NCBI GenBank assembly: GCA_904419545.1 | Contig: CAJFRY010000021.1 | Span: forward strand, 1-64,000 | Length of the DNA stretch: 64,000 nt | Reading direction: 5' to 3' | Source of the DNA: Candidatus Woodwardiibium gallinarum | GTDB lineage: Bacteria; Bacillota; Clostridia; Oscillospirales; CAG-382 | In this document: positions 1-64,000 of the stretch, piece after piece | How positions within the stretch are numbered: position 1 is the stretch's first letter | How the letters are laid out: each line of letters begins with the position of its first letter | Made by a program: the position numbers and the translations under genes | Notes under the pieces: generated by a model | What the model saw: the letters and a program-made list of their open reading frames with translations, nothing else | The model's database searches: none | What the model was told of the DNA's origin: nothing

Positions 1-1041
1 GGGATAGAGAAAAGACGAGCAAGAAGCTTAAAGAAAAAAAGAAGTCGGCAAAGTCACCCGCTGCCTAATCCCTTCGGCCTTTTCTCTCCTTTTATGCCCC
101 ACGCCGGCAAAGCCGGCGTGGGGCATTGGAGAAAGGCGGCGCATGATAAAATAAGTTCCGTTTTGTGCGAATCCCCGACGCCCGCATAGCGGACGAGGGG
201 GATAGAGAAGAAATAAGCAAAAAGCTTTAAGAAATACGACGGCAAAACAACCCGCCTTTTAATCTCTTTGGCCTTTTCTCTCCTATTATGCCCCACGTCG
301 GCTTTGCCGACGTGGGGCATAAAAGAATAAACAACGCGGCCAAAGCCAACCAATATTCCACCCAATTCAGCGCTATCTCTTTCCTATGCCTTACGCCGGC
401 AAAGCCGGCGTAAGGCATAGAATGAAAATAACGTTGTTTTATAAGTTCCGCTTTACGCGAATGCCCAACGCCCGCTACGCGGGTGTGGGACATACACATA
501 AACCCGTTTACTGTGTTATCCTTTGAATTCGAGCGTCGTCCCGCTGCGCGGGACGACGCTCGAAAAAGAAAAGCGGAATCGCAAACTTTCGTATATTCCC
601 TATGCCTAACGCCGACAAAGCCGGCGTTAGGCATATATATTTGAAATTTCCCGAATAGCATTATGCCTTTTCTCTCCTTTTTATGCCCCACGTCGGCAAA
701 GCCGACGTGGGGCATTGGAGGAGAACGGCGCACAATAAATAAGTTTCGTTTTACACGAATCCTCAACGCCCGCTATGCGGGCGTTGGGCATAAAAGGGAA
801 CGCGGCACGCATCAAAAAAGTGCTGTTTTTTACACAAATGTCCTACGCCCGCTATGCGGGCGTAGGACATAAAAAGTAAGAAATGCTTTTAAAGCCGACA
901 TTCAACCGATTCAACGCCATTCCCTTTCTACGCCTTACGCCGGCAAAGCCGGCGTAAGGCGTAGAGAAGAGATAAGCAAAAAGCCTAAAGAAATAAAGAA
1001 GCCAACAAAGTCACCCGCCGCCTAATCCCTTCGGCTTTTAT
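1..1041. repeat. Mosaic array of palindromic hairpin repeats (BIME-like)
   Basis: Eleven hairpins of 33-37 nt lie at 94-126, 171-203, 288-320, 386-418, 461-493, 528-564, 602-634, 683-715, 759-791, 838-870 and 928-964. Most have 15-17-bp arms around a 3-nt loop. Class A has a GGC-AAA-GCC centre, as in ATGCCCCACGCCGGC and its complement. Class B has a CCCGC-TAY-GCGGG centre. Arm sequences differ between copies but the two arms change together, so pairing is kept. A plus B dyads recur at 94-203, 386-493 and 683-791, about 295 bp apart, with a related spacer (ATAAGTTCCG core) before class B. A third block of about 80 bp recurs at 3-82, 204-272 and 965-1041. The left edge begins inside such a block, so the array continues outside the window. 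No protein-coding gene is supported here and no RAYT-type transposase is present. Confidence 0.85.
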
Positions 1042-1224
1042 CGGGCATTCAGCCTGTCGAACAAGGGGTTGCGGGATTTCACCTATGCTTCGCTTACGGG
1101 CGCTCGCCCTTCAAAATCCTCTTTTCCAGAACTTTTTGAGGATTTTCAGGGGACTTTTTCCAAAAAGTTCCCTGAATGGGGTTTGGCGCAAAGCCCCAAT
1201 AGAACTTTTTGACAGTCCGGCATA
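1042..1224. other. Noncoding stretch with further inverted repeats
   Basis: No gene is supported. There is a 13-bp near-perfect inverted repeat at 1147-1174 (CAGGGGACTTTTT against AAAAAGTTCCCTG) and a GGGG-TTT/AAA-GCCCC hairpin at 1178-1197. AGAACTTTTTGA occurs directly repeated at 1128-1139 and 1201-1212. This looks like the right border of the repeat array or a decayed small element. Confidence 0.5.
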
Positions 1225-1253
1225 TTGCTTTTCAGTCTGTTTTTTGCTATAAT
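1225..1253 (+). promoter_or_regulatory. Sigma-A-like promoter
   Basis: TTGCTT (1225-1230) and TATAAT (1248-1253) are separated by 17 nt. No open frame with a ribosome binding site follows, so it may drive the candidate RNA at 1260-1531. Confidence 0.5.
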
Positions 1254-1259
1254 GAGGAG

Positions 1260-1531
1260 TAGAAAAACGGACGTTTCAGCATATTCGAGGACACAAAACG
1301 GAGCGATTGCATAAAGAGGATATTTGTCAAAACGCTCTTCTTCCTTGCGCAAAGGGAAGGCAACCGGCAGCGTTCCGGAATCTGCGGGAGCCGCGACGAC
1401 GAAGCGCTTTCCAGCAGTCTGAAACCCGCGCAGACACAGCGTACTGCCGGCCGAAAGCGGATTTTATCCCGCAAAACGTCAAGGAGACAAGTCCTTACGA
1501 AATGTCTCCCTGACGGCAAGCGCTTTCCTTT
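1260..1531 (+). ncRNA. Candidate noncoding RNA
   Basis: About 270 nt follow a good promoter and contain no convincing coding frame. GACGTTT (1270-1276) can pair with AAACGTC (1474-1480). GGAGACA (1483-1489) and TGTCTCC (1503-1509) form a hairpin near the end, followed by a T-rich stretch (1527-1533). The hairpin could instead be the terminator of the minus-strand DUF4434 gene. I recognise no Rfam family, so the call rests on promoter, absence of a gene and structure only. Confidence 0.25.
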
Positions 1532-2509
1532 TTATTTCTCGCCTGCACGAATGCGGTCGAAAAGTTCCTTATACGCACGGTAGTATTCCACCGAATCGGG
1601 ATGACCGCAGTAGGCGATGGTGCCGGGGCGGTTCATCATCCCCATGTACTGATAAACGAGGATTTCATCGCAGTAGGGCGAGACGGAAGCAAGCTGGCGT
1701 TCGAGACGGTCGATGTTTGACGGAACAAGCGCGCTGCGGTAGACGTCGCCTTCAAAATCGAACAGTTCCATATCCGCCCAGAGCGCGGCGCGGCCGGCCT
1801 TATCGTGCGCCCTGCGCAGCGCCTCATAATAAGCGGCGGTGTCTTCGGGCTGCGATTTATGGACGCCGACCTCATCCTGATACGCGATATAATCGGCGTC
1901 GATGGTCTCCAGTTGTTTGACGTATTCATCGTCCGCAGCAAGATGGTTGGTGCCGTAGGGTGCGACGAGGATGCGCAAATCCTTGCCGAGACTGCGTCCA
2001 AACGCTGAATAGCGGTTGATATAATCAATGAAATCCGGGTCAATGTGGTGCTCGATCCCGCTTTCATCCGGGTAATACCAGCCGAAGAAGCTGTCGTAAC
2101 GGCCGAAGCGGGCGTACAGCTCCTCCATCGACCGGAATGCGCGCTTCTCAACGTCACGGCTGGTCATATTCTCATGCGTATGCGTCCACGGTCCGTAATA
2201 GCCGACCGAGACGAACACCTTCATCCCGCACTTCGACGCCTCATCCATCAGCGCGGCGATGGGGTCGGCGCAGCCGAAGTTTTTTGCAAACGGATAGATG
2301 TCGGTCTTGAAATAAGCCTCGGCATAGTCCTCATAGACGAGACTGGTGCAAAGGAGCACGATATATTTCATATCGAGCGATTTCATCTCGCGTACCTTTT
2401 CGCGCCACTGTTCCTCTGAGAAGGCGCGGCAGACGGGGTTCCAATACTTCCCCTCCGGCGGGTTGTGGTGCTGGAATTCAAACCAGCTACCGCTGAACGT
2501 TTTGAGCAT
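1532..2509 (-). CDS. DUF4434-type glycoside hydrolase-like protein
   Basis: A 325-residue protein whose N-terminus (SGSWFEFQHHNP, then EEQWREKVREMKSLDMKYIVL) and alternating strand/helix pattern fit the DUF4434 TIM-barrel family, which is related to glycoside hydrolases. Acidic residues sit at expected barrel positions, for example in YYPDESGIEHH and ADMELFDFEGD. There is no signal peptide, so it probably acts in the cytoplasm. The ATG is preceded by AAGGGAGA. It is transcribed divergently from the secreted SGNH/dockerin protein and lies in a cluster of carbohydrate-related genes. The substrate is unknown. Confidence 0.75.
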   Translation of the reverse strand: MLKTFSGSWFEFQHHNPPEGKYWNPVCRAFSEEQWREKVREMKSLDMKYIVLLCTSLVYEDYAEAYFKTDIYPFAKNFGCADPIAALMDEASKCGMKVFVSVGYYGPWTHTHENMTSRDVEKRAFRSMEELYARFGRYDSFFGWYYPDESGIEHHIDPDFIDYINRYSAFGRSLGKDLRILVAPYGTNHLAADDEYVKQLETIDADYIAYQDEVGVHKSQPEDTAAYYEALRRAHDKAGRAALWADMELFDFEGDVYRSALVPSNIDRLERQLASVSPYCDEILVYQYMGMMNRPGTIAYCGHPDSVEYYRAYKELFDRIRAGEK

Positions 2510-2549
2510 GTCGGTCTCCCTTTCTTATTTCCCTTTGTGAATATACCCT

Positions 2550-2578
2550 ACTATATAACAAAAATAACAAAAAAGCAA
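2550..2578 (-). promoter_or_regulatory. Promoter of the DUF4434 gene
   Basis: On the minus strand TTGCTT (2578-2573) and TATAGT (2555-2550) are 17 nt apart, about 40 nt upstream of the start codon. Confidence 0.55.
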
Positions 2579-2617
2579 GAGTTTCCTGCGGAAATGAGCT
2601 TGAAAAAGGAGTCGTTT

Positions 2618-3952
2618 ATGAAAAAAGCATTTTGCCTGCTGCTGGCAATCCTGCTGGCGGCGCCGCTGTGGACGCTTCCCGGAACGGCTGCCGGTGAAAA
2701 GCCGGTCATTACGGCGCCGGCCGACGGGAACGTACTGGCGGCGGGTGACGTAACAATCCACTGGACAGCGGTATCCGGCGCGGACTACTACACGGTCAAC
2801 ATCCGCTACATTGAAAATGGGGAGAACGGGCCGCTCGCGGCGAATGCCGTACCCGTGGACGGAACGTCCTACACACTGCCCGAAGAGACGACGGCCGCGT
2901 TGGGGAACGGCGCATACCGCATCTGTGTCGCATCGGTCCACGGGACAGAAGTGCGCTATTCGGACACGGTAACGTTCCGGCTTGCGGATGGAAACGAGCC
3001 GCTGCTCGGCAAAAAGGCGGTCTTTTTCGGGGACAGTCTGACGGCTTCGTTCGGCTGGTGCCGGCAGCTTGCGCTGCGCTTTGGGCTGGAAGCCGTCAAC
3101 GCGGGCGTAGGCGGCGAGACGTCGGAGATGGCACGGGCGCGGTTCGAAGCCGACGTGCTGGCGCAGTCGCCCGATTACGTGTTCATCTGCTTCGGGATGA
3201 ACGACCAGGTGCACGCCGACCACAGGAACCCGCGGGTATCGGTCGAACGCTTTGCGGAGAACATCACCTATTTTGTCACCGAAGCGCAGCGGGCCGATGC
3301 AGAGGTAATTCTGATTACGCCAAATTGCGTGGAAGAGTCAGGCTATTATACCAACCCGGTCCATCCGGAAAGCGACTACACGGCTTACGGCGGGGTCAAT
3401 GCCTATCTCAACCGTTACTGCGCCAAGGTGCGCGAAATCGCCTCCGCATATGGAACAGGGCTTGTCGACCTATTCGCGGAATTCTGGGGCAGGGACCTTA
3501 CCCTGCTGCTCGAGCCGGCAGGCCTCCATCCGATTCAGGCAGGCTACAACCTCTATGCAGACTGCGCAGGCGCTTATTTACAGGCGCGGTATGTAGAAGA
3601 CAACGTGGTGGCGACGACGGTGCGGTTCGTATCGATCACAGGCAGAGTCGAACCGGAGCTGTGTCTGCTGACGGCGCCGGGGGCAAGAGTCTGGCTTACC
3701 GCTCCAAACGGAACCGGCGGCACAGTCCATACGATGCAGACGACGAAACTCCTGCGCATTCTGCTTGCGGCAGCGAGCGGCGACGTCAATCTGGACGGCG
3801 CAACGACGGTGGCGGACTATCTGCTGCTCAAGCGGCACTTTGTGCTTTCTCAAACGCTCGGGCCGGAAAGCCAACGCAACGGCGACGTCAACGGAGACGG
3901 AAGGCTGACACCGGCGGACTACCTGGGACTCAAGCGTATGCTGCTCGGCTGA
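2618..3952 (+). CDS. Secreted SGNH/GDSL esterase with N-terminal Fn3-like and C-terminal dockerin domains
   Basis: 444 residues starting at an ATG seven bases after AAAAAGGAG; an upstream in-frame ATG at 2465 lacks a binding site. Order of parts: a signal peptide of about 24 residues, a fibronectin III-like beta domain (about 28-120), an SGNH hydrolase domain with GDSLTASF near residue 137, GGET, FGMNDQ and a GLHPIQAGY block carrying the catalytic His, then a beta-rich stretch and two dockerin type I repeats (GDVNLDGATTVADYLLLKR and GDVNGDGRLTPADYLGLKR). It probably deacylates extracellular carbohydrate and docks to a cohesin partner that is not in this window. Confidence 0.9.
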   Translation: MKKAFCLLLAILLAAPLWTLPGTAAGEKPVITAPADGNVLAAGDVTIHWTAVSGADYYTVNIRYIENGENGPLAANAVPVDGTSYTLPEETTAALGNGAYRICVASVHGTEVRYSDTVTFRLADGNEPLLGKKAVFFGDSLTASFGWCRQLALRFGLEAVNAGVGGETSEMARARFEADVLAQSPDYVFICFGMNDQVHADHRNPRVSVERFAENITYFVTEAQRADAEVILITPNCVEESGYYTNPVHPESDYTAYGGVNAYLNRYCAKVREIASAYGTGLVDLFAEFWGRDLTLLLEPAGLHPIQAGYNLYADCAGAYLQARYVEDNVVATTVRFVSITGRVEPELCLLTAPGARVWLTAPNGTGGTVHTMQTTKLLRILLAAASGDVNLDGATTVADYLLLKRHFVLSQTLGPESQRNGDVNGDGRLTPADYLGLKRMLLG

Positions 3953-3964
3953 AAGCAAAAAAGA

Positions 3965-3993
3965 GGGGCGGACTTATGTCCGCCCCGTTTTGC
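3965..3993. terminator. Bidirectional intrinsic terminator
   Basis: GGGGCGGAC-TTAT-GTCCGCCCC (3965-3986) has a T-run after it on the plus strand and TCTTTTTT after it on the minus strand. It sits between two convergent genes and can serve both. Confidence 0.85.
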
Positions 3994-4001
3994 TTAATCA
4001 G

Positions 4002-5510
4002 CTATTTTGTAAAAGTATCGATGGTCGCATCAATCGCCGCCTGGAAGGAATCCCGCTTTGATTCATAAGAAGAGATGATATCCGAGCTTGTCTGCCCGAT
4101 CATACCGGTGTAGAACTGCAGCATGCCCGCCGTCGGTCCTGCCCAGTCATAAACGGCGCCGAGATCAAAGGTACGGTTTTGGAACAGGAGGTCGAGCATC
4201 CGCTCATCCTCGGGGTCTTCCATCCGCTTGAGCTTGAGCGTCTTATCATAATACTCGTACGTACACATTTCCTGCCCATAATAGGCCATGGCTTCGAGCA
4301 GGTAGCAGGTCGCATCCAACTTCTCTACATTAGAGGTCGGAATCGAGAAGAAGGTCGCATAGTACACGGTACAGGAGGTTGCATACTCTTCCTGGTTCTC
4401 GTCCAGCTTCGGCATCGGCAGGATACCAAAACGGACATCCGAATTGTTCATCGCTTCGCCGTCCAGAACGGTGATGGCGCCGGGCATAAAGGCAGCATTG
4501 CCATTTGTAAAGATCTGCGATTCATTTTCATACATATCCGCCCAATTCCCGAACAGGTCGGCCACGCCGACACAGGACTTGTCATACAGCATCTCGCTGA
4601 TGGTCTGCCAGGCACTGACGTTGCGCTCATCAAGAATACGCATAATGGGCAGGTCATCCTCATCCTTGGTGATCATCGCCTGCTCGGCGCCCCACATAAA
4701 GGCCAAGCCGTCATACGCCTGCGCGACCATACCCCAGATATCGCCGTCGCCCGGCTCATAGGACATCGTATCGCCGGAGCTGACCTTGGTGGCTACCGAT
4801 TTGCACATTTCGTAAAGCGCATCAACGGTCCACGTCCCCGCGTCGACCAGCTCCACGGGGCTGGTGAGACCATAGTCTTCCAGAAGGTCCTTGTTGTAGT
4901 ACAGCGCCCAGGTCGCCGCGTTGTCGGAAACAACCGCCTCGCCTGTGATGTAATAGAGCTTGTTGGCAATCGCAAGATCTTCAATTGCCGACTGATCCCA
5001 GTAATCGGCGTTGAGATCGATATAGCCGTTGTCAATGTCGTAATAATTCCAGAAATACTCCTGTGTGCCGAGCTTGGTCAAGTACGTAATACCGTCGGCC
5101 ACAAGGTCATATTCGCTCAAGCCGGCAATGATCTGCTGTTCGATCTCATTAGTCGGCGCACCAATGCCGCCTTCCGTAAAATGAACCTGCGTCGTCAGAC
5201 CGTATTCCTCCTCCAGCAGATTGGTACGCTCCTGAAACGCGGTACTGACATTATCGCTCTCAATCTCGGTTTCCTGAGCAGGCGTGCCGAACTCATAGAG
5301 CGCGTAATCGCGTGCGTTATGGGTAAGGATATTAATCGTTACCCCCCCCCAGTCCTGTTTTTCGAGCCGGAAACCTTCCGTTTCGGTACTCGTAGTACCG
5401 GAAGCCGCAGCGCTCGAGGTTTCCCCGGTCTCCGTATCGCAGGCCGCAGCGAGCGTCGCAAGCATCAGCACGGCAAGCAGCAGACAGAGAATCTTCGCTG
5501 TTTTCTTCAT
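4002..5510 (-). CDS. Extracellular solute-binding lipoprotein (SBP1)
   Basis: 502 residues with a lipoprotein signal (lysines, hydrophobic core, LATLAAAC lipobox) followed by a Ser/Thr/Glu linker. The rest resembles sugar-type ABC substrate-binding proteins, with conserved LADYWDQ/ALYYNKDLLEDYGL and WTVDALYEMCK segments. The start was chosen at the MKKTAK methionine. No permease or ATPase gene lies next to it, so the transport partner is elsewhere or absent. A broken paralogue lies directly upstream (5665-7296) and a third copy is at 38168-39640. It has its own promoter and shares the terminator at 3965. Confidence 0.85.
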   Translation of the reverse strand: MKKTAKILCLLLAVLMLATLAAACDTETGETSSAAASGTTSTETEGFRLEKQDWGGVTINILTHNARDYALYEFGTPAQETEIESDNVSTAFQERTNLLEEEYGLTTQVHFTEGGIGAPTNEIEQQIIAGLSEYDLVADGITYLTKLGTQEYFWNYYDIDNGYIDLNADYWDQSAIEDLAIANKLYYITGEAVVSDNAATWALYYNKDLLEDYGLTSPVELVDAGTWTVDALYEMCKSVATKVSSGDTMSYEPGDGDIWGMVAQAYDGLAFMWGAEQAMITKDEDDLPIMRILDERNVSAWQTISEMLYDKSCVGVADLFGNWADMYENESQIFTNGNAAFMPGAITVLDGEAMNNSDVRFGILPMPKLDENQEEYATSCTVYYATFFSIPTSNVEKLDATCYLLEAMAYYGQEMCTYEYYDKTLKLKRMEDPEDERMLDLLFQNRTFDLGAVYDWAGPTAGMLQFYTGMIGQTSSDIISSYESKRDSFQAAIDATIDTFTK

Positions 5511-5585
5511 AAAAACGATGTACCCCTTTCTGAATTCATTTCCGAGAGCATTTTGACCCACTCTCTGTTATATTTGAATGAAAAT

Positions 5586-5614
5586 AGTATAGCACAGCGA
5601 AAAAGATTTGTCAA
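5586..5614 (-). promoter_or_regulatory. Promoter of SBP1
   Basis: On the minus strand TTGACA (5614-5609), 17 nt, TATACT (5591-5586). Confidence 0.8.
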
Positions 5615-5664
5615 CAGAATTTTGACTGTCCGCGCCGCTTTCCGCTGCGGAAGCCGCCGAATCT

Positions 5665-7296
5665 TCAGGCGCCTGGCGAAACGTTGTCCCAAGCCTGCCG
5701 GATGGATTCCGCCGCATCTTCCAGCGCCGCCTGAAAGGCATCCTTTTGACTCTCATAGGCCGGAAGAAGGTCGGCGGTGGAACTGCCGAGCAGACTTGTA
5801 TAAAAGCCTCCCAACCCGAACTTGACCTCATCCGGTAAATAAAGTGCACCGAGATCATAGGCGCGGCGGGAAAGCACGGACGCAAGCATACGCATATTCC
5901 TCTCCGCTTCGGACGGTGAAGCGTCTGCCAGTTCATCCAGATAGACATCACTGCACATTTCCTTGCCATAGCATGCCATCGCTTCCAGCAGACAGCAGGC
6001 GGCTGCAGGTTCCGGATTCGTGCCGGGAACGGCAAAGAAGGTTGTCCGATACGCGTCGACCGGGGAAATGTAATCCGCCTGCCGCTCGTCCAGCTTAGGC
6101 AACGGCAGAAGGCCGAGCGAAAAAGAAACACAATCCGGCATCCCGGTCTCAAGAAGCGAGAGCGGCCCGGGCATAAAAAGTGCGCTTCCTTCCGTAAAGA
6201 ACGTATACATATTCTCCACAACGGCGCTCGGCTTGCCGTAATTCTCTGCCACGCCGATGCAGCTTTTATCTGTCAGCATCGCGGCAATTTTCTGCCATGC
6301 AGCGACGTTCCGCGCATCGTCGAGACGAAGAACGGGTCGATCGGATGCGTCCTTTTCGGTCTTCGTCTGTTCCGCGGCATACATCAGGGCGCTGCCAGTC
6401 CAAGCGGGGCAGACCATGCCCCAGATATCGCCGTCTTCCGGTTCAAAAGACATATAGAACCCGTCGCTGACCCAAGTCGCAGTCTGTCTGCACATCTCAT
6501 ACAGCGCGTCGACCGTCCAATTCCCCTCTTCAACCAGCTCGACAGGATCGGCGAGTTCGTTTTTCTCCAGAAGATCACGGTTACAGTACAGTACAACCGT
6601 AGCAGCGTCATCGGAAGCAACCGCATCGCCGGTCAGAACCGTTAACCGCCCGTCATAAGTCAGCGCCCGGACGGCGTCCTAATCCCAATAATCCGCACCG
6701 AGGTCGAGACAGCCTTCCCCGATCTCATAAAAATCCTGCAAAACACCCGCCATATTGGGCTGAAGCAGAAAGAACAGCCCATCCGCAACAAGTTGATAAT
6801 CATCAAGGCCGGCAAGGTGCTGCTGCAGGATGGTATCCGCCGCCTCGCCAATCCCTTCTGTCAGCGTCACTTCGGCAACCAGGCCGTATTCCCGTTCGAT
6901 CCGTTCGGCGCGCTGCCGAAACGCCGTGCTGATCGCATCGGCATGCGACTCATCTTTCAATCCCGAGACACCGTATTCATACAGCGAATGCCCGCCGCAG
7001 CTTGCGGCAAGGATATCAACAGTCATACCGCACCAATCCCGGTATATATCGGGAAAACCGCCTTCCGCCGCTTCAGATACGGCCGGGCTTTCCGAAATCG
7101 TGCTTTCGGCAACATCGGAAACGGTTTCTTCCAAAACGCCGGAAACGCACTCTGCGCCTATGGAAACGACCGCCGCGCCGCCGGAACCGGCAGATTCGGA
7201 TTCCCTTGCCTGTTCAACGGTATCGCAGGCAGCGAGCAGGGACACCGCAAAGACAAACGCCAAAAGCAGCGAAACGGAACGCAGGATCTTTTTCAT
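5665..7296 (-). pseudogene. Solute-binding lipoprotein paralogue interrupted by an in-frame TAG
   Basis: The reading frame from MKKILRSVS (lipobox LLAAC) matches SBP1 along its length but is cut by one TAG at 6681-6679. The frame then continues without shift to a TGA at 5665. In SBP1 the aligned segment is DADYWDQ-like (NADYWDQSAIED); here it is GADYWD-stop-DAVRA, so the stop replaces the glutamine codon, a single CAG to TAG change. The downstream part keeps WTVDALYEMC and EPEDGDIWGM motifs. It has a consensus-like promoter. A recent nonsense mutation or a base-calling error are both possible. Confidence 0.8.
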
Positions 7297-7381
7297 GCGG
7301 CAACACTTCTCCTTTCCAAACTGCAAAGCATGCAAAGCTTCTCGAAAGCATTTTGAGCCTTCGATGTTTTGTCCCAAACAC

Positions 7382-7410
7382 AGGATAACACAAATCGGCT
7401 TTTTTGTCAA
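7382..7410 (-). promoter_or_regulatory. Promoter of the broken solute-binding gene
   Basis: On the minus strand TTGACA (7410-7405), 17 nt, TATCCT (7387-7382). It abuts the stop codon of the upstream esterase gene. Confidence 0.7.
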
Positions 7411-8550
7411 TCATGCTTCTCGGAGCAGCGCCTTTTCAAGAACGGGATAAATGGCGCGCGCCATCATAAACTGACCGAGGTCGTTCGGGTGGAGTGCGTC
7501 GACGGCGTAGAGGTCGCGCATCTGCAGGGGGAAGAACAGCTCGCTGTCGACAAACTCGACATGGGTGTCGCCCTCCTCGACGGCGCGGCGCACCGTTTCG
7601 CGGATAACATCCTTGCGCGCCTTATCGTTCTCGCGTTCGGCGTGATAATAGGGATGCGTAACAATAAGGATCGGCAGTTCGGGATGAGCGGAGCGAACGG
7701 TTTTATAAAACGGATAATGCGTCTTTTCAAGCGATTCAAGCGAAGTGGAATTATAATCGTAATCCATCACAAACGCGCTCATCTCCCGCGTGGCGAGATA
7801 TTCGGCAATGGACTGTTCTCCCATCGCGGAGCCGGAGAAGCCGAGATTCAGGCAGTCGGCATCCAGCAGACGGCAGAGGATATGCGAATACATATTGGCG
7901 GGCCGCGACACACAGCCGCCCTGCGTGATGGAGCTGCCGTAGAAAGCGATCGGCTTTTCAACCGCACGAGGCAGCGGCAGGCCGAGAAGCGCATTCTCCG
8001 GCAGGCCGATGACGAAGCTGTTGACGCCGCCGTAAAGCGGAAGGTTGATTGTGACCTCCTGCATGCCGGAGGGCAGGGCAATGGTCTGTTCGTTATAAAC
8101 GGGACTGTCGGCAAAGGTCTGCATCATTGCACCGAGGTAAGTGCGCTTGGTGCCGGTGCCGGTATAAAGATCAATGCCGTAAGCGCCGCGGTCGGTAAAA
8201 TGATGCATACCGGCGATGGCGCCGCGCAGGGAGATGCGCACGGTCATCTTCTCCGCGTCGGTGCGGAAGCGGATCTGCGCGCCGGCGGTGCATTCGGCAA
8301 GCGAGGCGTTGGCCGGAGAATAAGACGTCCGCTTGGAGGCATCGAGCCGGTAATACTCGTTGCCGTTCTCCTTTGGATGACGGATGCCCGAAATGCGGAA
8401 CTGCGGTGCAAGCGCGTCGAGAAAAATCAGCCCATCCTTTTTTTCACGGACGAATTCGGGATCGACGTCTGAGGCGGGGACAAAGACGCCGTCCGTAATG
8501 CGGAGGGGAGATTCGCGTTCTTCCCCGAAAAGAAATCGGTCGGTACACAT
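7411..8550 (-). CDS. SGNH hydrolase with GxDLY domain (Lipase_GDSL_3 type)
   Basis: 379 residues, no signal peptide. The N-terminal half is a beta domain containing the YGIDLYTG signature of GxDLY proteins. The C-terminal half is an SGNH hydrolase with FYGSSITQGG, GFSGSAMGE, MDYDYNS and a terminal DALHPNDLGQ block supplying the catalytic Asp/His. It likely removes acyl groups from carbohydrates in the cytoplasm. The ATG follows AAAGGAGCAG. It is the first gene of a leftward series of individually promoted genes. Confidence 0.85.
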   Translation of the reverse strand: MCTDRFLFGEERESPLRITDGVFVPASDVDPEFVREKKDGLIFLDALAPQFRISGIRHPKENGNEYYRLDASKRTSYSPANASLAECTAGAQIRFRTDAEKMTVRISLRGAIAGMHHFTDRGAYGIDLYTGTGTKRTYLGAMMQTFADSPVYNEQTIALPSGMQEVTINLPLYGGVNSFVIGLPENALLGLPLPRAVEKPIAFYGSSITQGGCVSRPANMYSHILCRLLDADCLNLGFSGSAMGEQSIAEYLATREMSAFVMDYDYNSTSLESLEKTHYPFYKTVRSAHPELPILIVTHPYYHAERENDKARKDVIRETVRRAVEEGDTHVEFVDSELFFPLQMRDLYAVDALHPNDLGQFMMARAIYPVLEKALLREA

Positions 8551-8582
8551 CTGTTTCTGCTCCTTTTATTTTTTCAATGCCT

Positions 8583-8611
8583 CAGGCATCCGAGCCACAG
8601 TCCGGTGCCTG
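8583..8611 (-). other. Stem-loop at the predicted 5' end of the esterase mRNA
   Basis: CAGGCA (8583-8588) pairs with TGCCTG (8606-8611). The minus-strand promoter places the transcription start near 8612, so the hairpin would form the very 5' end of the message, a position that can stabilise mRNA. Confidence 0.45.
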
Positions 8612-8618
8612 CTTTTTT

Positions 8619-8647
8619 ATTTTAGCACCCGAGACGGCCTTTTGCAA
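8619..8647 (-). promoter_or_regulatory. Promoter of the SGNH/GxDLY gene
   Basis: On the minus strand TTGCAA (8647-8642), 17 nt, TAAAAT (8624-8619). It is back to back with the promoter at 8658-8686. Confidence 0.6.
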
Positions 8648-8657
8648 GGGAAAACGG

Positions 8658-8686
8658 TTGAAATCCTATTTTTTATGTGTTATAAT
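8658..8686 (+). promoter_or_regulatory. Promoter of the methylthio/deoxynucleoside salvage operon
   Basis: TTGAAA (8658-8663), 17 nt, TATAAT (8681-8686), about 30 nt upstream of the first start codon and its AGGAGG. Confidence 0.8.
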
Positions 8687-8717
8687 CATAGTAATATGTT
8701 TATCAGGAGGATTGTGC

Positions 8718-10007
8718 ATGGCTTTCCTGTTGGATACACTTTTGAAAAACGCCGTTTTACTGCTGCCGGACGGAACCGTTTGCAAGGACGCGGAGGTCGG
8801 CATACGCGGCGGCGAAATCGTCAGCATCGCGGACAAGGGAAAAAGCGGCGAGACAGCGGATACAGTCGACTGCGGCGGCAATCTGCTCACGCCCGGCTTC
8901 TACAATGCGCACGCGCACTCACCGATGACGATTCTGCGCGGCTACGGGGAAAATCTGCCGCTGATGCGTTGGCTGACCGAGCGTATTTTCCCCGCCGAGG
9001 ACAAGCTGACGGCGGACGACGTCTATTACGGCACGCTGCTGGCCTGTATGGAGATGGCGCGCGGCGGGACGGTTTCGGCGTCGGACATGTACTTTTTCAC
9101 GATGGCGATGGGTGAAGCCTTTTCCGACGCGGGAATGAAGGTCAATCTCTCCCCCGCCCTCACCTGCAGTGACGACAGCCGGTTCGACGAGCTGCCGATC
9201 TGCAAAACGATGGGCGAGCTTTCCGAGCGGTTCGCCGGCCATCCGCTGGTCCACGTCGAGCTTTCGATCCACGCGGAATACACGACGACTGAAAAAAGCG
9301 TCCGCGGCGCGGCGGACTATGCACGCGAGCATGGCCTGCGTCTGCATCTGCACCTGTCCGAGACCGAGAGCGAGCACAACGAATGCATTGCCCGCAATGG
9401 CGTGACGCCGGCGCAGTATTTTGAGAACTGCGGCGTGTTTTCTCTGCCTGTATCGGCTGCACACTGCGTCTGGTGCACACCTGAGGACTTTGCGCTGATG
9501 GCACGGAGGGGCGTAACGGCGGTGTCCTGCCCGACCTCGAATCTGAAGCTGGCTTCGGGTATCATCGATTCGGCGGCCCTGATGGCGGCCGGCGTGCATC
9601 TTGCGCTGGGGACGGACGGGGCAGCCTCGAACAACGGACTGTCGATGCTGGAGACGATGAAGCTGTTTTCACTGCTTGCCAAATACCGCAACCGCGACGC
9701 GGCGTTCATCACCCCGCAGCAGGTGTTTGACGCGGCAACAGTCGGCGGCGCACGGGCGCAGGGACGCGGCGACTGCGGGACAATTGCAGTCGGGAGCCGC
9801 GCCGATTTGGTGCTGTGGGACCTGTCCGCGCCGACAATGATCCCTTGCTTTGACCCCGTAACCGCGCTTGTTTACGCGGCCGATCCGGGGCAGGTGAAAA
9901 TGACGATGGTCGACGGCTGTGTGGTCTACAGAAACGGCGAATACAAAACCATCGACAGCGAGCGCGTACGCTACGAAATGGCCCGCGCTTCGCGCGAACT
10001 ATGGTAA
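8718..10007 (+). CDS. mtaD: 5-methylthioadenosine/S-adenosylhomocysteine deaminase
   Basis: 429 residues of the TRZ/ATZ amidohydrolase family. Metal ligands are visible: H65 and H67 in NAHAHS, the HLHLSET strand, SAAHCVW and the terminal LGTDGAASNN aspartate. Family members deaminate 5'-methylthioadenosine, S-adenosylhomocysteine, adenosine or 5'-deoxyadenosine to the inosine analogue. The start at 8718 has a perfectly placed AGGAGG. It is first in an operon with a 6-oxopurine nucleoside phosphorylase, MtnA and a class II aldolase, which favours MTA and 5'-deoxyadenosine as substrates over triazines. Confidence 0.88.
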   Translation: MAFLLDTLLKNAVLLLPDGTVCKDAEVGIRGGEIVSIADKGKSGETADTVDCGGNLLTPGFYNAHAHSPMTILRGYGENLPLMRWLTERIFPAEDKLTADDVYYGTLLACMEMARGGTVSASDMYFFTMAMGEAFSDAGMKVNLSPALTCSDDSRFDELPICKTMGELSERFAGHPLVHVELSIHAEYTTTEKSVRGAADYAREHGLRLHLHLSETESEHNECIARNGVTPAQYFENCGVFSLPVSAAHCVWCTPEDFALMARRGVTAVSCPTSNLKLASGIIDSAALMAAGVHLALGTDGAASNNGLSMLETMKLFSLLAKYRNRDAAFITPQQVFDAATVGGARAQGRGDCGTIAVGSRADLVLWDLSAPTMIPCFDPVTALVYAADPGQVKMTMVDGCVVYRNGEYKTIDSERVRYEMARASRELW

Positions 10008-10051
10008 TTCAACCGAAAGGCCAAACGCCTTATCAACGAAAGGAAACCAAA

Positions 10052-10876
10052 ATGAACGAATATGACATTGCAGCGGCATATATTAAAGAACGGATCGCCG
10101 TTTCGCTCGGCGATTTCCGCCCCGAGCTGGCCATCATCTTAGGCAGCGGGCTGGGCGGGCTGGCCGACGAAGTGGAAACGCCGGTGGTGATTCCCTACGG
10201 CGACATTCCCGGCTTTTCGGTTTCAACGGCGCCCAACCACCGCGGACGGCTGGTCGTCGGTCTGCTTGGCGGACGGCGGGTAATCTGTATGCAGGGACGG
10301 CTGCACTACTACGAGGGGCACAGCATGCAGCGCATCATCTTTCCGGTACGCGTATTCGCGCGGCTCGGCGTCGGCAAGCTGATCGTGACCAACGCGGCGG
10401 GCGGTATCAAACGTGATTTTACAGTCGGCGACATTATGCTCATCGACGATCACATCAATCTACAGGGGACAAACCCGCTCGTCGGTCCGAACGACGACAG
10501 CTTCGGCGAGCGGTTCTGCGACATGACCTTCGTTTACGACCCCGAGATGAAGGAAGCGGCGCTGCGCGCGGCCGAAAAGGCCGGCGTTCCGCTGCGGCGG
10601 GGCGTGTACATCGCGGTGACGGGGCCTTCCTACGAGACGCCGGCGGAGATACGCGCTTTCCGCGCACTGGGCGCGGACGCGGTGGGGATGTCTACGGTGC
10701 CGGAGGTCATCGCAGCCTCGCATGCGGGTATGAAGGTGCTGGGCTTTTCGCTGATCACAAACATGGCGGCAGGCATCCTCAAGGTACGGCTGTCGGGCGA
10801 CGAGGTCATCGCCGTTGGCGAGCGGCAGTCGAAGGTACTCGTCGGGCTGGTGCGTGCGGTCGTTGAAGCACTATGA
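10052..10876 (+). CDS. Purine nucleoside phosphorylase, 6-oxopurine type
   Basis: 274 residues of the trimeric PNP/MTAP family: GSGLGG phosphate loop (31-36), MQGRLHYYEGH, NAAGGI, GPSYETP with E195 and SLITNMAAG with N237. The Glu/Asn pair is typical of enzymes acting on 6-oxopurines (inosine, guanosine); MTA phosphorylases usually carry Asp instead of this Asn. That fits a preceding deaminase and predicts phosphorolysis of 5'-methylthioinosine or 5'-deoxyinosine to hypoxanthine and the sugar 1-phosphate. The ATG at 10052 follows GAAAGGA. Its end overlaps mtnA by ATGA. Ordinary purine salvage is the alternative role. Confidence 0.88.
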   Translation: MNEYDIAAAYIKERIAVSLGDFRPELAIILGSGLGGLADEVETPVVIPYGDIPGFSVSTAPNHRGRLVVGLLGGRRVICMQGRLHYYEGHSMQRIIFPVRVFARLGVGKLIVTNAAGGIKRDFTVGDIMLIDDHINLQGTNPLVGPNDDSFGERFCDMTFVYDPEMKEAALRAAEKAGVPLRRGVYIAVTGPSYETPAEIRAFRALGADAVGMSTVPEVIAASHAGMKVLGFSLITNMAAGILKVRLSGDEVIAVGERQSKVLVGLVRAVVEAL

Positions 10877-11892
10877 ACGCCTGTCATGAAGATCTGACGC
10901 TGTGGCTGGACGAGGACAGCGACGAGCTGATCATCCTCGACCAGACGAAACTGCCGGGCAAAGAAGAGACGGTCTCCATCTCGACCGCACGGGCGCTGTA
11001 TGACGCCATCCGCACGCTTCAGGTGCGTGGCGCACCGGCCATCGGCGTGGCGGCGGCTTTAGGACTGTACGCCTGCGCCGTCCGGTTTGAGGACGAAACG
11101 CCGGAGGGATTTTTGTACTCCCTGCGCAAAACAAAAGCGTTCATTGCCTCCGCGCGGCCGACAGCGCAGAACCTGTTCTGGGCGCTGGAACGGATCGAGA
11201 AAGCTGCGGACGGCGGCACAATTCAGGAAATGCTGACACACATGCGGACCGAAGCGTCAGCGATTTTTGAAGAGGACATCGCGATTTGCCGCGCCATAGG
11301 CGAGCACGGCCTCTCACTTCTCAAGGATGGCGACACACTGCTGACCCACTGCAATGCGGGACGGCTGGCAGCGGTAAAATACGGCACCGCGCTCGCCCCG
11401 GTCTACGCAGGAATGGAGCGCGGGATGCACTTTCAGGTTTACGCCGACGAGACGCGGCCGCTTTTGCAGGGTGCGCGGCTGACCTGCTACGAGCTGCACA
11501 GGGCCGGCGCGGACGTGACGCTGCTCTGCGACGGGATGGCGGCGCGTCTGATGCAGGAAGGAAAAATCGACGCGGTGATCGTCGGATGCGACCGTGTGGC
11601 GCGCAATTACGATTTTGCCAACAAGACCGGCACGCTGTCGCTGGCCGTCAACGCCAAATTTTTCGGGGTGCCGTTCTACGTGGCTGCGCCGAGTCCGACG
11701 TTCGACGCCGGCTGCGCGACCGGCGAAGACATCGTCATCGAACAGAGGCCGGGAGAAGAAATAACCGAAGGTTTCTTTTCCGCACGGACGGCGCCGGAGG
11801 GAATCGGCGTCTATAACCCGGCGTTTGACGTCATCCCGCACACACTGGTAAGCGCATTCATTACGGAAAAAGGAGTGATACGCCTTGGATAA
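10873..11892 (+). CDS. mtnA: S-methyl-5-thioribose-1-phosphate isomerase
   Basis: 339 residues. The two catalytic residues of the family are at the canonical positions: C160 in LLTHCNAGRLA and D240 in VGCDRVARNYDFANKTGT. RGAPAIGVAAALG is also present. It converts 5-methylthioribose 1-phosphate, and in related organisms 5-deoxyribose 1-phosphate, to the ribulose 1-phosphate. It overlaps the phosphorylase stop codon (ATGA) and the aldolase start by 8 nt, so the three are translationally coupled. Confidence 0.93.
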   Translation: MNACHEDLTLWLDEDSDELIILDQTKLPGKEETVSISTARALYDAIRTLQVRGAPAIGVAAALGLYACAVRFEDETPEGFLYSLRKTKAFIASARPTAQNLFWALERIEKAADGGTIQEMLTHMRTEASAIFEEDIAICRAIGEHGLSLLKDGDTLLTHCNAGRLAAVKYGTALAPVYAGMERGMHFQVYADETRPLLQGARLTCYELHRAGADVTLLCDGMAARLMQEGKIDAVIVGCDRVARNYDFANKTGTLSLAVNAKFFGVPFYVAAPSPTFDAGCATGEDIVIEQRPGEEITEGFFSARTAPEGIGVYNPAFDVIPHTLVSAFITEKGVIRLG

Positions 11893-12469
11893 AAGCGAAA
11901 GGAGCGAAAATCTCGTCAAAAGCGAGCTGCTGCGCGCCTGCAAGCTGTTGTACCGTCAGAAACTGGTCTACGCAACGGCGGGCAACGTGAGCCATAGATG
12001 CGGCGACAGTATTTTCATCACGGCGACGGGTACGTCGCTTGGGTACGTCACGCCCGATTCGCTCGTGCGGCTGGATATGGACGGCAACGTGCTCGAAGGC
12101 GGACGCCCCTCGTCTGAATATCGGATGCATCTGGCCATCTACAACAAATTCCCGAAAATCAAAGCGGTGGTGCACACCCACCCGACAGCGGCAACGACGC
12201 TGGCGTGCCTACAGACGCCGATCAAAACGACGCTGCTGGCCGAAGCGGAGCTGTTCCTCGGCGAAGTCGCCTGTGCACCCTACGCCGATCCGGGCACGGC
12301 GGAGCTTGCCGAAAAAATGATTTACTACGTGCACGGGAGCAATGCCTGTCTGCTGGAAAGCCACGGACTGGTCACGTGGGGCGCAACGATGAAAGAGGCG
12401 CTTTACCGAACGGAGCTCGCCGAATTCACAGCGAAAATCAACATCAATGCCAAAAGCCTCGGCTACTGA
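11885..12469 (+). CDS. Class II aldolase (FucA/Ald2-like)
   Basis: 194 residues with the class II aldolase/adducin fold: TAGNVSHR, SSEYRMH, zinc ligands H97 and H99 in VVHTHPTAATT and a third His in LLESHGLVTWG. The start is TTG, nine bases after AGGAG; no ATG fits. In the operon it would cleave 5-methylthioribulose 1-phosphate or 5-deoxyribulose 1-phosphate to DHAP and methylthioacetaldehyde or acetaldehyde. Because mtnB, mtnC, mtnD and mtnK are absent nearby, an aldolase (shunt) role is more likely than MtnB dehydratase, which shares this fold. Confidence 0.82.
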   Translation: MDKSERSENLVKSELLRACKLLYRQKLVYATAGNVSHRCGDSIFITATGTSLGYVTPDSLVRLDMDGNVLEGGRPSSEYRMHLAIYNKFPKIKAVVHTHPTAATTLACLQTPIKTTLLAEAELFLGEVACAPYADPGTAELAEKMIYYVHGSNACLLESHGLVTWGATMKEALYRTELAEFTAKININAKSLGY

Positions 12470-12532
12470 TTCTGCACAAAACAAATGAAACAGCCACGAT
12501 CCGCAAAACGGACGGCGGCGGAACGGAGCAAA

Positions 12533-13456
12533 ATGCCTATGCTGCACAGAGCGCTGCTTTTTGTCAATCCCCTTTCCGGCAAGGGAAAATCCAAAAAATG
12601 CCTGCTGGACGTGGTCCGCGTTTTCACGGAGGCGGGCTATTCGGTGCGGGTCTATCCGACCTCGCCCTCCCGTGAAGCGAACATCCGCTTCATCCAGAAG
12701 AACGCGAAATACAATTCGATCATTGTCGCCATAGGCGGCGACGGCACGCTCAACGAGCTCATCAACGGCGTGATGCTCTCACGCATCGGCGCTAAAATCG
12801 GCTTTATCCCACTCGGGTCGACCAACGACGTGGCAGCCTCTCTGGGACTTCCGCAGGACCCGGTACAGGCGGCGCGCTGCATTGTATCGGGGAAGCTGAT
12901 TCCCTACGACGTAGGGCAGTTCAACGGCGAGTACTTTGGCTATATTGCGGGGACGGGTGCGTTTACGGAAGTATCCTACGCGACGAGCCGCAGTCTCAAA
13001 AATGCGCTCGGGCATCTGGCGTACGTGCTGGAGGGAGTCAAAAACATCTCGGCCATCCAGCCGCTCTGGCTGAAAATTCAAACGCCGGAACGAACGCTTG
13101 CGGGGAAATACCTTCTCTGCACCGTGTCCAATTCGACATCGGTAGGCGGTATTTTCCGCTTCAAGCGCGACCTGGTATCGTTCAACGACGGGCTGTTCGA
13201 GCTGGTACTGATCAAAGCGCCCGGAGATCTCATCGAACTGGGCGTATTGGCGGCAGACCTGCTGGTTTCAAACGAAAAAACACCGCTGATGCAGATCCTG
13301 CACGTGTCCGAGGCAATTATCACCTCGCCAACGCCGCTCGGCTGGACGCTGGACGGCGAAAACGGCGGCAAGCATCGTCAGGTATATGTCAAAAATCACG
13401 CAGGAGCCGTCAAAATTGTGAAAAGTAACGGCAAAACACTTGACAGCATTCGATAA
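12533..13456 (+). CDS. Diacylglycerol/lipid kinase (DagK/YegS family)
   Basis: About 307 residues. NPLSGKGKS, the GGDGTLNELINGV nucleotide motif and PLGSTNDVAASLG are hallmarks of the DAGK catalytic domain, followed by the C-terminal beta domain. It phosphorylates diacylglycerol or a related lipid at the membrane surface. GGAG at 12525-12528 supports a start at 12533 or 12539; the in-frame ATG at 12485 has no binding site. It lies 63 nt after the aldolase gene and probably shares its transcript. Confidence 0.85.
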   Translation: MPMLHRALLFVNPLSGKGKSKKCLLDVVRVFTEAGYSVRVYPTSPSREANIRFIQKNAKYNSIIVAIGGDGTLNELINGVMLSRIGAKIGFIPLGSTNDVAASLGLPQDPVQAARCIVSGKLIPYDVGQFNGEYFGYIAGTGAFTEVSYATSRSLKNALGHLAYVLEGVKNISAIQPLWLKIQTPERTLAGKYLLCTVSNSTSVGGIFRFKRDLVSFNDGLFELVLIKAPGDLIELGVLAADLLVSNEKTPLMQILHVSEAIITSPTPLGWTLDGENGGKHRQVYVKNHAGAVKIVKSNGKTLDSIR

Positions 13457-13467
13457 ATATGTATAAT
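13440..13467 (+). promoter_or_regulatory. Promoter upstream of secD
   Basis: TTGACA (13440-13445), 16 nt, TATAAT (13462-13467). The -35 lies inside the last codons of the lipid kinase gene. Confidence 0.75.
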
Positions 13468-13519
13468 GGATATGTTGCATATTCCTAATTTTTACCCTTT
13501 TGGGGATAATGGATCAGGG

Positions 13520-13598
13520 GGACAAGCCCGAGTCCAAGCACCGGCCGTTTTTCGGACGCCTGCGGGCGGCGAATATGCCGCGCAGGGTCGGCTTGTCC
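13520..13598 (+). promoter_or_regulatory. Structured leader upstream of secD
   Basis: GGACAAGCC (13520-13528) pairs perfectly with GGCTTGTCC (13590-13598). Two hairpins fit between these arms: GTCC...GGAC, and CCTGC..CGGC/GCCG..GCAGG at 13559-13586. The closing arm ends just before the TTGGAGG binding site. A multi-branch leader RNA is likely; I recognise no known riboswitch core. Confidence 0.5.
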
Positions 13599-13620
13599 AC
13601 AATTTTGGAGGTTAGAGCTT

Positions 13621-14913
13621 ATGAATTACACCCGTGCGGTGAGCGTATCCCGCTTTATACTGGTGATTCTCTGCATCGCTCTCGTGCTCTCGATCGCCCT
13701 CTGCGGGATCGATTCCTGGGGGCTGGGCGGCATTTTTGAACCCGGTACCATCCGGCTGGGGCTGGACCTGTCGGGCGGTTCGATCATCACCTACAGCGCC
13801 GATACCGAGGACACCGGCGAAACGCTGCAAAAGGGCATGAACGGTATCCTCGAATCGATGCGCACCCGGTTGGACGCGCAGGGATTGACCGAGGCAAACG
13901 TTTACCTCGTCGGTGACAATATGATTACGCTGGAAATCCCGAGCATCACCGACCCGAACGAGGCTGTCGAACAGTTCGGCGCAGCCGCCGTGCTTACGTT
14001 CCGGGATGCGGACGGCAATATCTTCCTCGAGGGCAAGGACGTGGTACAGGCGGAGGCCGGATACTACAACAACGAGAACGGCGTTGCGCAATGGATCGTC
14101 TCGCTGGAGCTGACCGACGAGGGCGCCGAAAAATTTGCTGCGGCGACCAAGCAGGCCGCAATCGACCAGACCTCAATCTACACCTATATGGACGACGAAA
14201 TCATCTCCACCGCAACGGTCGGCTCCGAATACGCTTCGGAGGGCATTACGGGCGGTCAGGCATCGATCTCCGGCAATTTTGACAGAGAATCGGCAAGCGC
14301 GCTGGCAGGAAACATCAATGCAGGCGCTTTGCAGTACAATCTGAATCTTGAGGAGCTGCGCGCCGTCGGTCCGACGCTGGGCGAAAAGTCGCTGGAAACC
14401 AGCCTGAAAGCAGGCGCCATCGGTCTGCTGCTCGTCGTCGTGTTTATGATTGTCTATTACCGTGTGCCGGGCGTCATGGCGTCCATTGCGCTATGTGCTT
14501 ATACGGGACTGTTTATGCTCATTCTGGCCCTTACGCAGGCCAACCTCACGCTGCCCGGTATTGCGGGCATCATCCTGTCCATCGGTATGGCCGTGGATGC
14601 GAACGTCATTATTTTCGAGCGCATCAAAGAAGAGCTGCGCAACGGGAAAAGCACGAAATCCGCGATCAAATCCGGTTTCCATCGTGCATTTGCCGCGATC
14701 CTCGACTCCAATGTGACAACCTTTATCGCCGCCGGCGTGCTTTACGTACTTGGAAGCGGTTCAATCAAAGGCTTTGCTTTTACGCTGGGGCTGGGCGTAA
14801 TCCTCTCTATGTTCACAGCGCTGGTGCTGACCAAATATCTGATGAACCTTTCCGCCGATATGAATATCAACGGACTGAAGCTGTACGGTGTCAGGGAAAG
14901 GAAGGCGGAATAA
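13621..14913 (+). CDS. secD: Protein translocase subunit SecD
   Basis: 430 residues: an N-terminal membrane helix, the RLGLDLSGG motif, a periplasm-side P1 region (about 50-250), then the SecD C-terminal membrane domain with GPTLGEKSLE, MAVDANVIIFERIKEE and five further helices. With SecF it uses the proton or sodium gradient to complete Sec export across the membrane. The ATG follows TTGGAGG. The stop codon abuts the secF start. Confidence 0.95.
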   Translation: MNYTRAVSVSRFILVILCIALVLSIALCGIDSWGLGGIFEPGTIRLGLDLSGGSIITYSADTEDTGETLQKGMNGILESMRTRLDAQGLTEANVYLVGDNMITLEIPSITDPNEAVEQFGAAAVLTFRDADGNIFLEGKDVVQAEAGYYNNENGVAQWIVSLELTDEGAEKFAAATKQAAIDQTSIYTYMDDEIISTATVGSEYASEGITGGQASISGNFDRESASALAGNINAGALQYNLNLEELRAVGPTLGEKSLETSLKAGAIGLLLVVVFMIVYYRVPGVMASIALCAYTGLFMLILALTQANLTLPGIAGIILSIGMAVDANVIIFERIKEELRNGKSTKSAIKSGFHRAFAAILDSNVTTFIAAGVLYVLGSGSIKGFAFTLGLGVILSMFTALVLTKYLMNLSADMNINGLKLYGVRERKAE

Positions 14914-15873
14914 GTGAAAAACTTCAACGTAGTCAAAAATCAAAAGATTGCCTTCATCATCGTTGCGGTCGTTCTGGTCGTGGGAATTGCTTCGTTTCTG
15001 ATCCGGGGCTTTAATATCGACATCGATTTTTCCGGCGGCACGGAAATCCAGGTCAACCTCGGCCGCGAGGTCACGCAGGACATCTGCGACGAGATCAACG
15101 AGATCATCGCCTCACACGAGCAGCTCGGTCAAAATTATGTTTCATCGACGACGCAGTCGGGCGCGGACGCAAATGTTGCCATCATCCGCACCGGCTCAAG
15201 CGAGTTGACCAATGAACAGCAGGATGCGCTCATCAGCGCGCTGGAATCGCAATACGGCTTTAACCGCGAAGAAGTTGACCTGCAAATCACCTCCGTCTCC
15301 CCCTCGATCGGCTCGGGTCTGAAAAAGACGGCGCTGCTGTCGGTCCTGATTGCGACGGCGCTGATGCTTGTTTATATTTCCTTCCGCTTCAAGGTGGCGT
15401 CAGGTATCGCAGCGGTGCTCTGCCTTGTGCATGATTTGTTTGTAATGCTGACGGCCTGTTCTCTGCTGCAGATTCCGATCAATGCCAACATCATTGCGGC
15501 TTTCCTGACAATTCTCGGATATTCCATCAACGCTACGATCGTCGTTTTCGACCGTGCACGCGAGAATCTCAAGCGTTCCGGCGATGAGAAAAGCTTCGGC
15601 GAGATTATGGATGTCAGCGTGCGGCAAACGCTTTCCCGTTCCATCAACACAACGCTGACGACGTTGTTCCCCATCGGCATGATCTATATTATGGGTGTTG
15701 ACTCAATCCGAAATTTTGCGCTGCCGCTGATTGTCGGCATCGTGGCAGGTCTGTTCTCCTCGGTGTGCCTGTCCGGACCGTTGTGGGTTATGCTGGATAA
15801 GGCTTTTGGAAAGAAAAAAGACAAGAGCAAGGACGGCAGGAAAGCCGATAAGCGCCTCTCGTCCGCCGAGTAA
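14914..15873 (+). CDS. secF: Protein translocase subunit SecF
   Basis: 319 residues with FDIDFSGGTEIQV-type N-terminus, a short extracytoplasmic region and the SecF membrane domain (SPSIGSGLKK, LGYSINATIVVFDRARENLK). It starts with GTG immediately after the secD TAA; AGGAAAGGCGG at the secD end serves as binding site. The C-terminus is a Lys-rich cytoplasmic tail. Confidence 0.95.
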   Translation: MKNFNVVKNQKIAFIIVAVVLVVGIASFLIRGFNIDIDFSGGTEIQVNLGREVTQDICDEINEIIASHEQLGQNYVSSTTQSGADANVAIIRTGSSELTNEQQDALISALESQYGFNREEVDLQITSVSPSIGSGLKKTALLSVLIATALMLVYISFRFKVASGIAAVLCLVHDLFVMLTACSLLQIPINANIIAAFLTILGYSINATIVVFDRARENLKRSGDEKSFGEIMDVSVRQTLSRSINTTLTTLFPIGMIYIMGVDSIRNFALPLIVGIVAGLFSSVCLSGPLWVMLDKAFGKKKDKSKDGRKADKRLSSAE

Positions 15874-15890
15874 AAAAGGATACGGAAGAG

Positions 15891-15917
15891 AAAGGGCTGG
15901 ATTTTTCAGCCCTTTCC
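15891..15917 (+). terminator. Hairpin between secF and lepA
   Basis: AAAGGGCTG (15891-15899) and CAGCCCTTT (15907-15915) form a perfect 9-bp stem. The following T-run is weak, so it may only attenuate read-through into lepA. Confidence 0.5.
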
Positions 15918-15939
15918 TTGCCTGTAAGGGTGTTATAAA

Positions 15940-17748
15940 ATGACCGACATCAATAAAATCCGCAACTTTTCAATCATCGCGCATATCGACCATGGCAAAT
16001 CCACGCTGGCCGACCGGCTGCTCGAGCTGACCGAAACGGTTTCGGCCCGCGAGATGTCCGAACAGCTTTTGGACAATATGGATTTGGAGCGTGAGCGCGG
16101 CATCACGATCAAGGCTCGCGCGGTGCGTTTTCTCTACAAGGCCGACGACGGGCAGACCTATGTAATGAATCTGATCGACACACCCGGGCATGTCGATTTC
16201 AGCTACGAGGTATCCCGCTCGCTGAAGGCCTGCGAGGGCGCGCTGCTGATCGTCGACGCGACGCAGGGGATTCAGGCGCAGACCCTGGCGAACGCATATC
16301 TGGCCATTGACAATGATCTGGAAATCCTGCCCGTCATCAACAAAATCGATCTTCCCAGCGCCGATGTCGGGATGGCGCGGCATGAGATTGAGGACATTCT
16401 GGGCATTCCGGCAGACGACGCGCCGGCCGTCTCCGCCAAGCTGGGTACGAACATCCGCGCAGTGCTTGAGCAGGTCGTGCATGGCGTTCCTGCGCCGAAG
16501 GGAGACGTTTCCGCGCCGCTCAAGGCACTGGTTTTCGATTCCTATTACGACCCGTACAAGGGCGTCATCGTGTACATTCGCTTATATGACGGAAAGCTCG
16601 CGCCGGGCGACCGCGTGCGGATGATGCATACGGGCGCCGAATTTGAGGTGGTGGAAACGGGCACGATGTCTCCCCTCTCACTCGACAGGCGCGACGCGCT
16701 CACGGCCGGCGAGGTCGGCTACTTCACCGCCAGCATCAAGTCTATCGCGGACACCGAGGTCGGCGACACGGTGACGGACGCACTCCGTCCGGCCGACGCG
16801 CCGCTGCCCGGCTTCAAAAAAGCGCTGCCGATGGTGTTTTCGGGTATTTATCCGGCGGACGGCGCGCGCTACGGCGACCTGAAGGACGCGCTGGAGAAAT
16901 TGCAGCTCAACGACGCTTCGCTTCTCTTCGAGCCGGAGACGAGCACGGCGCTGGGCTTCGGATTCCGCTGCGGGTTTCTCGGGCTTCTGCATATGGAAGT
17001 AATCGAGGAACGGCTGGAGCGTGAGTTCAATCTCGACCTGATCACAACGGCGCCGAGCGTCATTTACCGCATCACGAAAAAGAACGGCGAAACCGTCTAC
17101 ATCGACAACCCGACCAATTATCCCGCACCCGATGAGATCGAAACGGCAGCCGAGCCGATCGTGCGCGCGACGATCCTCACGCCGAGCGAATACGTCGGCG
17201 CGGTGATGGATCTGTGCCAAGAACGGCGCGGCAATTTTCTGGATATGAAATACATCGACACCGATCGTGCGGAGCTGCACTACGATATGCCGCTTAACGA
17301 AATCGTCTACGATTTTTTCGACTGCCTGAAATCGCGCACCAAGGGCTATGCCTCGCTCGACTACGAGCAGAAGGGCTACGAGCCGTCGAAGCTGGTCAAG
17401 CTGGATGTGCTGCTCAACGGCGAAGTGGTGGACGCGCTCTCCTTCATCATCCACGCGGACAAGGTCCAGGGGCGCGCGCGCAAGATCGTGGAAAAGCTGA
17501 AGGAAAATATCCCGCGGCAGCTCTTCGAGATTCCCGTACAGGCGGCCATCGGCGGCAAAATCATCGCACGGGAGACGGTCAAGGCGCTGCGCAAGGACGT
17601 ACTCGCCAAGTGCTACGGCGGCGACATCACGCGGAAAAAGAAGCTGCTGGAAAAGCAGAAGGAAGGCAAAAAGCGCATGCGCACGCTCGGCACGGTCGAG
17701 GTGCCGCAGGAGGCGTTTATGGCCGTCCTCAAGCTGGACAACGAATGA
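15940..17748 (+). CDS. lepA: Elongation factor 4 (LepA), translational GTPase
   Basis: 602 residues, the usual length. GTPase motifs G1 [10 protein letters not shown]2 region RERGITI, G3 DTPGHVDF and G4 NKID are intact, and the LepA-specific C-terminal domain ends with [16 protein letters not shown]. It acts on ribosomes with stalled or mistranslocated tRNA. The stop overlaps the hemW start (ATGA). Confidence 0.97.
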
Positions 17749-18866
17749 CGCGCACGGCCTATCTGCACGTTCCCTTCTGCCGTTCGAAGTGCCGTTATTG
17801 CGATTTCTACTCCCGTCCCTGCGGGAACGAAGATCAGCTTGAAGCCTACACCCGCGCGCTGCTGCGGCAGATCGGGACGGCGGAGCGGTCGGCGCTGTCG
17901 AGCATTTATTTCGGAGGCGGCACACCTGCCATCCTCGGGACGCGCAGACTGGCGGCGCTGCTGGAGGCGCTCACGGCACGCTTTTCGGTTGAAGCGGACG
18001 CCGAAATCACGCTGGAAATCAACCCAAATTCACTTGGATGCGCCGATCTTTCCGCGCTGCGGAGGGCGGGGTTCAACCGGCTATCGATCGGCCTGCAGTC
18101 TGCGCTGCCGAAGGGGCTTGCGGTGCTGGGGCGGACGCACACGGCGGACGACTTCCTCCGCTGCACAGACGGCGCGCGGCGGGCCGGTTTTTCCAACCTG
18201 TCGGCGGATATGATTTTCGCTGTCCCCGGGCTGTCGGTTAAGGAAAACGCGTTGACTGCCGTATTTTTAGCCGACTGCGGGCCGGAGCATATCTCGGCCT
18301 ACGAGCTGTCCTACGAAGCGGGCACGCCGCTGACGCGCGCGCTGGAGGCCGGAACGATTTCCGCCCACGGCGACGAGGCAGCGGGAGAGATGTACACGCA
18401 GATCTGCGCGCTGCTGCGCGGACAGGGCTATGAACATTACGAAATCAGCAATTTCGCAAAGCCGGGCTTTGCCTCGCGCCACAATCTGCACTACTGGGCC
18501 TGCGGCGAATACTATGCGTTCGGCGCGGCAGCGCACGGTTATCTGAACGGCAGGCGGTTCTCGGTCGTCCGCGACACGGATGCTTACATCGCGCGCACAC
18601 GCGGAGAGGTTTACGATGAATCCTGCGACGACTTCCCCGCCGGTCGAATTTCCGACGAAGAAGCGGAAGAGGAGCGCATCTTCCTCGGGCTGCGGACGGC
18701 GGAGGGGATCCTGCTGACGCCGGCACTGGAAGCGAAACTGGAGTCGCAGGCAGCCTTCTTCACACGCTGCGAGGAAGCGGGGCTTTTAGCGCGGAACGGC
18801 GGGCGTCTGCGGCTGACCGAAGAGGGCTGGCGGGTATCCGACAGCATAATCACCAAATTGATCTGA
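17745..18866 (+). CDS. hemW: HemW-type radical SAM heme chaperone
   Basis: 373 residues. The radical SAM cluster is C12, C16 and C19 in [15 protein letters not shown], followed by [33 protein letters not shown] and the [21 protein letters not shown] block typical of HemW/CPO-like proteins. Members bind heme and are thought to load it into proteins; they are often misannotated as HemN. The lepA-hemW order is common in Bacillota. Confidence 0.9.
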
Positions 18867-18911
18867 TCATTTTTATGCTTGGTGCACAAAAAACACCGGA
18901 CAATTTTGCTA

Positions 18912-18940
18912 TTGCGGAATGCACAAGTCGGGTGTATACT
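18912..18940 (+). promoter_or_regulatory. Promoter of the gtrA-capsid operon
   Basis: TTGCGG (18912-18917), 17 nt, TATACT (18935-18940). It is the only promoter I can see for the 10-kb operon ending at the terminator at 28932. Confidence 0.6.
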
Positions 18941-18972
18941 GAAAACGTAGCAAGGGAGCTTAACCGATTGCC

Positions 18973-19431
18973 ATGAATCTGATTCGAAAGCTGTGGAACT
19001 TTGCCTTTCACACGCGGGACGGACTGTATCTCGTCTTCGGCGTGCTGACGACGCTGGTTTCGATCGCCGTGTTTGCCGTATGCGACCTTCTCTTCGGGGA
19101 GGAGCGGCTGATCCTGAACACGGTGCTCAAGAACGTCGCGGGGATTCTGTTCGCCTATTTCACGAACCGGACCATTGTTTTCAAGAGTCAGAACAAGACG
19201 GCCGCCGCGAAAACCGCTGAGTTTATTCAGTTTACCGTCACACGCACGGCGACGCTGTTTCTGGACATGGCGATCGTATGGCTGCTTTGCGACAAGCTGG
19301 CGGTTATGCGCGCAACCATCGCCTCCTGCATCGCCTCGGCGGTGGTGATCGTGCTTAACTACTTTGCGTCCCGATTCCTCGTGTTTGCCCGGAAGCGCGA
19401 CGGGCGGGAAAAAAGCGAGAAAGAAAGTTAA
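18973..19431 (+). CDS. GtrA-family membrane protein
   Basis: 152 residues with four predicted membrane helices and conserved LVFGVLTTLVSI and YFTNRTIVFKS segments of GtrA-type flippases. Relatives move lipid-linked sugars across the membrane; phage-borne copies help change host surface sugars. It is first in the capsid operon, only 3 nt before the terminase small subunit. It could be a phage seroconversion gene or an unrelated host gene captured upstream. Confidence 0.85.
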   Translation: MNLIRKLWNFAFHTRDGLYLVFGVLTTLVSIAVFAVCDLLFGEERLILNTVLKNVAGILFAYFTNRTIVFKSQNKTAAAKTAEFIQFTVTRTATLFLDMAIVWLLCDKLAVMRATIASCIASAVVIVLNYFASRFLVFARKRDGREKSEKES

Positions 19432-19434
19432 TCT

Positions 19435-19812
19435 ATGCCATCTGAAAAATCGTCTGCAAAGGCGATTTTTTTGTCCTCCCGGGCGTTCAGCGAAAAAGTG
19501 GAACGCTATTTCGCCGAATATCTGCCCGAGAGCAAGGAGATCGCCGACGTGGAGAGTCTCTGCTGCTATCTGGGCGTCTCGCGGCGCCGGCTCTTCGAGC
19601 TGGCAAAGGAGAAGCGCTACGCCGACATCGTGGAAAACGCGCTCTGCCGCATTGCCGCGCAGAAGAAGCAGCTTGCGTTCCGCGGCGGGATACCGGCGAC
19701 GGTATTCAGCTTTGATTTCAAGAACAACCACGGGTATTCCGACAAGCCGGAACAAACCGCCTCCGACACCACCATCGTCCTCGAGGGGAAGGCGAAGGAG
19801 TGGTCGGAGTAA
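19435..19812 (+). CDS. Terminase small subunit-like protein
   Basis: 125 residues. An N-terminal helix-turn-helix-like segment (SLCCYLGVSRRRLFELAKE) and a C-terminal FDFKNNHGYSDK stretch are typical of small DNA-packaging subunits that recognise phage DNA. The TAA overlaps the large subunit ATG by one base (TAATG), a very common terminase pair arrangement. Confidence 0.8.
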   Translation: MPSEKSSAKAIFLSSRAFSEKVERYFAEYLPESKEIADVESLCCYLGVSRRRLFELAKEKRYADIVENALCRIAAQKKQLAFRGGIPATVFSFDFKNNHGYSDKPEQTASDTTIVLEGKAKEWSE

Positions 19813-21155
19813 TGAAAAAAATTGTTTTTACGCCGAATGCCAAGCAGGAGGCGTTTTTTCATGCGCAGACACGGTATGTAGCCTACGGAGGCGCGCGGGG
19901 CGGGGGCAAAAGCTGGGCGATGCGTATGAAGCTGATCCTGCTGGCGCTGCGCTACGAGGGGATATCGATCCTGCTGCTGCGACGGACGCTTGGCGAGCTG
20001 CGCGAGAACCACATCCTGCCGATGACCAAGATTCTGGACGGCATAGCCGTCTACAAGGAGAGCACGAAGGATTTCCTGTTCCCCAACGGTTCGCGCATCA
20101 AGCTCGGCTACTGCGATTCGGAGAGCGATGTGCTGCAATATCAGGGGCAGGCATACGAGGTCATCGGGATGGAGGAGGCAACGCACTTCACCTATTACCA
20201 ATACCTCTGCCTGACCGAGTGCAACCGCATCAGCGGCGCGATGCGCGAGCCGTTCACCCCGCGGATGTATTTCACCTGCAATCCGGGCGGCGTAGGCAAC
20301 GACTGGGTGAAGCGTCTGTTCGTCGACCGCATCTACACGGAAAACGAAAAGGCGGAGGATTACACCTTCATCAAAAGTCTGGTGTACGACAACGCCTACC
20401 TGATGGAACACGACCCACAATACGTCCGGGCGCTGGAAGCGCTGCCCGAAAAGCGCCGGCAGGCGATGCTTTACGGCGACTGGAACGCATTTGAGGGCGC
20501 GTTTTTTCCTGAATTCCGCCGCGAAACACACGTGGTCCGTCCGTTTGAGCTGCCGGGCGACTGCGTGCGGTTCCGCGCGCTGGACTACGGTCTGGACATG
20601 ACCGCCTGTCTATGGCTGGCGGTCATGCCCGACAAGCGGATTGTGGTCTACCGAGAATTCTGTCGGCCGAACCTGATCCTTTCGGAAGCGGCGAAGGCAA
20701 TCCTTTCACACACGCCGGCAAATGAAAAAATCCGCTATACGGTGGCTTCGCCCGACCTCTGGAACCGGCGGCAGGACAGCGGCAAAAGCGGCTTTGAGAT
20801 TATGACCGACGCCGGGCTGCGCGGTCTGAAAAAGGCCGACAACGCGCGGATTGCAGGCTGGCGGACGGTACGGGAGTACCTCAACGCAGCCTCCGGACAG
20901 CCGAGGCTGTTCATCTCGGAGGACTGCGGAGAGCTCATCCGCTGTCTGCCCGCGCTTCGGTTCGACGACCGGGTCAGCGAGGACGCCGCCGGTACGCCGC
21001 ACGAGATCACCCACGCGCCGGAGGCGCTTCGCTACGCGCTGATGTCGCGCGAGCCGCGGCCGCCGGCAGGAAAGGAAAGCTTCCCCTCAGTCTACGCCTT
21101 CCCGCCGCCCAAACGCGTGCAGGAGGGTGACTACGCGCATTTTATCAACTATTAA
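19812..21155 (+). CDS. terL: Terminase large subunit
   Basis: 447 residues. Walker A is GGARGGGKS (26-34), Walker B is in VIGMEEATHF, and the C-terminal nuclease half contains RALDYGLDMTACLW and later acidic residues. It is the ATPase/nuclease motor that packages DNA through the portal. The length and both domains appear complete, so packaging activity is plausible. Confidence 0.93.
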   Translation: MKKIVFTPNAKQEAFFHAQTRYVAYGGARGGGKSWAMRMKLILLALRYEGISILLLRRTLGELRENHILPMTKILDGIAVYKESTKDFLFPNGSRIKLGYCDSESDVLQYQGQAYEVIGMEEATHFTYYQYLCLTECNRISGAMREPFTPRMYFTCNPGGVGNDWVKRLFVDRIYTENEKAEDYTFIKSLVYDNAYLMEHDPQYVRALEALPEKRRQAMLYGDWNAFEGAFFPEFRRETHVVRPFELPGDCVRFRALDYGLDMTACLWLAVMPDKRIVVYREFCRPNLILSEAAKAILSHTPANEKIRYTVASPDLWNRRQDSGKSGFEIMTDAGLRGLKKADNARIAGWRTVREYLNAASGQPRLFISEDCGELIRCLPALRFDDRVSEDAAGTPHEITHAPEALRYALMSREPRPPAGKESFPSVYAFPPPKRVQEGDYAHFINY

Positions 21156-21169
21156 AAGGGAGGGAAAAC

Positions 21170-22783
21170 ATGCCGAACCGAACCGAAAAGGCTGCACTTG
21201 CCGAGGATTGGCGGCTGTACGAGGAAGGCAAGACTTACAACCACTCGCTCGACCTGTACAGCAAGGTCAATCTCAACGAGCGGTTTTATCGCGGCGACCA
21301 GTGGGACGGTATCGCCTCGGGCGGGCTGCCGACGCCGGTTTTCAATTTATTCCGGCGCATCATCAACTACTATATTTCCAACCTTCTGTCGAGCGCGGTG
21401 GCCATGCGCTACACGTTTGACTCGCCCTACGGCGACAAAATGAAGATTACTGCCGAGCAGGCGGCGGGCGCGGTGAAAAAACTCAACGACATCGCGCTGC
21501 ACCGCTGGAAGAAGCTGTATATGGACGACCTGCTCAGCGATGCGCTGTACGACGCGGCTATCACCGGCGACGCCGTGGCCTACACCTTCTGGGATCCGAC
21601 GATCAAGACCGGCCAGAGCTTTACGGGCGATTTCCGCACGGTGCTGCTGGACAACACGAACGTCTTTTTCGGCAATCCGAACAGCAAGGACGTCAAGAAC
21701 CAGCCCTACATCCTCATCGCCTCGCGCGAGCTGGTAGAGGACGTGAAGGCGACCGCAGCCAAGCATGGGCGGAGCAAAGAGGAGATCGCGCTCATCACCG
21801 ACGACAGCGACAGCAGCGAATTCGCCGGCGATATGGCGCAAAAGGAGCTGACCGGCACAAAGTGCGTGACACTGACCAAGCTCTGGCGCGGAGAAAACGG
21901 CACCATCTGCTTCCGCAAATCCGTTCGTGACACGGTTATCACCGAAACGATTGACACGGGGCTGCAAAACTATCCGATCTGCTTCTTCAACTGGACGCCG
22001 GTCAAGAACTCTTGGCACGGGCAGGCGGTGGCGACAGGGATGATCGAGAACCAGATTTTCATCAACAAAGCGTTTGCGATGGTGATGAAGCATATGATGG
22101 ACACCGCCTTCTCGAAGGTGGTGTATGACTCGACGATCATCGACGAATGGTCCAACCGCATCGGCGAGGCCGTGGCGGTGAGCGGGCCGGTGGAAAACGT
22201 AGCGAAGGTGCTGTCCCCCGGGCAGATGCAGACCGGTATGCTCGACGTCATCAATATGGCCATCGCACATACGAAGGAGTTCCTCGGCGCGACGGACACT
22301 GCGCTCGGCGATGTACAGCCGACGAACACGAGCGCCATCCTCGCCTTACAGCAGGCAGCCACGCAGCCGCTTGAATGCATCCGCCGGGCGCTCTACCGTT
22401 TTGTCGCGGATATTGGCATGGTCTGGCTGGACTTTATGCTGACCTACTATGACGACAGCCGGCTGGTCTGCGTACCTGAGGGTACGGGCGAAAGCTACCG
22501 CAAGTTCGACTTCTCGCCTTACCGTGAAGCGTTGTTCGACTGCGAGGTCGATGCGGGCGCAAGCAGCTACTGGTCGGAGATCAGCGCACTGAACACGCTG
22601 GACAATCTTCTCATCAACGGCAAAATCGACACGATTCAATATCTGGAGCGTATACCCGACGAGTTGATTCCGAAAAAAGACGCTTTGATTGCCGAAATCA
22701 AGGCAGCCGTAGAGCAGCTTCAGCAGTCGGCGCAAATTGAAAACAGAAAGGAAGAGAACATTGACGAAGGAACAGGTATATGA
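21170..22783 (+). CDS. Phage portal protein
   Basis: 537 residues. The N-terminus (NERFYRGDQWDG) and the arrangement around residues 40-120 (FRRIINYYISNLLSSAV) match portal proteins. A long helical C-terminal part ends in a Gln-rich segment, as in portals with a barrel. AAAGGGAGGG precedes the ATG. It forms the dodecameric DNA channel at a capsid vertex. It overlaps the next gene. Confidence 0.88.
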   Translation: MPNRTEKAALAEDWRLYEEGKTYNHSLDLYSKVNLNERFYRGDQWDGIASGGLPTPVFNLFRRIINYYISNLLSSAVAMRYTFDSPYGDKMKITAEQAAGAVKKLNDIALHRWKKLYMDDLLSDALYDAAITGDAVAYTFWDPTIKTGQSFTGDFRTVLLDNTNVFFGNPNSKDVKNQPYILIASRELVEDVKATAAKHGRSKEEIALITDDSDSSEFAGDMAQKELTGTKCVTLTKLWRGENGTICFRKSVRDTVITETIDTGLQNYPICFFNWTPVKNSWHGQAVATGMIENQIFINKAFAMVMKHMMDTAFSKVVYDSTIIDEWSNRIGEAVAVSGPVENVAKVLSPGQMQTGMLDVINMAIAHTKEFLGATDTALGDVQPTNTSAILALQQAATQPLECIRRALYRFVADIGMVWLDFMLTYYDDSRLVCVPEGTGESYRKFDFSPYREALFDCEVDAGASSYWSEISALNTLDNLLINGKIDTIQYLERIPDELIPKKDALIAEIKAAVEQLQQSAQIENRKEENIDEGTGI

Positions 22784-23297
22784 AGCCGTCAGTGATCTGG
22801 CAAGCGACGCCGGAATGACGGAAGACGGGTACATCGCATCCCTTCTGCGTCAGGCGGAGGAAGACCGGATCCGCAGGACGGAGGGGCTGGACGTCGATCT
22901 GGCCGCCGAGCTGAACGAGTCCCGGCAGCTTCGGCGGGACAACCGCAAGCGCGAGCGTGAGTCGCTGCGCAAAACTGAGATGGAGGAGGACATCCGCCGG
23001 TTCAAGGAATATTTCCCCGACGTGACCGCAGCGGACATCCCCGAAGAAGTATGGGCCGAAGTGGCGGAGGGCGTTTCGCTCACGCACGCCTATGCACTGT
23101 ACAGAGCGGCAATCAGCGCAGAAGACGCAAAAGCGCAGAGCCTGAACCGCGTCAACGCAGACCGCTCCGCGCCGCTGGGCACGGAAGGTGACCCAAACAC
23201 CGCGCTGACACAGGAACAGGTGGAAAACATGAGTCCGCAGGCGGTCAAGAAAAACTACAACCGCATCCTCTCCTCTCTGAAGAACTGGCGGCTTTGA
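22761..23297 (+). CDS. Scaffold-like protein
   Basis: 178 residues, highly charged and helical (RRDNRKRERESLRKTEMEEDIRRF), lying between portal and coat genes, where scaffolding proteins are encoded. The best start is TTG at 22761 with AAAGGAAG six bases upstream, inside the portal gene; an in-frame TTG at 22737 lacks a binding site. Function is inferred from position and composition, not from a recognised domain. Confidence 0.65.
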   Translation: MTKEQVYEAVSDLASDAGMTEDGYIASLLRQAEEDRIRRTEGLDVDLAAELNESRQLRRDNRKRERESLRKTEMEEDIRRFKEYFPDVTAADIPEEVWAEVAEGVSLTHAYALYRAAISAEDAKAQSLNRVNADRSAPLGTEGDPNTALTQEQVENMSPQAVKKNYNRILSSLKNWRL

Positions 23298-23337
23298 GAA
23301 GCCTTGACGAAAACATTTGTAAAGGAATGGTTTGACA

Positions 23338-24171
23338 ATGAGCATTTACAACAGCATCGAAAAAGTAATTTCCGCCGAGATTCTGCGTTCAAATGAGGAC
23401 AACCTGATTGCCAACCGCATCTGCAACACCTCCTTTGTCGGTGACATCAAGAACCGCGGGGACAGCGTAACCTTCATCGGACTGTCCGAGCCGACGGTCT
23501 ACAGCTACGAAGGTACGCTCGATTATGAGGACATCAGCGATTCGGGCGTCGTGCTGTCGATCGACCAGGACATGGTCTTTTCCTTTATGGTCAAAGACCT
23601 GGAGGAGCTGCGCAGCAGCATCGGCCTGAAGGACTCGCAGACCAAGCGCGCTTCCTACAACCTCGGACTGGCGGTGGACAAGTACGTCCTCGGCCTCTAT
23701 GAGGATGCGGGTGAAACGCGCACGGCAGTCACCGTAACGCCGTCCAATGTCCTCGAAACCATTGCGGCTGCGAAGCAGTCGCTGGAGGAGGAAAACGTAC
23801 CGGACGGGCAGTCCTGGATCGTTGTGCCTCCGTTTGTCAAGACAAAGCTGATGCTGGCAGGCATCAAATTCCAAATCAACAACGGCGTCAACGGCACCGG
23901 CAGCCTTGGCTTCACAGACGAGCTGGGCTTTGACATCTATGTTTCGAACAATCTGGCCAAGGACAGCTCCGGCAAGACGATGATGCTGTGCGGCTCGTAT
24001 TCCGCCATCGCATATGCGGAACAGGTGCTGGAAACACAGGTGATCGACCGGATGGAAAGCTCGTTTGCCACCGCAGTGCGCGGGCGTTTGGTGTTCGGCG
24101 CAAAGGTCATCAAGCCCAAGGAGCTCATCTGCACGCCCGTCACGGACGGCGGCAACTCCATCACTGCATAA
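23338..24171 (+). CDS. Major capsid protein (P22 coat-like, HK97 fold)
   Basis: 277 residues. The pattern of NRICNTSFVGDIKNRGDSV, then EGTLDYEDISDSG and LSIDQDMVFSFMVKD follows P22 gp5-type coat proteins. There is no N-terminal delta domain or protease gene nearby, consistent with a separate scaffold. The ATG at 23338 is preceded by AAAGGA 11 bases away; TTG at 23332 is a closer alternative start adding two residues. Confidence 0.88.
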   Translation: MSIYNSIEKVISAEILRSNEDNLIANRICNTSFVGDIKNRGDSVTFIGLSEPTVYSYEGTLDYEDISDSGVVLSIDQDMVFSFMVKDLEELRSSIGLKDSQTKRASYNLGLAVDKYVLGLYEDAGETRTAVTVTPSNVLETIAAAKQSLEEENVPDGQSWIVVPPFVKTKLMLAGIKFQINNGVNGTGSLGFTDELGFDIYVSNNLAKDSSGKTMMLCGSYSAIAYAEQVLETQVIDRMESSFATAVRGRLVFGAKVIKPKELICTPVTDGGNSITA

Positions 24172-24186
24172 CGGGAGGGACAAGGA

Positions 24187-24579
24187 ATGAGCGTTGTTAC
24201 GCAGACCAAGGTCGCTTCCCCCTTTACGGCAGTCCCGCCCGTCTACACCGCAGCGGCCTCTGCGGCGGCGGGCGCCGCAGAGACGTTTACGATCAAGCCC
24301 GACTGCGACGACATCCGCGAGGTGATTCTCGTACGCAACGGCAGCACGGATAAAACGGTCACGGTTTATTTCGAATGCAATGAAAATGCACCCAGGCCGA
24401 CGACGGCAGCACAGACAATCGGGCCGGGCACCGAATGCGCCATTGCAGTTGACAGCGCGCTTCTGAAAAAGGCCGACGGCGGCTTTTCACTCGTTGCCGT
24501 TCCGCCTGCGGATACGGCGCTGTCCGGCTGTTCGTTTTCCGTCGCATCACTGGGGATGCGGCAGACGCCGCTGTATTAA
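24187..24579 (+). CDS. Small putative virion protein
   Basis: 130 residues, Ala/Thr-rich and predicted to be beta-rich, with no signal peptide or membrane helix. It follows the coat gene with a good GGGAGG. Proteins in this position are often head decoration or fibre-like proteins; I recognise no family. Confidence 0.6.
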   Translation: MSVVTQTKVASPFTAVPPVYTAAASAAAGAAETFTIKPDCDDIREVILVRNGSTDKTVTVYFECNENAPRPTTAAQTIGPGTECAIAVDSALLKKADGGFSLVAVPPADTALSGCSFSVASLGMRQTPLY

Positions 24580-24591
24580 AGCAGACGGCAG

Positions 24592-24619
24592 CGTAGGGGG
24601 AGGTTTTCCTCCCCCTACG
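24592..24619 (+). terminator. Perfect 12-bp hairpin inside the capsid operon
   Basis: CGTAGGGGGAGG-TTTT-CCTCCCCCTACG. No T-run follows, so it is not a clear terminator; it may stall polymerase or protect the upstream coat mRNA from 3' decay. Confidence 0.4.
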
Positions 24620-24686
24620 GCAAGCAAAGAAGCCTTGAAAGGAGAATGGATTTGAATCGGACATCTGCACATCGGGGGACAACGCG

Positions 24687-25067
24687 ATGACGGGACAGGC
24701 GCTGTATGAGCTTGCAATGGATATTCTCGCACTCCGTTTTCCGGACGGCGACATTCCTGCAAGCTGCGACGATATGACCGGCCGTGCGCTGGGCCTGATC
24801 AACCTGCTCATAACAGAAAACGCGTTTCTCGACGCGCGGCTGAAAAAGAGCGACCCGGCAGTCGTTCCGATCACCGCACTCAGCGACGAGATTGGGCAAA
24901 GCGCTGAGATTGTCTCACGCGCGATGCCCTACGGGCTGGCGTCGTTGCTCATACTCAACGAGAACGCGACGCTTGCCAGCCTGCTGCATGGATTATACAC
25001 AGCGGCGCTCAACGAAATCAGCCACTCCTACGGCGCCGGAGTTGAACAAATCAAAGAGGTTTATTGA
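24687..25067 (+). CDS. Putative head-tail connector protein
   Basis: 126 residues, mostly helical. Size, helical content and position between coat and tail-hub-like genes suggest a gp4/gp6-type connector that binds the portal. A 14-codon open frame at 24646-24690 with AAAGGAGA ends by overlapping its ATG (ATGA), so translation may be coupled. The family is inferred from context. Confidence 0.55.
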   Translation: MTGQALYELAMDILALRFPDGDIPASCDDMTGRALGLINLLITENAFLDARLKKSDPAVVPITALSDEIGQSAEIVSRAMPYGLASLLILNENATLASLLHGLYTAALNEISHSYGAGVEQIKEVY

Positions 25068-25242
25068 AAACCGGACTTTCCCCTGGGCCGGTGGACGACC
25101 TTCCCGTGCTGCCGGCGGCAGCTTCGCCGACCAAGGCGGGGCACGGGTGTCCCTTGGGCCGGAAAAAACGGCGCCGACCGGCCGGTCCGCACTTCCTTGC
25201 TGCACAGTGCGCGAGTCCGCTCAGGCAGAACCGCAGCGAGGC
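25068..25242 (+). other. GC-rich structured spacer in the capsid operon
   Basis: About 175 nt without a supported gene. CCCGTGC (25102-25108) can pair with GCACGGG (25141-25147), enclosing GCTGCC-GGC-GGCAGC; TGGGCCGG is directly repeated. Open frames across it have unlike composition and are probably spurious. Confidence 0.45.
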
Positions 25243-26991
25243 ATGACATATATTCCTCAAGAAAGGCATGGCAAACAGCCTATGAAAAAGCATCAAACGA
25301 CGCAGTTTTCGGGCTATAACGAGCTGTTAACGGTCAGCGACGGACTGACCTTCAGCCCGAATATGTGCAATTTCAAAATTCTGCCGGACGGTTCACTGAA
25401 GAAGCGCGAAGGATACAGCGAGCTGTTCACGGCAACCGGCTCGGTCGAGGGATTATGGGGCGGCACGATTGCAGGCCACAACATCCTTGCCGCTTCCATC
25501 GGCGGCGACCTGTGGATCTACGACCTGGATCTCTCGATGTCATACAACGCCGGGGAAATCGGCACGGGGCACGCATCGATGTTTCCCTTCGGCGGCAAGC
25601 TGTACATCCTTAACGGGGTCGACTACTACTGCTATGACGGCAATACATTGACAACGGCGTCCGGATACGCGCCGCTCATTCTGATTGCCTGCGACCCATC
25701 CGACGGTTCGGGAACGCTGTACGAGGAAGTCAACCTGCTCTCTCTTCAGCGTCGGCAGCGCTTCAACACGGACGGCTCGACGCGCAACTTCCGTTTCACG
25801 GAAAAGAACATTGATAAAGTGGATTGGGTGAAATTCAACGGTGAAACGCTGGCATCGAACGCATACTCCTTCTCCAAAACCTACGGCGCGATCACGCTGA
25901 CAACAGCACCGGCCGAAGCGACCGACGCGCTGGAGGTATGCTACACGCTGGCCGCGACCGAAAGCCGGAGAAGCATCATCACCGCCTATCGCTACGCGAT
26001 GATTTTCGGAGGCAACACAGACAACCGCATTTTTATCTGGGGCAGTGAGGACGAGCCATGTACCATACGGCATACGGCACTGGGCGACGGCGTTCCGAAC
26101 CCGGAATACTTCCCCGAAAACAGCTTCCGCGTCATCGGAGACACGGCAATCACCGATATCATCCAGCAATATGACCGTCAGCTCATCTTCGCGCAGGACC
26201 GCGCGTTTTATTCCTACTGCGATCTGACGACCGACGCGATGGGCAACGCCTACGCTTCCTATCCCGTGTTTGCGCTCAACGCCTCCAAGGGCAGTCTGAT
26301 CTACGGCGGCGGCACAATTGCAGACGGCTGTCCGATCACCTTCTGCGGCGATGGGCTGAATCGCTGGGAAGCGACGAACGTACAGGATGAGCGAAGCGCA
26401 ACCTGTTTTTCACAACGGATTGACAAAAGCATTGCGGAGCTTTTACGATACCGGCGCTACGAGGACGGCGTCCTGCACTTTCACCAGCCGACGTCCGAGC
26501 TGTTTTTATGCTGCGAGGACAAAATGTATATCTGCAATACAAGGCTGAACGCATGGTACGTCTATGACGGGCTGTACACAACGGCGATGTGCACGGTCGG
26601 CGACAGTCTTTATATCGGAGACCGCTACGGCCGTGTGGTCTGCCCGAACGACAGCATCAAAAATTTTGAAGCGACGTGGGTATCGCCGACTTGCAGCTTC
26701 GGCTGCTGCGGACGGCTCTTCACAACCGGAAAGCTGTTCTATACCGCAGAATGGAAGAGCGGCGCCGGTTTTTCGGTCGGCTGGGCGGAGAATACGCTGC
26801 GCGAGGGCAGCACATACACCGAGACAGGCGACGGCATCACCGACAAACATGAGCTGTATCGTGCTGTCCGGCTGCCGGCGAAGCGGGTCGCAGCCGTCAA
26901 GCTGCAAATCACCTCCCCGTCCGGCAAGGACGCATGCATTCACGCCCTGGCCGTCGAATACAATGAAATGGGGGATTACAGACTTGGTTAA
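25243..26991 (+). CDS. Beta-propeller-like virion protein (tail hub/DNA stabilisation candidate)
   Basis: About 582 residues. Repeated blade-like segments (for example LWGGTIAGHNILAASIGGDLWIYD and MFPFGGKLYILNGVDYYCYDG) suggest a propeller. P22 gp10, which caps the packaged head, has a related architecture and gene position, so a similar role is plausible. The start is uncertain: ATG 25243, or ATG 25282 (MKKHQTTQFSG), both in frame. Confidence 0.6.
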   Translation: MTYIPQERHGKQPMKKHQTTQFSGYNELLTVSDGLTFSPNMCNFKILPDGSLKKREGYSELFTATGSVEGLWGGTIAGHNILAASIGGDLWIYDLDLSMSYNAGEIGTGHASMFPFGGKLYILNGVDYYCYDGNTLTTASGYAPLILIACDPSDGSGTLYEEVNLLSLQRRQRFNTDGSTRNFRFTEKNIDKVDWVKFNGETLASNAYSFSKTYGAITLTTAPAEATDALEVCYTLAATESRRSIITAYRYAMIFGGNTDNRIFIWGSEDEPCTIRHTALGDGVPNPEYFPENSFRVIGDTAITDIIQQYDRQLIFAQDRAFYSYCDLTTDAMGNAYASYPVFALNASKGSLIYGGGTIADGCPITFCGDGLNRWEATNVQDERSATCFSQRIDKSIAELLRYRRYEDGVLHFHQPTSELFLCCEDKMYICNTRLNAWYVYDGLYTTAMCTVGDSLYIGDRYGRVVCPNDSIKNFEATWVSPTCSFGCCGRLFTTGKLFYTAEWKSGAGFSVGWAENTLREGSTYTETGDGITDKHELYRAVRLPAKRVAAVKLQITSPSGKDACIHALAVEYNEMGDYRLG

Positions 26992-28186
26992 CGACTGGAT
27001 CGAAAGCATCAAAAACGCATTGGAAGCATACGGCAAGCAAAGCGACGAAACACTCACTTCACTGTACGCCGCCGCGCGGGACGAGTACAACAAAAGCTAC
27101 AATGCGGCGCTGGATACACTCAACGCGCAATACGAATCCGACAAAAAACAGGCGTACACAAAAAAAGCGGCCGACGATAAGAATATGGGTGAATACTTAG
27201 CCGCACGCGGTCTGTCGCGGTCGGGTGAGAGCGTGAACGCGCGCATTGCATCAGACGTTTCGCTTGGGAACACCTTGTCCGCGCTGTCAAGCGGACTGCG
27301 CGAATCGCAGAACACGCTTGCCTCCGATTACGGCAAGGCACTGGCGAATCTTGCGATAGAGGAGGCGAACAAAAAAGCCGAGAACAACCGCTGGACGGCA
27401 GAGTTCTCCGCCTCGCTGGCGAGCACGGCCGCCGATAACGCGCTGCGTGAGGAACAGAACCGTCTCGACCGCGATAAATTCAACCATACCGTAGAAATGG
27501 ACAACAATGCGCTCAATGATCTGAAAGCCGAGCTGGAAGCATACGAAGCGGAGCTGAAGAAGCGCGAAGAGGCACTCAAGGAGGCCGAAAGCAACAAGCC
27601 GGGCACAGGAAACACAGGGAATACAAGCGCATCGGACGACACACCGGGAAATACGGGCGGCAACGAGGACAACAACTCGATGCTCAACCCTGCCGAACTG
27701 GCAAAGGATATCGTCTCACAATACGCGACAGGCAAAACGCTTTCCACGCAGGCGGAAAACTTTGCCGTTCTCAAATACCTGCGCAATCTCAAACGCGAGG
27801 GCATCGACGAGGCATATTACGACTCTCTTGTTTCCAACCTGAAGGCGCTGGGCTTTACGGGGGCGAACGTAAACTACAATACGCTGCTTGACACAGTCAA
27901 CGACAGTATTGAAAACTATTATCGCCTGCAGGAAGAGCTTTACAATCTCTATTTGGAAAAAGGCTTCAGTCCGGAAATCGCGTCCGCCGGTTCCAAAGAC
28001 CGGGCACAGGGACTGCAGTATGAATACCTGTACAGACACTCGCCGAGCATATCCTTCTTTGAGCTGGCCGTCTATGCGGCGGATCTGGACCTCGACCATC
28101 TGGAAACCTTCTACAGCCATGTAGAAACAAACAGGCGCGACCCGAATGAATATGACATCGTACTCGGCGGTGCGCTGAAGCATTGA
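26963..28186 (+). CDS. Coiled-coil structural protein, phage-type
   Basis: About 407 residues. Residues 1-180 are Ala/Glu-rich helix, including EYLAARGLSRSGESVNARIA, then a clear coiled coil (LKAELEAYEAELKKREEALKE), a Gly/Asn/Thr linker (about residues 214-235) and a helical C-terminal domain. It overlaps the preceding gene. ATG 26963 lacks a strong binding site; TTG 26984 after GGGGG is an alternative. It could be an ejection or tail-accessory protein; no family is recognised with confidence. Confidence 0.6.
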   Translation: MKWGITDLVNDWIESIKNALEAYGKQSDETLTSLYAAARDEYNKSYNAALDTLNAQYESDKKQAYTKKAADDKNMGEYLAARGLSRSGESVNARIASDVSLGNTLSALSSGLRESQNTLASDYGKALANLAIEEANKKAENNRWTAEFSASLASTAADNALREEQNRLDRDKFNHTVEMDNNALNDLKAELEAYEAELKKREEALKEAESNKPGTGNTGNTSASDDTPGNTGGNEDNNSMLNPAELAKDIVSQYATGKTLSTQAENFAVLKYLRNLKREGIDEAYYDSLVSNLKALGFTGANVNYNTLLDTVNDSIENYYRLQEELYNLYLEKGFSPEIASAGSKDRAQGLQYEYLYRHSPSISFFELAVYAADLDLDHLETFYSHVETNRRDPNEYDIVLGGALKH

Positions 28187-28236
28187 ACAGGCTGACCGCC
28201 TTATCCGGCGGCAGGAACGAGAAAGGACAACAGCTT

Positions 28237-28548
28237 ATGGATTGGAACGCATATCTCAAGCCGGAGCTTTCCGTGCTCATCCCCGTGCTCTATCTCATCG
28301 GTGCAGCTCTGAAAAAGACATCTATCGGAAACTGGCGCATCCCCTTCCTGCTCGGCGGCGGGGGCATTCTGCTGGCAGCACTGTATCTGCTGTCATCCGC
28401 CTTCCCCGACAACGGGCCGCAGCTTTTTGCGCTGCTGTTCTCTGCCGTAACACAGGGAATTCTCGGAGCAGCCGGCGCAGTGTACGCCAACAACCTGCTC
28501 AAGCAGTATACCAAACGAAAAGAGGAAGAGCAGGATGCGGATTCTTAA
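28237..28548 (+). CDS. Holin-like membrane protein
   Basis: 103 residues with two to three membrane helices and a charged C-terminus (KRKEEEQDADS). The opening LKPELSVLIPVLYLIGAALKKT resembles the Phage_holin_5 type group. The ATG follows GAAAGGA. Holins form membrane holes that release or activate an endolysin, but no endolysin gene accompanies it. Confidence 0.75.
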   Translation: MDWNAYLKPELSVLIPVLYLIGAALKKTSIGNWRIPFLLGGGGILLAALYLLSSAFPDNGPQLFALLFSAVTQGILGAAGAVYANNLLKQYTKRKEEEQDADS

Positions 28549-28600
28549 ACACATCTATCAGGCGTTTTATACGCTGTTCTGTTGTATTTACGAAATATGA
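28535..28600 (+). CDS. Tiny 21-residue peptide gene
   Basis: ATG CGG ... TGA with AGAGGAAGAG just upstream; the product is MRILKHIYQAFYTLFCCIYEI. It overlaps the holin end by 14 nt and the next gene by ATGA, which suggests coupled translation of a lysis-region micro-protein. Expression is unproven. Confidence 0.4.
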   Translation: MRILKHIYQAFYTLFCCIYEI

Positions 28601-28920
28601 CAGAGGGCTTTACGGAGCTGCTGCTCACACTGTTTTCATCGGCGGGGCTGGCGGGTGCATTGTTCGCGGCGCTGCTGTCGCATGTGCTCAGGAAAGCGCG
28701 CGCCGACGCCGACCGTCGCCGGCAGGAACGGACGTCGCTGGAGATCATGCGGTGTGAGGGCGAAGCGGCTGCCGGAGAACTGCTGCTGACGCTCGTCGCC
28801 TTCGTACAGGGACACTGCGGCGAGACGGAGCTGAAAACAGCGCGGGACGAATACGGCAGCTATTTGGAAAAAAGCAGAGCGCTCAAGGCCAAGCTGGCCG
28901 CCGAGCACACCGAAAAATGA
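28597..28920 (+). CDS. Small membrane-anchored phage protein
   Basis: 107 residues: one N-terminal membrane helix (about 9-30), then a charged Arg-rich helical cytoplasmic part. It is the last gene of the capsid operon, right before the terminator. It could be a spanin- or antiholin-like protein; no family is recognised. Confidence 0.55.
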   Translation: MTEGFTELLLTLFSSAGLAGALFAALLSHVLRKARADADRRRQERTSLEIMRCEGEAAAGELLLTLVAFVQGHCGETELKTARDEYGSYLEKSRALKAKLAAEHTEK

Positions 28921-28931
28921 CCGCACAGCAA

Positions 28932-28967
28932 AAAAGGCCCGGCCGCTTTGAAGCGGCCGGGCCTTTT
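28932..28967 (+). terminator. Strong intrinsic terminator of the capsid operon
   Basis: GGCCCGGCCGCTT-TG-AAGCGGCCGGGCC (28936-28963) followed by TTTT and preceded by an A-run, so it can also act in reverse. Confidence 0.9.
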
Positions 28968-29056
28968 GCTGTAAGAAAAGCTATAAATTCCAAGCGAAAT
29001 GCAGAGCTTTTCCACAGGCCGGAGAGACGGCTGCATAACCGCCTCTCTATGTTCTG

Positions 29057-29845
29057 TCAGCCGAGCGCCACGTCCAGCAGCAGCATCAGCGCGAAGCCGA
29101 GCGCCACGCCGACGGTGCCGACGTTGCTGTGCTCGCCGGCCTGCGACTCGGGGATCAGCTCCTCGACGACCACGTAGATCATCGCACCGGCCGCGAATGC
29201 AAGGATATACGGCAGCACGGAGGTGACCAGCGAGGTCAGCAGGATGGTCAGCAGCGCGCCGAGCGGCTCCACGACGCCGGAAAGCGTCCCGTAGAAGAAC
29301 GCACGGCGCTTGGAGAGACCGTTAGAAACCAGCGGTGCGGAGATCACCGCGCCTTCGGGGAAGTTCTGAACCGCGATGCCGATGGACAGCGCCAGCGCGC
29401 CGGCAGTGGTGATGACAGTGCTGCCCTCCAGCATCCCGGCGAGAACGACGCCGACCGCCATTCCTTCGGGGATGTTGTGCAGCGTGACGGCGAGGACGAG
29501 CATAAACGACTTTCCCAGACTCGACGGCCGTCCCTCAGGCTTATCCTCGCCGAGGTGAAGGTGCGGGATGAGCGTATCCAACAGCAGCAGAAAGCCCATG
29601 CCGAGCAGGAAGCCGAGCACGGCCGGCAGCCAGGCGTTCCCGCCGTCCGCCTCCGCCATCTCGATGGCGGGGATGAGCAGCGACCAGACCGAGGCGGCAA
29701 TCATCACGCCCGAAGCAAAGCCGAGCAGCGCTTTCTGCACCTTGTCCCCCATCTGCCTTTTGAAAAAGAACACCGTCGCCGAGCCGAGCACGGTGCCGGC
29801 CAGCGGCAGCAGCAGTCCGAGCAGTGTTTTGACCGTCTGGCTCAT
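29057..29845 (-). CDS. ZIP-family divalent metal transporter
   Basis: 262 residues and about eight membrane helices. The metal-site motifs are HNIPEG and QNFPEG in the fourth and fifth helices, with a His-rich loop (IPHLHLGED) before them. It imports zinc or iron across the membrane. Its ATG overlaps the ferritin stop (TGATG), so the two are translationally coupled; this points to iron handling. Confidence 0.92.
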   Translation of the reverse strand: MSQTVKTLLGLLLPLAGTVLGSATVFFFKRQMGDKVQKALLGFASGVMIAASVWSLLIPAIEMAEADGGNAWLPAVLGFLLGMGFLLLLDTLIPHLHLGEDKPEGRPSSLGKSFMLVLAVTLHNIPEGMAVGVVLAGMLEGSTVITTAGALALSIGIAVQNFPEGAVISAPLVSNGLSKRRAFFYGTLSGVVEPLGALLTILLTSLVTSVLPYILAFAAGAMIYVVVEELIPESQAGEHSNVGTVGVALGFALMLLLDVALG

Positions 29846-30354
29846 CAAAGGGTCAGAGACGGCGGATTATACACGCGCGTTTTCAGCTCGCTGTTGAGCA
29901 TATACAGCCCCTTTGCGTCGCTGCCGAACAGCTCCATTTTGGTAATCATATCCGATGCGTTTTTTTCCTCCTCGCCCTGTTCCTTGACGAACCAGTCGAG
30001 CAGCTGCATCGTGCGGAAATCATGATCCGCAAACGCCTCGGCATAAATGGCGTTGATAAGGCCGGTGACATATTTCTCGTGCTCCAATCCGGCCTTAAGG
30101 GGCGCCATATTATCGGCAAGCACCTTATCCGGCTTGTTGATTACGCCGAATGTGACCTTCTCGCCGTTGTTCTGCAAATACTGATAGAAGAGCATCGCAT
30201 GGTCTGCTTCCTCCTGCGCCTGCACCTTATACCAGTTCTCGAAGCCGTCGAGGCCGACCGCACCGTAATAGTTGGCGAAGTCCAGATAGAGGTAGGCGGA
30301 ATAGAATTCGTGCGTAATCTGTTCGTTAATGAGCTTTGCAACTTTTTCGTTCAT
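29845..30354 (-). CDS. Ferritin
   Basis: 169 residues, the length of bacterial non-heme ferritin. The N-terminus EQITHEFYSAYLYLDFANYY and later EEADHAMLFYQY give the diiron centre ligands of the four-helix bundle. The product stores iron and detoxifies it in the cytoplasm. The ATG follows AAAGGGAAG; longer in-frame upstream sequence is not supported. It is the middle gene of a NifX-like, ferritin, ZIP operon. Confidence 0.94.
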   Translation of the reverse strand: MNEKVAKLINEQITHEFYSAYLYLDFANYYGAVGLDGFENWYKVQAQEEADHAMLFYQYLQNNGEKVTFGVINKPDKVLADNMAPLKAGLEHEKYVTGLINAIYAEAFADHDFRTMQLLDWFVKEQGEEEKNASDMITKMELFGSDAKGLYMLNSELKTRVYNPPSLTL

Positions 30355-30373
30355 TTTGCTTCCCTTTCCTTCT

Positions 30374-30769
30374 TTATTCCTTGCCGCACCCGTGGCCGCA
30401 GCCGCCGGAGCCGCAGGTATGCGTATGGTCATGCGCGTGATGATCGCAGCGCACGGCCGGGTCGTAAGCAAGCGTGCCGTCCAGCAGCGCACGCACGGCT
30501 TCGTCCGCGCTGCCCGAGACACCGCCGTAAAGGCGGATGCCGGTCTGCGAAAGCGCCGTCTGCGCGCCGCCGCCAATACCGCCGCAGATAAGCGTATCGA
30601 CGCCGTTGTCCTTCAAAAAACCGGCCAGCGCGCCGTGGCCGCTCCCGTTGGTGGAATGCACGGCGGACGCGCGGATCTCGCCGTTTTCGACGTCATAAAA
30701 CTTGAAGGCCGAAGTGCGGCCGAAGTGCTGAAAAACAGCGCCGTTGTCATAGGGGACTGCAATACGCAT
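30374..30769 (-). CDS. NifX/NifB-family iron-molybdenum cofactor-type protein with metal-binding tail
   Basis: 131 residues. The N-terminal 100 residues (AVPYDNGAVFQHFGRTSAFKFYDV, CGGIGGGAQTAL) form the dinitrogenase Fe-Mo cofactor domain, common in anaerobes without nitrogenase. The C-terminus is rich in His and Cys (CDHHAHDHTHTCGSGGCGHGC) and should bind metal. First gene of the ferritin-ZIP operon, so a metal-carrier or sensing role is likely. Confidence 0.85.
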   Translation of the reverse strand: MRIAVPYDNGAVFQHFGRTSAFKFYDVENGEIRASAVHSTNGSGHGALAGFLKDNGVDTLICGGIGGGAQTALSQTGIRLYGGVSGSADEAVRALLDGTLAYDPAVRCDHHAHDHTHTCGSGGCGHGCGKE

Positions 30770-30861
30770 TCAAAACGCTCCTTTCTATGTCTTCCTTTTT
30801 TCTTAAATTATGCAGGCAATGCTGCAAAATACGGGTGGATTCCGATGCTCACAGCATCTCC

Positions 30862-30889
30862 ATTATAGCACGAAACCGTAAAAAGTAAA
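30862..30889 (-). promoter_or_regulatory. Promoter of the NifX-ferritin-ZIP operon
   Basis: On the minus strand TTTACT (30889-30884), 16 nt, TATAAT (30867-30862). Confidence 0.55.
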
Positions 30890-30907
30890 GAGACCCGGTC
30901 ACGTTTT

Positions 30908-31915
30908 TCAGGAAAAGTTTCCGTCCTGCTCGGGAAGTACGTAATGGAAGGAAGAGACTGCATTCCTGCTTGTGCCGTCATCGTATACGAACGTGTAATA
31001 CATATAATAATAAATGGTATTTACATCGTATGCTTGAATATAATTCAGCCTTTTGTAGGAATCAAAAGCCGGCGTCTGCACTTTTATATCCACCACATAT
31101 TCGTACCCGCTGCACAACGACCGCAGCTTTTCCAACGCGCCCTCTATATAGACCTCATCCGGCCAGTCGGGGATGTTCACACCCTTCCATTCGTATAAGC
31201 CACTTGTACTGTATCCGGTTAGATTTCCAAACGTGTCGTAGTCAAACCGAATGGAAGCAGTGGTTATACCGTTTTTGAGTCTATAAAAGACCAGCCTGAA
31301 ACCATCTTCGTATCGCCCCACATGCTCATAATAATGGGGTTCCAGTCTGTATTCTTCTTGTTCTACCCATTCATCCGGATCAAGAGCGCTGTACGTTTCC
31401 ATAAACTGAAGCGATTTCTGCTTCAGTTCCTCGATATCCGGCATCGTATCGGAGGTCGCCCATTTTTCGCGCATCTCTTCGGGGAGCAGCTCCGGTATCA
31501 CAAAAAACCATGTCAGCAATTGATTTTCGCTGTTAACGCCAAAACGGAAAATATTATGAGTGGGATCTGCATATCTTAATTCAATCCCGGGATGACTGTT
31601 TGCAGTTGCCATCGTATATTCATAGACTCCCGTAAACGGGACGCCATAGATTTCAACCGTTTTCGAGGTCCCGACATAAACTGCGTCCTGTTCATGATCG
31701 CCGGACATTCCGTCAAAATCCGGCGCTGCGTATACGTCATCCCTGATCCATAAAGGCCTACCGATCAGCACGCGCGGTTCGTCCGGGACGGGCAGCGGCG
31801 GGAACGACGTTTCGTAGGATTCCTCTTCGGAACCGCCGTCCGACACCTCGCTCTCCCGCGACACGCAGAGCAGCAAACAAATCAGAAAGGCCGATCTTCT
31901 TTTCATACGCACCAT
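30908..31915 (-). CDS. Secreted or membrane-anchored protein of unknown function
   Basis: 335 residues from an ATG five bases after GGAGGTG. A short hydrophobic segment (AFLICLLLCVS) is followed by a Ser/Glu linker and a beta-rich domain with many aromatic residues near the C-terminus. The lipobox is not canonical. The frame stays open upstream to an ATG at 32275 that has its own GGAGG, so a longer product cannot be excluded. I do not recognise a family. Confidence 0.65.
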   Translation of the reverse strand: MVRMKRRSAFLICLLLCVSRESEVSDGGSEEESYETSFPPLPVPDEPRVLIGRPLWIRDDVYAAPDFDGMSGDHEQDAVYVGTSKTVEIYGVPFTGVYEYTMATANSHPGIELRYADPTHNIFRFGVNSENQLLTWFFVIPELLPEEMREKWATSDTMPDIEELKQKSLQFMETYSALDPDEWVEQEEYRLEPHYYEHVGRYEDGFRLVFYRLKNGITTASIRFDYDTFGNLTGYSTSGLYEWKGVNIPDWPDEVYIEGALEKLRSLCSGYEYVVDIKVQTPAFDSYKRLNYIQAYDVNTIYYYMYYTFVYDDGTSRNAVSSFHYVLPEQDGNFS

Positions 31916-32327
31916 AACGACACCTCCGTATGTCTGAAAAACGCACAAAAGATAAGAGCCACCTATCAGCAGCCGATACGAACAAAGCAGGACTCGTGCG
32001 GCTTCACGCAGTCCCGGGATACGGACGATAGAATCCCGCGCACCGTCGCTTTTGAACGTATATAAATCGCATCCGTCCCGGACGCTGCCAAACGGATTTC
32101 CGGCAGCTATGCGTAAGCCGGAACAGGCTTGGTGTTCCCTGCCTTCATACGTAAAAGCGGTGCGGTCTCGAGCATCCCGGCGACGGGCGAACGCACGCAC
32201 AGCGGGCCGGGCCGAAGAAGGCGAAAAGCCCGGCAAAGCGTACACAGCAGCGCAGGACGGGTATCTTGCCTGCATATCGCTTTCCTCCCCACGCGCAGAA
32301 GCACGGAGGGCATTCTATTCGCTTCCC
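31916..32327 (-). other. Long leader of the unknown secreted protein
   Basis: About 400 nt separate a consensus promoter from the preferred start codon. The region keeps an in-frame open stretch from ATG 32275 (with GGAGG eight bases away) but its predicted residues look non-natural. No known riboswitch core was recognised. Confidence 0.4.
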
Positions 32328-32356
32328 ATTATACTGCCGGCTGTGGGGTTTGTCAA
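32328..32356 (-). promoter_or_regulatory. Consensus promoter
   Basis: On the minus strand TTGACA (32356-32351), 17 nt, TATAAT (32333-32328): both hexamers match consensus exactly. Confidence 0.85.
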
Positions 32357-32386
32357 TCTTTTCCGCACAATAACGTACAAAAGACT

Positions 32387-32411
32387 GCGGCGAAGCATTT
32401 TGCTTCGCCGC
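32387..32411 (-). terminator. Terminator of the DUF4364-nth-DUF4855 operon
   Basis: GCGGCGAAGC-ATTTT-GCTTCGCCGC, followed on the minus strand by AGTCTTTTG, just after the stop codon at 32422. Confidence 0.8.
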
Positions 32412-32421
32412 GGCCGGGCAT

Positions 32422-35034
32422 TTACGAACAAACGAAGGTAATCACAGCCGGCTCGCTGGTCTGCTCGCCGAACACGGCCGTCACGGAGAAGCTGTCGGTG
32501 CCCGTATAGCCGTCCAGCGGATAGTAGGTGAACGTACCGTCCGTATCCAAACGCAGACTGCCATAGCGCGGCGAGACGGCAAGCGCAATCGTATATGTCT
32601 CATCGCTGCCGACCTCGATCTTTCCGGTGACGCTCCTGCCCTCGCAGGCGTATTCCGCGCTCTGCGGCGCCGTGACCTCGGAAACTTCGGGAAGAGCCGA
32701 ATAGCTCTCGTCAAGCATGCCCTTAGCATAGAGGTAAGTGTCCTTATACACGCTCGACGTATACGCGTCGCCGTTGTCGAGCGCCTGCGTGAGGTCGGTG
32801 GGGATGATACCCAGATAATACACCTTGATCGAATCCATATATCCGTATTCTATGCCTTTCTGGATATATTCCTTATAACGTTCGATATTCAGGCGGTTCG
32901 ACCAGGCGGACAGTTCCATTTCCACGCACATACCGAACATACGGGCCTGCAGCGCAGTGCTGTCGAGACGGTCGGGGTCTGTGACGGACATAAACGAATA
33001 ATTGGGCTGGAGGCAGGCAATATCGAATCCGAGCGACTTCCACTCCTCGAATTCCTGCGCCTGATAATAGGGGATCCAGAGCATCATCATCCCTAACGAA
33101 TGCACATAATCGGTTGCATAGCGGATGACGGCGCGTTCATCGGGATCATCGCCGAATATGTGCTCCTCCTGCCAGTAGAAGCCGACGAGCGAGAGGTTTT
33201 CGTACCCCGCGCTCCGATAGCGCTCGAGCTGGGTATCGATTTGCCACTTGACGGCCTTCTGTCGGTTTTCAAGGGTGTTGAGCGGATCGTCGACGCCGTC
33301 GCCGTCCAAATCGCCGAAGGTATTGACCTGTCCGTCCGCAGTCTCGGGATTGGGGCGGAGAATGGAAAGGAACACCTTCGCCTGATAACCGTCGAGACCG
33401 AGCTCATCCGCAGCGCTGCCGACGGCGGTATTCAGCGCGTCGAGGTTGCGGTCGGCGACGAACTGGCTGTCGATATAGAACTGCCAGCCCTTAAGCGTAA
33501 TGCGGTCCTCCTCGGGCGCAAATCCCGAGCAGGGAGAGAAAAGGAAGGTATCGAAAAAGGTGTCCTTCAGCTCGCCGTCTTCATAATAACCGACGTAGCG
33601 CGCAAACTCCTCGGCGGTCATCATCGCCGCCTCATCGTAAGTCGTGCCGTCACCGCGGCAGATCGGCGTGCAGAGGATGTTTTCGATACCACCGAAGTCC
33701 TCGGGATCGAGATAGCGGTCGCTCAGAGCGTTTTCCGAGGAGCGCTCGGGTTCGACGGGCAGTGCGGTATCGGGCACATACTTGGTCCCGTAAACCTCTA
33801 TCTCGCTCATAGCGCAATGCCCCTTGGTCTGCATCAGCAGGCACACATAGCGGGCACGGCGGACGCCGCCGAGGTCGGCGGTAAAGGACAGCATCTCGCT
33901 CGTCGCGTCGCCGTAATCGACCCAAACGGTCGCGACAGACTGCCAGTCGGTTCCGTTTTCACTGACGAGAACGCCGACCTCCCCCACGGGATAAACGCCC
34001 CAGGCGGTAAGGATAAGCATATCGAATTCCACGCGCTCGACGGCCGAGATATGACCGAGGTCGAGCGTGATGCGGCGGCCGTCGCCCCGGGTCATACGGA
34101 AAACATCGCTGCTGTCCCAGGACACGCCGGCATGTGTGCCGTCCGTCAGCACGGCAGGGTCGGGCGTATTCAGCGAAGCGACGGCGTCCTCCGGCTCAAG
34201 CTCGGAAAAGTGCTGCACATAAATGTTTTCGACACCGAGCGCAAGATTGATCGTTTCGTTATAATCCGCGTCGCTCTCCGGCCAGTAGGAAGGCTCGGAC
34301 GTCTCAATCGTCGGGTCGCCGTAATACTGCGCGACGGTGTCCTGTTCCGGCTCGTAATCGGCGGAATAGGCATAAGCGCTGATTTCGTCAATGAAGAACC
34401 AGCCCATCTCCTGCCGGGAGAAGGAAAGGCGGATATATCGCGCCTTGAGGATCTCGCTGAGACGAAAAGTGTAAGTGAACTTTGCAGGATCCTGCGGCGA
34501 AGCAGGCATATACACCGAACCGAGCGAGGAATAGTTTTCCCCGTCGGTCGACGCATAGAGCGTCACCGACCCGGCCAGGCCGACGCCGTATTCCTGCTGC
34601 CGCAGGCAGCCGATCTCGATATCCGCAATGCCATGCGCGTCATCCCCGAGGTCAAAATCAATCGTCACGGGCGTTCCACCGGCAAAGCCGGTCCAGGAAT
34701 AGGTATTGAATTGCTCGGCATAGGCGCCGTCGGTCAGCTTCACGCCCTCAGGGTCGGCGTAATTGCCGTCGGAGCCGGCATCCCGGGAAAGGGTATAGCT
34801 CTTGCCCGCAAGCACATTTTTTCGCGTCTGCGTGCGGTCAGGCGTGCCGCCCGAAAGCAGCGCGTCGATTTCCAGAGCGGCCTCGCAGATGACGTTGGGT
34901 TCGGACGTGTCCGTCGAAGTGTCAGCCGAAACGGCGGACGAATCGGCTTCGGACAAATCACCCTGTTGCTCCGTACAGGCGCAGAGCGAAATGCAAAGCA
35001 GAGCGGCGAGCAGGATACATATTTTTTTCTTCAT
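32422..35034 (-). CDS. Large lipoprotein with discoidin-like and DUF4855 domains
   Basis: 870 residues. A lipoprotein signal with C at about residue 19 (CISLCAC) is followed by a Ser/Asp linker, two F5/8-type discoidin-like beta domains (about 70-220 and 250-420; both ask for changes in sugar or surface binding), a DUF4855 domain (about 440-760; GGIENILCTPICRG, GFYWQEEHIFGDD) and a C-terminal Ig-like domain (GTFTYYPLDGYTGTDSF). DUF4855 is related to glycosidase barrels. It probably acts on the outer surface. Its start overlaps the nth stop (ATGA). Confidence 0.82.
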   Translation of the reverse strand: MKKKICILLAALLCISLCACTEQQGDLSEADSSAVSADTSTDTSEPNVICEAALEIDALLSGGTPDRTQTRKNVLAGKSYTLSRDAGSDGNYADPEGVKLTDGAYAEQFNTYSWTGFAGGTPVTIDFDLGDDAHGIADIEIGCLRQQEYGVGLAGSVTLYASTDGENYSSLGSVYMPASPQDPAKFTYTFRLSEILKARYIRLSFSRQEMGWFFIDEISAYAYSADYEPEQDTVAQYYGDPTIETSEPSYWPESDADYNETINLALGVENIYVQHFSELEPEDAVASLNTPDPAVLTDGTHAGVSWDSSDVFRMTRGDGRRITLDLGHISAVERVEFDMLILTAWGVYPVGEVGVLVSENGTDWQSVATVWVDYGDATSEMLSFTADLGGVRRARYVCLLMQTKGHCAMSEIEVYGTKYVPDTALPVEPERSSENALSDRYLDPEDFGGIENILCTPICRGDGTTYDEAAMMTAEEFARYVGYYEDGELKDTFFDTFLFSPCSGFAPEEDRITLKGWQFYIDSQFVADRNLDALNTAVGSAADELGLDGYQAKVFLSILRPNPETADGQVNTFGDLDGDGVDDPLNTLENRQKAVKWQIDTQLERYRSAGYENLSLVGFYWQEEHIFGDDPDERAVIRYATDYVHSLGMMMLWIPYYQAQEFEEWKSLGFDIACLQPNYSFMSVTDPDRLDSTALQARMFGMCVEMELSAWSNRLNIERYKEYIQKGIEYGYMDSIKVYYLGIIPTDLTQALDNGDAYTSSVYKDTYLYAKGMLDESYSALPEVSEVTAPQSAEYACEGRSVTGKIEVGSDETYTIALAVSPRYGSLRLDTDGTFTYYPLDGYTGTDSFSVTAVFGEQTSEPAVITFVCS

Positions 35035-35675
35035 GCGGATTCTCCTTTTTGACAGGCTTCGCAGCAATCGGCGAGCACACAGACATCACATTGCGGCGCG
35101 CGGGCAATACAGCAGTCACGGCCGAAATGCACGAGACGATGGCAGAAGTCGGTCTGGCGCTGACGGGGGATGAGCCCCTCCAACTGCCGCTCGACCTTGA
35201 CGGGGTCGTGCGAATCAACCAGACCGAGCTTATTGGTAATACGTATGCAGTGCGTGTCCGCCACGATGCCACCCAGACCGAACACATCGCCGCGGATGAG
35301 GTTGGCCACCTTCCGGCCGACACCGCCGAGCTTAAGCAGGTCCTCCATCGCCTCGGGGATTTCCCCGCCGAACTCGTCGACGAGCGTACGGCAGCAGCGA
35401 CGGATGTTTTTCGCTTTGGAATTGTACAGCCCGACCGAACGGATCAGCTCCTCGAGCTCGCCTTCGCTGCTTTCGGCGATGCTGCGCGCGTCCGGAAAGC
35501 GTTCGAACAGCGGGCCGGAGACAATGTTGACACGCGCGTCGGTACACTGCGCGGACAAAATCGCCATTATCAGCAGGCGGAATGGGTCGTCGTGATGCTC
35601 GAGCGCGCAGGCAACGTCGGGATACAGCGCTTCGAGCCGTTCGTCAACAAGCTTTGCTTTTTCCTTCTTATTCAT
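35031..35675 (-). CDS. nth: Endonuclease III, DNA glycosylase/AP lyase
   Basis: 214 residues. The helix-hairpin-helix LLKLGGVGRKVANLI, catalytic Asp in VADTHCIRITNKL and a C-terminal four-cysteine iron-sulfur loop (CCIARAPQCDVCVLADCC) are intact. It removes oxidised pyrimidines in base excision repair. Translation is coupled on both sides: it overlaps the DUF4364 gene by 8 nt and the DUF4855 lipoprotein gene by ATGA. Confidence 0.96.
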   Translation of the reverse strand: MNKKEKAKLVDERLEALYPDVACALEHHDDPFRLLIMAILSAQCTDARVNIVSGPLFERFPDARSIAESSEGELEELIRSVGLYNSKAKNIRRCCRTLVDEFGGEIPEAMEDLLKLGGVGRKVANLIRGDVFGLGGIVADTHCIRITNKLGLVDSHDPVKVERQLEGLIPRQRQTDFCHRLVHFGRDCCIARAPQCDVCVLADCCEACQKGESA

Positions 35676-36204
35676 CAAACAAAAAATTCACTTCCCCCGA
35701 AAGCAGGCTGAGCACTCCCTTATAAATGATCTCGGCGCGCTCGTCGTAATTGACGCGCAGCTTTTCGGCATAATGGGCGTCGGTCAAGAAAACCTCGATA
35801 TGCAGCAAAGTCTTTTCGCTGTCCTCAATGGAACAAATCAGCTTATATCCCTTTTCTGCCTTTTCCACGCGGCTGCGCGTTCGGCTGCCGCTGCGGTTGA
35901 AGGCCAGCAGGCGAAGGGCGCTGCGCAGCGCCTTTTCCTTGACCGAAACAAAAATCTTATCCTCCACGCTTTCCACCGCTTCGGTTCCCTCAGGTGAAAT
36001 GACGTAGAGGGTCTTATCCCCTTTTAGCTCGGTGATCTGATTGCTTTCCAGCAGCTCCGCAAAGCAGATGGCAAAATCGAAATAGTTTACGAACCCATCC
36101 TGAACGACAATATCGTTGATGGTGGAAAATTCCAACGGCTCCTTGATGTTCTTCAGCAGATACAATATAAAAATTTTGATCTCAAACTTATCCGTCAGTT
36201 CCGT
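35668..36204 (-). CDS. DUF4364-family protein, probable non-ATG start
   Basis: About 178 residues of the DUF4364 family, whose members have a winged-helix-like N-terminus. The family N-terminus is encoded: ELTDKFEIKIFILYLLKNIKEP lies in frame upstream of the first conventional start (TTG 36165). AAAGGAGG at 36213-36220 is eight bases before an ACG codon at 36204-36202; no ATG, GTG or TTG lies near it. CTG at 36198 is another option. Starting at TTG 36165 would delete the first helix and leave the binding site 48 nt away. Probably a DNA-binding or regulatory protein. Confidence 0.75.
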   Translation of the reverse strand, partial: TELTDKFEIKIFILYLLKNIKEPLEFSTINDIVVQDGFVNYFDFAICFAELLESNQITELKGDKTLYVISPEGTEAVESVEDKIFVSVKEKALRSALRLLAFNRSGSRTRSRVEKAEKGYKLICSIEDSEKTLLHIEVFLTDAHYAEKLRVNYDERAEIIYKGVLSLLSGEVNFLFDE

Positions 36205-36237
36205 TGCGCTCGCCTCCTTTCGATTGCTTTCCTTTCT

Positions 36238-36266
36238 ATTTTACAACATTTCTTTACAAAACGCAA
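36238..36266 (-). promoter_or_regulatory. Promoter of the DUF4364-nth-DUF4855 operon
   Basis: On the minus strand TTGCGT (36266-36261), 17 nt, TAAAAT (36243-36238). Confidence 0.6.
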
Positions 36267-36292
36267 CCGGTTTTCAAAAGAAAATTTTACGC

Positions 36293-36321
36293 TTGACAAA
36301 TAAACGCGTTTATGATACCCT
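36293..36321 (+). promoter_or_regulatory. Promoter with embedded palindromic operator (rubredoxin fusion gene)
   Basis: TTGACA (36293-36298) is followed by a perfect 14-bp palindrome ATAAACGCGTTTAT (36300-36313) and a weak -10 TACCCT (36316-36321). The palindrome fills the spacer, which is where a repressor would block polymerase. Confidence 0.6.
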
Positions 36322-36362
36322 TTACCAGTAATCATTGTTATTAAATCGAAAGGATGTTTCAT

Positions 36363-36971
36363 ATGGACAACCGTGCTATGTACACACTCAGCTACGGGCT
36401 CTTCGTGCTTTCCGCGCAGACGGACGGATTCGACAACGGCTGCATCATCAATACCGCCTGTCAGGTAACAAGTACGCCGAACCGGCTGACAATCGCCGTC
36501 AACAATGCCAACTTCACCACGGAGATGGTCGAAAAAAGCGGGGTCTTCAACCTTTCCGTCCTCGACGAGACGGCGCCCTTTTCGATATTCGAGACTTTCG
36601 GCTTCCGCAGCGGGCGGGACGGCAGCAAGCTGGCCGGCGTCGAATATGCGCGGAGCGAAAACGGGCTGCTTTACCTGCCCGCGCACACCGCCGCATACCT
36701 GTCCTGCAAGGTGGAGAGCATAACCGACCTCGGCACGCACAAGCTCTTCCTCGCACAGGTGACCGACGGCAGGACGCTCTCGTCCGAGCCGGCAATGACC
36801 TACGCCTATTATCACGCTCATGTCAAACCCAGGCCCGAAGCGCCGAAGAGCGGCAAAAAGGGCTGGCGCTGCAAGATCTGCGGCTACGTTTACGAAGGAG
36901 AAACGCTGCCGGCCGACTTCATCTGTCCGCTCTGCAAGCATCCGGCAAGCGATTTCGAGCCGATCGACTGA
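36363..36971 (+). CDS. Flavin reductase-rubredoxin fusion (high-molecular-weight rubredoxin)
   Basis: 202 residues. Residues 1-145 are an FMN-binding flavin reductase-like domain (CIINTACQVTSTPNRLTIAV). Residues 158-200 are a rubredoxin with two Cys pairs (CKICGYVYEG and CPLCKHP). Such fusions pass electrons from NAD(P)H to flavodiiron proteins or rubrerythrin, reducing O2, peroxide or NO in anaerobes. The start at 36363 is ten bases after AAAGGA. Confidence 0.92.
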   Translation: MDNRAMYTLSYGLFVLSAQTDGFDNGCIINTACQVTSTPNRLTIAVNNANFTTEMVEKSGVFNLSVLDETAPFSIFETFGFRSGRDGSKLAGVEYARSENGLLYLPAHTAAYLSCKVESITDLGTHKLFLAQVTDGRTLSSEPAMTYAYYHAHVKPRPEAPKSGKKGWRCKICGYVYEGETLPADFICPLCKHPASDFEPID

Positions 36972-37002
36972 CGGGTCCCTTCCGCAAGTACACAAAAGCA
37001 AC

Positions 37003-37043
37003 CGCACGGCGCCGTTTCTGCCGAACGGCGCCGTGCGATATTT
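37003..37043 (+). terminator. Terminator of the rubredoxin fusion gene
   Basis: CGCACGGCGCCGTT (37003-37016) and AACGGCGCCGTGCG (37024-37037) form a 14-bp stem followed by ATATTTTT. Confidence 0.9.
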
Positions 37044-37180
37044 TTATGCTGATGCATCAAATGCCTTTATCAGGCAAATAAAATTCAATATCTTCTTAAG
37101 CGGCAATTTGCACGCACCCCGCGCATTCAAACAGACCGGATGTCGTTCCGCGAATCGGCTTCCGTCACACGCCTCCTGCT

Positions 37181-37579
37181 TCAGCGGATCTTTACGCCGA
37201 ACTCCTTACCGCAGCGCGGACAGCGGGTGGTGTGTTTTCCCTTGGCGCGCGGAAGACGCAGCGTGGCGCGGCAGTGCGGGCATTTCTTATAGACGTGCGT
37301 TTTGCGCTCGGAAAAGCGCGTCCGAGCACGTCGGAACGCGCCCCGCACACGGTCACGGAGCTTCAGATAGCGCGCGTTCTCTGCCCGACGGCGCGTCAGA
37401 TTCCGCGAAAGCATACGGAAGCACCAAACGACCATCAGCAACAGCTCCAGCACGTACAGCACATACGAACGGACAAACAGATTGATCAGAATCAGCGCCA
37501 CACAGACGAACGAGGTCGCCTGACCCAGCGCATCCGGCCCATTACGGCCCATAAAGAAACGATACAGCTTTTCCCTCAA
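37181..37579 (-). CDS. Membrane protein with C-terminal zinc ribbon
   Basis: 132 residues: an amphipathic start (REKLYRFFMGRNG), two membrane helices (about 20-60), a basic segment and a zinc ribbon KKCPHCRATLRLP...TRCPRCGKEF. TTG at 37579 after AAGGTGAGG is the likely start, overlapping control with the upstream gene. The function is unknown; such ribbons often bind nucleic acid or protein partners. Confidence 0.65.
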   Translation of the reverse strand: MREKLYRFFMGRNGPDALGQATSFVCVALILINLFVRSYVLYVLELLLMVVWCFRMLSRNLTRRRAENARYLKLRDRVRGAFRRARTRFSERKTHVYKKCPHCRATLRLPRAKGKHTTRCPRCGKEFGVKIR

Positions 37580-37584
37580 TGCCC

Positions 37585-37872
37585 TCACCTTCTGCGTTTT
37601 TTCTTGCCGCCCCGACTGCAAAGCACGGCGCCGGCGATGATTTGTATCAGCGACAGACCGGCGCCGATTCCCAGCGGAAGCAGCCCCCACGCGGAATCCA
37701 ACGCCGCAAGCAGAAAAGCGCCCCCGAGGACAAGGCCGATGCACAGCAGCGCCGTACAAACGGCGAAGCCCTTCGCAAGCCGCCGCTGCCGAACGCCGCG
37801 CTTTTCGTCAGGGACGATAAGCATCATCAGCTCCAGATAAAATGCAAGCATCCGCTCCCAAAGGAGTTCCAT
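37585..37872 (-). CDS. Small two-helix membrane protein
   Basis: 95 residues with two membrane helices (about 38-57 and 63-85) and a basic C-terminus (CSRGGKKKRRR). AAAGGAG precedes the ATG. Its last codons contain the ribosome binding site of the zinc-ribbon gene, so the two form an operon. No family recognised. Confidence 0.65.
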   Translation of the reverse strand: MELLWERMLAFYLELMMLIVPDEKRGVRQRRLAKGFAVCTALLCIGLVLGGAFLLAALDSAWGLLPLGIGAGLSLIQIIAGAVLCSRGGKKKRRR

Positions 37873-38076
37873 AGCCCCTCCGCTTTTACAATGCTATTCA
37901 TACTTTTACAGTATATCGCATGAAAGCTATCCTTTCCAGCATCGGATAAAGATAATTCGTAAAAATTCACCCGTCTGCCAAGCAGCGGAAATCGGCTTTA
38001 TGACCAAATTTGGAGGGTTGCATTTGTGAGAAATATCCAAATATTTTTTAATGCCGGAAATTAAAGACGGGACTTA

Positions 38077-38105
38077 TTGATTAAATGAAAACATTGTGTT
38101 ATAAT
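38077..38105 (+). promoter_or_regulatory. Promoter of SBP3
   Basis: TTGATT (38077-38082), 17 nt, TATAAT (38100-38105). Confidence 0.8.
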
Positions 38106-38167
38106 ATCGAATATTCATATCAGACGATATCAAACGCCAATCCAAATGACGGAAAAGGAGAACAAGC

Positions 38168-39640
38168 ATGAAAAAGGCAATCACAGCCCTTCTGCTGGCG
38201 GCGCTGTTGCTGCTGCCCGCACTGGCATCCTGCTCGAAGGACGACGGCGAAACCTCGCAATCGCTCGGGACATCCGGGACGACCTCGGAGGAAACCCTGC
38301 CGTTTGAGGTCAAAAATTTCAACGGACAGGAAATCCGCATTCTGGCCAAAAGCAACCACACCTATGGACAAATGCAGTTTGTGCCGGATGAAGAAATCAC
38401 CAGCAACCAGATCAACGACGCGGTTACAACCCGCAACAACCTGATCGAGGACAACTACGGCCTTGTAATTGTCTGCGATGCAGATGCAACGCCGATGGCG
38501 ACCGCGCGTCCGCTCATTACGGCCGGCCTGTGCGAATATGATATCATCTGTGACGCCGTCTGCAATATGCTGCCGATGGTAAGCGAAAACTGCTTCTGGT
38601 CACTGGATGACCTTCTGAACCTTGACGCGGACTATTACGACAAAAATGCCAACGACAATCTCCGCATCGGTGAAAAAAGCTATTTTGTTGCAGGCGATAT
38701 GCTCATCACCGACGACGATTATACCTACTGCTGTCTGTACAATAAGGACATGTACAAAAACAACGCCGATTTGTCGGGTCAATACGGCGACATCTACGAC
38801 ATCGTGCGCGAGGGCAGATGGACATACGATATTTTTTACGAGATGTGCAAGGTCGTTTCACAACCCGATGAAAACGGGCAATGGGGAACCACCGGCGGCA
38901 CCTACGGGAATATCTCCGAGGGCTATGTAACAGCCATCTGGGTCAACGGCGCGGGCGTGCGGACGGTTGAAAAGGGTGCGGAGCCTTACTCACTGACGCT
39001 CAACGTCACTTCGGACAGAAGCGTCGCCGCATTCAACAAGGTGTTTGAAATCATGACCGACCGTTCCAATTCCATTCTGGTCGACTGGCTCGGAGCAACC
39101 GGCTGGGAAGACACGGCCACCATGTTTGAAAACGGGCAGGGGCTGTTCTGGGGCACCAATGTTTCGTCGATCACCACCAATATGGCCGGCTCCGAAGCGG
39201 ATCAGATCATTTCGTTCGGCGTACTGCCTGTTCCGAAGCTGGACGAAGAACAGGCCAATTACTTTAACGGCATCAACTCCTATCAGTCGAGCGTAATCGG
39301 CATTCCGTCCTCCAATGTAGAGAATCAGGAAGCGACGGCCTATCTGATCGAGCTGCTCGGCTATTACAGCGATAGTGTTACGGATGCATACTATGAAAAG
39401 ACCTTGAAACTGCAGGCCGTTGAAGAGGATGCGGATGCAGAGATGCTCGACCTCATCTTCAACAACCGTCTATACGACCTCGGCGCGATCTATAACTGGG
39501 GGGGCAACCTGATCGGCATTTACAGCTCCGTCATGCGCTCCGGCACGAACACGCTCGTTTCCACCTTTGAGTCGCAGCAGACGGCGGCGCAAACCGCAAT
39601 GGACCAGACGATTGAAGACCTTAAAAACAGCATCACCTGA
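38168..39640 (+). CDS. Extracellular solute-binding lipoprotein (SBP3)
   Basis: 490 residues with lipobox LPALASC and a Ser/Thr/Glu linker. It is paralogous to the proteins at 4002-5510 and 5665-7296: ALNLDADYYDKNAND, CCLYNKDMYKN and WTYDIFYEMCK align with their counterparts, as does the C-terminal YDLGAIYNWGGNL. Probably binds a sugar or oligosaccharide. It is monocistronic, with its own promoter and terminator and no permease genes nearby. Confidence 0.85.
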   Translation: MKKAITALLLAALLLLPALASCSKDDGETSQSLGTSGTTSEETLPFEVKNFNGQEIRILAKSNHTYGQMQFVPDEEITSNQINDAVTTRNNLIEDNYGLVIVCDADATPMATARPLITAGLCEYDIICDAVCNMLPMVSENCFWSLDDLLNLDADYYDKNANDNLRIGEKSYFVAGDMLITDDDYTYCCLYNKDMYKNNADLSGQYGDIYDIVREGRWTYDIFYEMCKVVSQPDENGQWGTTGGTYGNISEGYVTAIWVNGAGVRTVEKGAEPYSLTLNVTSDRSVAAFNKVFEIMTDRSNSILVDWLGATGWEDTATMFENGQGLFWGTNVSSITTNMAGSEADQIISFGVLPVPKLDEEQANYFNGINSYQSSVIGIPSSNVENQEATAYLIELLGYYSDSVTDAYYEKTLKLQAVEEDADAEMLDLIFNNRLYDLGAIYNWGGNLIGIYSSVMRSGTNTLVSTFESQQTAAQTAMDQTIEDLKNSIT

Positions 39641-39658
39641 GCCAGGCAAACAAATGAA

Positions 39659-39692
39659 GGAGAGCGTTTTGCGGAACGCTCTCCTTTTCTTT
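39659..39692 (+). terminator. Terminator of SBP3
   Basis: GGAGAGCGTT (39659-39668) and AACGCTCTCC (39675-39684), then TTTTCTTT. Confidence 0.9.
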
Positions 39693-39711
39693 GCTCTGCC
39701 CAAGCCGTTTT

Positions 39712-40179
39712 CTAACGCGCATACTCGACCATTATGCAATCGTCATTCCGCCATACCTCGGTAAAGCCGGAATCCAGGAACAGGGCGACGGCAGGGTTAT
39801 CGGCCGCAATCGTATCGCACAGCCGCGTGATGCCGTTTGCTTCTGCAGTCTCAAGCAGCAGCCGAAGCCCTTGCCTGCCGTACCCCTTTCCTCTGTGCTT
39901 CGCCTCGACGAGCAGATTCACGATATAGGCCTGAAAACCCGAATCATAGCGGTAAGCGATTTCCCCGACGAAGCAGCCTTCGTTTTCCGAATACAGATAG
40001 CGGTACCAGCGCTCGCGCTTATCGGCCAGGAGCCATTGGCCGTACCACGCTTCCCATTTTTCTTTCGGAAAATCGACTGTACCGCCCCATTTTTCATTAT
40101 ACGACATGGTTGCCGGATCCGAAAGCAGAGAACGGCGATATCCCAATTCTTCAAACGCAGGCTTGTACAGGCGCAGCAT
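39712..40179 (-). CDS. GNAT-family N-acetyltransferase
   Basis: 155 residues. The acetyl-CoA site is visible as VEAKHRGKGYGRQGLRLLLETA (motif A, RxxGxG type), followed by NPAVALFLDSGF. The start was set at ATG 40179, after GGAAAGGAG; the longer frame overlaps prfA without a binding site. Substrate unknown. It is downstream of prfA on the same strand. Confidence 0.85.
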   Translation of the reverse strand: MLRLYKPAFEELGYRRSLLSDPATMSYNEKWGGTVDFPKEKWEAWYGQWLLADKRERWYRYLYSENEGCFVGEIAYRYDSGFQAYIVNLLVEAKHRGKGYGRQGLRLLLETAEANGITRLCDTIAADNPAVALFLDSGFTEVWRNDDCIMVEYAR

Positions 40180-40210
40180 AAGTTGCTCCTTTCCGCCGGC
40201 GACAAATCCG

Positions 40211-41281
40211 TCAGTCATCGGTCTGCGCGAGCTTTTCGGCACGGTCGGCGGTGATCAGCGCCTCGACCATCTCGTCCATCGCACCGTTGAGAAATGGCTC
40301 GAGCGCATAAAGCGTCAGCCCGATGCGATGGTCGGTCACCCGCCCCTGCGGGAAATTGTAGGTACGGATGCGCTCGCTGCGGTCGCCGGTGCCGATCTGG
40401 CTGCGGCGCTCGGACGAAATTTCCTTCTCGCGCTTCTGGCGTTCGAGGTCGGCGAGGCGGCTCTTCATCACTTTGAGCGCCTTTTCCTTGTTTTTGCCCT
40501 GCGAGCGCTCATCCTGACAATCGACGACGGTGCCGGTGGGGATATGGATGATGCGGATAGCCGACTCGGTTTTATTGACATGCTGACCGCCGGCGCCGGC
40601 GCTGCGATGGGTGGTGATTTCCAGCTCGTCCATATTCAGCTCGAACTCGAAGTCCTCAGCCTCGGGCAGTACGGCGACGGTGACGGTCGAGGTATGAATA
40701 CGCCCCTGCGACTCAGTCTCGGGGACGCGCTGCACACGGTGGACGCCGCTTTCAAACTTGAATTTCGAATACGCACCCTCGCCGACAACCATAAAGCTGA
40801 CCTCCTTGAATCCCTTCAGTTCAGTCTCGTTGACATAGAGCAGCTCGGTTCTGAAACCGCATTTTTCGGCATACATCGTATACATCCGATACAGCTCGTA
40901 GGCAAACAGCGCCGCTTCGTCCCCGCCCGCACCCGAGCGGATCTCAATGATGACATTCTTGTCATCGTTCGGGTCGCGGGGCAGCAGGAGAACCTTCAGC
41001 TCGCCGAGGCAGCGGTCGATGGATGCACGCGACTGTGCGGCCTGCTCCTGCGCGAGCGAACGCATCTCCGCGTCGTCGGTTTCTGCGGCGATTTCCTCGG
41101 CATCCCCGAGGTCGGCAAGCGCGGCTTTATACTCGTGATATTTATCGATGATCGGGGTCAGCGCCTTATACTCCTTCATGCATTTGGCATAAGCGGCCAT
41201 ATCCGACATGATAGCCGTACTTTCCAGCCGCTCCGCGAGCGACGCATATTTTTCTTCCAGTGCTTCCAGCTTTTTATCCAT
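40211..41281 (-). CDS. prfA: Peptide chain release factor 1
   Basis: 356 residues, full length. The catalytic GGQ is in AGAGGQHVNKTESA and the upstream helical domains are complete. Recognises UAA and UAG stop codons and releases the peptide. Its presence, and genes here that end in TAG, argue that TAG works as a normal stop codon. GGAGG lies before the ATG. Confidence 0.97.
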   Translation of the reverse strand: MDKKLEALEEKYASLAERLESTAIMSDMAAYAKCMKEYKALTPIIDKYHEYKAALADLGDAEEIAAETDDAEMRSLAQEQAAQSRASIDRCLGELKVLLLPRDPNDDKNVIIEIRSGAGGDEAALFAYELYRMYTMYAEKCGFRTELLYVNETELKGFKEVSFMVVGEGAYSKFKFESGVHRVQRVPETESQGRIHTSTVTVAVLPEAEDFEFELNMDELEITTHRSAGAGGQHVNKTESAIRIIHIPTGTVVDCQDERSQGKNKEKALKVMKSRLADLERQKREKEISSERRSQIGTGDRSERIRTYNFPQGRVTDHRIGLTLYALEPFLNGAMDEMVEALITADRAEKLAQTDD

Positions 41282-41403
41282 TGAGACAACCTCCGAGCCG
41301 CGTATTTGAAAATTTTCCGCTCACCGTTTTTGGATTTGGCGGCATCCTTTCCGCCGCGGGAACATATATTGGCAATAACAAACCAACGGGAAGGACAACA
41401 AGT

Positions 41404-42330
41404 ATGAATGACAATCTGTACCCGCCCGAGGGCAGCGGCCGGCTGCGCCAGCCGAGGGACCTCTCCACACCTGAGCGCATCGAGCGCGCCATCGTCTCAG
41501 GCGAAATTTTCGAAAGCCGCTGCATACTGTGCGACGGCGAGCACAACCTGCACATCGATCTGGGCAAATACACCGGCGTCATCCCGCGCGAGGAATGCGT
41601 CTACAGCCTGCGGAATGCACCGGTCAAGGACATCGCCGTCATCAGCCGTGTCGGCAAGAGCGTATGCTTCAAGCTCAAGGACCTGCGCACCGACGAATAC
41701 GGACGCAGCCGTATCATCCTCTCCCGCCGCGACGCGCAGCGGGAATGCATGGAAAACTACATACGGACACTGGAAAGCGGCGACATCATCGACGCGCGCG
41801 TGACGCATCTCGAGCCGTTCGGTGCGTTCGTCGACGTAGGCTGTGGAATTGCATCGCTGCTGTCCATCGACTGCATTTCGGTTTCACGCATCTCACACCC
41901 GCGCGACCGGTTCACGGAGGGGCAGTTCATCAAGGCCGTCGTCCGCACGCCGCTGGACGAACGGGGAATGATTTCGGTTTCCCACCGTGAACTGCTCGGG
42001 ACGTGGGAGGAAAACGCGGCGCGTTTTGCCGTCGGGCAGACAGCTGACGGGATCATCCGCTCTGTCGAGCCTTACGGCGTATTCGTCGAGCTGACCCCCA
42101 ACCTCGCCGGACTGGCGGAGGTGAAGGAAGGCGCCGAGGCGGGACTGCACGCATCGGTGTACATCAAAAATATCATTCCCGAAAAGATGAAAATCAAGCT
42201 CGTCATCGTGGATACTTATCCGTCGCCGCGCCGGTTCAATGAATTCCAGTACTGTCTGTCCGGCGACCATATCGACTACTGGCGCTATTCCCCGCTCGGC
42301 TGCGAAAAGTGCGTGGAAACCTTCTTCTAA
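41404..42330 (+). CDS. S1-domain RNA-binding protein
   Basis: 308 residues from an ATG after GGGAAGGA. Two clear S1 repeats are visible: GDIIDARVTHLEPFGAFVDVGCG (about 125-190) and GQTADGIIRSVEPYGVFVELTPNLAGLAEV (about 210-275), plus an upstream degenerate one. It resembles truncated ribosomal protein S1 homologues of Clostridia. The last four bases overlap the end of obgE, which is convergent. Confidence 0.88.
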   Translation: MNDNLYPPEGSGRLRQPRDLSTPERIERAIVSGEIFESRCILCDGEHNLHIDLGKYTGVIPREECVYSLRNAPVKDIAVISRVGKSVCFKLKDLRTDEYGRSRIILSRRDAQRECMENYIRTLESGDIIDARVTHLEPFGAFVDVGCGIASLLSIDCISVSRISHPRDRFTEGQFIKAVVRTPLDERGMISVSHRELLGTWEENAARFAVGQTADGIIRSVEPYGVFVELTPNLAGLAEVKEGAEAGLHASVYIKNIIPEKMKIKLVIVDTYPSPRRFNEFQYCLSGDHIDYWRYSPLGCEKCVETFF

Positions 42331-43595
42331 AAGTAGAACTCAAATTCCAGCCCGTACAACTCGACGGTGTCGCCCTCCTCGATGCCGGCCTGCTCGAGTT
42401 TATCAATCACGCCGGCGCTGCGCAGGGCGCGCTGGAAGTATTGCAGCGACTCACTGTCATCGAAATTGACCGAAGCGACCAGCCGTTCGGCCCAGTCACC
42501 CGAGACGACGTAGACGCCGTTCTCCTTTGAGACGGTGACGGCAGACGGGTCGGCCGCAGCGACCGATTCCGGCTCGTACTCGGCTTCATACACCGTAATC
42601 GGCGGCAGGGTGCGGAGTTCTTCGGCCATCGCGGTGACCAGTTCCGAGACGCCCAGAAACGCTTCAGCCGAAATTTTGCAGAGACGGTAGCCCCTTTCTT
42701 TTGCATAGGCAGCCACGCGCTCGAGATTCGCTTCATCATAGCCGAGATCGGTCTTGTTGACGGCAATGATCTGCGGCTTGGCGGCAAGCGCATCCGAAAA
42801 AGCGGCCAACTCGCCGTTGATGAGCAGCAGGTCGCCGAGCGGGTCGGGACGTTCGCTCGCCGAGATATCGACAACGTGTACGATGAGGCGGCAGCGTTCG
42901 ATATGGCGGAGAAAATCGTGTCCGAGTCCGACGCCGTCGGACGCACCCTCGACGAGTCCGGGAATGTCGGCCACAACAAAGCTCTCCTCCCCGTAGCCGA
43001 CGACGCCGAGGTTGGGCGAAAGCGTGGTGAAGTGATAGTTGGCCACCTTGGGACGCGCGGACGAGATACGAGAGAGCAGCGTGGACTTTCCGACGTTCGG
43101 ATAGCCGACGAGGCCCACGTCCGCCAGCATTTTCAGTTCGAGCGTAAGATTGCGTTCCTCTCCCGCGCGGCCGCTGCGCGCAAACCGCGGGACCTGACGG
43201 GTGGCGGTAGCGAAATGGGTGTTTCCCCAGCCGCCCTTGCCGCCGTGCGCGACGACGAACGGCTCGCCATCGGACATATCCTTAATGATACGGCCGCTGT
43301 CGCGGTCGCGGATGATCGTGCCGGGCGGGACAGGGATATACAGGTCCTCGCCGCTCTTGCCGAAGAACTTGCGCTTCTGGCCGTCCGCGCCGTTTTCTGC
43401 GGCAAACTTCCGTCGGTACTTGAATTTGACCAGCGTATTCTCTCCCGGGTCGACGGTGAAAATCACATTGCCGCCGCGGCCGCCGTCTCCGCCGTCCGGG
43501 CCGCCCTTGGCGACATATTTTTCGCGGCGGAAGGAAACGCAGCCGTTGCCGCCGTTGCCCGCCTTGACGTAGATATCGGTCTTGTCAATAAACAT
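42327..43595 (-). CDS. obgE: Obg-family GTPase
   Basis: 422 residues in three parts: the glycine-rich Obg fold (1-157; GGNGCVSFRREKYV, GGDGGRGGNV), the GTPase domain with P-loop GYPNVGKST, DIPG and NKTD, and a C-terminal OCT domain. It works in ribosome assembly and stress control. The start is uncertain: ATG 43595, or an in-frame GTG at 43607; AAAGGA lies upstream behind a small hairpin. It follows the rplU-prp-rpmA operon, the usual order. Confidence 0.95.
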   Translation of the reverse strand: MFIDKTDIYVKAGNGGNGCVSFRREKYVAKGGPDGGDGGRGGNVIFTVDPGENTLVKFKYRRKFAAENGADGQKRKFFGKSGEDLYIPVPPGTIIRDRDSGRIIKDMSDGEPFVVAHGGKGGWGNTHFATATRQVPRFARSGRAGEERNLTLELKMLADVGLVGYPNVGKSTLLSRISSARPKVANYHFTTLSPNLGVVGYGEESFVVADIPGLVEGASDGVGLGHDFLRHIERCRLIVHVVDISASERPDPLGDLLLINGELAAFSDALAAKPQIIAVNKTDLGYDEANLERVAAYAKERGYRLCKISAEAFLGVSELVTAMAEELRTLPPITVYEAEYEPESVAAADPSAVTVSKENGVYVVSGDWAERLVASVNFDDSESLQYFQRALRSAGVIDKLEQAGIEEGDTVELYGLEFEFYF

Positions 43596-43760
43596 AACGA
43601 TGACCACAGCTTCTGCGCAGCAAAAGCTTCCTTTCTTCCGAAATCAAGGGACTTTTTGAATCGCAAACTCGTCCGGCTCCTGCCGTCCGGCAAAAGCCGG
43701 CAGCAGCGCCGGGCAGGAAAAATACCGGGCGCCGCAGCACGCGGGAGCGTTTCACCAAAA

Positions 43761-43811
43761 GCAAAAAAAGAGTCTGTCGTCGCAACGCGCGCAACGGCAC
43801 ACTCTTTTTGC
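43761..43811 (-). terminator. Terminator after rpmA
   Basis: GCAAAAAAAGAGT (43761-43773) pairs with ACTCTTTTTGC (43801-43811), enclosing GTTGCGCGCGTTGCGA on the minus strand. The T-rich side follows the stem in the minus direction. It separates rpmA from obgE. Confidence 0.7.
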
Positions 43812-43820
43812 TTTTTTTGC

Positions 43821-44105
43821 CTATTTCGCGTAAACGCTGACCTTTTTGCGTCCGCCCTGCAGCGGCTCGAACTTCACGACGCCGTCCGTCAGCGCGAAAA
43901 GCGTATCATCCGACCCTCTGCCGACGTTGACGCCGGGATGGATCTTCGTGCCGCGCTGGCGCATGATGATGTTGCCGGCGACAACCGCCTGCCCGTCCGC
44001 CTTCTTCACGCCGAGCCGCTTTGACTCGGAATCGCGGCCGTTCTTCGTGGAGCCGACGCCCTTTTTATGTGCAAAAAACTGAAGCGATATTCTAAGCATT
44101 TTCAT
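43821..44105 (-). CDS. rpmA: Ribosomal protein L27 precursor
   Basis: 94 residues. The N-terminal extension MLRISLQFF before [22 protein letters not shown] is the type removed by Prp protease in Bacillota. The rest is canonical L27. Translation is coupled to prp by ATGA. A second in-frame ATG lies two codons downstream. Confidence 0.97.
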
Positions 44106-44434
44106 TTCGTCCTTTCCAATTCGTTTGAAACGCAGACGCGGAGATTCTCGGGGTACTCGGCCTGCAGAGCCGTCAGCTCATCCCGGAAGGATTTCAGCAG
44201 CGCCTCGGACAGCACATCGGTACGCTCGGTACGGAAGGTGACCGAATTGTCGCCGCTTCGCACCTCACAGCTACCGTTGGAGAAGCCGCCCTGAAGGGTA
44301 TTGACGACAAGCATCGTCATCGCGCTGACCGCCGCACAGAGAATGTCGGCGCCCGGATCGGCCAGACCGCTGTGGCCGCTGACGGAAAAACCGGTCTGCG
44401 AGCCGTTCCGAACAAAAAACGCCGCGTGGATCAT
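44102..44434 (-). CDS. prp: Ribosomal-processing cysteine protease Prp
   Basis: 110 residues. The catalytic His is H21 (GHSG) and the Cys is C33 (ILCAAVSAM), matching the family dyad. It cleaves the L27 extension, which is essential for L27 to function in the peptidyl transferase centre. It lies between rplU and rpmA as is usual in Bacillota. Confidence 0.94.
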
Positions 44435-44440
44435 CTCGCC

Positions 44441-44749
44441 TCAAAGCGCGATGCGCACGATCTGCAGCTTGGTATACGGCTGTCTGTGGCCGATATGCTT
44501 CTTCTCGTTCTTTTTGGATTTATAACGGATAACATGGAGCTTCTTGCCCTTGCCGTTCTTGACGACATTCGCGGTCACAGTACAGGCCACCGTAGGCGTG
44601 CCGACCGAGAAGCCGGCCGGAGAAGAGACCGCAAGAACCTTTTCAAAGGTGTAGGTATCGCCCTCATTCACATTGAGCTTTTCAACGAAGATGATATCGC
44701 CTTCGCTGACCTTGTACTGCTTTCCGCCCGATTCAACAATCGCAAACAC
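44441..44749 (-). CDS. rplU: Ribosomal protein L21
   Basis: 102 residues. [13 protein letters not shown] at the N-terminus and [25 protein letters not shown] at the C-terminus are canonical. The start is GTG at 44749, six bases after GAGGTG; a longer frame is not supported. Confidence 0.96.
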
Positions 44750-44947
44750 GAAAAGCACCTCACTTTCTTTGTACGACTCGCTGTATAATACTTTGCGAGC
44801 TGCGCTTCGCAAAGTATGAACTTTGCTTCGCTGCACTGTGCAAAGTATGAACTTTCCAATGCAAAGTATTTTTACATACACAAGGTATGCGAGGCACACG
44901 TACGGCAAAGCCGGACATGTTTAGACAAAGCCCCATACAAGCGGCAA
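44750..44947 (-). promoter_or_regulatory. Repeat-rich leader of rplU
   Basis: About 195 nt between the promoter and rplU. It holds an 11-bp hairpin ATACTTTGCGA/TCGCAAAGTAT (44788-44817) and the 16-mer GCAAAGTATGAACTTT at 44809-44824 and 44840-44855, with a third partial copy at 44861-44869. The copies can pair alternatively. It may act in autoregulation, as leaders of ribosomal operons often do. Confidence 0.55.
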
Positions 44948-44952
44948 ATAGC

Positions 44953-44981
44953 ATTATAGCATACAAAAGCGCATCTGTCAA
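44953..44981 (-). promoter_or_regulatory. Consensus promoter of rplU-prp-rpmA
   Basis: On the minus strand TTGACA (44981-44976), 17 nt, TATAAT (44958-44953): exact consensus. Confidence 0.92.
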
Positions 44982-44998
44982 GCACTTTTTCGCATTTT

Positions 44999-45961
44999 TC
45001 AGTCAAAAAGCAGGTATTCCGTGTAACAATACCCTGTCAGCGTCGTCCCGGCGGTTGTACGGCCGCGGACTCTTGTCCACTCGCCTTCGCGTGACAGCAC
45101 CTCCACCCGCGTGCCGGACGAAAACGTACCTAAAATTTCAGCCGACGTCGAGGGCGCGCTGCGCAGGTTGAGCGCCGACGAACCCGTGTTGACGGTCGCG
45201 CCCGAAGCGGTGCCGACCGTGACCGTAAAGGTTTCGGAAAACCCGCGGTAGAACACCGTCACGCTCTGCGTGCCGGTACGGCTGCCGTCAAACCCGTCGA
45301 CCGCATATGCGGTAATGGAACTGCTCGTACCCGAAGCGTACAGCGCGTTGACGCGCAGACCGGATAGGTCCAGACTCTCGCCGACGACATAGCTGCGCTT
45401 GGCCGGCAGCGACGTCAGCTCGATACCGGTCAGCGTATCGGGCAAAACGGTAAGCGTAAAGGCGGTCTGCAAGCCTCCCGCAGTCACACGGACGATCTTG
45501 ACGCCCGGCGAAGACGAGCCAAGCACCGAGAGGGAATAATCCTCCAGCGGAACACGCTTGCCGCCGTCATATACAGCGCAGATAACCAGCCCGGAATAAT
45601 CAAAGGCTTCGCCGGCAATGTATTCGATTTTTTCGGGCAGCGTATGCACGGCCAGCCGCGCATACTCTCCTTCCTCAAACGGCAGCGAGGGGAACAGGCC
45701 CGAAACGTAATGAAAGAGCATCGCCGCATCGCCGATGGTGACGCTGCCGTCGCGGTTGATGTCGGCGGCGGAGAGCTGCGAGACAGTCAGCCGTCCGGCG
45801 CCTGCGACGTAATCGAAAAGAAGCTGCGCGTCCTCGTAGGTCACGCCGCCGTCTCCGTCGATGTCGCCGAACAGTCCGGCGGCAGACGAGAGCGCAAACA
45901 GCGCGCAGGCAAGCACTGCGGCCAGCAGCAGCGAGACAAGCGGTTTTCGTATCCGTTTCAA
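44999..45961 (-). CDS. Secreted protein with N-terminal dockerin, Ig-like repeats and SH3 domain
   Basis: About 320 residues. Signal peptide, then a dockerin type I pair (GDIDGDGGVTYEDAQLLFDYV and ADINRDGSVTIGDAAMLFHYV) unusually at the N-terminus, two bacterial Ig-like repeats (each ending FTLTVLPD or FTVTVGT) and a C-terminal SH3b domain (LNLRSAPSTSAEILGTF) that could bind cell wall. The likely start is TTG 45961 after AAGGGGG; ATG 45979 has no binding site. Confidence 0.8.
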   Translation of the reverse strand: MKRIRKPLVSLLLAAVLACALFALSSAAGLFGDIDGDGGVTYEDAQLLFDYVAGAGRLTVSQLSAADINRDGSVTIGDAAMLFHYVSGLFPSLPFEEGEYARLAVHTLPEKIEYIAGEAFDYSGLVICAVYDGGKRVPLEDYSLSVLGSSSPGVKIVRVTAGGLQTAFTLTVLPDTLTGIELTSLPAKRSYVVGESLDLSGLRVNALYASGTSSSITAYAVDGFDGSRTGTQSVTVFYRGFSETFTVTVGTASGATVNTGSSALNLRSAPSTSAEILGTFSSGTRVEVLSREGEWTRVRGRTTAGTTLTGYCYTEYLLFD

Positions 45962-45996
45962 GACGGCAGCCCCCTTCATTTTGAATACTTGTTGTC

Positions 45997-46025
45997 ATTA
46001 TAGCCCTTTATTCGGGCTTTGTCAA
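45997..46025 (-). promoter_or_regulatory. Consensus promoter with inverted repeat (dockerin/SH3 gene)
   Basis: On the minus strand TTGACA (46025-46020), 17 nt, TATAAT (46002-45997). The spacer contains the inverted repeat AGCCC/GGGCT (46002-46018). Confidence 0.85.
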
Positions 46026-46036
46026 CATTTTCTCTC

Positions 46037-46065
46037 TTGACATTTGCCTGCGCCGTCCTTACAAT
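46037..46065 (+). promoter_or_regulatory. Promoter of the toroid-like lipoprotein gene
   Basis: TTGACA (46037-46042), 17 nt, TACAAT (46060-46065). It diverges from the promoter at 45997-46025. Confidence 0.85.
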
Positions 46066-46108
46066 ATAGGTATCGCATACAACGGCATACCGAAAGGACG
46101 GATGACAC

Positions 46109-47050
46109 ATGCCGATCAAACGCCTTCTCGCGCTGCTGCTTACAGCGGCGTTGCTCGTCTGCACCCTGTCCGCATGCACCGAACAGACGGAGGAAAGCGG
46201 AGATGTCTCCCGCGCCTCCGGAACGGACGCCGACGCGCTCGCACAGGTATCGCATTATCTGGAATATTATAAGGAAAAGCCCTTCACCTCCTACCGCGAG
46301 GTGGCTGCCGTCTATTCGCTCGGGACCGATTTCGACGGCTACGACCTGAGCAGGCTGACGCCCGGTGAAGACGCGGACATCGACGAGAAAGCAGGCGCAG
46401 CGATTGCGGGGGCGCTGCTGGAAAAGGCGGGCGTCGAGACCGAGCTGGACGCATCGGCTTATGCGGCCGAGCTGGCCACGCTGCTCGAGGGCAGCCTGAG
46501 CGAAATGGACACGGAGACGCTCTGCGATGTCGCGCTCGCGCTGCTCTGTACCGGCCAGGCACACGACCCTTCCCTAATCGTTGACGAGCTGGAGGCCAGA
46601 CAGGTGCGCAGCGGCGGCATTGCGGCGGTGAAGCCGGTATCGGAAGACGAAGTCATCGCGGCGGATCCGGACGCAACCGCTGCAGCTATGACGGTCTTTG
46701 CCGTCTACAAATCACAAGTTGACAGCACAGTCTACGACAACACACTGATGTACATTTACAACACCGCCAGCGAAGAAGACGCGTCCTTCGTCGACATCGA
46801 CGGCAAAAAAAGTGCTATCACCACTTCAAAGACACTCGTCGCACTGCTCTGCGCGGGCGTAAGCATTGGCGGCAGCCTGTGCTCGAACATCAAAACCACG
46901 CTCGACACCTTCCGTTATGAGCCGGCGGGCTACTTTGCCGGTATGCGCGCGCACCAGGGCGGCGCGTTTTCGGAGGAAGCGACGGCTGAATGCTTCCTCG
47001 CCTTCGCCTTCTCGGTCTACGGTCCGACTTGGGTCAAGCTGGCAGAGTAA
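46109..47050 (+). CDS. Lipoprotein with alpha-toroid-like repeats
   Basis: 313 residues. Lipobox LSAC, then helical repeats with DALALLCTGQ-like and TVFAVYKSQ segments that resemble the alpha/alpha toroid of prenyltransferase- and cobalamin-binding-like proteins in secreted Clostridia proteins. The function is unknown. Its stop overlaps the radical SAM start (TAATG), so the two are cotranslated. Confidence 0.7.
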   Translation: MPIKRLLALLLTAALLVCTLSACTEQTEESGDVSRASGTDADALAQVSHYLEYYKEKPFTSYREVAAVYSLGTDFDGYDLSRLTPGEDADIDEKAGAAIAGALLEKAGVETELDASAYAAELATLLEGSLSEMDTETLCDVALALLCTGQAHDPSLIVDELEARQVRSGGIAAVKPVSEDEVIAADPDATAAAMTVFAVYKSQVDSTVYDNTLMYIYNTASEEDASFVDIDGKKSAITTSKTLVALLCAGVSIGGSLCSNIKTTLDTFRYEPAGYFAGMRAHQGGAFSEEATAECFLAFAFSVYGPTWVKLAE

Positions 47051-47976
47051 TGTACCTGAACACGCTTTCCACCCATCTGAAGGCCGTCTGCGGCGAAAAG
47101 CTCTACCGGCTTGGCCTCTCCTGCGCCGGCACCTGTCCCAACCGCGACGGAACGGCCGGCACGGGCGGCTGCGCCTTCTGTGCGGCCGGCAGCGGCAGCT
47201 TCGCGCAAAGCTGCACGGTTCCTGTGGGCGTGCAGATCGAGCGCGCCAAGGCAGCCGTTGCGGCCAAATTCCGCGGCAGCCGCTACATCGCTTATTTCCA
47301 ATCCTACACCTCCACGCATGTCGCGCCCGAAAAGCTGGAAGCCTCTCTCCGCGAAGCGGCGGAACGCGACGACATCGCGGTCGTATCGGTTGCCACGCGC
47401 CCCGACTGTTTAGGCAGTGAAGTGACGGACATCCTCGCCCGTGTCGCACGCATCAAGCCGGTCTGGGTGGAGCTGGGACTGCAAACCGTCCACGACGGGA
47501 CCGCTGCGATGTTCAACCGCTGCTATCCGACCGTGCTGTTTTTTGACGCGGTCAGGCGGCTGGACGCGCTCGGTCTGCCCGTCGTTGCCCACCTCATCCT
47601 CGGGTTGCCGGGCGAAACCGAGGACATGATGGCGCAGAGCATCGACGAGGTCTGCCGTGCGCCGGTTTCCGGGCTGAAGCTCGCACTGCTGCATGTCCTG
47701 CGCGGAACGCCGCTCGAAGCGTTGTACCGTCAGGGGCGTGTCCCCTTTTATACATTGGAGGCCTATGCGGATCTCCTTTGTTCTCTGCTGCCGCGCGTCC
47801 CCGCGTCGGTCGTCCTGCACCGTCTGACCGGAGACGGCAACAAACGCCTGCTGCTTTCCCCGCTCTGGAGCGCGGACAAAAAGCGCGTCCTTAATACCCT
47901 GCACCGCCGCTTTCTGGAAAAAAATGTCGTGCAGGGAAGTTTTTTTCAAAAATCTATTGACAATGGTTGCTATTAA
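47050..47976 (+). CDS. Radical SAM protein, TIGR01212/YhcC type
   Basis: 308 residues. The cluster cysteines are in CAGTCPNRDGTAGTGGCAFC, a widely spaced pattern typical of this subfamily. YFQSYTSTHV, the GLQTVHD segment and HLILGLPGETEDMM are also typical. The precise reaction is not established for the family. Translationally coupled to the preceding lipoprotein gene. Confidence 0.87.
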   Translation: MYLNTLSTHLKAVCGEKLYRLGLSCAGTCPNRDGTAGTGGCAFCAAGSGSFAQSCTVPVGVQIERAKAAVAAKFRGSRYIAYFQSYTSTHVAPEKLEASLREAAERDDIAVVSVATRPDCLGSEVTDILARVARIKPVWVELGLQTVHDGTAAMFNRCYPTVLFFDAVRRLDALGLPVVAHLILGLPGETEDMMAQSIDEVCRAPVSGLKLALLHVLRGTPLEALYRQGRVPFYTLEAYADLLCSLLPRVPASVVLHRLTGDGNKRLLLSPLWSADKKRVLNTLHRRFLEKNVVQGSFFQKSIDNGCY

Positions 47977-47985
47977 GTGTATAAT
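47957..47985 (+). promoter_or_regulatory. Consensus promoter of the rubrerythrin gene
   Basis: TTGACA (47957-47962), 17 nt, TATAAT (47980-47985). It overlaps the end of the preceding gene. Confidence 0.92.
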
Positions 47986-48018
47986 AAAGCCAACAACTCG
48001 GAAAGGATGATGAAACTT

Positions 48019-48561
48019 ATGAAATATGTATGTTCTGTCTGCGGTTATGTGCATGAGGGCGATACGCCGCCCGAATTCTGCCCCCAGTGCAAGGCGCCCG
48101 CATCGAAATTCGTCAAACAGGAAGAGAACAGCCTCGCTTGGGCCGATCAGCACGTGGTCGGCGTGGCGGCCGGTGTGGACCCTGAAATCCTCGAGGGCCT
48201 GCGGATGAACTTCACCGGCGAGTGCACCGAAGTCGGTATGTATCTGGCGATGGCGAGAGTCGCGCACAGAGAGGGCTATCCCGAGATTGGTATGTACTAT
48301 GAGAAGGCCGCTTGGGAGGAGGCAGAGCACGCTGCCAAATTCGCCGAGCTGCTCGGCGAAGTCGTCACCGACTCGACAAAAAAGAACCTCGAGCTGCGCG
48401 TAATGGCCGAGAACGGCGCCTGCGACGGCAAGAAGAAGCTGGCGGTGCTGGCCAAGCAGCAGAATCTGGACGCCATCCACGACACCGTACATGAGATGGC
48501 CAAAGACGAAGCACGGCATGGCAAGGCATTTGAGGGTCTTCTCAATCGCTACTTCAAATAA
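48019..48561 (+). CDS. Reverse rubrerythrin (NADH peroxidase type)
   Basis: 180 residues. The rubredoxin domain is at the N-terminus (C5, C8, C21, C24), the reverse of classical rubrerythrin. The diiron four-helix bundle follows, with [30 protein letters not shown] and [10 protein letters not shown]. Such proteins reduce hydrogen peroxide and O2 in anaerobes. GAAAGGA lies about 11 bases upstream; ATG 48007 and 48010 are in-frame alternatives. Confidence 0.94.
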
Positions 48562-48571
48562 ATCAACTTTC

Positions 48572-48616
48572 TTGCAAAATATTAGGAAGTATGCTATCCT
48601 TTAGGTGGCATACTTC
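48572..48616 (+). promoter_or_regulatory. Promoter with flanking inverted repeat (DUF3795 gene)
   Basis: TTGCAA (48572-48577), 17 nt, TATCCT (48595-48600). The -10 sits between the arms GAAGTATGC (48586-48594) and GCATACTTC (48608-48616). The hairpin plus TTATTTTT may also terminate the rubrerythrin transcript. Confidence 0.55.
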
Positions 48617-48642
48617 TTATTTTTATATTAGGAGGATTTTTT

Positions 48643-48885
48643 ATGGCTAATTACAGCGCTTGTGGAATTGACTGCGATATCTGCAGATTCAAAACGGAAC
48701 AGAACTGCAAAGGGTGCAAAGCTATTCAGGGAAAAGTCTTTTGGGGAGATTGTGAACTGTACCAATGTAATCAAAGCAAAAACCAGTCTCACTGTGGACA
48801 ATGTGCGGAATTTCCATGTGATAAGTTAAAGGAATGGGCATCTTCTGAAAATCCAGAAAGAATTGATAATTTAAGGAATTTGTAA
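48643..48885 (+). CDS. DUF3795 Cys-rich protein
   Basis: 80 residues with eleven cysteines in CxxC-like spacing (CGIDCDICRF, CKGCKAI, CGQCAEFPC), the DUF3795 pattern, probably binding zinc or an iron-sulfur cluster. The gene and flanks are clearly AT-rich compared with neighbours, which suggests acquisition. AGGAGG precedes the ATG. Confidence 0.85.
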   Translation: MANYSACGIDCDICRFKTEQNCKGCKAIQGKVFWGDCELYQCNQSKNQSHCGQCAEFPCDKLKEWASSENPERIDNLRNL

Positions 48886-49027
48886 TTGAATTTTGGTGTT
48901 GTGTCAAGTGTGTTTTTTGAAAAAGTAAGTATTCATGCGGTTTTTCAGGTGTGTTTCGTGATGTGCTTCGTCATGGCTGCGCCTTCGCGGGCCTGCTGAA
49001 GAGATATTTCGGCGAATAAACATAACC

Positions 49028-49075
49028 TTGACACCGAAAACGGGATATGCTATCATACATATGATGGCATATCCC
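49028..49075 (+). promoter_or_regulatory. Promoter with flanking inverted repeat (VOC gene)
   Basis: TTGACA (49028-49033), 17 nt, TATCAT (49051-49056). The -10 is enclosed by GGGATATGC (49042-49050) and GCATATCCC (49067-49075), the same layout as at 48572-48616; ATTTTTTATT follows. Confidence 0.6.
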
Positions 49076-49099
49076 ATTTTTTATTGAAAGGTGATGGGG

Positions 49100-49477
49100 A
49101 TGGAAAACGAGGTCCTTCTGGGGAACGTTATGGTCGACTGCAAGGACGAAAAACGCTTGCAGAGCTTCTACGCGGAGCTGCTGGGCTGGGAAAGGTGCAC
49201 GCTTTATGACCGGCCCGGCGTCCGCAGCACGTCGGGGACCGTTTTCCTGTTTATAGAAGAAGCAGACTATATCCCGCCCGTCTGGCCCGAGGAAAACGGC
49301 AGGCAGCAAAAGCAGATGCACTTTGATTTCCAGGTCGACGACGTCGCAGCGGCGGTCGGAAAAGCCGAAGCGCTGGGCGCCGTCAAGACTGAGGCGCAGT
49401 TCGGCGGGAATCTTTTTGTGACGATGCTTGACCCGGCCGGACATCCGTTCTGCCTGTGCAAAAAGGAACATGCATAA
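49100..49477 (+). CDS. VOC-family protein (glyoxalase/bleomycin-resistance fold)
   Basis: 125 residues with the VOC beta-alpha-beta-beta-beta repeat: MVDCKDEKRLQSFYAELLGW, then MHFDFQVDDVAAAVGKAEALGA and LDPAGHPFCLC. His and Glu-type metal ligands are partly present. Substrate unknown. The start ATG at 49100 was chosen because GAAAGGTG fits it. Its end overlaps the broken membrane gene. Confidence 0.85.
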   Translation: MENEVLLGNVMVDCKDEKRLQSFYAELLGWERCTLYDRPGVRSTSGTVFLFIEEADYIPPVWPEENGRQQKQMHFDFQVDDVAAAVGKAEALGAVKTEAQFGGNLFVTMLDPAGHPFCLCKKEHA

Positions 49478-50220
49478 GCGCCGCAAAGCATCTGTGCCGT
49501 CCTCAGGGCTGTTTTTTCGGCGGTTTGAAGAAACGGAAAAAACATATAAACATCACATTCTGCTGCTCCTGCCTGTCTGGGCAGCCGTCACGGCTCTGTC
49601 ATCAGCGGCGACAGCGCTGCCGTCCGGACACGTTCCTCAATGGAATGGCAGGTTGCGGCCCGCTCTGGTGTCCGGCGGCCTGTTGATCCTCGCCGCAGGC
49701 ATTATACATTGTATAGGCAAACCGAAAAAAAAACAGCCTATTTGCTTTCCTGCACGCTCAACGCACCGGCCTGCGGACTGCTTATGGCCGTCTATTTTAC
49801 GCATGTGGGAGAAGTACCGCAATGGACGGATTTCGCTTTTTCTCTCTTCTTCGTCATCTGTCTGCTGGCGGTGCGCTGTTTGCTGCTTTGGGTTCTGCCG
49901 GATAAAATCGGCATCATTATCTATATACGATCATGCTGGGAGCAGCTCTGTTCGGCATGATGATTTCCGTTATATTCCGGGTTAAGCAGGGCGGCTGTTT
50001 TTATCCTCTGTTCTTTTTTCTGTTGATTTCAGAGCTGATGTACGGACTGCTGATTCCCGTTGCCGCTTCGGATCCCGGAACGCCGCTGCGCTATGCTTCG
50101 CTTGCCGGGTTCTGTTATACGCTCCCGGTCGCCCTGATCGCAGCAGTTCCGCTGAGCGAAGGCGAATGCATAGAAGACTTTTTTAGCGGCCGGATATCAG
50201 ATAACAAAAGAAGACAATAA
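49470..50220 (+). pseudogene. Membrane protein gene with two frameshifts
   Basis: Membrane-helix-rich coding sequence runs through three frames: from ATG 49470 (overlapping the VOC stop, with AAAAGGA), into a second frame at or near a run of nine A (49725-49733), then into a third near 49915, ending at 50220. Each piece is hydrophobic with natural composition, for example CGLLMAVYFTHVGEVPQW and MLGAALFGMMISVIFRV. Family not recognised. Real decay, slippage at the A9 run, or sequencing error are all possible. Confidence 0.6.
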
Positions 50221-50236
50221 ATCACGGAGGTTTTTT

Positions 50237-50587
50237 ATGGACGCAGAAACGTATATCAGAGCATTGGAAGCCCGCATCGCCGCACTGGAGGAAAAACTGG
50301 CGCGATTTTCCGTCGAGGAGCGCGACGGCAACATCTATTTTTCCAACTGTCCGGTGGAAAACCTCAGCATTTCGGAGGTTCGGAACGTCGGCATCAGCAG
50401 CTCGCCCATCGGAGACGCGCGTCTGCACGAATGCAGTGTAACGGCGGAGCACTGCCCGGTCGGCGCAGGCATCACGGCGGACATCGAGGACGCCGAGGAC
50501 ATGCTCGACGAGCTGGAAAGCCGTCTGGCCGACCTGCGGGACGAAATCGAAGAGCTGACCGACGAACCGGACGGCTCGGACGAATAG
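50237..50587 (+). CDS. Coiled-coil protein of unknown function
   Basis: 116 residues, acidic. An N-terminal helix (RALEARIAALEEKLARF) and a C-terminal coiled coil (LDELESRLADLRDEIEEL) flank a middle with short beta strands and two cysteines. No signal or membrane helix. CGGAGG precedes the ATG. No family recognised. Confidence 0.65.
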   Translation: MDAETYIRALEARIAALEEKLARFSVEERDGNIYFSNCPVENLSISEVRNVGISSSPIGDARLHECSVTAEHCPVGAGITADIEDAEDMLDELESRLADLRDEIEELTDEPDGSDE

Positions 50588-50662
50588 CCGCGCGTCCGCA
50601 AACAGATATCGGAAAGAAATGTTTTCCCACCCGCAGGAATTGCGGGATAAATAAAAGGTAAA

Positions 50663-50710
50663 GAGAGCCGCCAAAAGGCGGTTCTCTCCCGCCTTCCGCC
50701 GCAGGCGGAA
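50663..50710 (+). other. Two hairpins upstream of the sirtuin gene
   Basis: GAGAGCCGCC-AAAA-GGCGGTTCTC (about 50663-50686) and TTCCGCC-GCA-GGCGGAA (50694-50710). No T-run follows; probably leader structure or weak terminator of the preceding gene. Confidence 0.4.
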
Positions 50711-50755
50711 AAACCGCCGGACGGATGAGACGGATTCTCTGAAAGGACGTTTCCA

Positions 50756-51508
50756 ATGTACGAACAACTGCGCGCGCTCATCGACGGCGCAAAGCGCATT
50801 GCCTTTTTCGGCGGCGCGGGCGTGTCGACCGAGAGCGGCATTCCCGATTTCCGCGGTGTGGACGGGCTGTACAGGCAGACCTACGACTACCCGCCCGAAC
50901 GGTATCTTTCACACGAATTCTTCTTTTCACACACGGCGGAGTTTTACCGCTTTTACCGCGATAAGATGCTGCCGCTGGACGCGCAGCCCTCCGGCGCGCA
51001 CCGCTTTCTCGCCTATCTCGAGCAGAGCGGGCGCGATATCGCTGTCATCACGCAGAACATCGACGGGCTGCACCAGAAGGCGGGCAGCAAGCGCGTATAC
51101 GAGCTGCATGGCTCGATCTACCGCAACCACTGCCTGCGATGCGGCCTTTCCGCCGCGCCCGAGCAGATCCGCGACAGCGAAGGGCTGCCGCGCTGTACGT
51201 CCTGCGGCGGACTCATCAAGCCCGACGTGGTGCTTTACGGCGAGCCGCTGGACGAAGCCGTCGTCAGCGCGGCGGTCGAAGCGATTGCGCGCGCCGATCT
51301 GCTCATCGTCGGCGGCACATCGTTAACCGTCTATCCGGCTGCAGGGCTGATCGACGCGTTCCGCGGCGGCGCGCTGGTTGTCATCAACCGCACGCCCACG
51401 GCGGCCGACCGTAATGCCGATCTGCTCATCAGTGAACCGATAGGCGCGGTATTACAGTCTTTAATGCCGCATACACCAGAACCGCCGCACGGAAAATCGC
51501 GCCCGTGA
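50756..51508 (+). CDS. cobB: Sir2-family NAD-dependent protein deacylase
   Basis: 250 residues. [14 protein letters not shown] (20-33), [12 protein letters not shown], the catalytic His in ELHGS and a four-cysteine zinc site (CLRC and CTSC) are present. It removes acyl groups from lysine using NAD. GAAAGGA lies upstream. The last 80 nt overlap, antisense, the 3' end of the membrane gene at 51429-52091. Confidence 0.95.
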
Positions 51509-52091
51509 GCACCGCAAGCTCGGTCAGCAGCGCATTCCCAAACGCAAAATAAAGCGTCAGATACAGCAGAAACGACAAGCCGATGCCCGCCAGCGCACCA
51601 ATCGGGTTCGGCTTGGCGGCCGCCGTACAGCAGGCTGCGCCCGAAACGGCGGGAAGCGCGAGCAGGATCAGGCTTTTCTGCGTCTCTCCCCTGCCGCCGC
51701 CGGCAAGAAGGGCAATGAGCGCGAGAATGAGCATTACCAGCCCGACGAGCACCGAAAGCCGCTCTATGCCGCGACGTCCGCGGATACCGATGAGCAATGC
51801 GCAGAGGGCGAATACAATCAGAATCGCAATCGGATAATCCGGGAAAAAGCGTCCGCCGTCGGCAAAGCTGTAAAAGCTGACACACTCGGTAACGAAAGCG
51901 AACAGCCAAAGCGGTGTTGCCAGCGCGCTGACGAAGCGGAACAGCCCGCCTGTCCGCGACGGCAGCGTAAACAGCAGCGAAGCAGCGGCAGCCAGAAGAA
52001 AAGCCGGTAGCGCGTCACCCGGATCCGCCGCCTGCCACAGCAGGCAGGTTGGCAATGCGGCGACGATCAGAAAAAAATTGGCGGAAAGCAT
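51429..52091 (-). CDS. Membrane protein, possible truncated GerAB-like permease
   Basis: 220 residues with about seven membrane helices. The stretch IRGRRGIERLSVLVGLVMLILALIAL resembles GerAB (APC-superfamily germinant permease) segments. It lies downstream of gerA on the same strand, as GerAB does, but is about 140 residues shorter than usual. GAAAGGA precedes the ATG. Assignment to GerAB is an inference. Confidence 0.5.
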   Translation of the reverse strand: MLSANFFLIVAALPTCLLWQAADPGDALPAFLLAAAASLLFTLPSRTGGLFRFVSALATPLWLFAFVTECVSFYSFADGGRFFPDYPIAILIVFALCALLIGIRGRRGIERLSVLVGLVMLILALIALLAGGGRGETQKSLILLALPAVSGAACCTAAAKPNPIGALAGIGLSFLLYLTLYFAFGNALLTELAVLTGAIFRAAVLVYAALKTVIPRLSVH

Positions 52092-52406
52092 ACGTATGAC
52101 GATCCTTTCTTGCGGAATTTGAGCCGGCGCTCGGCCTTCGGGCCACCCCGGAAAGACAAAAGCCGCAGCTTTGCCGTTCGGCTTACTTCCGAACGGCAAC
52201 CGTTTTATACTTATATTTGATATTCGCACAAGCAAATGACGCTCCGGGCAAAGCGCTGGAGAAATATGCCGCACAATATCCATTTCTGCGGCAATTGCCG
52301 CCGGGCATTTGTTGCGGCTGATAAACGGTTTTCGCCGTTTTATCAAGAAATCGTATTATATTTCAATTCGTTTTCCCGTGCGGCGCAGCCGCATCGGATA
52401 ACCGCG
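52092..52406 (-). other. Intergenic stretch after gerA
   Basis: No gene is supported in these 315 nt. A perfect 11-bp hairpin, TTGCCGTTCGG/CCGAACGGCAA (52171-52199), may end the gerA transcript on the minus strand, where TTTTG follows a few bases later. Confidence 0.45.
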
Positions 52407-53807
52407 CTATTCCTTCTCTCTGCCGACCAGCCGGTCGCGGCGGCGCATCGACCGCCTGGGCAAAGCCAGCAGAAAATCCAGCAGTCCGGCCGGAACGACC
52501 GGCGCCAGCGGTGAAAGATAGGATACGCCGAAGCTCTCCTTCTGTGCCAGATAGGCAAGCAGCAGCAGCGTGGCAGCGATCACGCCGAAGAATGAGAAGA
52601 AATATCCCGCAAACAGGAATACGAAGCGGAAAAGGAGCTGCGCGTTCATATACATCGGCACGATGAACGTGCATACCGCCGTAATGGCGACAACCACGAC
52701 GACCACCGTGCTTGCCAGCCCCGCCTGCGTGGCCGCGTCGCCGACGATCAGCGAACCGACGATGCCGACCGCGTCGCCGACGGTACGCGGCATTCGGATG
52801 CCGACCTCACGCAGCAGCTCAAACACGACGAGCATGATCACGATTTCAAAAAACGGCTCCAGCGGCATCCCCTCGCGCGATTCGCGCAGAATAGCCGTAA
52901 CGGCATCGGGAAGCAGCTCGGGTCCGTATTTGAGGACCGTGATGTACATCGCGGGAAAATAGAGCGACAGCAGCAATGCCAGCACGCGCAGCAGCCGCAT
53001 CGCCGTAGCGTAAACCGGATTTTTCAGATAATCCTCAGCCGACTGCAGGCTCTCTGCAAAGACATAGGGTGCCGTCAGGACGAAGGGGGAACCGTCAACA
53101 AAAACAGCCACACGTCCGGCCAGCAGCTTGGAAGCGACCTTGTCCACTTTTTCAGTCGAGCCAAACACGGGAAACAACATCCTCCCGCTGAGAAGCATCT
53201 CGAGATTTGCGCTGTCGACAATGCCGATTGTATTGAGCCCTGCCAGCTTCTTCCGCAGCCCGTCCACGACCCCGGCGTTGGCCACACCGTTGATGTACGC
53301 CAGCACGACGCGCGTCGACGTCTGCTCGCTGACGACGAATTCCTCAAACGCCAGCGCCTCGTTGCGGATGATGCGGCGGATGGCCGCGATGTTTTTCTCA
53401 TAATTCTCGGTAAAGCCCGCGCGCGGGCCGCGGAGAGTTACGTCACTGTTCGGCTCCTGTATATCGCGCCCGCCGTCCTCGTCGGTCGCACAGAGCACGA
53501 TTTGAAACACACCCTCCCCCTCCAGTGCGACGAGGGTGTTCCCGAAGAGCAGCCCCTCCCGCAGCTTGGCGATGTCGCTTACAGCCGTTACGGCGGTCGT
53601 CTGCACGACGCGCTCAAGATCATCGACACGGTCGGCCGTCAGCAGCGGCAGAACGATACGCTCGGCGATGTAGCGGCGGTCGGTCAGATCCTTAAAGTCG
53701 CAGAGGAAGGCGGTTTTCCCATCCTTAAGCGTCATCGTCCGCTTTTTATAATCCACGCATCCGGCGAAAAAGCCGTCGAGCGTTGTTTCCAGTTCGGCGA
53801 TGTTCAA
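52407..53807 (-). CDS. Spore germination protein, GerA family
   Basis: 466 residues. The hallmark EPNSDVTLRGPRAGFTE is at about 117-133, followed by helices of the C-terminal membrane domain (about 275-440) including EVGIRMPRTVGDAVGIVGSLIVGDAA. In spores it forms germinant receptors with GerAB and GerAC in the inner membrane; no GerC gene lies here. The start is TTG at 53807 after AAAGGTG. Promoter at 53854-53882. Confidence 0.93.
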   Translation of the reverse strand: MNIAELETTLDGFFAGCVDYKKRTMTLKDGKTAFLCDFKDLTDRRYIAERIVLPLLTADRVDDLERVVQTTAVTAVSDIAKLREGLLFGNTLVALEGEGVFQIVLCATDEDGGRDIQEPNSDVTLRGPRAGFTENYEKNIAAIRRIIRNEALAFEEFVVSEQTSTRVVLAYINGVANAGVVDGLRKKLAGLNTIGIVDSANLEMLLSGRMLFPVFGSTEKVDKVASKLLAGRVAVFVDGSPFVLTAPYVFAESLQSAEDYLKNPVYATAMRLLRVLALLLSLYFPAMYITVLKYGPELLPDAVTAILRESREGMPLEPFFEIVIMLVVFELLREVGIRMPRTVGDAVGIVGSLIVGDAATQAGLASTVVVVVVAITAVCTFIVPMYMNAQLLFRFVFLFAGYFFSFFGVIAATLLLLAYLAQKESFGVSYLSPLAPVVPAGLLDFLLALPRRSMRRRDRLVGREKE

Positions 53808-53853
53808 ATTCCTTCACACCTTTCGGTGTTAGTTTTTTCCAAACGCGGCTGCG

Positions 53854-53882
53854 ATTATACCGGCACGCGCTGATTTACACAA
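53854..53882 (-). promoter_or_regulatory. Promoter of gerA
   Basis: On the minus strand TTGTGT (53882-53877), 17 nt, TATAAT (53859-53854). The hexamers look sigma-A-like rather than the sigma-G type expected for gerA operons. Confidence 0.5.
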
Positions 53883-53898
53883 AATTCACCTCCTTCTA

Positions 53899-53927
53899 TT
53901 GACATAATGCGGACCGACAGGTATAAT
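53899..53927 (+). promoter_or_regulatory. Consensus promoter of the tandem SGNH lipoproteins
   Basis: TTGACA (53899-53904), 17 nt, TATAAT (53922-53927): exact consensus. Confidence 0.9.
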
Positions 53928-53976
53928 AGGGAAAGAAAATCACCTGCAGTAGCTTGTCGGAAAGGGCAGAAAACAG

Positions 53977-54954
53977 ATGAAAAAAGCAACGTTTTATATC
54001 CTCGCAGTCGCCGTGCTTGCGCTTTGTATCCTCGGCGCCTGCATCACCGCCGACCCGCCGGACGAAGGGGCGGCTTCGCAGCCGGGCGGAAACGATTCCG
54101 GCTCCGGTACGCGCAGCGAAGAAGCCGAAATAAGCGATTCGCCGGTCGTCAGCAGCGGAACTTCCGCTGAGGAAAGCCGCGAGCCCTACACCCCGCCCGA
54201 CCCGAGCGTCTACCCGACGGTCACCGACGCCGACATCGGGCCGGACGAAATCGACAGCTTCTTCAACGACTCGGTGTTCGTGGGCAATTCGATCATGTTG
54301 CATTACAAAAATAATTATACCACGCAGAAGCGCGGCAGCGACAGCGGCTTCCTCGGGACCGCCAAGTTCCACGCATCGGGCAGCTTCAGCTATTACAACA
54401 ACATCGTGCCGGTCTCGGCCGATTCGGTCCACCCGCTCTACCAGGGCGAGAAGATGAAGATTGAGGACGCCGTCGCCGCGATGGGCGCGAAAACCGTCTA
54501 TCTCTCGGGCATGGCGCTGAATGAAATCGCTTTGTTCGGCACAGAGGAATCGGTCCGCAATCTGGCGACGGTCGCCGACGCGGTCAAAGCCAAGTCGCCG
54601 GACGTAAAGATCGTCGTGCTGGCCAACACATACATGACAGCGAACTTCAACAATTACCAAAACAAGCTGAACAATGGCAGCATCAGCGAATACAACAACC
54701 TGCTGCTGGATTACTGCAACGAAAACGGCTATGATTTCATCGACGTCGCCACCCCGCTGATGGAGAACGATGTTTTGGCTGACAAATTCTGCAGCGACAA
54801 CGACATCAGCAACAGCAATTGTCTGGGCTGCCATCTGCTGCCGGATGCCTATGCGATTTGGACGGCGGTATTGCGGGATTATGCAAGAGCCGTACAGGCC
54901 GGCGCCTATGTCAATCCGGATTCGATGCCGGTATACGGCGGGACTGCTTCTTAA
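53977..54954 (+). CDS. SGNH-like lipoprotein, copy 1
   Basis: 325 residues. Lipobox CILGAC, a Ser/Glu-rich linker (about 23-65) and an SGNH-like domain. Its block I reads FVGNSIMLHY (GNS where active enzymes usually have GDS). Near the end it reads LGCHLLPDAYAIW: the His is present but the Asp three residues before it is missing. It resembles secreted SGNH acyl-esterase or acyltransferase proteins but may be weak or non-catalytic. Nearly identical in layout to the next gene, a tandem duplication. Confidence 0.75.
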   Translation: MKKATFYILAVAVLALCILGACITADPPDEGAASQPGGNDSGSGTRSEEAEISDSPVVSSGTSAEESREPYTPPDPSVYPTVTDADIGPDEIDSFFNDSVFVGNSIMLHYKNNYTTQKRGSDSGFLGTAKFHASGSFSYYNNIVPVSADSVHPLYQGEKMKIEDAVAAMGAKTVYLSGMALNEIALFGTEESVRNLATVADAVKAKSPDVKIVVLANTYMTANFNNYQNKLNNGSISEYNNLLLDYCNENGYDFIDVATPLMENDVLADKFCSDNDISNSNCLGCHLLPDAYAIWTAVLRDYARAVQAGAYVNPDSMPVYGGTAS

Positions 54955-54981
54955 GACCGCGGGAAAGGATATCAAAAGGAA

Positions 54982-56022
54982 ATGAAGAACAAAGTCTTTT
55001 ATATCGTAATGTCAATCGTACTCGTGCTATGCATACTCGGCGCCTGTGTCACCACGCCCGATGACGGAACTTCGGACATGTCGTCGGCCGCAAGCCGTCC
55101 CGCCGAAAGCTCGGCCGGCTCCGAAAGCCTGGCACAGTCAGAGGCTCCCGCCGAATCGGGCGAGCCGTCGGAGAACTCTTCCGCGCCGTCGGAGGAAAGC
55201 AGTACGCCGCCGGCCGAAAGCAGCGCGCCGTCCGACGAAAGCAGCGACACTTCCTCGGATGTCAGCCAGCAGCCCGTCATACCGCCGGACCCGAGCGAAT
55301 ATTCGGACGTGACCGACGCAAACCTCGGCTCGGACGCAATCGACAGCTATTTCAATGATTCCGTGTTCGTGGGCAACTCCATTATGCTGCACTATAAGAA
55401 TTACGTCACCCGCCGGCGCGGCAGCGACAGCGGCTTCCTTGGGAATGCAAAATTCCACGCCTCGGCCAGCTTCAGCTGCTACAACAATATGCAGCCGATC
55501 ACCGACAGTTCCACGCACCCGCTCTATCAGGGTGAAAAGATGAAGATCGAAGATGCCGTCGCCGCGATGGGCGCAAAAACGGTCTATTTCTCCGGGATGG
55601 CACTGAACGAAGTCGGCATTTTCGGCGCGGAGGAGTCGGCCAGGAACCTGGCAACGGTCGTTGACGCGATCAAAGCGAAATCTCCGGACGTCAAGATTGT
55701 CATTCTTGCCAATACATACATGGTGAAAAACTTCAACAGCTACCAGAAGCTGCACAACGGCAGCATCAGCGAATACAACAACCTGCTGCTGGATTACTGC
55801 AACGAAAACGGGTACGATTTCGTCGATATTACCACTCCGCTTGTCGCTTCCGGCTGTCTGGCCGACAAATTCTGCACCGACAACGCCGAGGGCGGCTCCG
55901 GCTGCCATTTGACGAACGATGCCTACGCGATCTGGACGGCGGTGCTGCGGGATTACGCAAAAGCCGAACAGGCCGGCACCTATGTCAATCCGGATTCGAT
56001 GCCGGTATACAGCCGTAATTAA
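54982..56022 (+). CDS. SGNH-like lipoprotein, copy 2
   Basis: 346 residues, a tandem paralogue of the preceding gene with a longer Ser/Glu/Pro linker of imperfect SSAPSEESS-like repeats (about 35-90). It shares FVGNSIMLHYKN, the GEKMKIEDAVAAMGAKTVY block and GCHLTNDAYAIW. The same altered motif is kept in both copies, so selection may favour it. ATG follows AAAAGGAA, 27 nt after copy 1. Confidence 0.75.
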   Translation: MKNKVFYIVMSIVLVLCILGACVTTPDDGTSDMSSAASRPAESSAGSESLAQSEAPAESGEPSENSSAPSEESSTPPAESSAPSDESSDTSSDVSQQPVIPPDPSEYSDVTDANLGSDAIDSYFNDSVFVGNSIMLHYKNYVTRRRGSDSGFLGNAKFHASASFSCYNNMQPITDSSTHPLYQGEKMKIEDAVAAMGAKTVYFSGMALNEVGIFGAEESARNLATVVDAIKAKSPDVKIVILANTYMVKNFNSYQKLHNGSISEYNNLLLDYCNENGYDFVDITTPLVASGCLADKFCTDNAEGGSGCHLTNDAYAIWTAVLRDYAKAEQAGTYVNPDSMPVYSRN

Positions 56023-56048
56023 CCGCACAAACGAAAGGAGACCTTACG

Positions 56049-56519
56049 ATGATGAAACGATGCATTTCCGTCCTTTTGCTGCTCACACTGATCCTCACAC
56101 TCTGCGCTTGCGCGGAAAAGGAAAAGGCACTGGCCGTCTCGGTCGGTGAGTTGAGCGACCAGGTTGCCGACGCAATGGCAAGCGCACAGACCGCCGAGTA
56201 CGACGAAACGATGCTGTTGGACGAGCTGGGCATCCAGTCCTCGATGTTTACGGAGGGCTTCTACAAAATCGGCACATCCGACGCATCGGTAGAGGAGGTC
56301 GCTTTCTTCAAGGCGGCCGACGAAAGCAGTGCGCAGCAGATCAGACAGAAGCTGGAAACACGCAAGTCGGCCACAGAAGCCACGCAGAAGGACTACAACG
56401 CCGACAACTATGCGGTGGCGACCGCCGCCACGGTTGAAACCGAGGGCCTGTATGTCTATATGGTGATGAGCGCCAACCGTGACGCGGTCACAAAAGCAAT
56501 CGAGGATAACCTCAAATAA
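56049..56519 (+). CDS. DUF4358 lipoprotein
   Basis: 156 residues. Lipobox LTLCAC, then a DUF4358 domain (LGIQSSMFTEGFYKIGTSDASVEEVAFFKAAD) common in Clostridia near SGNH lipoproteins. The role is unknown; probably cell-surface. ATG follows AAAGGAG. Cotranscribed with the two SGNH-like genes. Confidence 0.85.
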   Translation: MMKRCISVLLLLTLILTLCACAEKEKALAVSVGELSDQVADAMASAQTAEYDETMLLDELGIQSSMFTEGFYKIGTSDASVEEVAFFKAADESSAQQIRQKLETRKSATEATQKDYNADNYAVATAATVETEGLYVYMVMSANRDAVTKAIEDNLK

Positions 56520-56560
56520 TCAAGCCGGCATATACGGCAGCAAAGGGATGAACGACGCAG

Positions 56561-58132
56561 ATGAAACCGAAGAAAAAGCACCGCCTTTTATGGGGGATCC
56601 TGTTCTGTCTGCCGTTGGCGTTCATCGCCTATTTCGTGTTTACCTTTACCTCGGGCACGCTTTCGGTCGGCTCGGTGAACGGCGTGCATATTACGCTGCC
56701 GGGCGGCGACACATACAGCTTCGAAGACGAAGCGAGCATTGAGCTGTATGTCGGCGCGGTGCTGGACGCATCGCCGTTGAACGAGCCGCTGCGCGATCTG
56801 GAGAACGAGCGCCCGGCCGTCGTCGCCTTTGACCGCGGCGACCGGACAATCGAATACAGGCTGTATGCAGAACTGAACGCATCCGGCTGCGTATTGCTGT
56901 CACCAGAGGGGCGTTACAGCGTCATCAACGGCGATACGGCAAAAGCCCTGCTTTCCCGGGAAGAAAGCGCGTATCTGTACAGCGCGCGGTTTTTGCCCAC
57001 GCTGTCGGTGGTTTCCGGCAACCAAAATGCCGACGTTGCGCCGTTGAGCTATACGTGGCATTACACCAATGCGGAGGGCGAAGTGATTGCCTATACCGAC
57101 GCGCCGCTCTATGATGAATCCAGCCTGCCTTCCATATGCTCGGTATGGGAAAACGCACTGCACTTTTCACTGGAACCAAGCCGGCTTCTCGTCACCTATT
57201 ACGACGCTAACGGCATGGCCATCGCCGGCGCTTCCATCGAGTCGCTGATATTCGGCACCGATACCGTATTTACCGTTGAGATTGAAGCGCAATGGGAGGA
57301 AAGCGACACGAGCAACTGCTACGGCGAAGCAACCTACCGCTTCCCTGTTCTGTATGACATTCCGGCAACCGTAACGCTGCCCGTCAACGAAGCCAGGCCT
57401 GGTGAGGTTTGGGCCTACACCGTGCAAAATCTGAACGACGGCCAATCGCTGCTGCTTGACACGGCATTGCACACCGCCTCGCCCTACCTTTACCGTGACG
57501 GCGACCGCATTTGTGCGCTGCTGCCCATCGCCGCAGACAATGAAGCGGGCACCTACACGCTTAATTTCCGCTCCGGGGACGTCACCTCGCCGATTGGCCT
57601 GAAAATTGGGGAAGCCGATACGGAAACCGTCACGCTGGATGTTTCTGCGGACCGCTTCGACGCATTGACGGATGAAGCGCTGGAAGAATGCATGGCTGCG
57701 CTGCGCAGCATCCCGCAGGCAGACGACGGCAGGATCGGCCTGCACACCGGCACACCGTTTGAAGCTCCGGTCAGCGGAACGGCGCTGGCAGGCTTCGGTT
57801 CAAGCCTGACGCTCCGAAGCGGTACCGACAGCCGCGTGCTGGCCTTCGAAGGCAGCATATATCGTGCGGCAGGCGCCGATGTAAAATCCTGTGCCGGCGG
57901 GACGGTCGTTTTTTCCGGCGAGCTGCCTTTGCTGGGGCAGACGGTCGCCGTTGATCACGGACTGGGCGTGGTGAGCTATTACGGCTGCCTGTCATCGGGT
58001 ACGAAGCGTGTCGGCGACACCGTTTCGGCAGGCGAAATCCTTGCCGCGGCGGACGATACGCTGTATTTTGCCGTCAGCGTCGGCGGCGTGTTCGTATCCC
58101 CCGATTTCCTGCTGGAGCACGGCATCGGATAA
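56561..58132 (+). CDS. Membrane-anchored protein with degenerate M23/LytM domain
   Basis: 523 residues. One N-terminal membrane helix (about 10-32), a large beta-rich extracellular part, and a C-terminal M23-like beta sandwich (about 415-520; GGTVVFSGELPLLGQTVAVDHGLGVVSYYGCLS). The zinc motifs are not intact: no HxxxD is seen, and YFAVSVGG stands where active enzymes have HxH. Inactive LytM proteins often activate cell wall amidases. End of the operon, before the terminator at 58191. Confidence 0.75.
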   Translation: MKPKKKHRLLWGILFCLPLAFIAYFVFTFTSGTLSVGSVNGVHITLPGGDTYSFEDEASIELYVGAVLDASPLNEPLRDLENERPAVVAFDRGDRTIEYRLYAELNASGCVLLSPEGRYSVINGDTAKALLSREESAYLYSARFLPTLSVVSGNQNADVAPLSYTWHYTNAEGEVIAYTDAPLYDESSLPSICSVWENALHFSLEPSRLLVTYYDANGMAIAGASIESLIFGTDTVFTVEIEAQWEESDTSNCYGEATYRFPVLYDIPATVTLPVNEARPGEVWAYTVQNLNDGQSLLLDTALHTASPYLYRDGDRICALLPIAADNEAGTYTLNFRSGDVTSPIGLKIGEADTETVTLDVSADRFDALTDEALEECMAALRSIPQADDGRIGLHTGTPFEAPVSGTALAGFGSSLTLRSGTDSRVLAFEGSIYRAAGADVKSCAGGTVVFSGELPLLGQTVAVDHGLGVVSYYGCLSSGTKRVGDTVSAGEILAAADDTLYFAVSVGGVFVSPDFLLEHGIG

Positions 58133-58190
58133 TGTCGCGATTCGTCACAAAGCAATGAAACAAAAACAACCGAAGCGATTTCATAAACCC

Positions 58191-58228
58191 AAAAGCCTGC
58201 ACGGATGCAAGTCCGTGCAGGCTTTTTG
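58191..58228 (+). terminator. Terminator of the SGNH/DUF4358/M23 operon
   Basis: AAGCCTGCACGGA (58193-58205) and TCCGTGCAGGCTT (58212-58224), followed by TTT. Confidence 0.9.
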
Positions 58229-58570
58229 ACATTCGGGAGCGAATGCGTCTATCCGCGCCGGCTTTGGCCCCAACCATATGCGGCGGGATTGTACCCCGTC
58301 GCAAGCGATATTTTACAAACGACGGCGTACATCCTGCGTCCGGCGTTTTTCAATCCGAATCGCGGTCCATAAAAATGGAAAATCGAAACATTCCGCGTAT
58401 AATCCCAAAACGCAGGAAAACCGTTTGACAAAAACCGGGCATAATCAGATGATGCTCGTTTTTTTTGTACAGTTTAGCATTGCGTTTTTGTATAAAAGCC
58501 GAAAAAGCGGATATGATAACAGAGACGATCTTGATCGCCGAAACATTTGGAAAAGGGGTTATGAAAAACA
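58229..58570. other. Intergenic stretch upstream of the coat genes
   Basis: No gene is supported. It becomes AT-rich toward 58500 and probably carries the sporulation promoter of the coat genes, but I could not assign a sigma-E or sigma-K site with confidence. Confidence 0.4.
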
Positions 58571-58744
58571 ATGTCTCCGAAAGAATTGCTTTATATTGAA
58601 GATGCCCTCGGCCACGCCAAGGAAATGCAGACCGCCTGCACCGATTTCGCCTCGCAGCTTCAGGATCCTGAGCTCAAGACCTTTGCTGCGGAGCTGTCCA
58701 ATAAGCTGCAGGACTGCTTTTCAAAGTTTTACAGCCTGTTATAA
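58571..58744 (+). CDS. Small spore coat-associated protein
   Basis: 57 residues: MSPKELLYIEDALGHAKEMQ at the start, all helical, with a Cys near each half. It resembles the short CotF-like proteins encoded next to coat protein genes in Clostridia. AAAAGGGG lies 13 bases before this ATG; an out-of-frame ATG at 58561 gives only 12 codons. It is followed by the CotF-like gene. Confidence 0.65.
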   Translation: MSPKELLYIEDALGHAKEMQTACTDFASQLQDPELKTFAAELSNKLQDCFSKFYSLL

Positions 58745-58900
58745 TACGATTTCTTGACAAAACGGCTTGAAAGCGTTTTATCAGCCGCGGCAAATGCCGC
58801 AAATAGATATTGTACGGCTACCGCAGACATAGGTCGGCGGAATTAAGGAAAGCATTCCAAAATCCTTTCACAAAAATAATCTAAGGAGAGACAAACGGTA

Positions 58901-59146
58901 ATGGACGACAAAAGTATTATGTCTACGATCCTCGGCAACCTCAAGGGAGGCTGCGATCTGATGATGCACGGCTCCATCGAGTCGAATACCGCCAACGTGC
59001 GTTCAGCCTTCAACTGTGCGCTCAACGACTTTTTGAAGATGCAGAGCGACACCTACAACAAGATGTCGGCCAAGGGCTGGTACCCCACCCAAACGGCGGA
59101 ACAGACAAAAATAGATCAAACCAAGCAGAAGTTCGCCAGCGCATAA
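58901..59146 (+). CDS. CotF-like spore coat protein
   Basis: 81 residues. NVRSAFNCALNDFLKMQSDTYNKMSAKGWYPTQ matches the helical coat F domain, ending in a Gln/Lys-rich tail. AAGGAGA precedes the ATG. It is probably part of the spore coat; with gerA it supports a spore-forming host. Confidence 0.82.
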   Translation: MDDKSIMSTILGNLKGGCDLMMHGSIESNTANVRSAFNCALNDFLKMQSDTYNKMSAKGWYPTQTAEQTKIDQTKQKFASA

Positions 59147-59171
59147 CGCAGAGCGGATGACAAGATAGGAC

Positions 59172-59209
59172 AAAGCCTCCCAAGCGGAAAACCGCTGCGG
59201 GAGGCTTTT
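59172..59209 (+). terminator. Terminator after the coat genes
   Basis: AAAGCCTCCC...GGGAGGCTTTT with an inner AGCGG/CCGCT stem. Confidence 0.85.
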
Positions 59210-59235
59210 GAACGTTTTACGAAGCGCGGCTTTTC

Positions 59236-60098
59236 CTACGAAAACCACGTCGGAACATCCGCGCGCATACCGGTGAACCACGTAAGCACCTCAGACGCCT
59301 GACGTTGCATCGTTTTAACCTCCGCTTCGCCGTAGGGGACCGCCCAGGGCAGCGAGCCAAGCATATTGGAGGAAATATAGAGCTTAAGCAGCCTCCAGAA
59401 CAGCAGCGGTACGTCGCCGTCAAAATACCCGTTTACCAATCCTGCGGCGAAGCGCGGCGCGCACTGTGCCGACCAGACGATGCGGTTGAACTCCTCCCAC
59501 GGGTCGCCGAAGTCGAAACGGTCAAAGTCGATGATGTACAGCCTGCCGTCCTGTCCGATACGCATATTCCCCGTATGATAATCGCCGTGCCGGAAGCACT
59601 GCGGACGGCCGTGCAGCAGGGCGCGGTTTTCCGCCACACAGCGCAGGAATGCCCCTCCGTCCGCATAATGTAACGGGCATTCGGCATACATCGCGATTTT
59701 ACGGTCAATCTTACGGTTGAAGCGCGCCTCCCAATCCTCCTGCGTTTCGGGCGCGGGGATGGCATGCAGCAGCCGCAGCGCGCGGCCGGCGCTTTCACCG
59801 TATGCGTACTGTTCAGCGGGAGGCAGGCTCGGCAGCACAGTCTCCGCGTCCTCGCCGTCAATCCATTCGTAAAGGATGTACGCCCCTCGCCGCAAAGGCC
59901 GACATCAACGGGACGGCACATCGGCACGCCGAGCGACGCGGCACGCCGTACATACGAAAACTCGGTTTGCTTACGCGCCAGAGCGGCTTCGGGCGCGACA
60001 CGCAGCAGAAATGCGCGGCCTGTTTCGTCTGTGACGCGGTATTTGCGGTCGCCCGACCAGCCCGCGTCGACCGGCTCGCGTGAAACAAAGCGATTCAT
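59236..60098 (-). pseudogene. APH-family phosphotransferase with a frameshift
   Basis: The N-terminal lobe (MNRFVSREPVDAGWSGDRKY, FLLRVAP, GVPMCRPVDVGLCGEG) and the C-terminal lobe (AYILYEWIDGEDA, FRHGDYHTGNMRI, YIIDFDRFDFGDPWEEF) are in different frames. The change falls at a run of four C (59883-59886), as if one base were missing. The catalytic HGDYHTGN and IDFD motifs are intact. Full length otherwise. Aminoglycoside or macrolide kinase-like; true substrate unknown. Last gene of the EamA-Vat operon, starting by ATGA overlap. Confidence 0.75.
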
Positions 60099-60733
60099 TC
60101 CAAATTCCGCAGCGCAGACAGGTCGCCGCTGCAAAGCGCCTCCAGATTCGCGAAGATTTTTTCGGCCTCCCAGTCCCACCAGCGCAGCCGCAGCAGGAAC
60201 GCCGTCGTCTCCTCATCAAATCGATGACGCAGCAGCCGTGCGGGGTTGCCGCCAAAGACGGTATAGGGCGGCACGTCGCACGCGACGACTGCATTGGCGG
60301 CGATGATCGCGCCGTCGCCGATGTGTACACCGGGCAGCACCGTCACGTTCTGACCGAACCAGACGTCATTCCCCACGACCGTATCGCCCTTGAACGGAAG
60401 CTCGTCAAGCGTGGGCGTGCAGCGCTCCCATCCATGGCTGAACAGGTTGAAGGGATAGGTCGTAGCGCTGTGCATCCGATGATTGGCGCCGTTCATAATG
60501 AACTCGATGCCCTGCCCGATGGCGCAGAAGCGGCCGATGCGCAGCCGGTCGCCCAGAAATTCGTAGTGGTGCGTGACGTGCGTCTCAAAGGCCGCCGCGT
60601 CCCGCTCGTCGCTGTAATAGGTGTAATCGCCGACGATAATGTTCGGCCGTGTGATCACATTTTTAATATAGCAAATGCTCTTAAGCAAAGGATTCGGATA
60701 CACGGCACTCGGATCAGGCCCGTAAGCTGTCAT
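60095..60733 (-). CDS. Vat-like streptogramin/xenobiotic O-acetyltransferase
   Basis: 212 residues of the left-handed beta-helix xenobiotic acetyltransferases. GRFCAIGQGIEFIMNGANHRM, with the catalytic His, and TYPFNLFSHGW closely follow Vat proteins, as does KGDTVVGNDVWFGQNVTVLPGV. Vat enzymes acetylate streptogramin A; CatB-type chloramphenicol acetyltransferases are the nearest alternative. AAAGGAG precedes the ATG. Coupled to the transporter (ATGA) and to the broken phosphotransferase (ATGA). Confidence 0.85.
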   Translation of the reverse strand: MTAYGPDPSAVYPNPLLKSICYIKNVITRPNIIVGDYTYYSDERDAAAFETHVTHHYEFLGDRLRIGRFCAIGQGIEFIMNGANHRMHSATTYPFNLFSHGWERCTPTLDELPFKGDTVVGNDVWFGQNVTVLPGVHIGDGAIIAANAVVACDVPPYTVFGGNPARLLRHRFDEETTAFLLRLRWWDWEAEKIFANLEALCSGDLSALRNLE

Positions 60734-61632
60734 TTTGATTTCTCCTTTCCCTTTCTGCGCACGGGGAGCTGCGCGGCCAGAACCGACACGAACACCAGCG
60801 CACAGCCGCAAAGCTCGGCAGCGGACAGCCGCTCGTCGAGCAGCAGCCAGCCGGCCAGCGCGGCGAAGACAGATTCAAGACTCATCACGACCGAGGCGAC
60901 GGCAGGCTCGGCGTATTTCTGCCCGATAATCTGCAGCGTATACCCGACGCCGCTTGAAAACACGCCCGCGTACAGCACGGACAGCCACGCGCGCAGAAGC
61001 TGCGGGACAGAAAAGTCTTCAAACAGCAGTGCCGCCAGAAGCGACAGTATACCGCAGAAGGCGAACTGGACGCAGGACACGCGCAGGCTGTCCAGGGAAG
61101 CGCAGCGGTCCACCACCCAAATGTACACCGCAAAACCTGCAGCGCAGGCGAGCTCGAACAGGTCGCCCAGATAAATGCTGCCGAAGCCGCCGGACATGCA
61201 CAGCAGATACATCCCCGCCACACAACCGACCGCTGCAGCCAGCACGGAAAAGCGCACGCGCCGCCCCAGAAAAAGAGACGAAAGCGCTACCATCACCACA
61301 TAGGTCGCCGTCAGGAAGCCCGCGCGGCCGGACGAAGCAGCCTCCGGCGGATAAGCGGCGATCCCGAACTGCTGCAGATTGGATGCGACGAACAGCGCGC
61401 CGCCGCAGAGCAACCCGCCGCGCAGCACGCCCCGGGCGGACGGCGTTCCTGCCGACGGTCGGATCCGCCGCACGCCGAGCAGAACGGACAGGAATGTCGC
61501 AGCAACCAGTGAGCGCGCCGCCGTAAAGGAAAACGAGCCGATGCTGTCCGCCGCAGAGGACTGCGCCGCGAAGCCCAGTCCCCAAATCAGCGCCGTAATC
61601 AGCAGCAGGCCCACACCGCGAAGCTGCCGCAC
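60730..61632 (-). CDS. EamA/DMT-family transporter
   Basis: 300 residues, ten membrane helices in two EamA repeats (ALIWGLGFAAQSSA at the start of repeat 1; PAVASVVMSLESVFAALAGWLLLDE in repeat 2). An exporter of metabolites or drugs. The start is GTG 61632 with AGAGG. First gene of a coupled three-gene operon with the Vat-like enzyme and phosphotransferase. Confidence 0.9.
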   Translation of the reverse strand: MRQLRGVGLLLITALIWGLGFAAQSSAADSIGSFSFTAARSLVAATFLSVLLGVRRIRPSAGTPSARGVLRGGLLCGGALFVASNLQQFGIAAYPPEAASSGRAGFLTATYVVMVALSSLFLGRRVRFSVLAAAVGCVAGMYLLCMSGGFGSIYLGDLFELACAAGFAVYIWVVDRCASLDSLRVSCVQFAFCGILSLLAALLFEDFSVPQLLRAWLSVLYAGVFSSGVGYTLQIIGQKYAEPAVASVVMSLESVFAALAGWLLLDERLSAAELCGCALVFVSVLAAQLPVRRKGKEKSK

Positions 61633-61944
61633 GCTAAAAACCTCTTTTCCATCTCAAAATGCCTTCCGAAAATTTCACGGCGCGCCCGTACAGAGCTATG
61701 CACGCAGCATATGCGCGGCGCGCATCTTTTTATCTGATGTTCTCCGAATCGGAACTGCCCGGCTTTCTATGCCAGAACGTTTTATACTTCAGCCGCGCCC
61801 GCATATCGTTCGTGTAATGCGCAAACGGGCAATTCAGCCCGAAAGCCGAACGCCCGTCTGCCGCTTATCTGAAAATGCAGGAAAGCCTTCCGTTCCCCAT
61901 ACGTCCGTCTGCAAATACGACGCTTTTACAGACTTTGGCTGAAA
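61633..61944. other. Intergenic stretch
   Basis: About 310 nt with no supported gene. It has GCATATGCGCGGCGCGCATC-type partial palindromes (near 61708) but no recognisable element. Confidence 0.4.
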
Positions 61945-63165
61945 TCACAGCTCCAGCAACCGCATCAGCTTGTCGTTGACTTCCTTGGGCGGATACGAAC
62001 GGATCTTCAGTTCCCCGAAGCTGATGGTATCCTTGGTACAGACGAAATACGGTTTTCCCTCATATTCGCAGACCGCAAAGTACGAACCGCAGTCGTACAA
62101 AGTGGCGATTGTCTCAATGGGCGAACAGGCGCCGAGGAAATTGCAGTACAGCACGCGGGAAATGTTCGTATACCGGCGCACGTATTCTTCCACCGTATGC
62201 ATCAGATACAGATCCTTGCCGTCGCTGTAAAACCACGGACGAACGTTCCCGTCGGGAACCTTGTATTCCCTGCCCCATGTCCCCTTCTGCAAATCGTAAG
62301 CGTTCAGATACAGATATGGTATACCGTAATTCTGGCGGCAGGCCACATACAGCTTGTCCCTGAAAATATAAGATGCGATCTCGGCAGCGCCGTGCGTATT
62401 GAATAGGGGAACGTCTACAAGCGTCATCGTCTTGAAATCAGTCGTCTTAACAATAAAACCGTTGTTTTCCAGCTCGATTGTGACGCCGGTGGCATAATAT
62501 TCCCCATTGTATTCGCTCCATTTCGAAACCAGCTCGATGAGTCCCTTCGCGTTCGGAAGGACGCCCTTATCGCGGTAAATGAGATTCAGGGTCTCGTCGG
62601 TGAAATCGTAAAGGACACCCTTATAGGATAACTGCAGCATTGTTTCCTCAGAGAATGTACCCGTCCGGATGTCGTATTTGACGCGGAACATGTGTGATTT
62701 GCCGTCTTCCGCAACAAACGAAAAGAGGATATAAAGCTCGTCGCCTACGAAACACATGGAATTATCCTTAAAAATCGAAGAAGCATGCTGCCCGGCAAAG
62801 CTGTCTCCCAATCCGCCCAATCTGCGGATAACAACATCGCGGTCGGGATCAAAATCCTCTGCCTGCACGCGTGCGAGCGGAAATACAGCCAGCACTACCT
62901 CGCTTGTCGTACTGGAATGGCTCTCGCCGTCCGAACCGCTGTTCTGAAGGAAGCTGGCGTAGCACACGCCGTCCCGAATCAGAAGCTGTCCCATGTGGCC
63001 GTACGTGTTCGAGGCGTGCGTAATCCTTTTCATTGTTGCCGCCGTATCCCGGGTGGACACGGCCGAGCTGAGGGTTTTTGCCAGCGACACATAGTGATTG
63101 TTCGAGCAGAACTGCTTGAATACGCCGTAGTCGTCCGGAAGGCGGTCATAAGCATTGTTGGCCAT
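61945..63165 (-). CDS. Propeller-like protein of unknown function
   Basis: 406 residues, no signal peptide. Repeating beta segments (FVGDELYILFSFVAEDGKSHMFRVKYD, YSDGKDLYLMHTVEEYVRRY, YFAVCEYEGKPYFVCTKDT) suggest a sialidase-like or other beta-propeller. It starts at ATG 63165 after GAAAGGAG. The leader contains two hairpins just upstream. Function unknown. Confidence 0.7.
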   Translation of the reverse strand: MANNAYDRLPDDYGVFKQFCSNNHYVSLAKTLSSAVSTRDTAATMKRITHASNTYGHMGQLLIRDGVCYASFLQNSGSDGESHSSTTSEVVLAVFPLARVQAEDFDPDRDVVIRRLGGLGDSFAGQHASSIFKDNSMCFVGDELYILFSFVAEDGKSHMFRVKYDIRTGTFSEETMLQLSYKGVLYDFTDETLNLIYRDKGVLPNAKGLIELVSKWSEYNGEYYATGVTIELENNGFIVKTTDFKTMTLVDVPLFNTHGAAEIASYIFRDKLYVACRQNYGIPYLYLNAYDLQKGTWGREYKVPDGNVRPWFYSDGKDLYLMHTVEEYVRRYTNISRVLYCNFLGACSPIETIATLYDCGSYFAVCEYEGKPYFVCTKDTISFGELKIRSYPPKEVNDKLMRLLEL

Positions 63166-63189
63166 GGATAGTATATCTCCTTTCGGTCA

Positions 63190-63226
63190 GGGGAATTGCC
63201 CCCGTAAAAGACAGGGAACTTGTCCC
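63190..63226 (-). promoter_or_regulatory. Twin hairpins in the leader of the propeller-like gene
   Basis: GGGGAATTGCCCC (63190-63202) and GGGAACTTGTCCC (63214-63226) are two similar small inverted repeats just upstream of the ribosome binding site. Confidence 0.4.
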
Positions 63227-63312
63227 CGCCGCTTGTCATCCTCCGCCCTCCTTACAGGCGGGCCGCCCGGGAGCCGTTTCCTGCCATCGAAAACGGACAG
63301 AGCCGCACGAAA

Positions 63313-63341
63313 AGGATACCACATCCTGCCTGTTCTGTCAA
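63313..63341 (-). promoter_or_regulatory. Promoter of the propeller-like gene
   Basis: On the minus strand TTGACA (63341-63336), 17 nt, TATCCT (63318-63313). Confidence 0.8.
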
Positions 63342-63356
63342 GCAGGAATCGCGCTT

Positions 63357-64000
63357 TTACCGCAGTGCCGTCTCCAAAACATCCGCGAAGCGCTGAACGG
63401 CAGGACCGAGCTCGGCGGCCAGCTCGAGCGTCCGTGGATCATCCCGCATCTGCTGCGCCTCGGCACGCACATGCAGGGCTGTTACGAGCAAATCGGGGTC
63501 AGGGCAGAGACGATTTTCCAGCGCCCAACGGCCGGCAGCCGTCTTAGATGCCACCGCGCCGGTGCGTAAGGTATACAGGCCGCGCGCAACGTCCAGCAGC
63601 CAGCCGAACGAGTAGATGCTGCGGCCGGTGACGCGGGCATAGCGTCGAACCGTCGCCAGATGCGCTTCCACCGCCGCGCGCAGCTCCGCTTGCGACGGCA
63701 GGGCCAGCGTGATTCCGGACCCGATTTCATTTGGGCTCGGCGTTATTTTTTCGCTTAGCGGCTGACCGTGAGCGGCATCTTTTTCGTTGCTTTTCGACAT
63801 TCCCCCGCGCAGGTCGTCGCCCGCCAGAAGCCGCCCCTGTTTTTGGAGCTGCCAGCGGCCGAACGCGTCGAGCCGATAGCCGTCCGTCAGGCGCTGGCCG
63901 GTCGTTCCCCAATAGACGGCAAGGGCCGGTTCGCCCGTGAGGAAGGCCCGCAGCGGCAGCATTCCGCCCTCGAACAAGCGGTATTCGGTATGCTCCGGCT
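63357..64000 (-). CDS. AadA-like nucleotidyltransferase, 5' end outside the window
   Basis: At least 214 residues; the frame stays open to the window edge. The visible part contains LFEGGMLPLRAFLTGEPALAVYWG and, near the C-terminus, SFGWLLDVARGLYTLRTGAVASKTAAGRWALE, which resembles the helical C-terminal domain of aminoglycoside (AadA/ANT-type) adenylyltransferases. The nucleotidyltransferase GS..D motif would lie beyond the window. It could adenylylate an aminoglycoside or be a toxin-like relative. Confidence 0.65.
   Translation of the reverse strand, partial: PEHTEYRLFEGGMLPLRAFLTGEPALAVYWGTTGQRLTDGYRLDAFGRWQLQKQGRLLAGDDLRGGMSKSNEKDAAHGQPLSEKITPSPNEIGSGITLALPSQAELRAAVEAHLATVRRYARVTGRSIYSFGWLLDVARGLYTLRTGAVASKTAAGRWALENRLCPDPDLLVTALHVRAEAQQMRDDPRTLELAAELGPAVQRFADVLETALR

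Follow-up and report, generated by a model that had tools for sequence, protein, structure and literature searches.

A BIME-like mosaic of near-perfect hairpins and recurring spacer modules in a Clostridia genome

The genome of Candidatus Woodwardiibium gallinarum contains intergenic arrays in which short palindromes alternate with recurring spacer modules. The modules form a dispersed mosaic, the hairpin arms carry compensated changes, loops are inverted on unchanged arms, and broken stem pairs show no strand bias. We regard it as probable that these arrays are a non-coding, non-autonomous, BIME-like intergenic repeat, in which palindromes join the modules, are kept perfect by template switching and are shuffled by recombination. 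From these patterns we infer both the cause, template switching during replication, and the means of shuffling, recombination.

Hairpins and spacers at the start of the window

The window, a stretch of 64,000 nucleotides, opens with one such array at 1-1041, which is also the first kilobase of contig C21 (the array starts at C21:1), so that the left end of the array is unseen. The eleven hairpins with 3-nt loops of the original prediction were confirmed, at the coordinates given below. Seven have perfect stems of 15-18 bp and the remaining four carry 1-3 mismatches; perfect 12-bp hairpins with a 3-nt loop number seven, against none in 500 composition-preserving shuffles of 1-1041, and an excess of 5-nt loops in the same test appears to consist of 3-nt-loop stems counted one pair short. 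Folded as single-stranded DNA, positions 90-970 lie 21 standard deviations below dinucleotide shuffles (n = 20).

Read from the left, with all spacers on the plus strand, the array begins with a spacer of class a cut by the contig start (1-93, matching the ends of contigs C35 and C2 at 100% identity), followed by hairpin A (94-126; 15 bp, loop AAA), spacer b (127-170; 10 members in the genome), hairpin B (171-203; 3 mismatches, loop ATA) and a second spacer a (204-285). Hairpin A then recurs (286-322; 17 bp, loop TTT) with the arms of the copy at 683-715 and the loop inverted, and is followed by spacer c (323-383; 7 members), hairpin C (384-420; 17 bp, loop AAA), spacer f (421-460; 4 members, 98% identity), hairpin B (461-493; 3 mismatches, loop TAC) and spacer g (494-527; 3 members). 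Hairpin D (528-564; 17 bp, loop TGC) has a counterpart on contig C4 with the same arms and loop GCA, and one on contig C2 with a compensated arm change. Beyond it lie spacer e (565-600; 5 members), hairpin E (601-635; one A.C mismatch, loop AAA), spacer d (636-682; 6 members), hairpin A (683-715; 15 bp, loop AAA), spacer b (716-758), hairpin B (759-791; 2 mismatches, loop TAT), spacer h (792-837; 3 members, 99% identity), hairpin B' (838-870; 15 bp, loop TAT), a diverged spacer c (871-926), hairpin C (927-965; 18 bp, loop AAA) and a last spacer a (966-1040), and the stretch 942-1040 matches the start of contig C41 at 100% identity. The spacer classes were assigned by clustering. The right flank (1041-1244, plus strand) is a dispersed intergenic repeat, F1, spanning about 1050-1244 and 91-92% identical to copies on C4 and C35; where it meets the array, TCGGGCAT, read by eye, is probably what is left of a hairpin arm.

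This layout agrees with several features that had been predicted. The block of about 80 bp said to recur three times is spacer a at 1-93, 204-285 and 966-1040, and the class-specific spacers are supported by the clustering. The predicted A-B dyads do repeat, with starts at 94/171, 386/461 and 683/759, 290-298 bp apart; the label itself is slightly loose, because the first hairpin of the middle dyad, which follows spacer c, is of another class than in the outer two. The contig-end start of the array and the several further arrays in the genome had been missed.

Open reading frames within the array were judged spurious because they cross palindromes, and the first Pfam-supported protein gene to its right, encoding a DUF4434 protein, starts beyond 1.5 kb. 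Further into the window, 4558-4946 and 6245-6633 are 67% identical DNA inside two adjacent minus-strand genes, which are lipoprotein solute-binding-like and probably paralogous to each other. L014 has a comparable pair, at 1487-2447 and 3038-3992.

Arrays across the genome and their module order

The genome assembly measures 2.32 Mb in 69 contigs and is 98.6% complete, and its fragmentation and neighbours suggest that it is metagenome-assembled; the nearest outside relative of its ThiI, 64% identical, is from a Clostridiales MAG (UBA1206), and the next are from other gut Clostridia and Ruminococcus MAGs. The window array gives 65 blastn matches in its own genome. A covariance model of the 33-nt hairpin gave 130 matches over both strands, from which 67 sites were counted by hand on contigs C2, C4, C9, C19, C21, C26, C29, C41, C46 and C54, such genome-wide counts being drawn from model searches and selected stretches. 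Most of these short extragenic palindromes are grouped in about nine intergenic arrays, which lie outside Pfam-supported genes. Eight contig ends fall inside the repeat, and the actual number of sites is therefore probably higher than 67. Such ends are also what one would expect if the arrays were an assembly artefact of a repeat that breaks assembly, a reading we consider barely credible given that copies differ by about 13% and that contigs C2, C4 and C46 have arrays in their interior.

The genes beside the arrays are unrelated to one another (DUF4434, AI-2E transporter/ThiI, MR_MLE enolase, DUF6259, HAD hydrolase, GH2 and HxlR), and most of them, judged by ORF positions, point their 3' end to the array, the enolase and HAD genes being exceptions. 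Colinear blocks of about 500 bp on C4 and C2 are 87% identical and are set among such unrelated genes, the AI-2E transporter/ThiI on the one and the MR_MLE enolase on the other. Another array, at about 12170-13000 of contig C19 (L024 ~4170-5000), has another stem type (...GCCGC-NNN-GCGGC...) and is partially repeated in tandem, at offsets of about 270-470 bp. On C4, repeats of about 75-130 bp occur in both orientations at L009:8447-8635, 10861-11090 and 11754-11886, the first two blocks containing perfect hairpins of the form AAAGTTCAAGCGC-TTT (or AAA)-GCGCTTGAACTTT.

Cutting the arrays at their hairpins and clustering the pieces yields eight multi-copy spacer classes, a to h, with 17, 10, 7, 6, 5, 4, 3 and 3 members and mean identities of 84-99% (84% for the 17 members of class a). 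The spacer modules measure 34-90 nt, and the palindromes between them about 33-44 nt, with a 3-nt loop and the core NACGCC[G/C]GC. The larger arrays have overlapping module orders, each a different walk through one module set: a b a c f g e d b h c a in the window, c f g e d b k a b on C4, a c f g e d a b on C2, a b a b h c a b in array C46c and b h c f d b a on C54. The next module varies, with a followed by b or c, b by a, h, k or the flank F2, and d by b or a, and these switches of partner fall at a hairpin or at its pyrimidine-rich foot; in array C46a one piece, read by eye, seems to be chimeric, with e fused to an inverted f. The ends of arrays adjoin two further dispersed repeats. F1 has copies in the window, on C4 and on C35, the latter two joined straight to a B hairpin; it contains a AGGGAACTTTTTCCAAAAAGTTCCCT-type hairpin, and another Clostridia MAG (L068) carries a 68-bp part of it at 82-87% identity. 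F2 (GGCGGCTTGCCCTATAAGG...) occurs on C2, C9, C26 and C46 (L010:7660-7800, L016:6844-7042, L017:7120-7317 and L012:12716-12816), and stands inverted at both ends of the C2 array, where the right end has only about 40 bp of it, hairpin included.

A further reading is a cluster of integron attC sites (CALIN), or some other array for site-specific recombination, since the GCCTAAC/GTTAGGC-like boxes in some stems resemble attC R boxes. We give this reading almost no weight, since the stems are near-perfect and have no extrahelical bases, no long cassette genes lie between the hairpins, and no integron integrase scored over the cut-off; the TIGR02249 matches are far below it and are probably other tyrosine recombinases.

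Outside this genome, the covariance model found no match in 62 genomes of the same family and no array in 294 others sampled from the order, where it gave just two single weak matches (L115 and L116); one of these lacks any perfect stem of at least 9 bp around a 3-nt loop, the second is an isolated terminator-like hairpin, and both were rejected. Neither 84,980 species genomes nor IMG/VR contain the exact degenerate 33-nt pattern, and blastn found no DNA similarity in phage and plasmid records, although the genome, phage and plasmid collections searched may omit very near records. Uniqueness of the array to its locus would have told against the original prediction; it is not unique, copies being dispersed in its own genome. 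The relatives searched are without arrays. The family appears to be a lineage-specific expansion.

Covariation, mismatches and loops

We turn to the arms of the hairpins, in which matched changes had been predicted. First of all, over 42 distinct hairpins, 11 of the 15 stem pairs show two-sided changes, a result that none of 500 shuffles equals. Paired cells make up 95.2% (82.9% shuffled), two-sided cells number 77 (25.4 shuffled) and the covariation score is 0.349 (0.127 shuffled), in each case with 0 of 500 shuffles as good, and sliding the 3' partners by 1-3 columns abolishes the covariation. Pair 7-27 takes all four Watson-Crick forms (A-T 15, T-A 13, C-G 6, G-C 4) with no G-T, that is, without a wobble intermediate, and pair 13 is C-G in 21 sequences and G-C in 21, in keeping with the prediction of at least two hairpin classes. 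A8, C9, C12, G14 and C15 are near-fixed, which could reflect recognition by a protein. Arrays maintained by selection as binding sites for a DNA protein (a nucleoid protein, a gyrase- or IHF-like protein or a dimeric regulator) would fit these near-invariant positions and the dyad symmetry, and gyrase, IHF and Pol I are bound by the BIMEs of E. coli (PMC2817692). However, position 7 varies among all four pairs and position 13 between two, which leaves much of the half-site unconstrained; there is, moreover, no candidate protein, and the repeat is absent from all relatives tested, all of which makes such a role rather improbable.

Second, in arrays oriented by their spacers, the broken stem pairs comprise 17 G.T and 18 A.C, with no strand bias. 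Frequent GT pairing in REP stems has been used as an argument for transcription and RNA function (PMC3733652), and a structured RNA, whether an sRNA, a 3' UTR stabiliser or a terminator, should favour G.T on the RNA strand. Such an RNA had been among the options of the original prediction, and the great stability of the fold and the position of several arrays downstream of genes would suit it. We find it very unlikely all the same, since, in addition to the mismatch balance, the loops occur in both reverse-complement forms, Rfam gave no family at the gathering score and only sub-threshold matches, nearly all to microRNA models, and terminator-like sites (a hairpin, then a T-run) number three where shuffles lead one to expect 3.5.

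Third, 55 of 57 loops fall into five reverse-complement pairs (AAA/TTT, TGT/ACA, GCA/TGC, ATA/TAT and TAC/GTA), which cover 10 of the 12 loop types (P of about 0.002 under a composition null). Identical arms carry opposite loops, AAA in one copy and TTT in another, and likewise TGC and GCA. Template switching is reported to produce multi-base compensatory changes and fully inverted loops (PMC8794818) and, as outlined in PMC8604942, homogenises the arms of inverted repeats and inverts their spacers; recombination between inverted copies could be an alternative source of the loop flips. The mismatch balance and the reverse-complement loops together favour template switching or palindrome recombination at the level of DNA over a function in RNA, and they make covariation in these hairpins weak evidence of a selected structure. 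It had been proposed that the structure itself seems to be kept; covariation by itself does not warrant this, as template switching in replication gives the same pattern (PMC8794818 and, in outline, PMC8604942).

In homologous hairpin sets, pairwise comparisons give more one-sided (176) than two-sided (137) differences, so that correction of the arms is not instantaneous; these comparisons lie within one MAG and set no ancestral states, and compensation in one step is therefore inseparable from two successive changes or conversion by another hairpin.

Relation to known repeats and proposed origin

The mosaic was predicted to be BIME-like, and it does share with the BIMEs and REPs of E. coli and Stenotrophomonas an intergenic palindrome mosaic, lettered modules between preserved palindromes and a restricted lineage range (PMC2817692), together with higher-order clusters and regular spacing. 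A true BIME, that is, a REP family mobilised by a RAYT/HUH enzyme whose copying Y1 transposase has disappeared or sits in sequence missing from the assembly, would account for this likeness, above all to the Stenotrophomonas BIMEs (PMC2817692), and for a repeat that is intergenic, high in copy and confined to one lineage. We hold it to be unlikely. As predicted, no RAYT was found: Y1_Tnp (PF01797) is absent from this 98.6% complete, 69-contig assembly, with a positive E. coli control, and no IS605 TnpB was found in the genome. Among 57 hairpins the foot tags GTAG, GTGG and CGTC occur 2, 0 and 0 times (3.4, 2.7 and 5.7 expected by chance), and the stems are perfect where REP stems are imperfect. 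With both the Y1 transposase and the GTAG/CGTC tag missing, we do not file the repeat as a RAYT-REP or BIME despite its architecture. Unlike BIMEs and REPs, it has no GT(A/G)G head, has near-perfect stems with 3-nt loops and eight spacer classes in long mosaics, resides in a Clostridia host and, at 67 sites, falls below the usual more than 100 copies of REPs; REP RAYTs that fit the criteria of PMC2817692 were found only in gammaproteobacteria. A transposase-less palindromic repeat has a precedent in the CGTC-tagged REPs, which likewise have no dedicated transposase (PMC3733652), although the CGTC tag is not found here (0 of 57). The mosaic looks like a lineage-specific, transposase-less cousin of the E. 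coli mosaic palindromic repeats.

Among Firmicutes, BOX in Streptococcus and STAR in Staphylococcus are modular, non-coding intergenic repeats with a variable number of modules; the repeat described here differs, by comparison of descriptions, in having many module classes joined by near-perfect hairpins. The mitochondrial double-hairpin or repetitive hairpin elements, as outlined in PMC2800124, are also short, intergenic and hairpin-forming, and, being organellar, are alike in general kind only.

In the origin that we propose, palindromes would fold during replication or repair, in single-stranded DNA or as cruciforms, and a polymerase switching template inside a palindrome would copy one arm onto the other and flip the loop, so that stems would stay perfect even as they change in sequence. 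New module orders, and the exchange of blocks between arrays, would come from breakage, template switching or homologous recombination at palindromes or palindrome feet. Local template switching does not account for dispersal to unlinked loci, and a lost or unrecognised transposase is a possible agent of the first move of the arrays there. A role as a mobile-element source, one of the options of the original prediction, may thus apply, dispersal being the part of it that the matches show. A broader reading, to which we assign a small chance, is that the repeat is RAYT-independent modular mobile DNA in Clostridia, in which recombination would join modules at near-perfect palindromes and a recombinase or transposase that has escaped recognition would spread them. 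Under the template-switching account that we prefer, we assign the array as a whole neither an RNA role nor one in termination, and we take it to be most probably selfish or neutral.

Selection for structure is the usual reading of compensated changes in stems. In these non-coding repeats, given the lack of strand bias and the inverted loops on unchanged arms, they are more likely the record of a mutational process. A BIME-like mosaic is present in a genome where no RAYT was found, and its roughly 67 sites are natural replicates, within one genome, for measuring template switching in bacteria. The main interest of the family lies in this natural record of palindrome correction.

Follow-up and report, generated by a model that had tools for sequence, protein, structure and literature searches.

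The window (the whole stretch of 64,000 nucleotides analysed) carries at positions 18973-28920 a cassette of co-directional, tightly packed genes on the plus strand, which lies between hemW (ending at 18866) and a strong intrinsic terminator and has the order gtrA-terS-terL-portal-scaffold-coat-two small genes-nozzle-coiled-coil-holin-small gene. The first gene (18973-19431) encodes a GtrA/DPMS-family membrane protein (PF04138, 4.6e-18) and is followed by genes for the small terminase subunit TerS (19435-19812; PF16677, GP3_package, 1.3e-11; phrog_606, 5.1e-9), the packaging ATPase/nuclease TerL (19812-21155; phrog_979, 2e-50; PF04466; PDB 5oe8, 5e-6) and the portal protein (21170-22783; phrog_156, 7.9e-32; P22_portal PF16510, 2.1e-12). 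The gene at 22737-23297, which is kept in 38 loci, encodes a probable scaffolding protein, as indicated by its position between portal and coat; its profile match is phrog_14606 (8.4e-8), a family of unknown function. The major coat protein (23338-24171; phrog_267, 1.2e-40) has a minimal HK97 fold and its closest PDB structure is 8e16, a capsid protein annotated as gp6 (7.3e-21); a first-pass annotation had called this coat P22-like, and nothing was found that ties it specifically to P22. The product of 24187-24579 gave no database match in the profile searches; fast-evolving homologues occupy the same position in related cassettes, and this position suggests a possible decoration or head protein. 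After the tail adaptor (24687-25067) and the tail nozzle or hub (25282-26991) comes a coiled-coil protein (about 26984-28186) with a conserved RGLxxSGE motif, which is present in all full cassettes and might conceivably be a tail needle or an ejection protein. The operon closes with a holin of the Hol44 family (28237-28548; PF16079, 5.3e-19) and a small protein with a hydrophobic N-terminus and a charged C-terminus (28582-28920), which 23 of 38 loci keep as their last gene, gave no family match in the profile search and is possibly a second lysis protein.

Open reading frames and profile searches agreed with the first-pass annotation that the named genes are all present on one strand and unbroken, with no stop or frameshift seen in the window; TerS, TerL, portal, coat and holin were placed confidently by profile, and the gene content bore out that integrase, repressor, replication and lysin genes are missing from the cassette. 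As for the promoter and terminator said to bound it, the terminator stood (28936-28967, plus strand; a perfect 13-bp hairpin at 28936-28963 followed by TTTT), but the promoter is less secure. The possible promoter TTGCGG-N17-TATACT (18912-18940, plus strand), which was read directly from the sequence, is weak by consensus and was not among the matches of the consensus scan, and promoter-like matches in the region were at chance level (4 found against 3.6 expected).

Packaging and tail proteins

In TerL, the Walker A and B motifs and residues D258, D315 and E404 are invariant across 14 family members, and the third acidic nuclease site is D or E elsewhere; from these motifs the terminase of the cassette is predicted to be catalytically competent. 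The adaptor and the nozzle gave little or no useful sequence match, and their structures were predicted from alignments of their relatives. The AlphaFold model of the 126-residue adaptor (pLDDT 88) had P22 gp4 and Sf6 gp7 as its best Foldseek matches, with a probability of 0.96 and a TM-score of about 0.56 at an E-value of only 0.19. The model of the 569-residue nozzle (pLDDT 89), a beta-propeller protein, matched P22 gp10 (E 2e-16, TM 0.59/0.70) and also Sf6 gp8 and T7 gp12 (E about 1e-16). These predicted structures uphold the earlier calls of a connector and a propeller-like hub. Since a portal, a gp4-like adaptor and a gp10-like nozzle indicate a podovirus tail, the particle encoded by the cassette is, on the models, podovirus-like. 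Tape-measure and tail-tube genes are indeed absent, but their absence cannot be read as a sign of loss because a podovirus-type tail expects it. Neither endolysin nor receptor-binding genes were found in the cassette, and a tail-fibre-like profile (A7) that was built from other families had no match in 12 genomes of the host family.

Distribution and descent in CAG-382

The host family is CAG-382 of the order Oscillospirales in GTDB, for which 63 species genomes from 13 genera were searched; most of these relatives are metagenome assemblies. The candidate genus Coliplasma was assigned to this family in GTDB R06-RS202 (PMC8957277), and the coat search matched a record of Candidatus Coliplasma caballi (L076) at coordinates identical to those of the match in G060, a genome of the host family (f1). 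A TerL profile detected a related cassette in 57 of the 63 species, 29 of the 32 high-quality genomes and 12 of the 13 genera, essentially once per genome; the other TerL matches were fragments at contig ends or belonged to unrelated phages. The type found in the window, referred to as type A, occurs in eight genera (g1, g2, g5, g6, g9, g10, g12 and g13), and its coat was found in 42 of the 63 species genomes, so the cassette is not the property of one strain; restriction to a single strain was what the first-pass annotation had named as grounds for rejecting its reading. In four genera (g3, g4, g7 and g8; loci L032-L044) type A is replaced by a distinct compact cassette, type B, which follows the same plan (TerS-TerL-portal-scaffold-extra-coat-connector-nozzle-coiled coil) with a TerL about 50% identical and a coat that begins MNDIYTW. 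Host genes flanking type B are common to species within a genus. The near-complete genomes G020, G076 and G010 had no detectable cassette, which likely reflects losses, and the cassette is therefore dispensable.

Type A follows lepA-hemW immediately downstream in g1, in every examined member of g5 and g6, in several members of g9 and in one of g10; in the other genomes it occupies different positions, having moved. The lepA-hemW position is thus common to several genera, and the downstream ZIP and ferritin genes, which the first-pass annotation had proposed to compare as well, are not conserved among related loci. The gtrA gene adjoins terS also in g5 and g6 and stands divergently beside terS in g2. 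Where the cassette has left lepA-hemW, gtrA still stays by terS in divergent orientation (L054, L061 and L063), and the adjacency hints at a functional link, such as a change of surface glycans. Searches for tyrosine integrases and large serine recombinases found none on the contig of the window and none at up to 10 kb from the cassette in 20 family genomes, the nearest among these being about 16 kb off (G017), so the flanking integrase that would have spoken for a mobile element did not appear.

To compare descent, a tree of terL, portal and coat from 19 genomes was set against a host tree built on lepA alone. The two had 11 of 16 internal splits in common, where 2000 random permutations gave a mean of 0.23 and at most 4, and the patristic distances correlated with r 0.88 (permutation maximum 0.47). 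The AU test rejected strict identity of the two trees (p 0.011 and 0.001), each data set rejecting the exact topology of the other; the mismatch leaves room for a degree of exchange among relatives or for errors of the single-gene host tree. Selection on the core genes is purifying, with dN/dS of 0.04-0.09 for terL, 0.05-0.12 for portal and 0.01-0.13 for coat where dS was estimable (some of the more divergent pairs had reached saturation). All core genes that gave a usable estimate have changed much more at synonymous than at non-synonymous sites, and TerL ranks with the slowest-evolving genes of the cassette. Of the 285 core gene copies in 38 named loci, 282 have their full length; neither relaxed selection nor widespread inactivation was thus encountered. 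The only clear disruption away from contig ends is a nozzle gene split into two open reading frames in G022 (L065/L099), which is either decay or an assembly error. An in-frame TGA in the coat gene of G078 comes only a few codons ahead of where the protein normally ends, and the portal "stops" flagged in searches are, to judge from their coordinates, apparently natural ends that the model read through. The third-position GC content of the cassette is host-like (0.735 against 0.751 in the flanks). Judged from these comparisons, phage-derived structural and terminase genes appear to have been fixed in the lineage by vertical descent, with a strong, though not perfect, match of trees. Working prophages also show purifying selection, and therefore it is the common locus, the usual single copy, the missing mobility genes and the tracking of the host tree, taken together, that discriminate.

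A putative gene-transfer-agent-like particle

Gene content, the identities of the tail parts, intactness, selection, single-copy distribution, the common locus and host-tree tracking lead us to conclude that the cassette is probably a domesticated phage head-and-tail module, kept vertically in CAG-382 and working as a gene-transfer-agent (GTA)-like particle. The first-pass annotation had preferred such a short-tailed, domesticated particle over a decaying prophage, and that preference draws support from the distribution, the locus, the selection estimates and the integrase searches, all of them sequence comparisons. In the mechanism that we propose, a host signal of some kind would lead to transcription of the operon, and scaffold and coat would build a small procapsid on the portal. 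TerS and TerL would then load random cellular DNA by headful packaging, because the system replicates or excises no element of its own. The short tail that closes the head would be formed by the gp4-like adaptor, the gp10-like nozzle and the coiled-coil protein; the holin together with a lytic enzyme from elsewhere would lyse a few cells and release the particles, and recipient cells would take up the particle DNA.

We found no description of the CAG-382 cassette in the literature, in which the paper on FpGTA of Faecalibacterium is the parallel. FpGTA I, located at CP030777:2536737-2546346 and including the proteins RCH50849.1 and RCH50851.1, is an operon of about 10-10.5 kb with TerS-TerL-portal-scaffold-MCP plus hypothetical genes, and its particles of about 40 nm package about 9 kb of DNA (Borodovich et al. 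2026; PMC12946183). Its authors name it the first podovirus-like GTA-like element and report GTA-like packaging of host DNA also elsewhere in Ruminococcaceae and Oscillospiraceae (PMC12946183). Compared by published description, the CAG-382 cassette resembles FpGTA I in being an operon of about 10 kb with the same gene order, a podovirus-like tail and no replication genes, in related gut Clostridia. It differs in having its own holin and GtrA genes, in its site at lepA-hemW and in being conserved across a family, whereas FpGTA was reported from one genus. FpGTA II has an operon of tail fibre, RBP, holin and endolysin; no such operon was found among the 12 genomes searched with the A7 profile from other families, and the holin of the window lies inside the cassette. 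Few GTAs are known outside Alphaproteobacteria. Podovirus-like ones are already on record but very recent, with a single gut genus as the source of the 2026 report; the CAG-382 cassette, as a probable member of this kind, extends it to a much larger evolutionary scale and gives concrete loci for asking why cells keep such systems.

RcGTA is a vertically inherited, intact cluster of structural and terminase genes without replication or integration genes. The CAG-382 cassette is like RcGTA and other alphaproteobacterial GTAs in this respect, having by gene content and by the integrase and recombinase searches no replication, integration or immunity genes of its own; RcGTA is siphovirus-like, however, whereas the cassette has a podovirus-type adaptor and nozzle. 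With P22/Sf6-like podoviruses it shares the portal family, the gp4/gp7-like adaptor and the gp10/gp8-like nozzle. It has the portal-adaptor-nozzle tail of a temperate P22-like prophage but not the integrase, repressor and replication genes, nor immunity or lysin genes, and its coat is closest to the gp6 capsid structure. Unlike cf-PICIs, which are integrase-borne and depend on the tails of a helper, the cassette has no integrase within 10 kb in the 20 genomes and carries its own tail genes. PBSX of the Gram-positive Bacillus subtilis is likewise a defective-phage particle that is inherited, but has a long contractile tail in place of the short tail of the cassette.

PBSX also exemplifies an alternative that we regard as unlikely, namely that the domesticated particle transfers no genes and serves to kill relatives or has some different role, in which DNA would be packaged only incidentally. 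The lack of any detected receptor-binding or endolysin gene would fit such a role, and even for FpGTA delivery is unproven and its authors raise a PBSX-like role (PMC12946183). Against this, the TerL ATPase and nuclease motifs are conserved family-wide and TerL evolves slowly, from which DNA packaging itself appears to be selected. It is quite improbable that the cassette is a live mobile element (a prophage, a satellite or a capsid-forming island) that repeatedly integrates near lepA. Its tree is not identical to that of lepA, its position has moved in some genera and related free podophages occur in IMG/VR (L176 and L178); it has, however, no integrase or recombinase at up to 10 kb in the 20 genomes searched and no replication genes, is usually present in one copy, strongly tracks the host tree, and its type A matches in IMG/VR are short contigs covering mainly the cassette. 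That it is a decaying prophage remnant is hardly credible: the missing integrase, control and lysis genes and the split nozzle of G022 would suit one, but a remnant would not keep nearly all core copies full length, low dN/dS and the same gene order across type A genera that share no more than about 77-82% identity in LepA.

Sister clade f17 and wider relatives

A portal profile matched 135 of 394 genomes of the order Oscillospirales, and searches with portal and TerL pick up cassettes or prophages of other families too, among which only clade f17 was studied closely enough to be called inherited. In f17, 20 genomes from several genera have one conserved TerL each, plus the portal. The 19 of these whose TerL is near full length never have it beside the portal: the two genes lie on different contigs in 17 genomes and 18-24 kb apart on one contig in the other two. 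TerS-TerL of f17 occupies its own locus, separate from portal-coat-nozzle (L069 and L155-L173 with L115-L121), and a thiT-like transporter gene, its identity inferred from sequence, adjoins TerL in about nine loci. A terminase kept elsewhere on the chromosome is not expected of a self-mobilising phage, whereas dispersed genes are a known trait of GTAs. In genus g84 a large serine recombinase gene (PF07508) directly follows TerL in 5 of 5 sampled genomes (L155, L156, L158, L159 and L164). At one f17 locus (L116, G145) the portal is on its own; scaffold, coat and nozzle genes were not detected around it, which points to additional dispersal or to loss.

In the TerL tree type A forms a single clade that is sister to f17, and the sampled genera mostly form clades. 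We tentatively propose, at somewhat less than even confidence, that a single podovirus was domesticated before the split of CAG-382 and f17, possibly close to the base of Oscillospirales and with FpGTA included, and has been inherited since in lineage-specific forms, which would be the lepA-hemW operon, the detached terminase operon of f17 and the type B replacement in four CAG-382 genera. The free podophages of IMG/VR have the same core order and are likely the kind of ancestor. A family-wide, host-tracking and selected cassette with order-wide relatives would make capsid-borne gene exchange ancient in major gut Clostridia.

A related cassette in family f26 (genus g50; L183 and L184) has holin-like genes and a likely GH25 lysin, is followed by a valS-like gene and has no adjacent TerL; it might serve as a model for the lysis genes that the CAG-382 cassette lacks. 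The "viral" contigs L072-L074 and L113 in IMG/VR are mostly pieces of the chromosomal cassette and probably host DNA misfiled as virus, a warning that virus databases contain some short "viral" contigs made up of host genes. MT836592.1 (L114), an unannotated 9.6-kb human faecal "Bacteriophage sp." record, has TerL-portal-scaffold-coat-nozzle in the same order with a TerL 52% identical, and may be the chromosomal cassette of a human gut bacterium.
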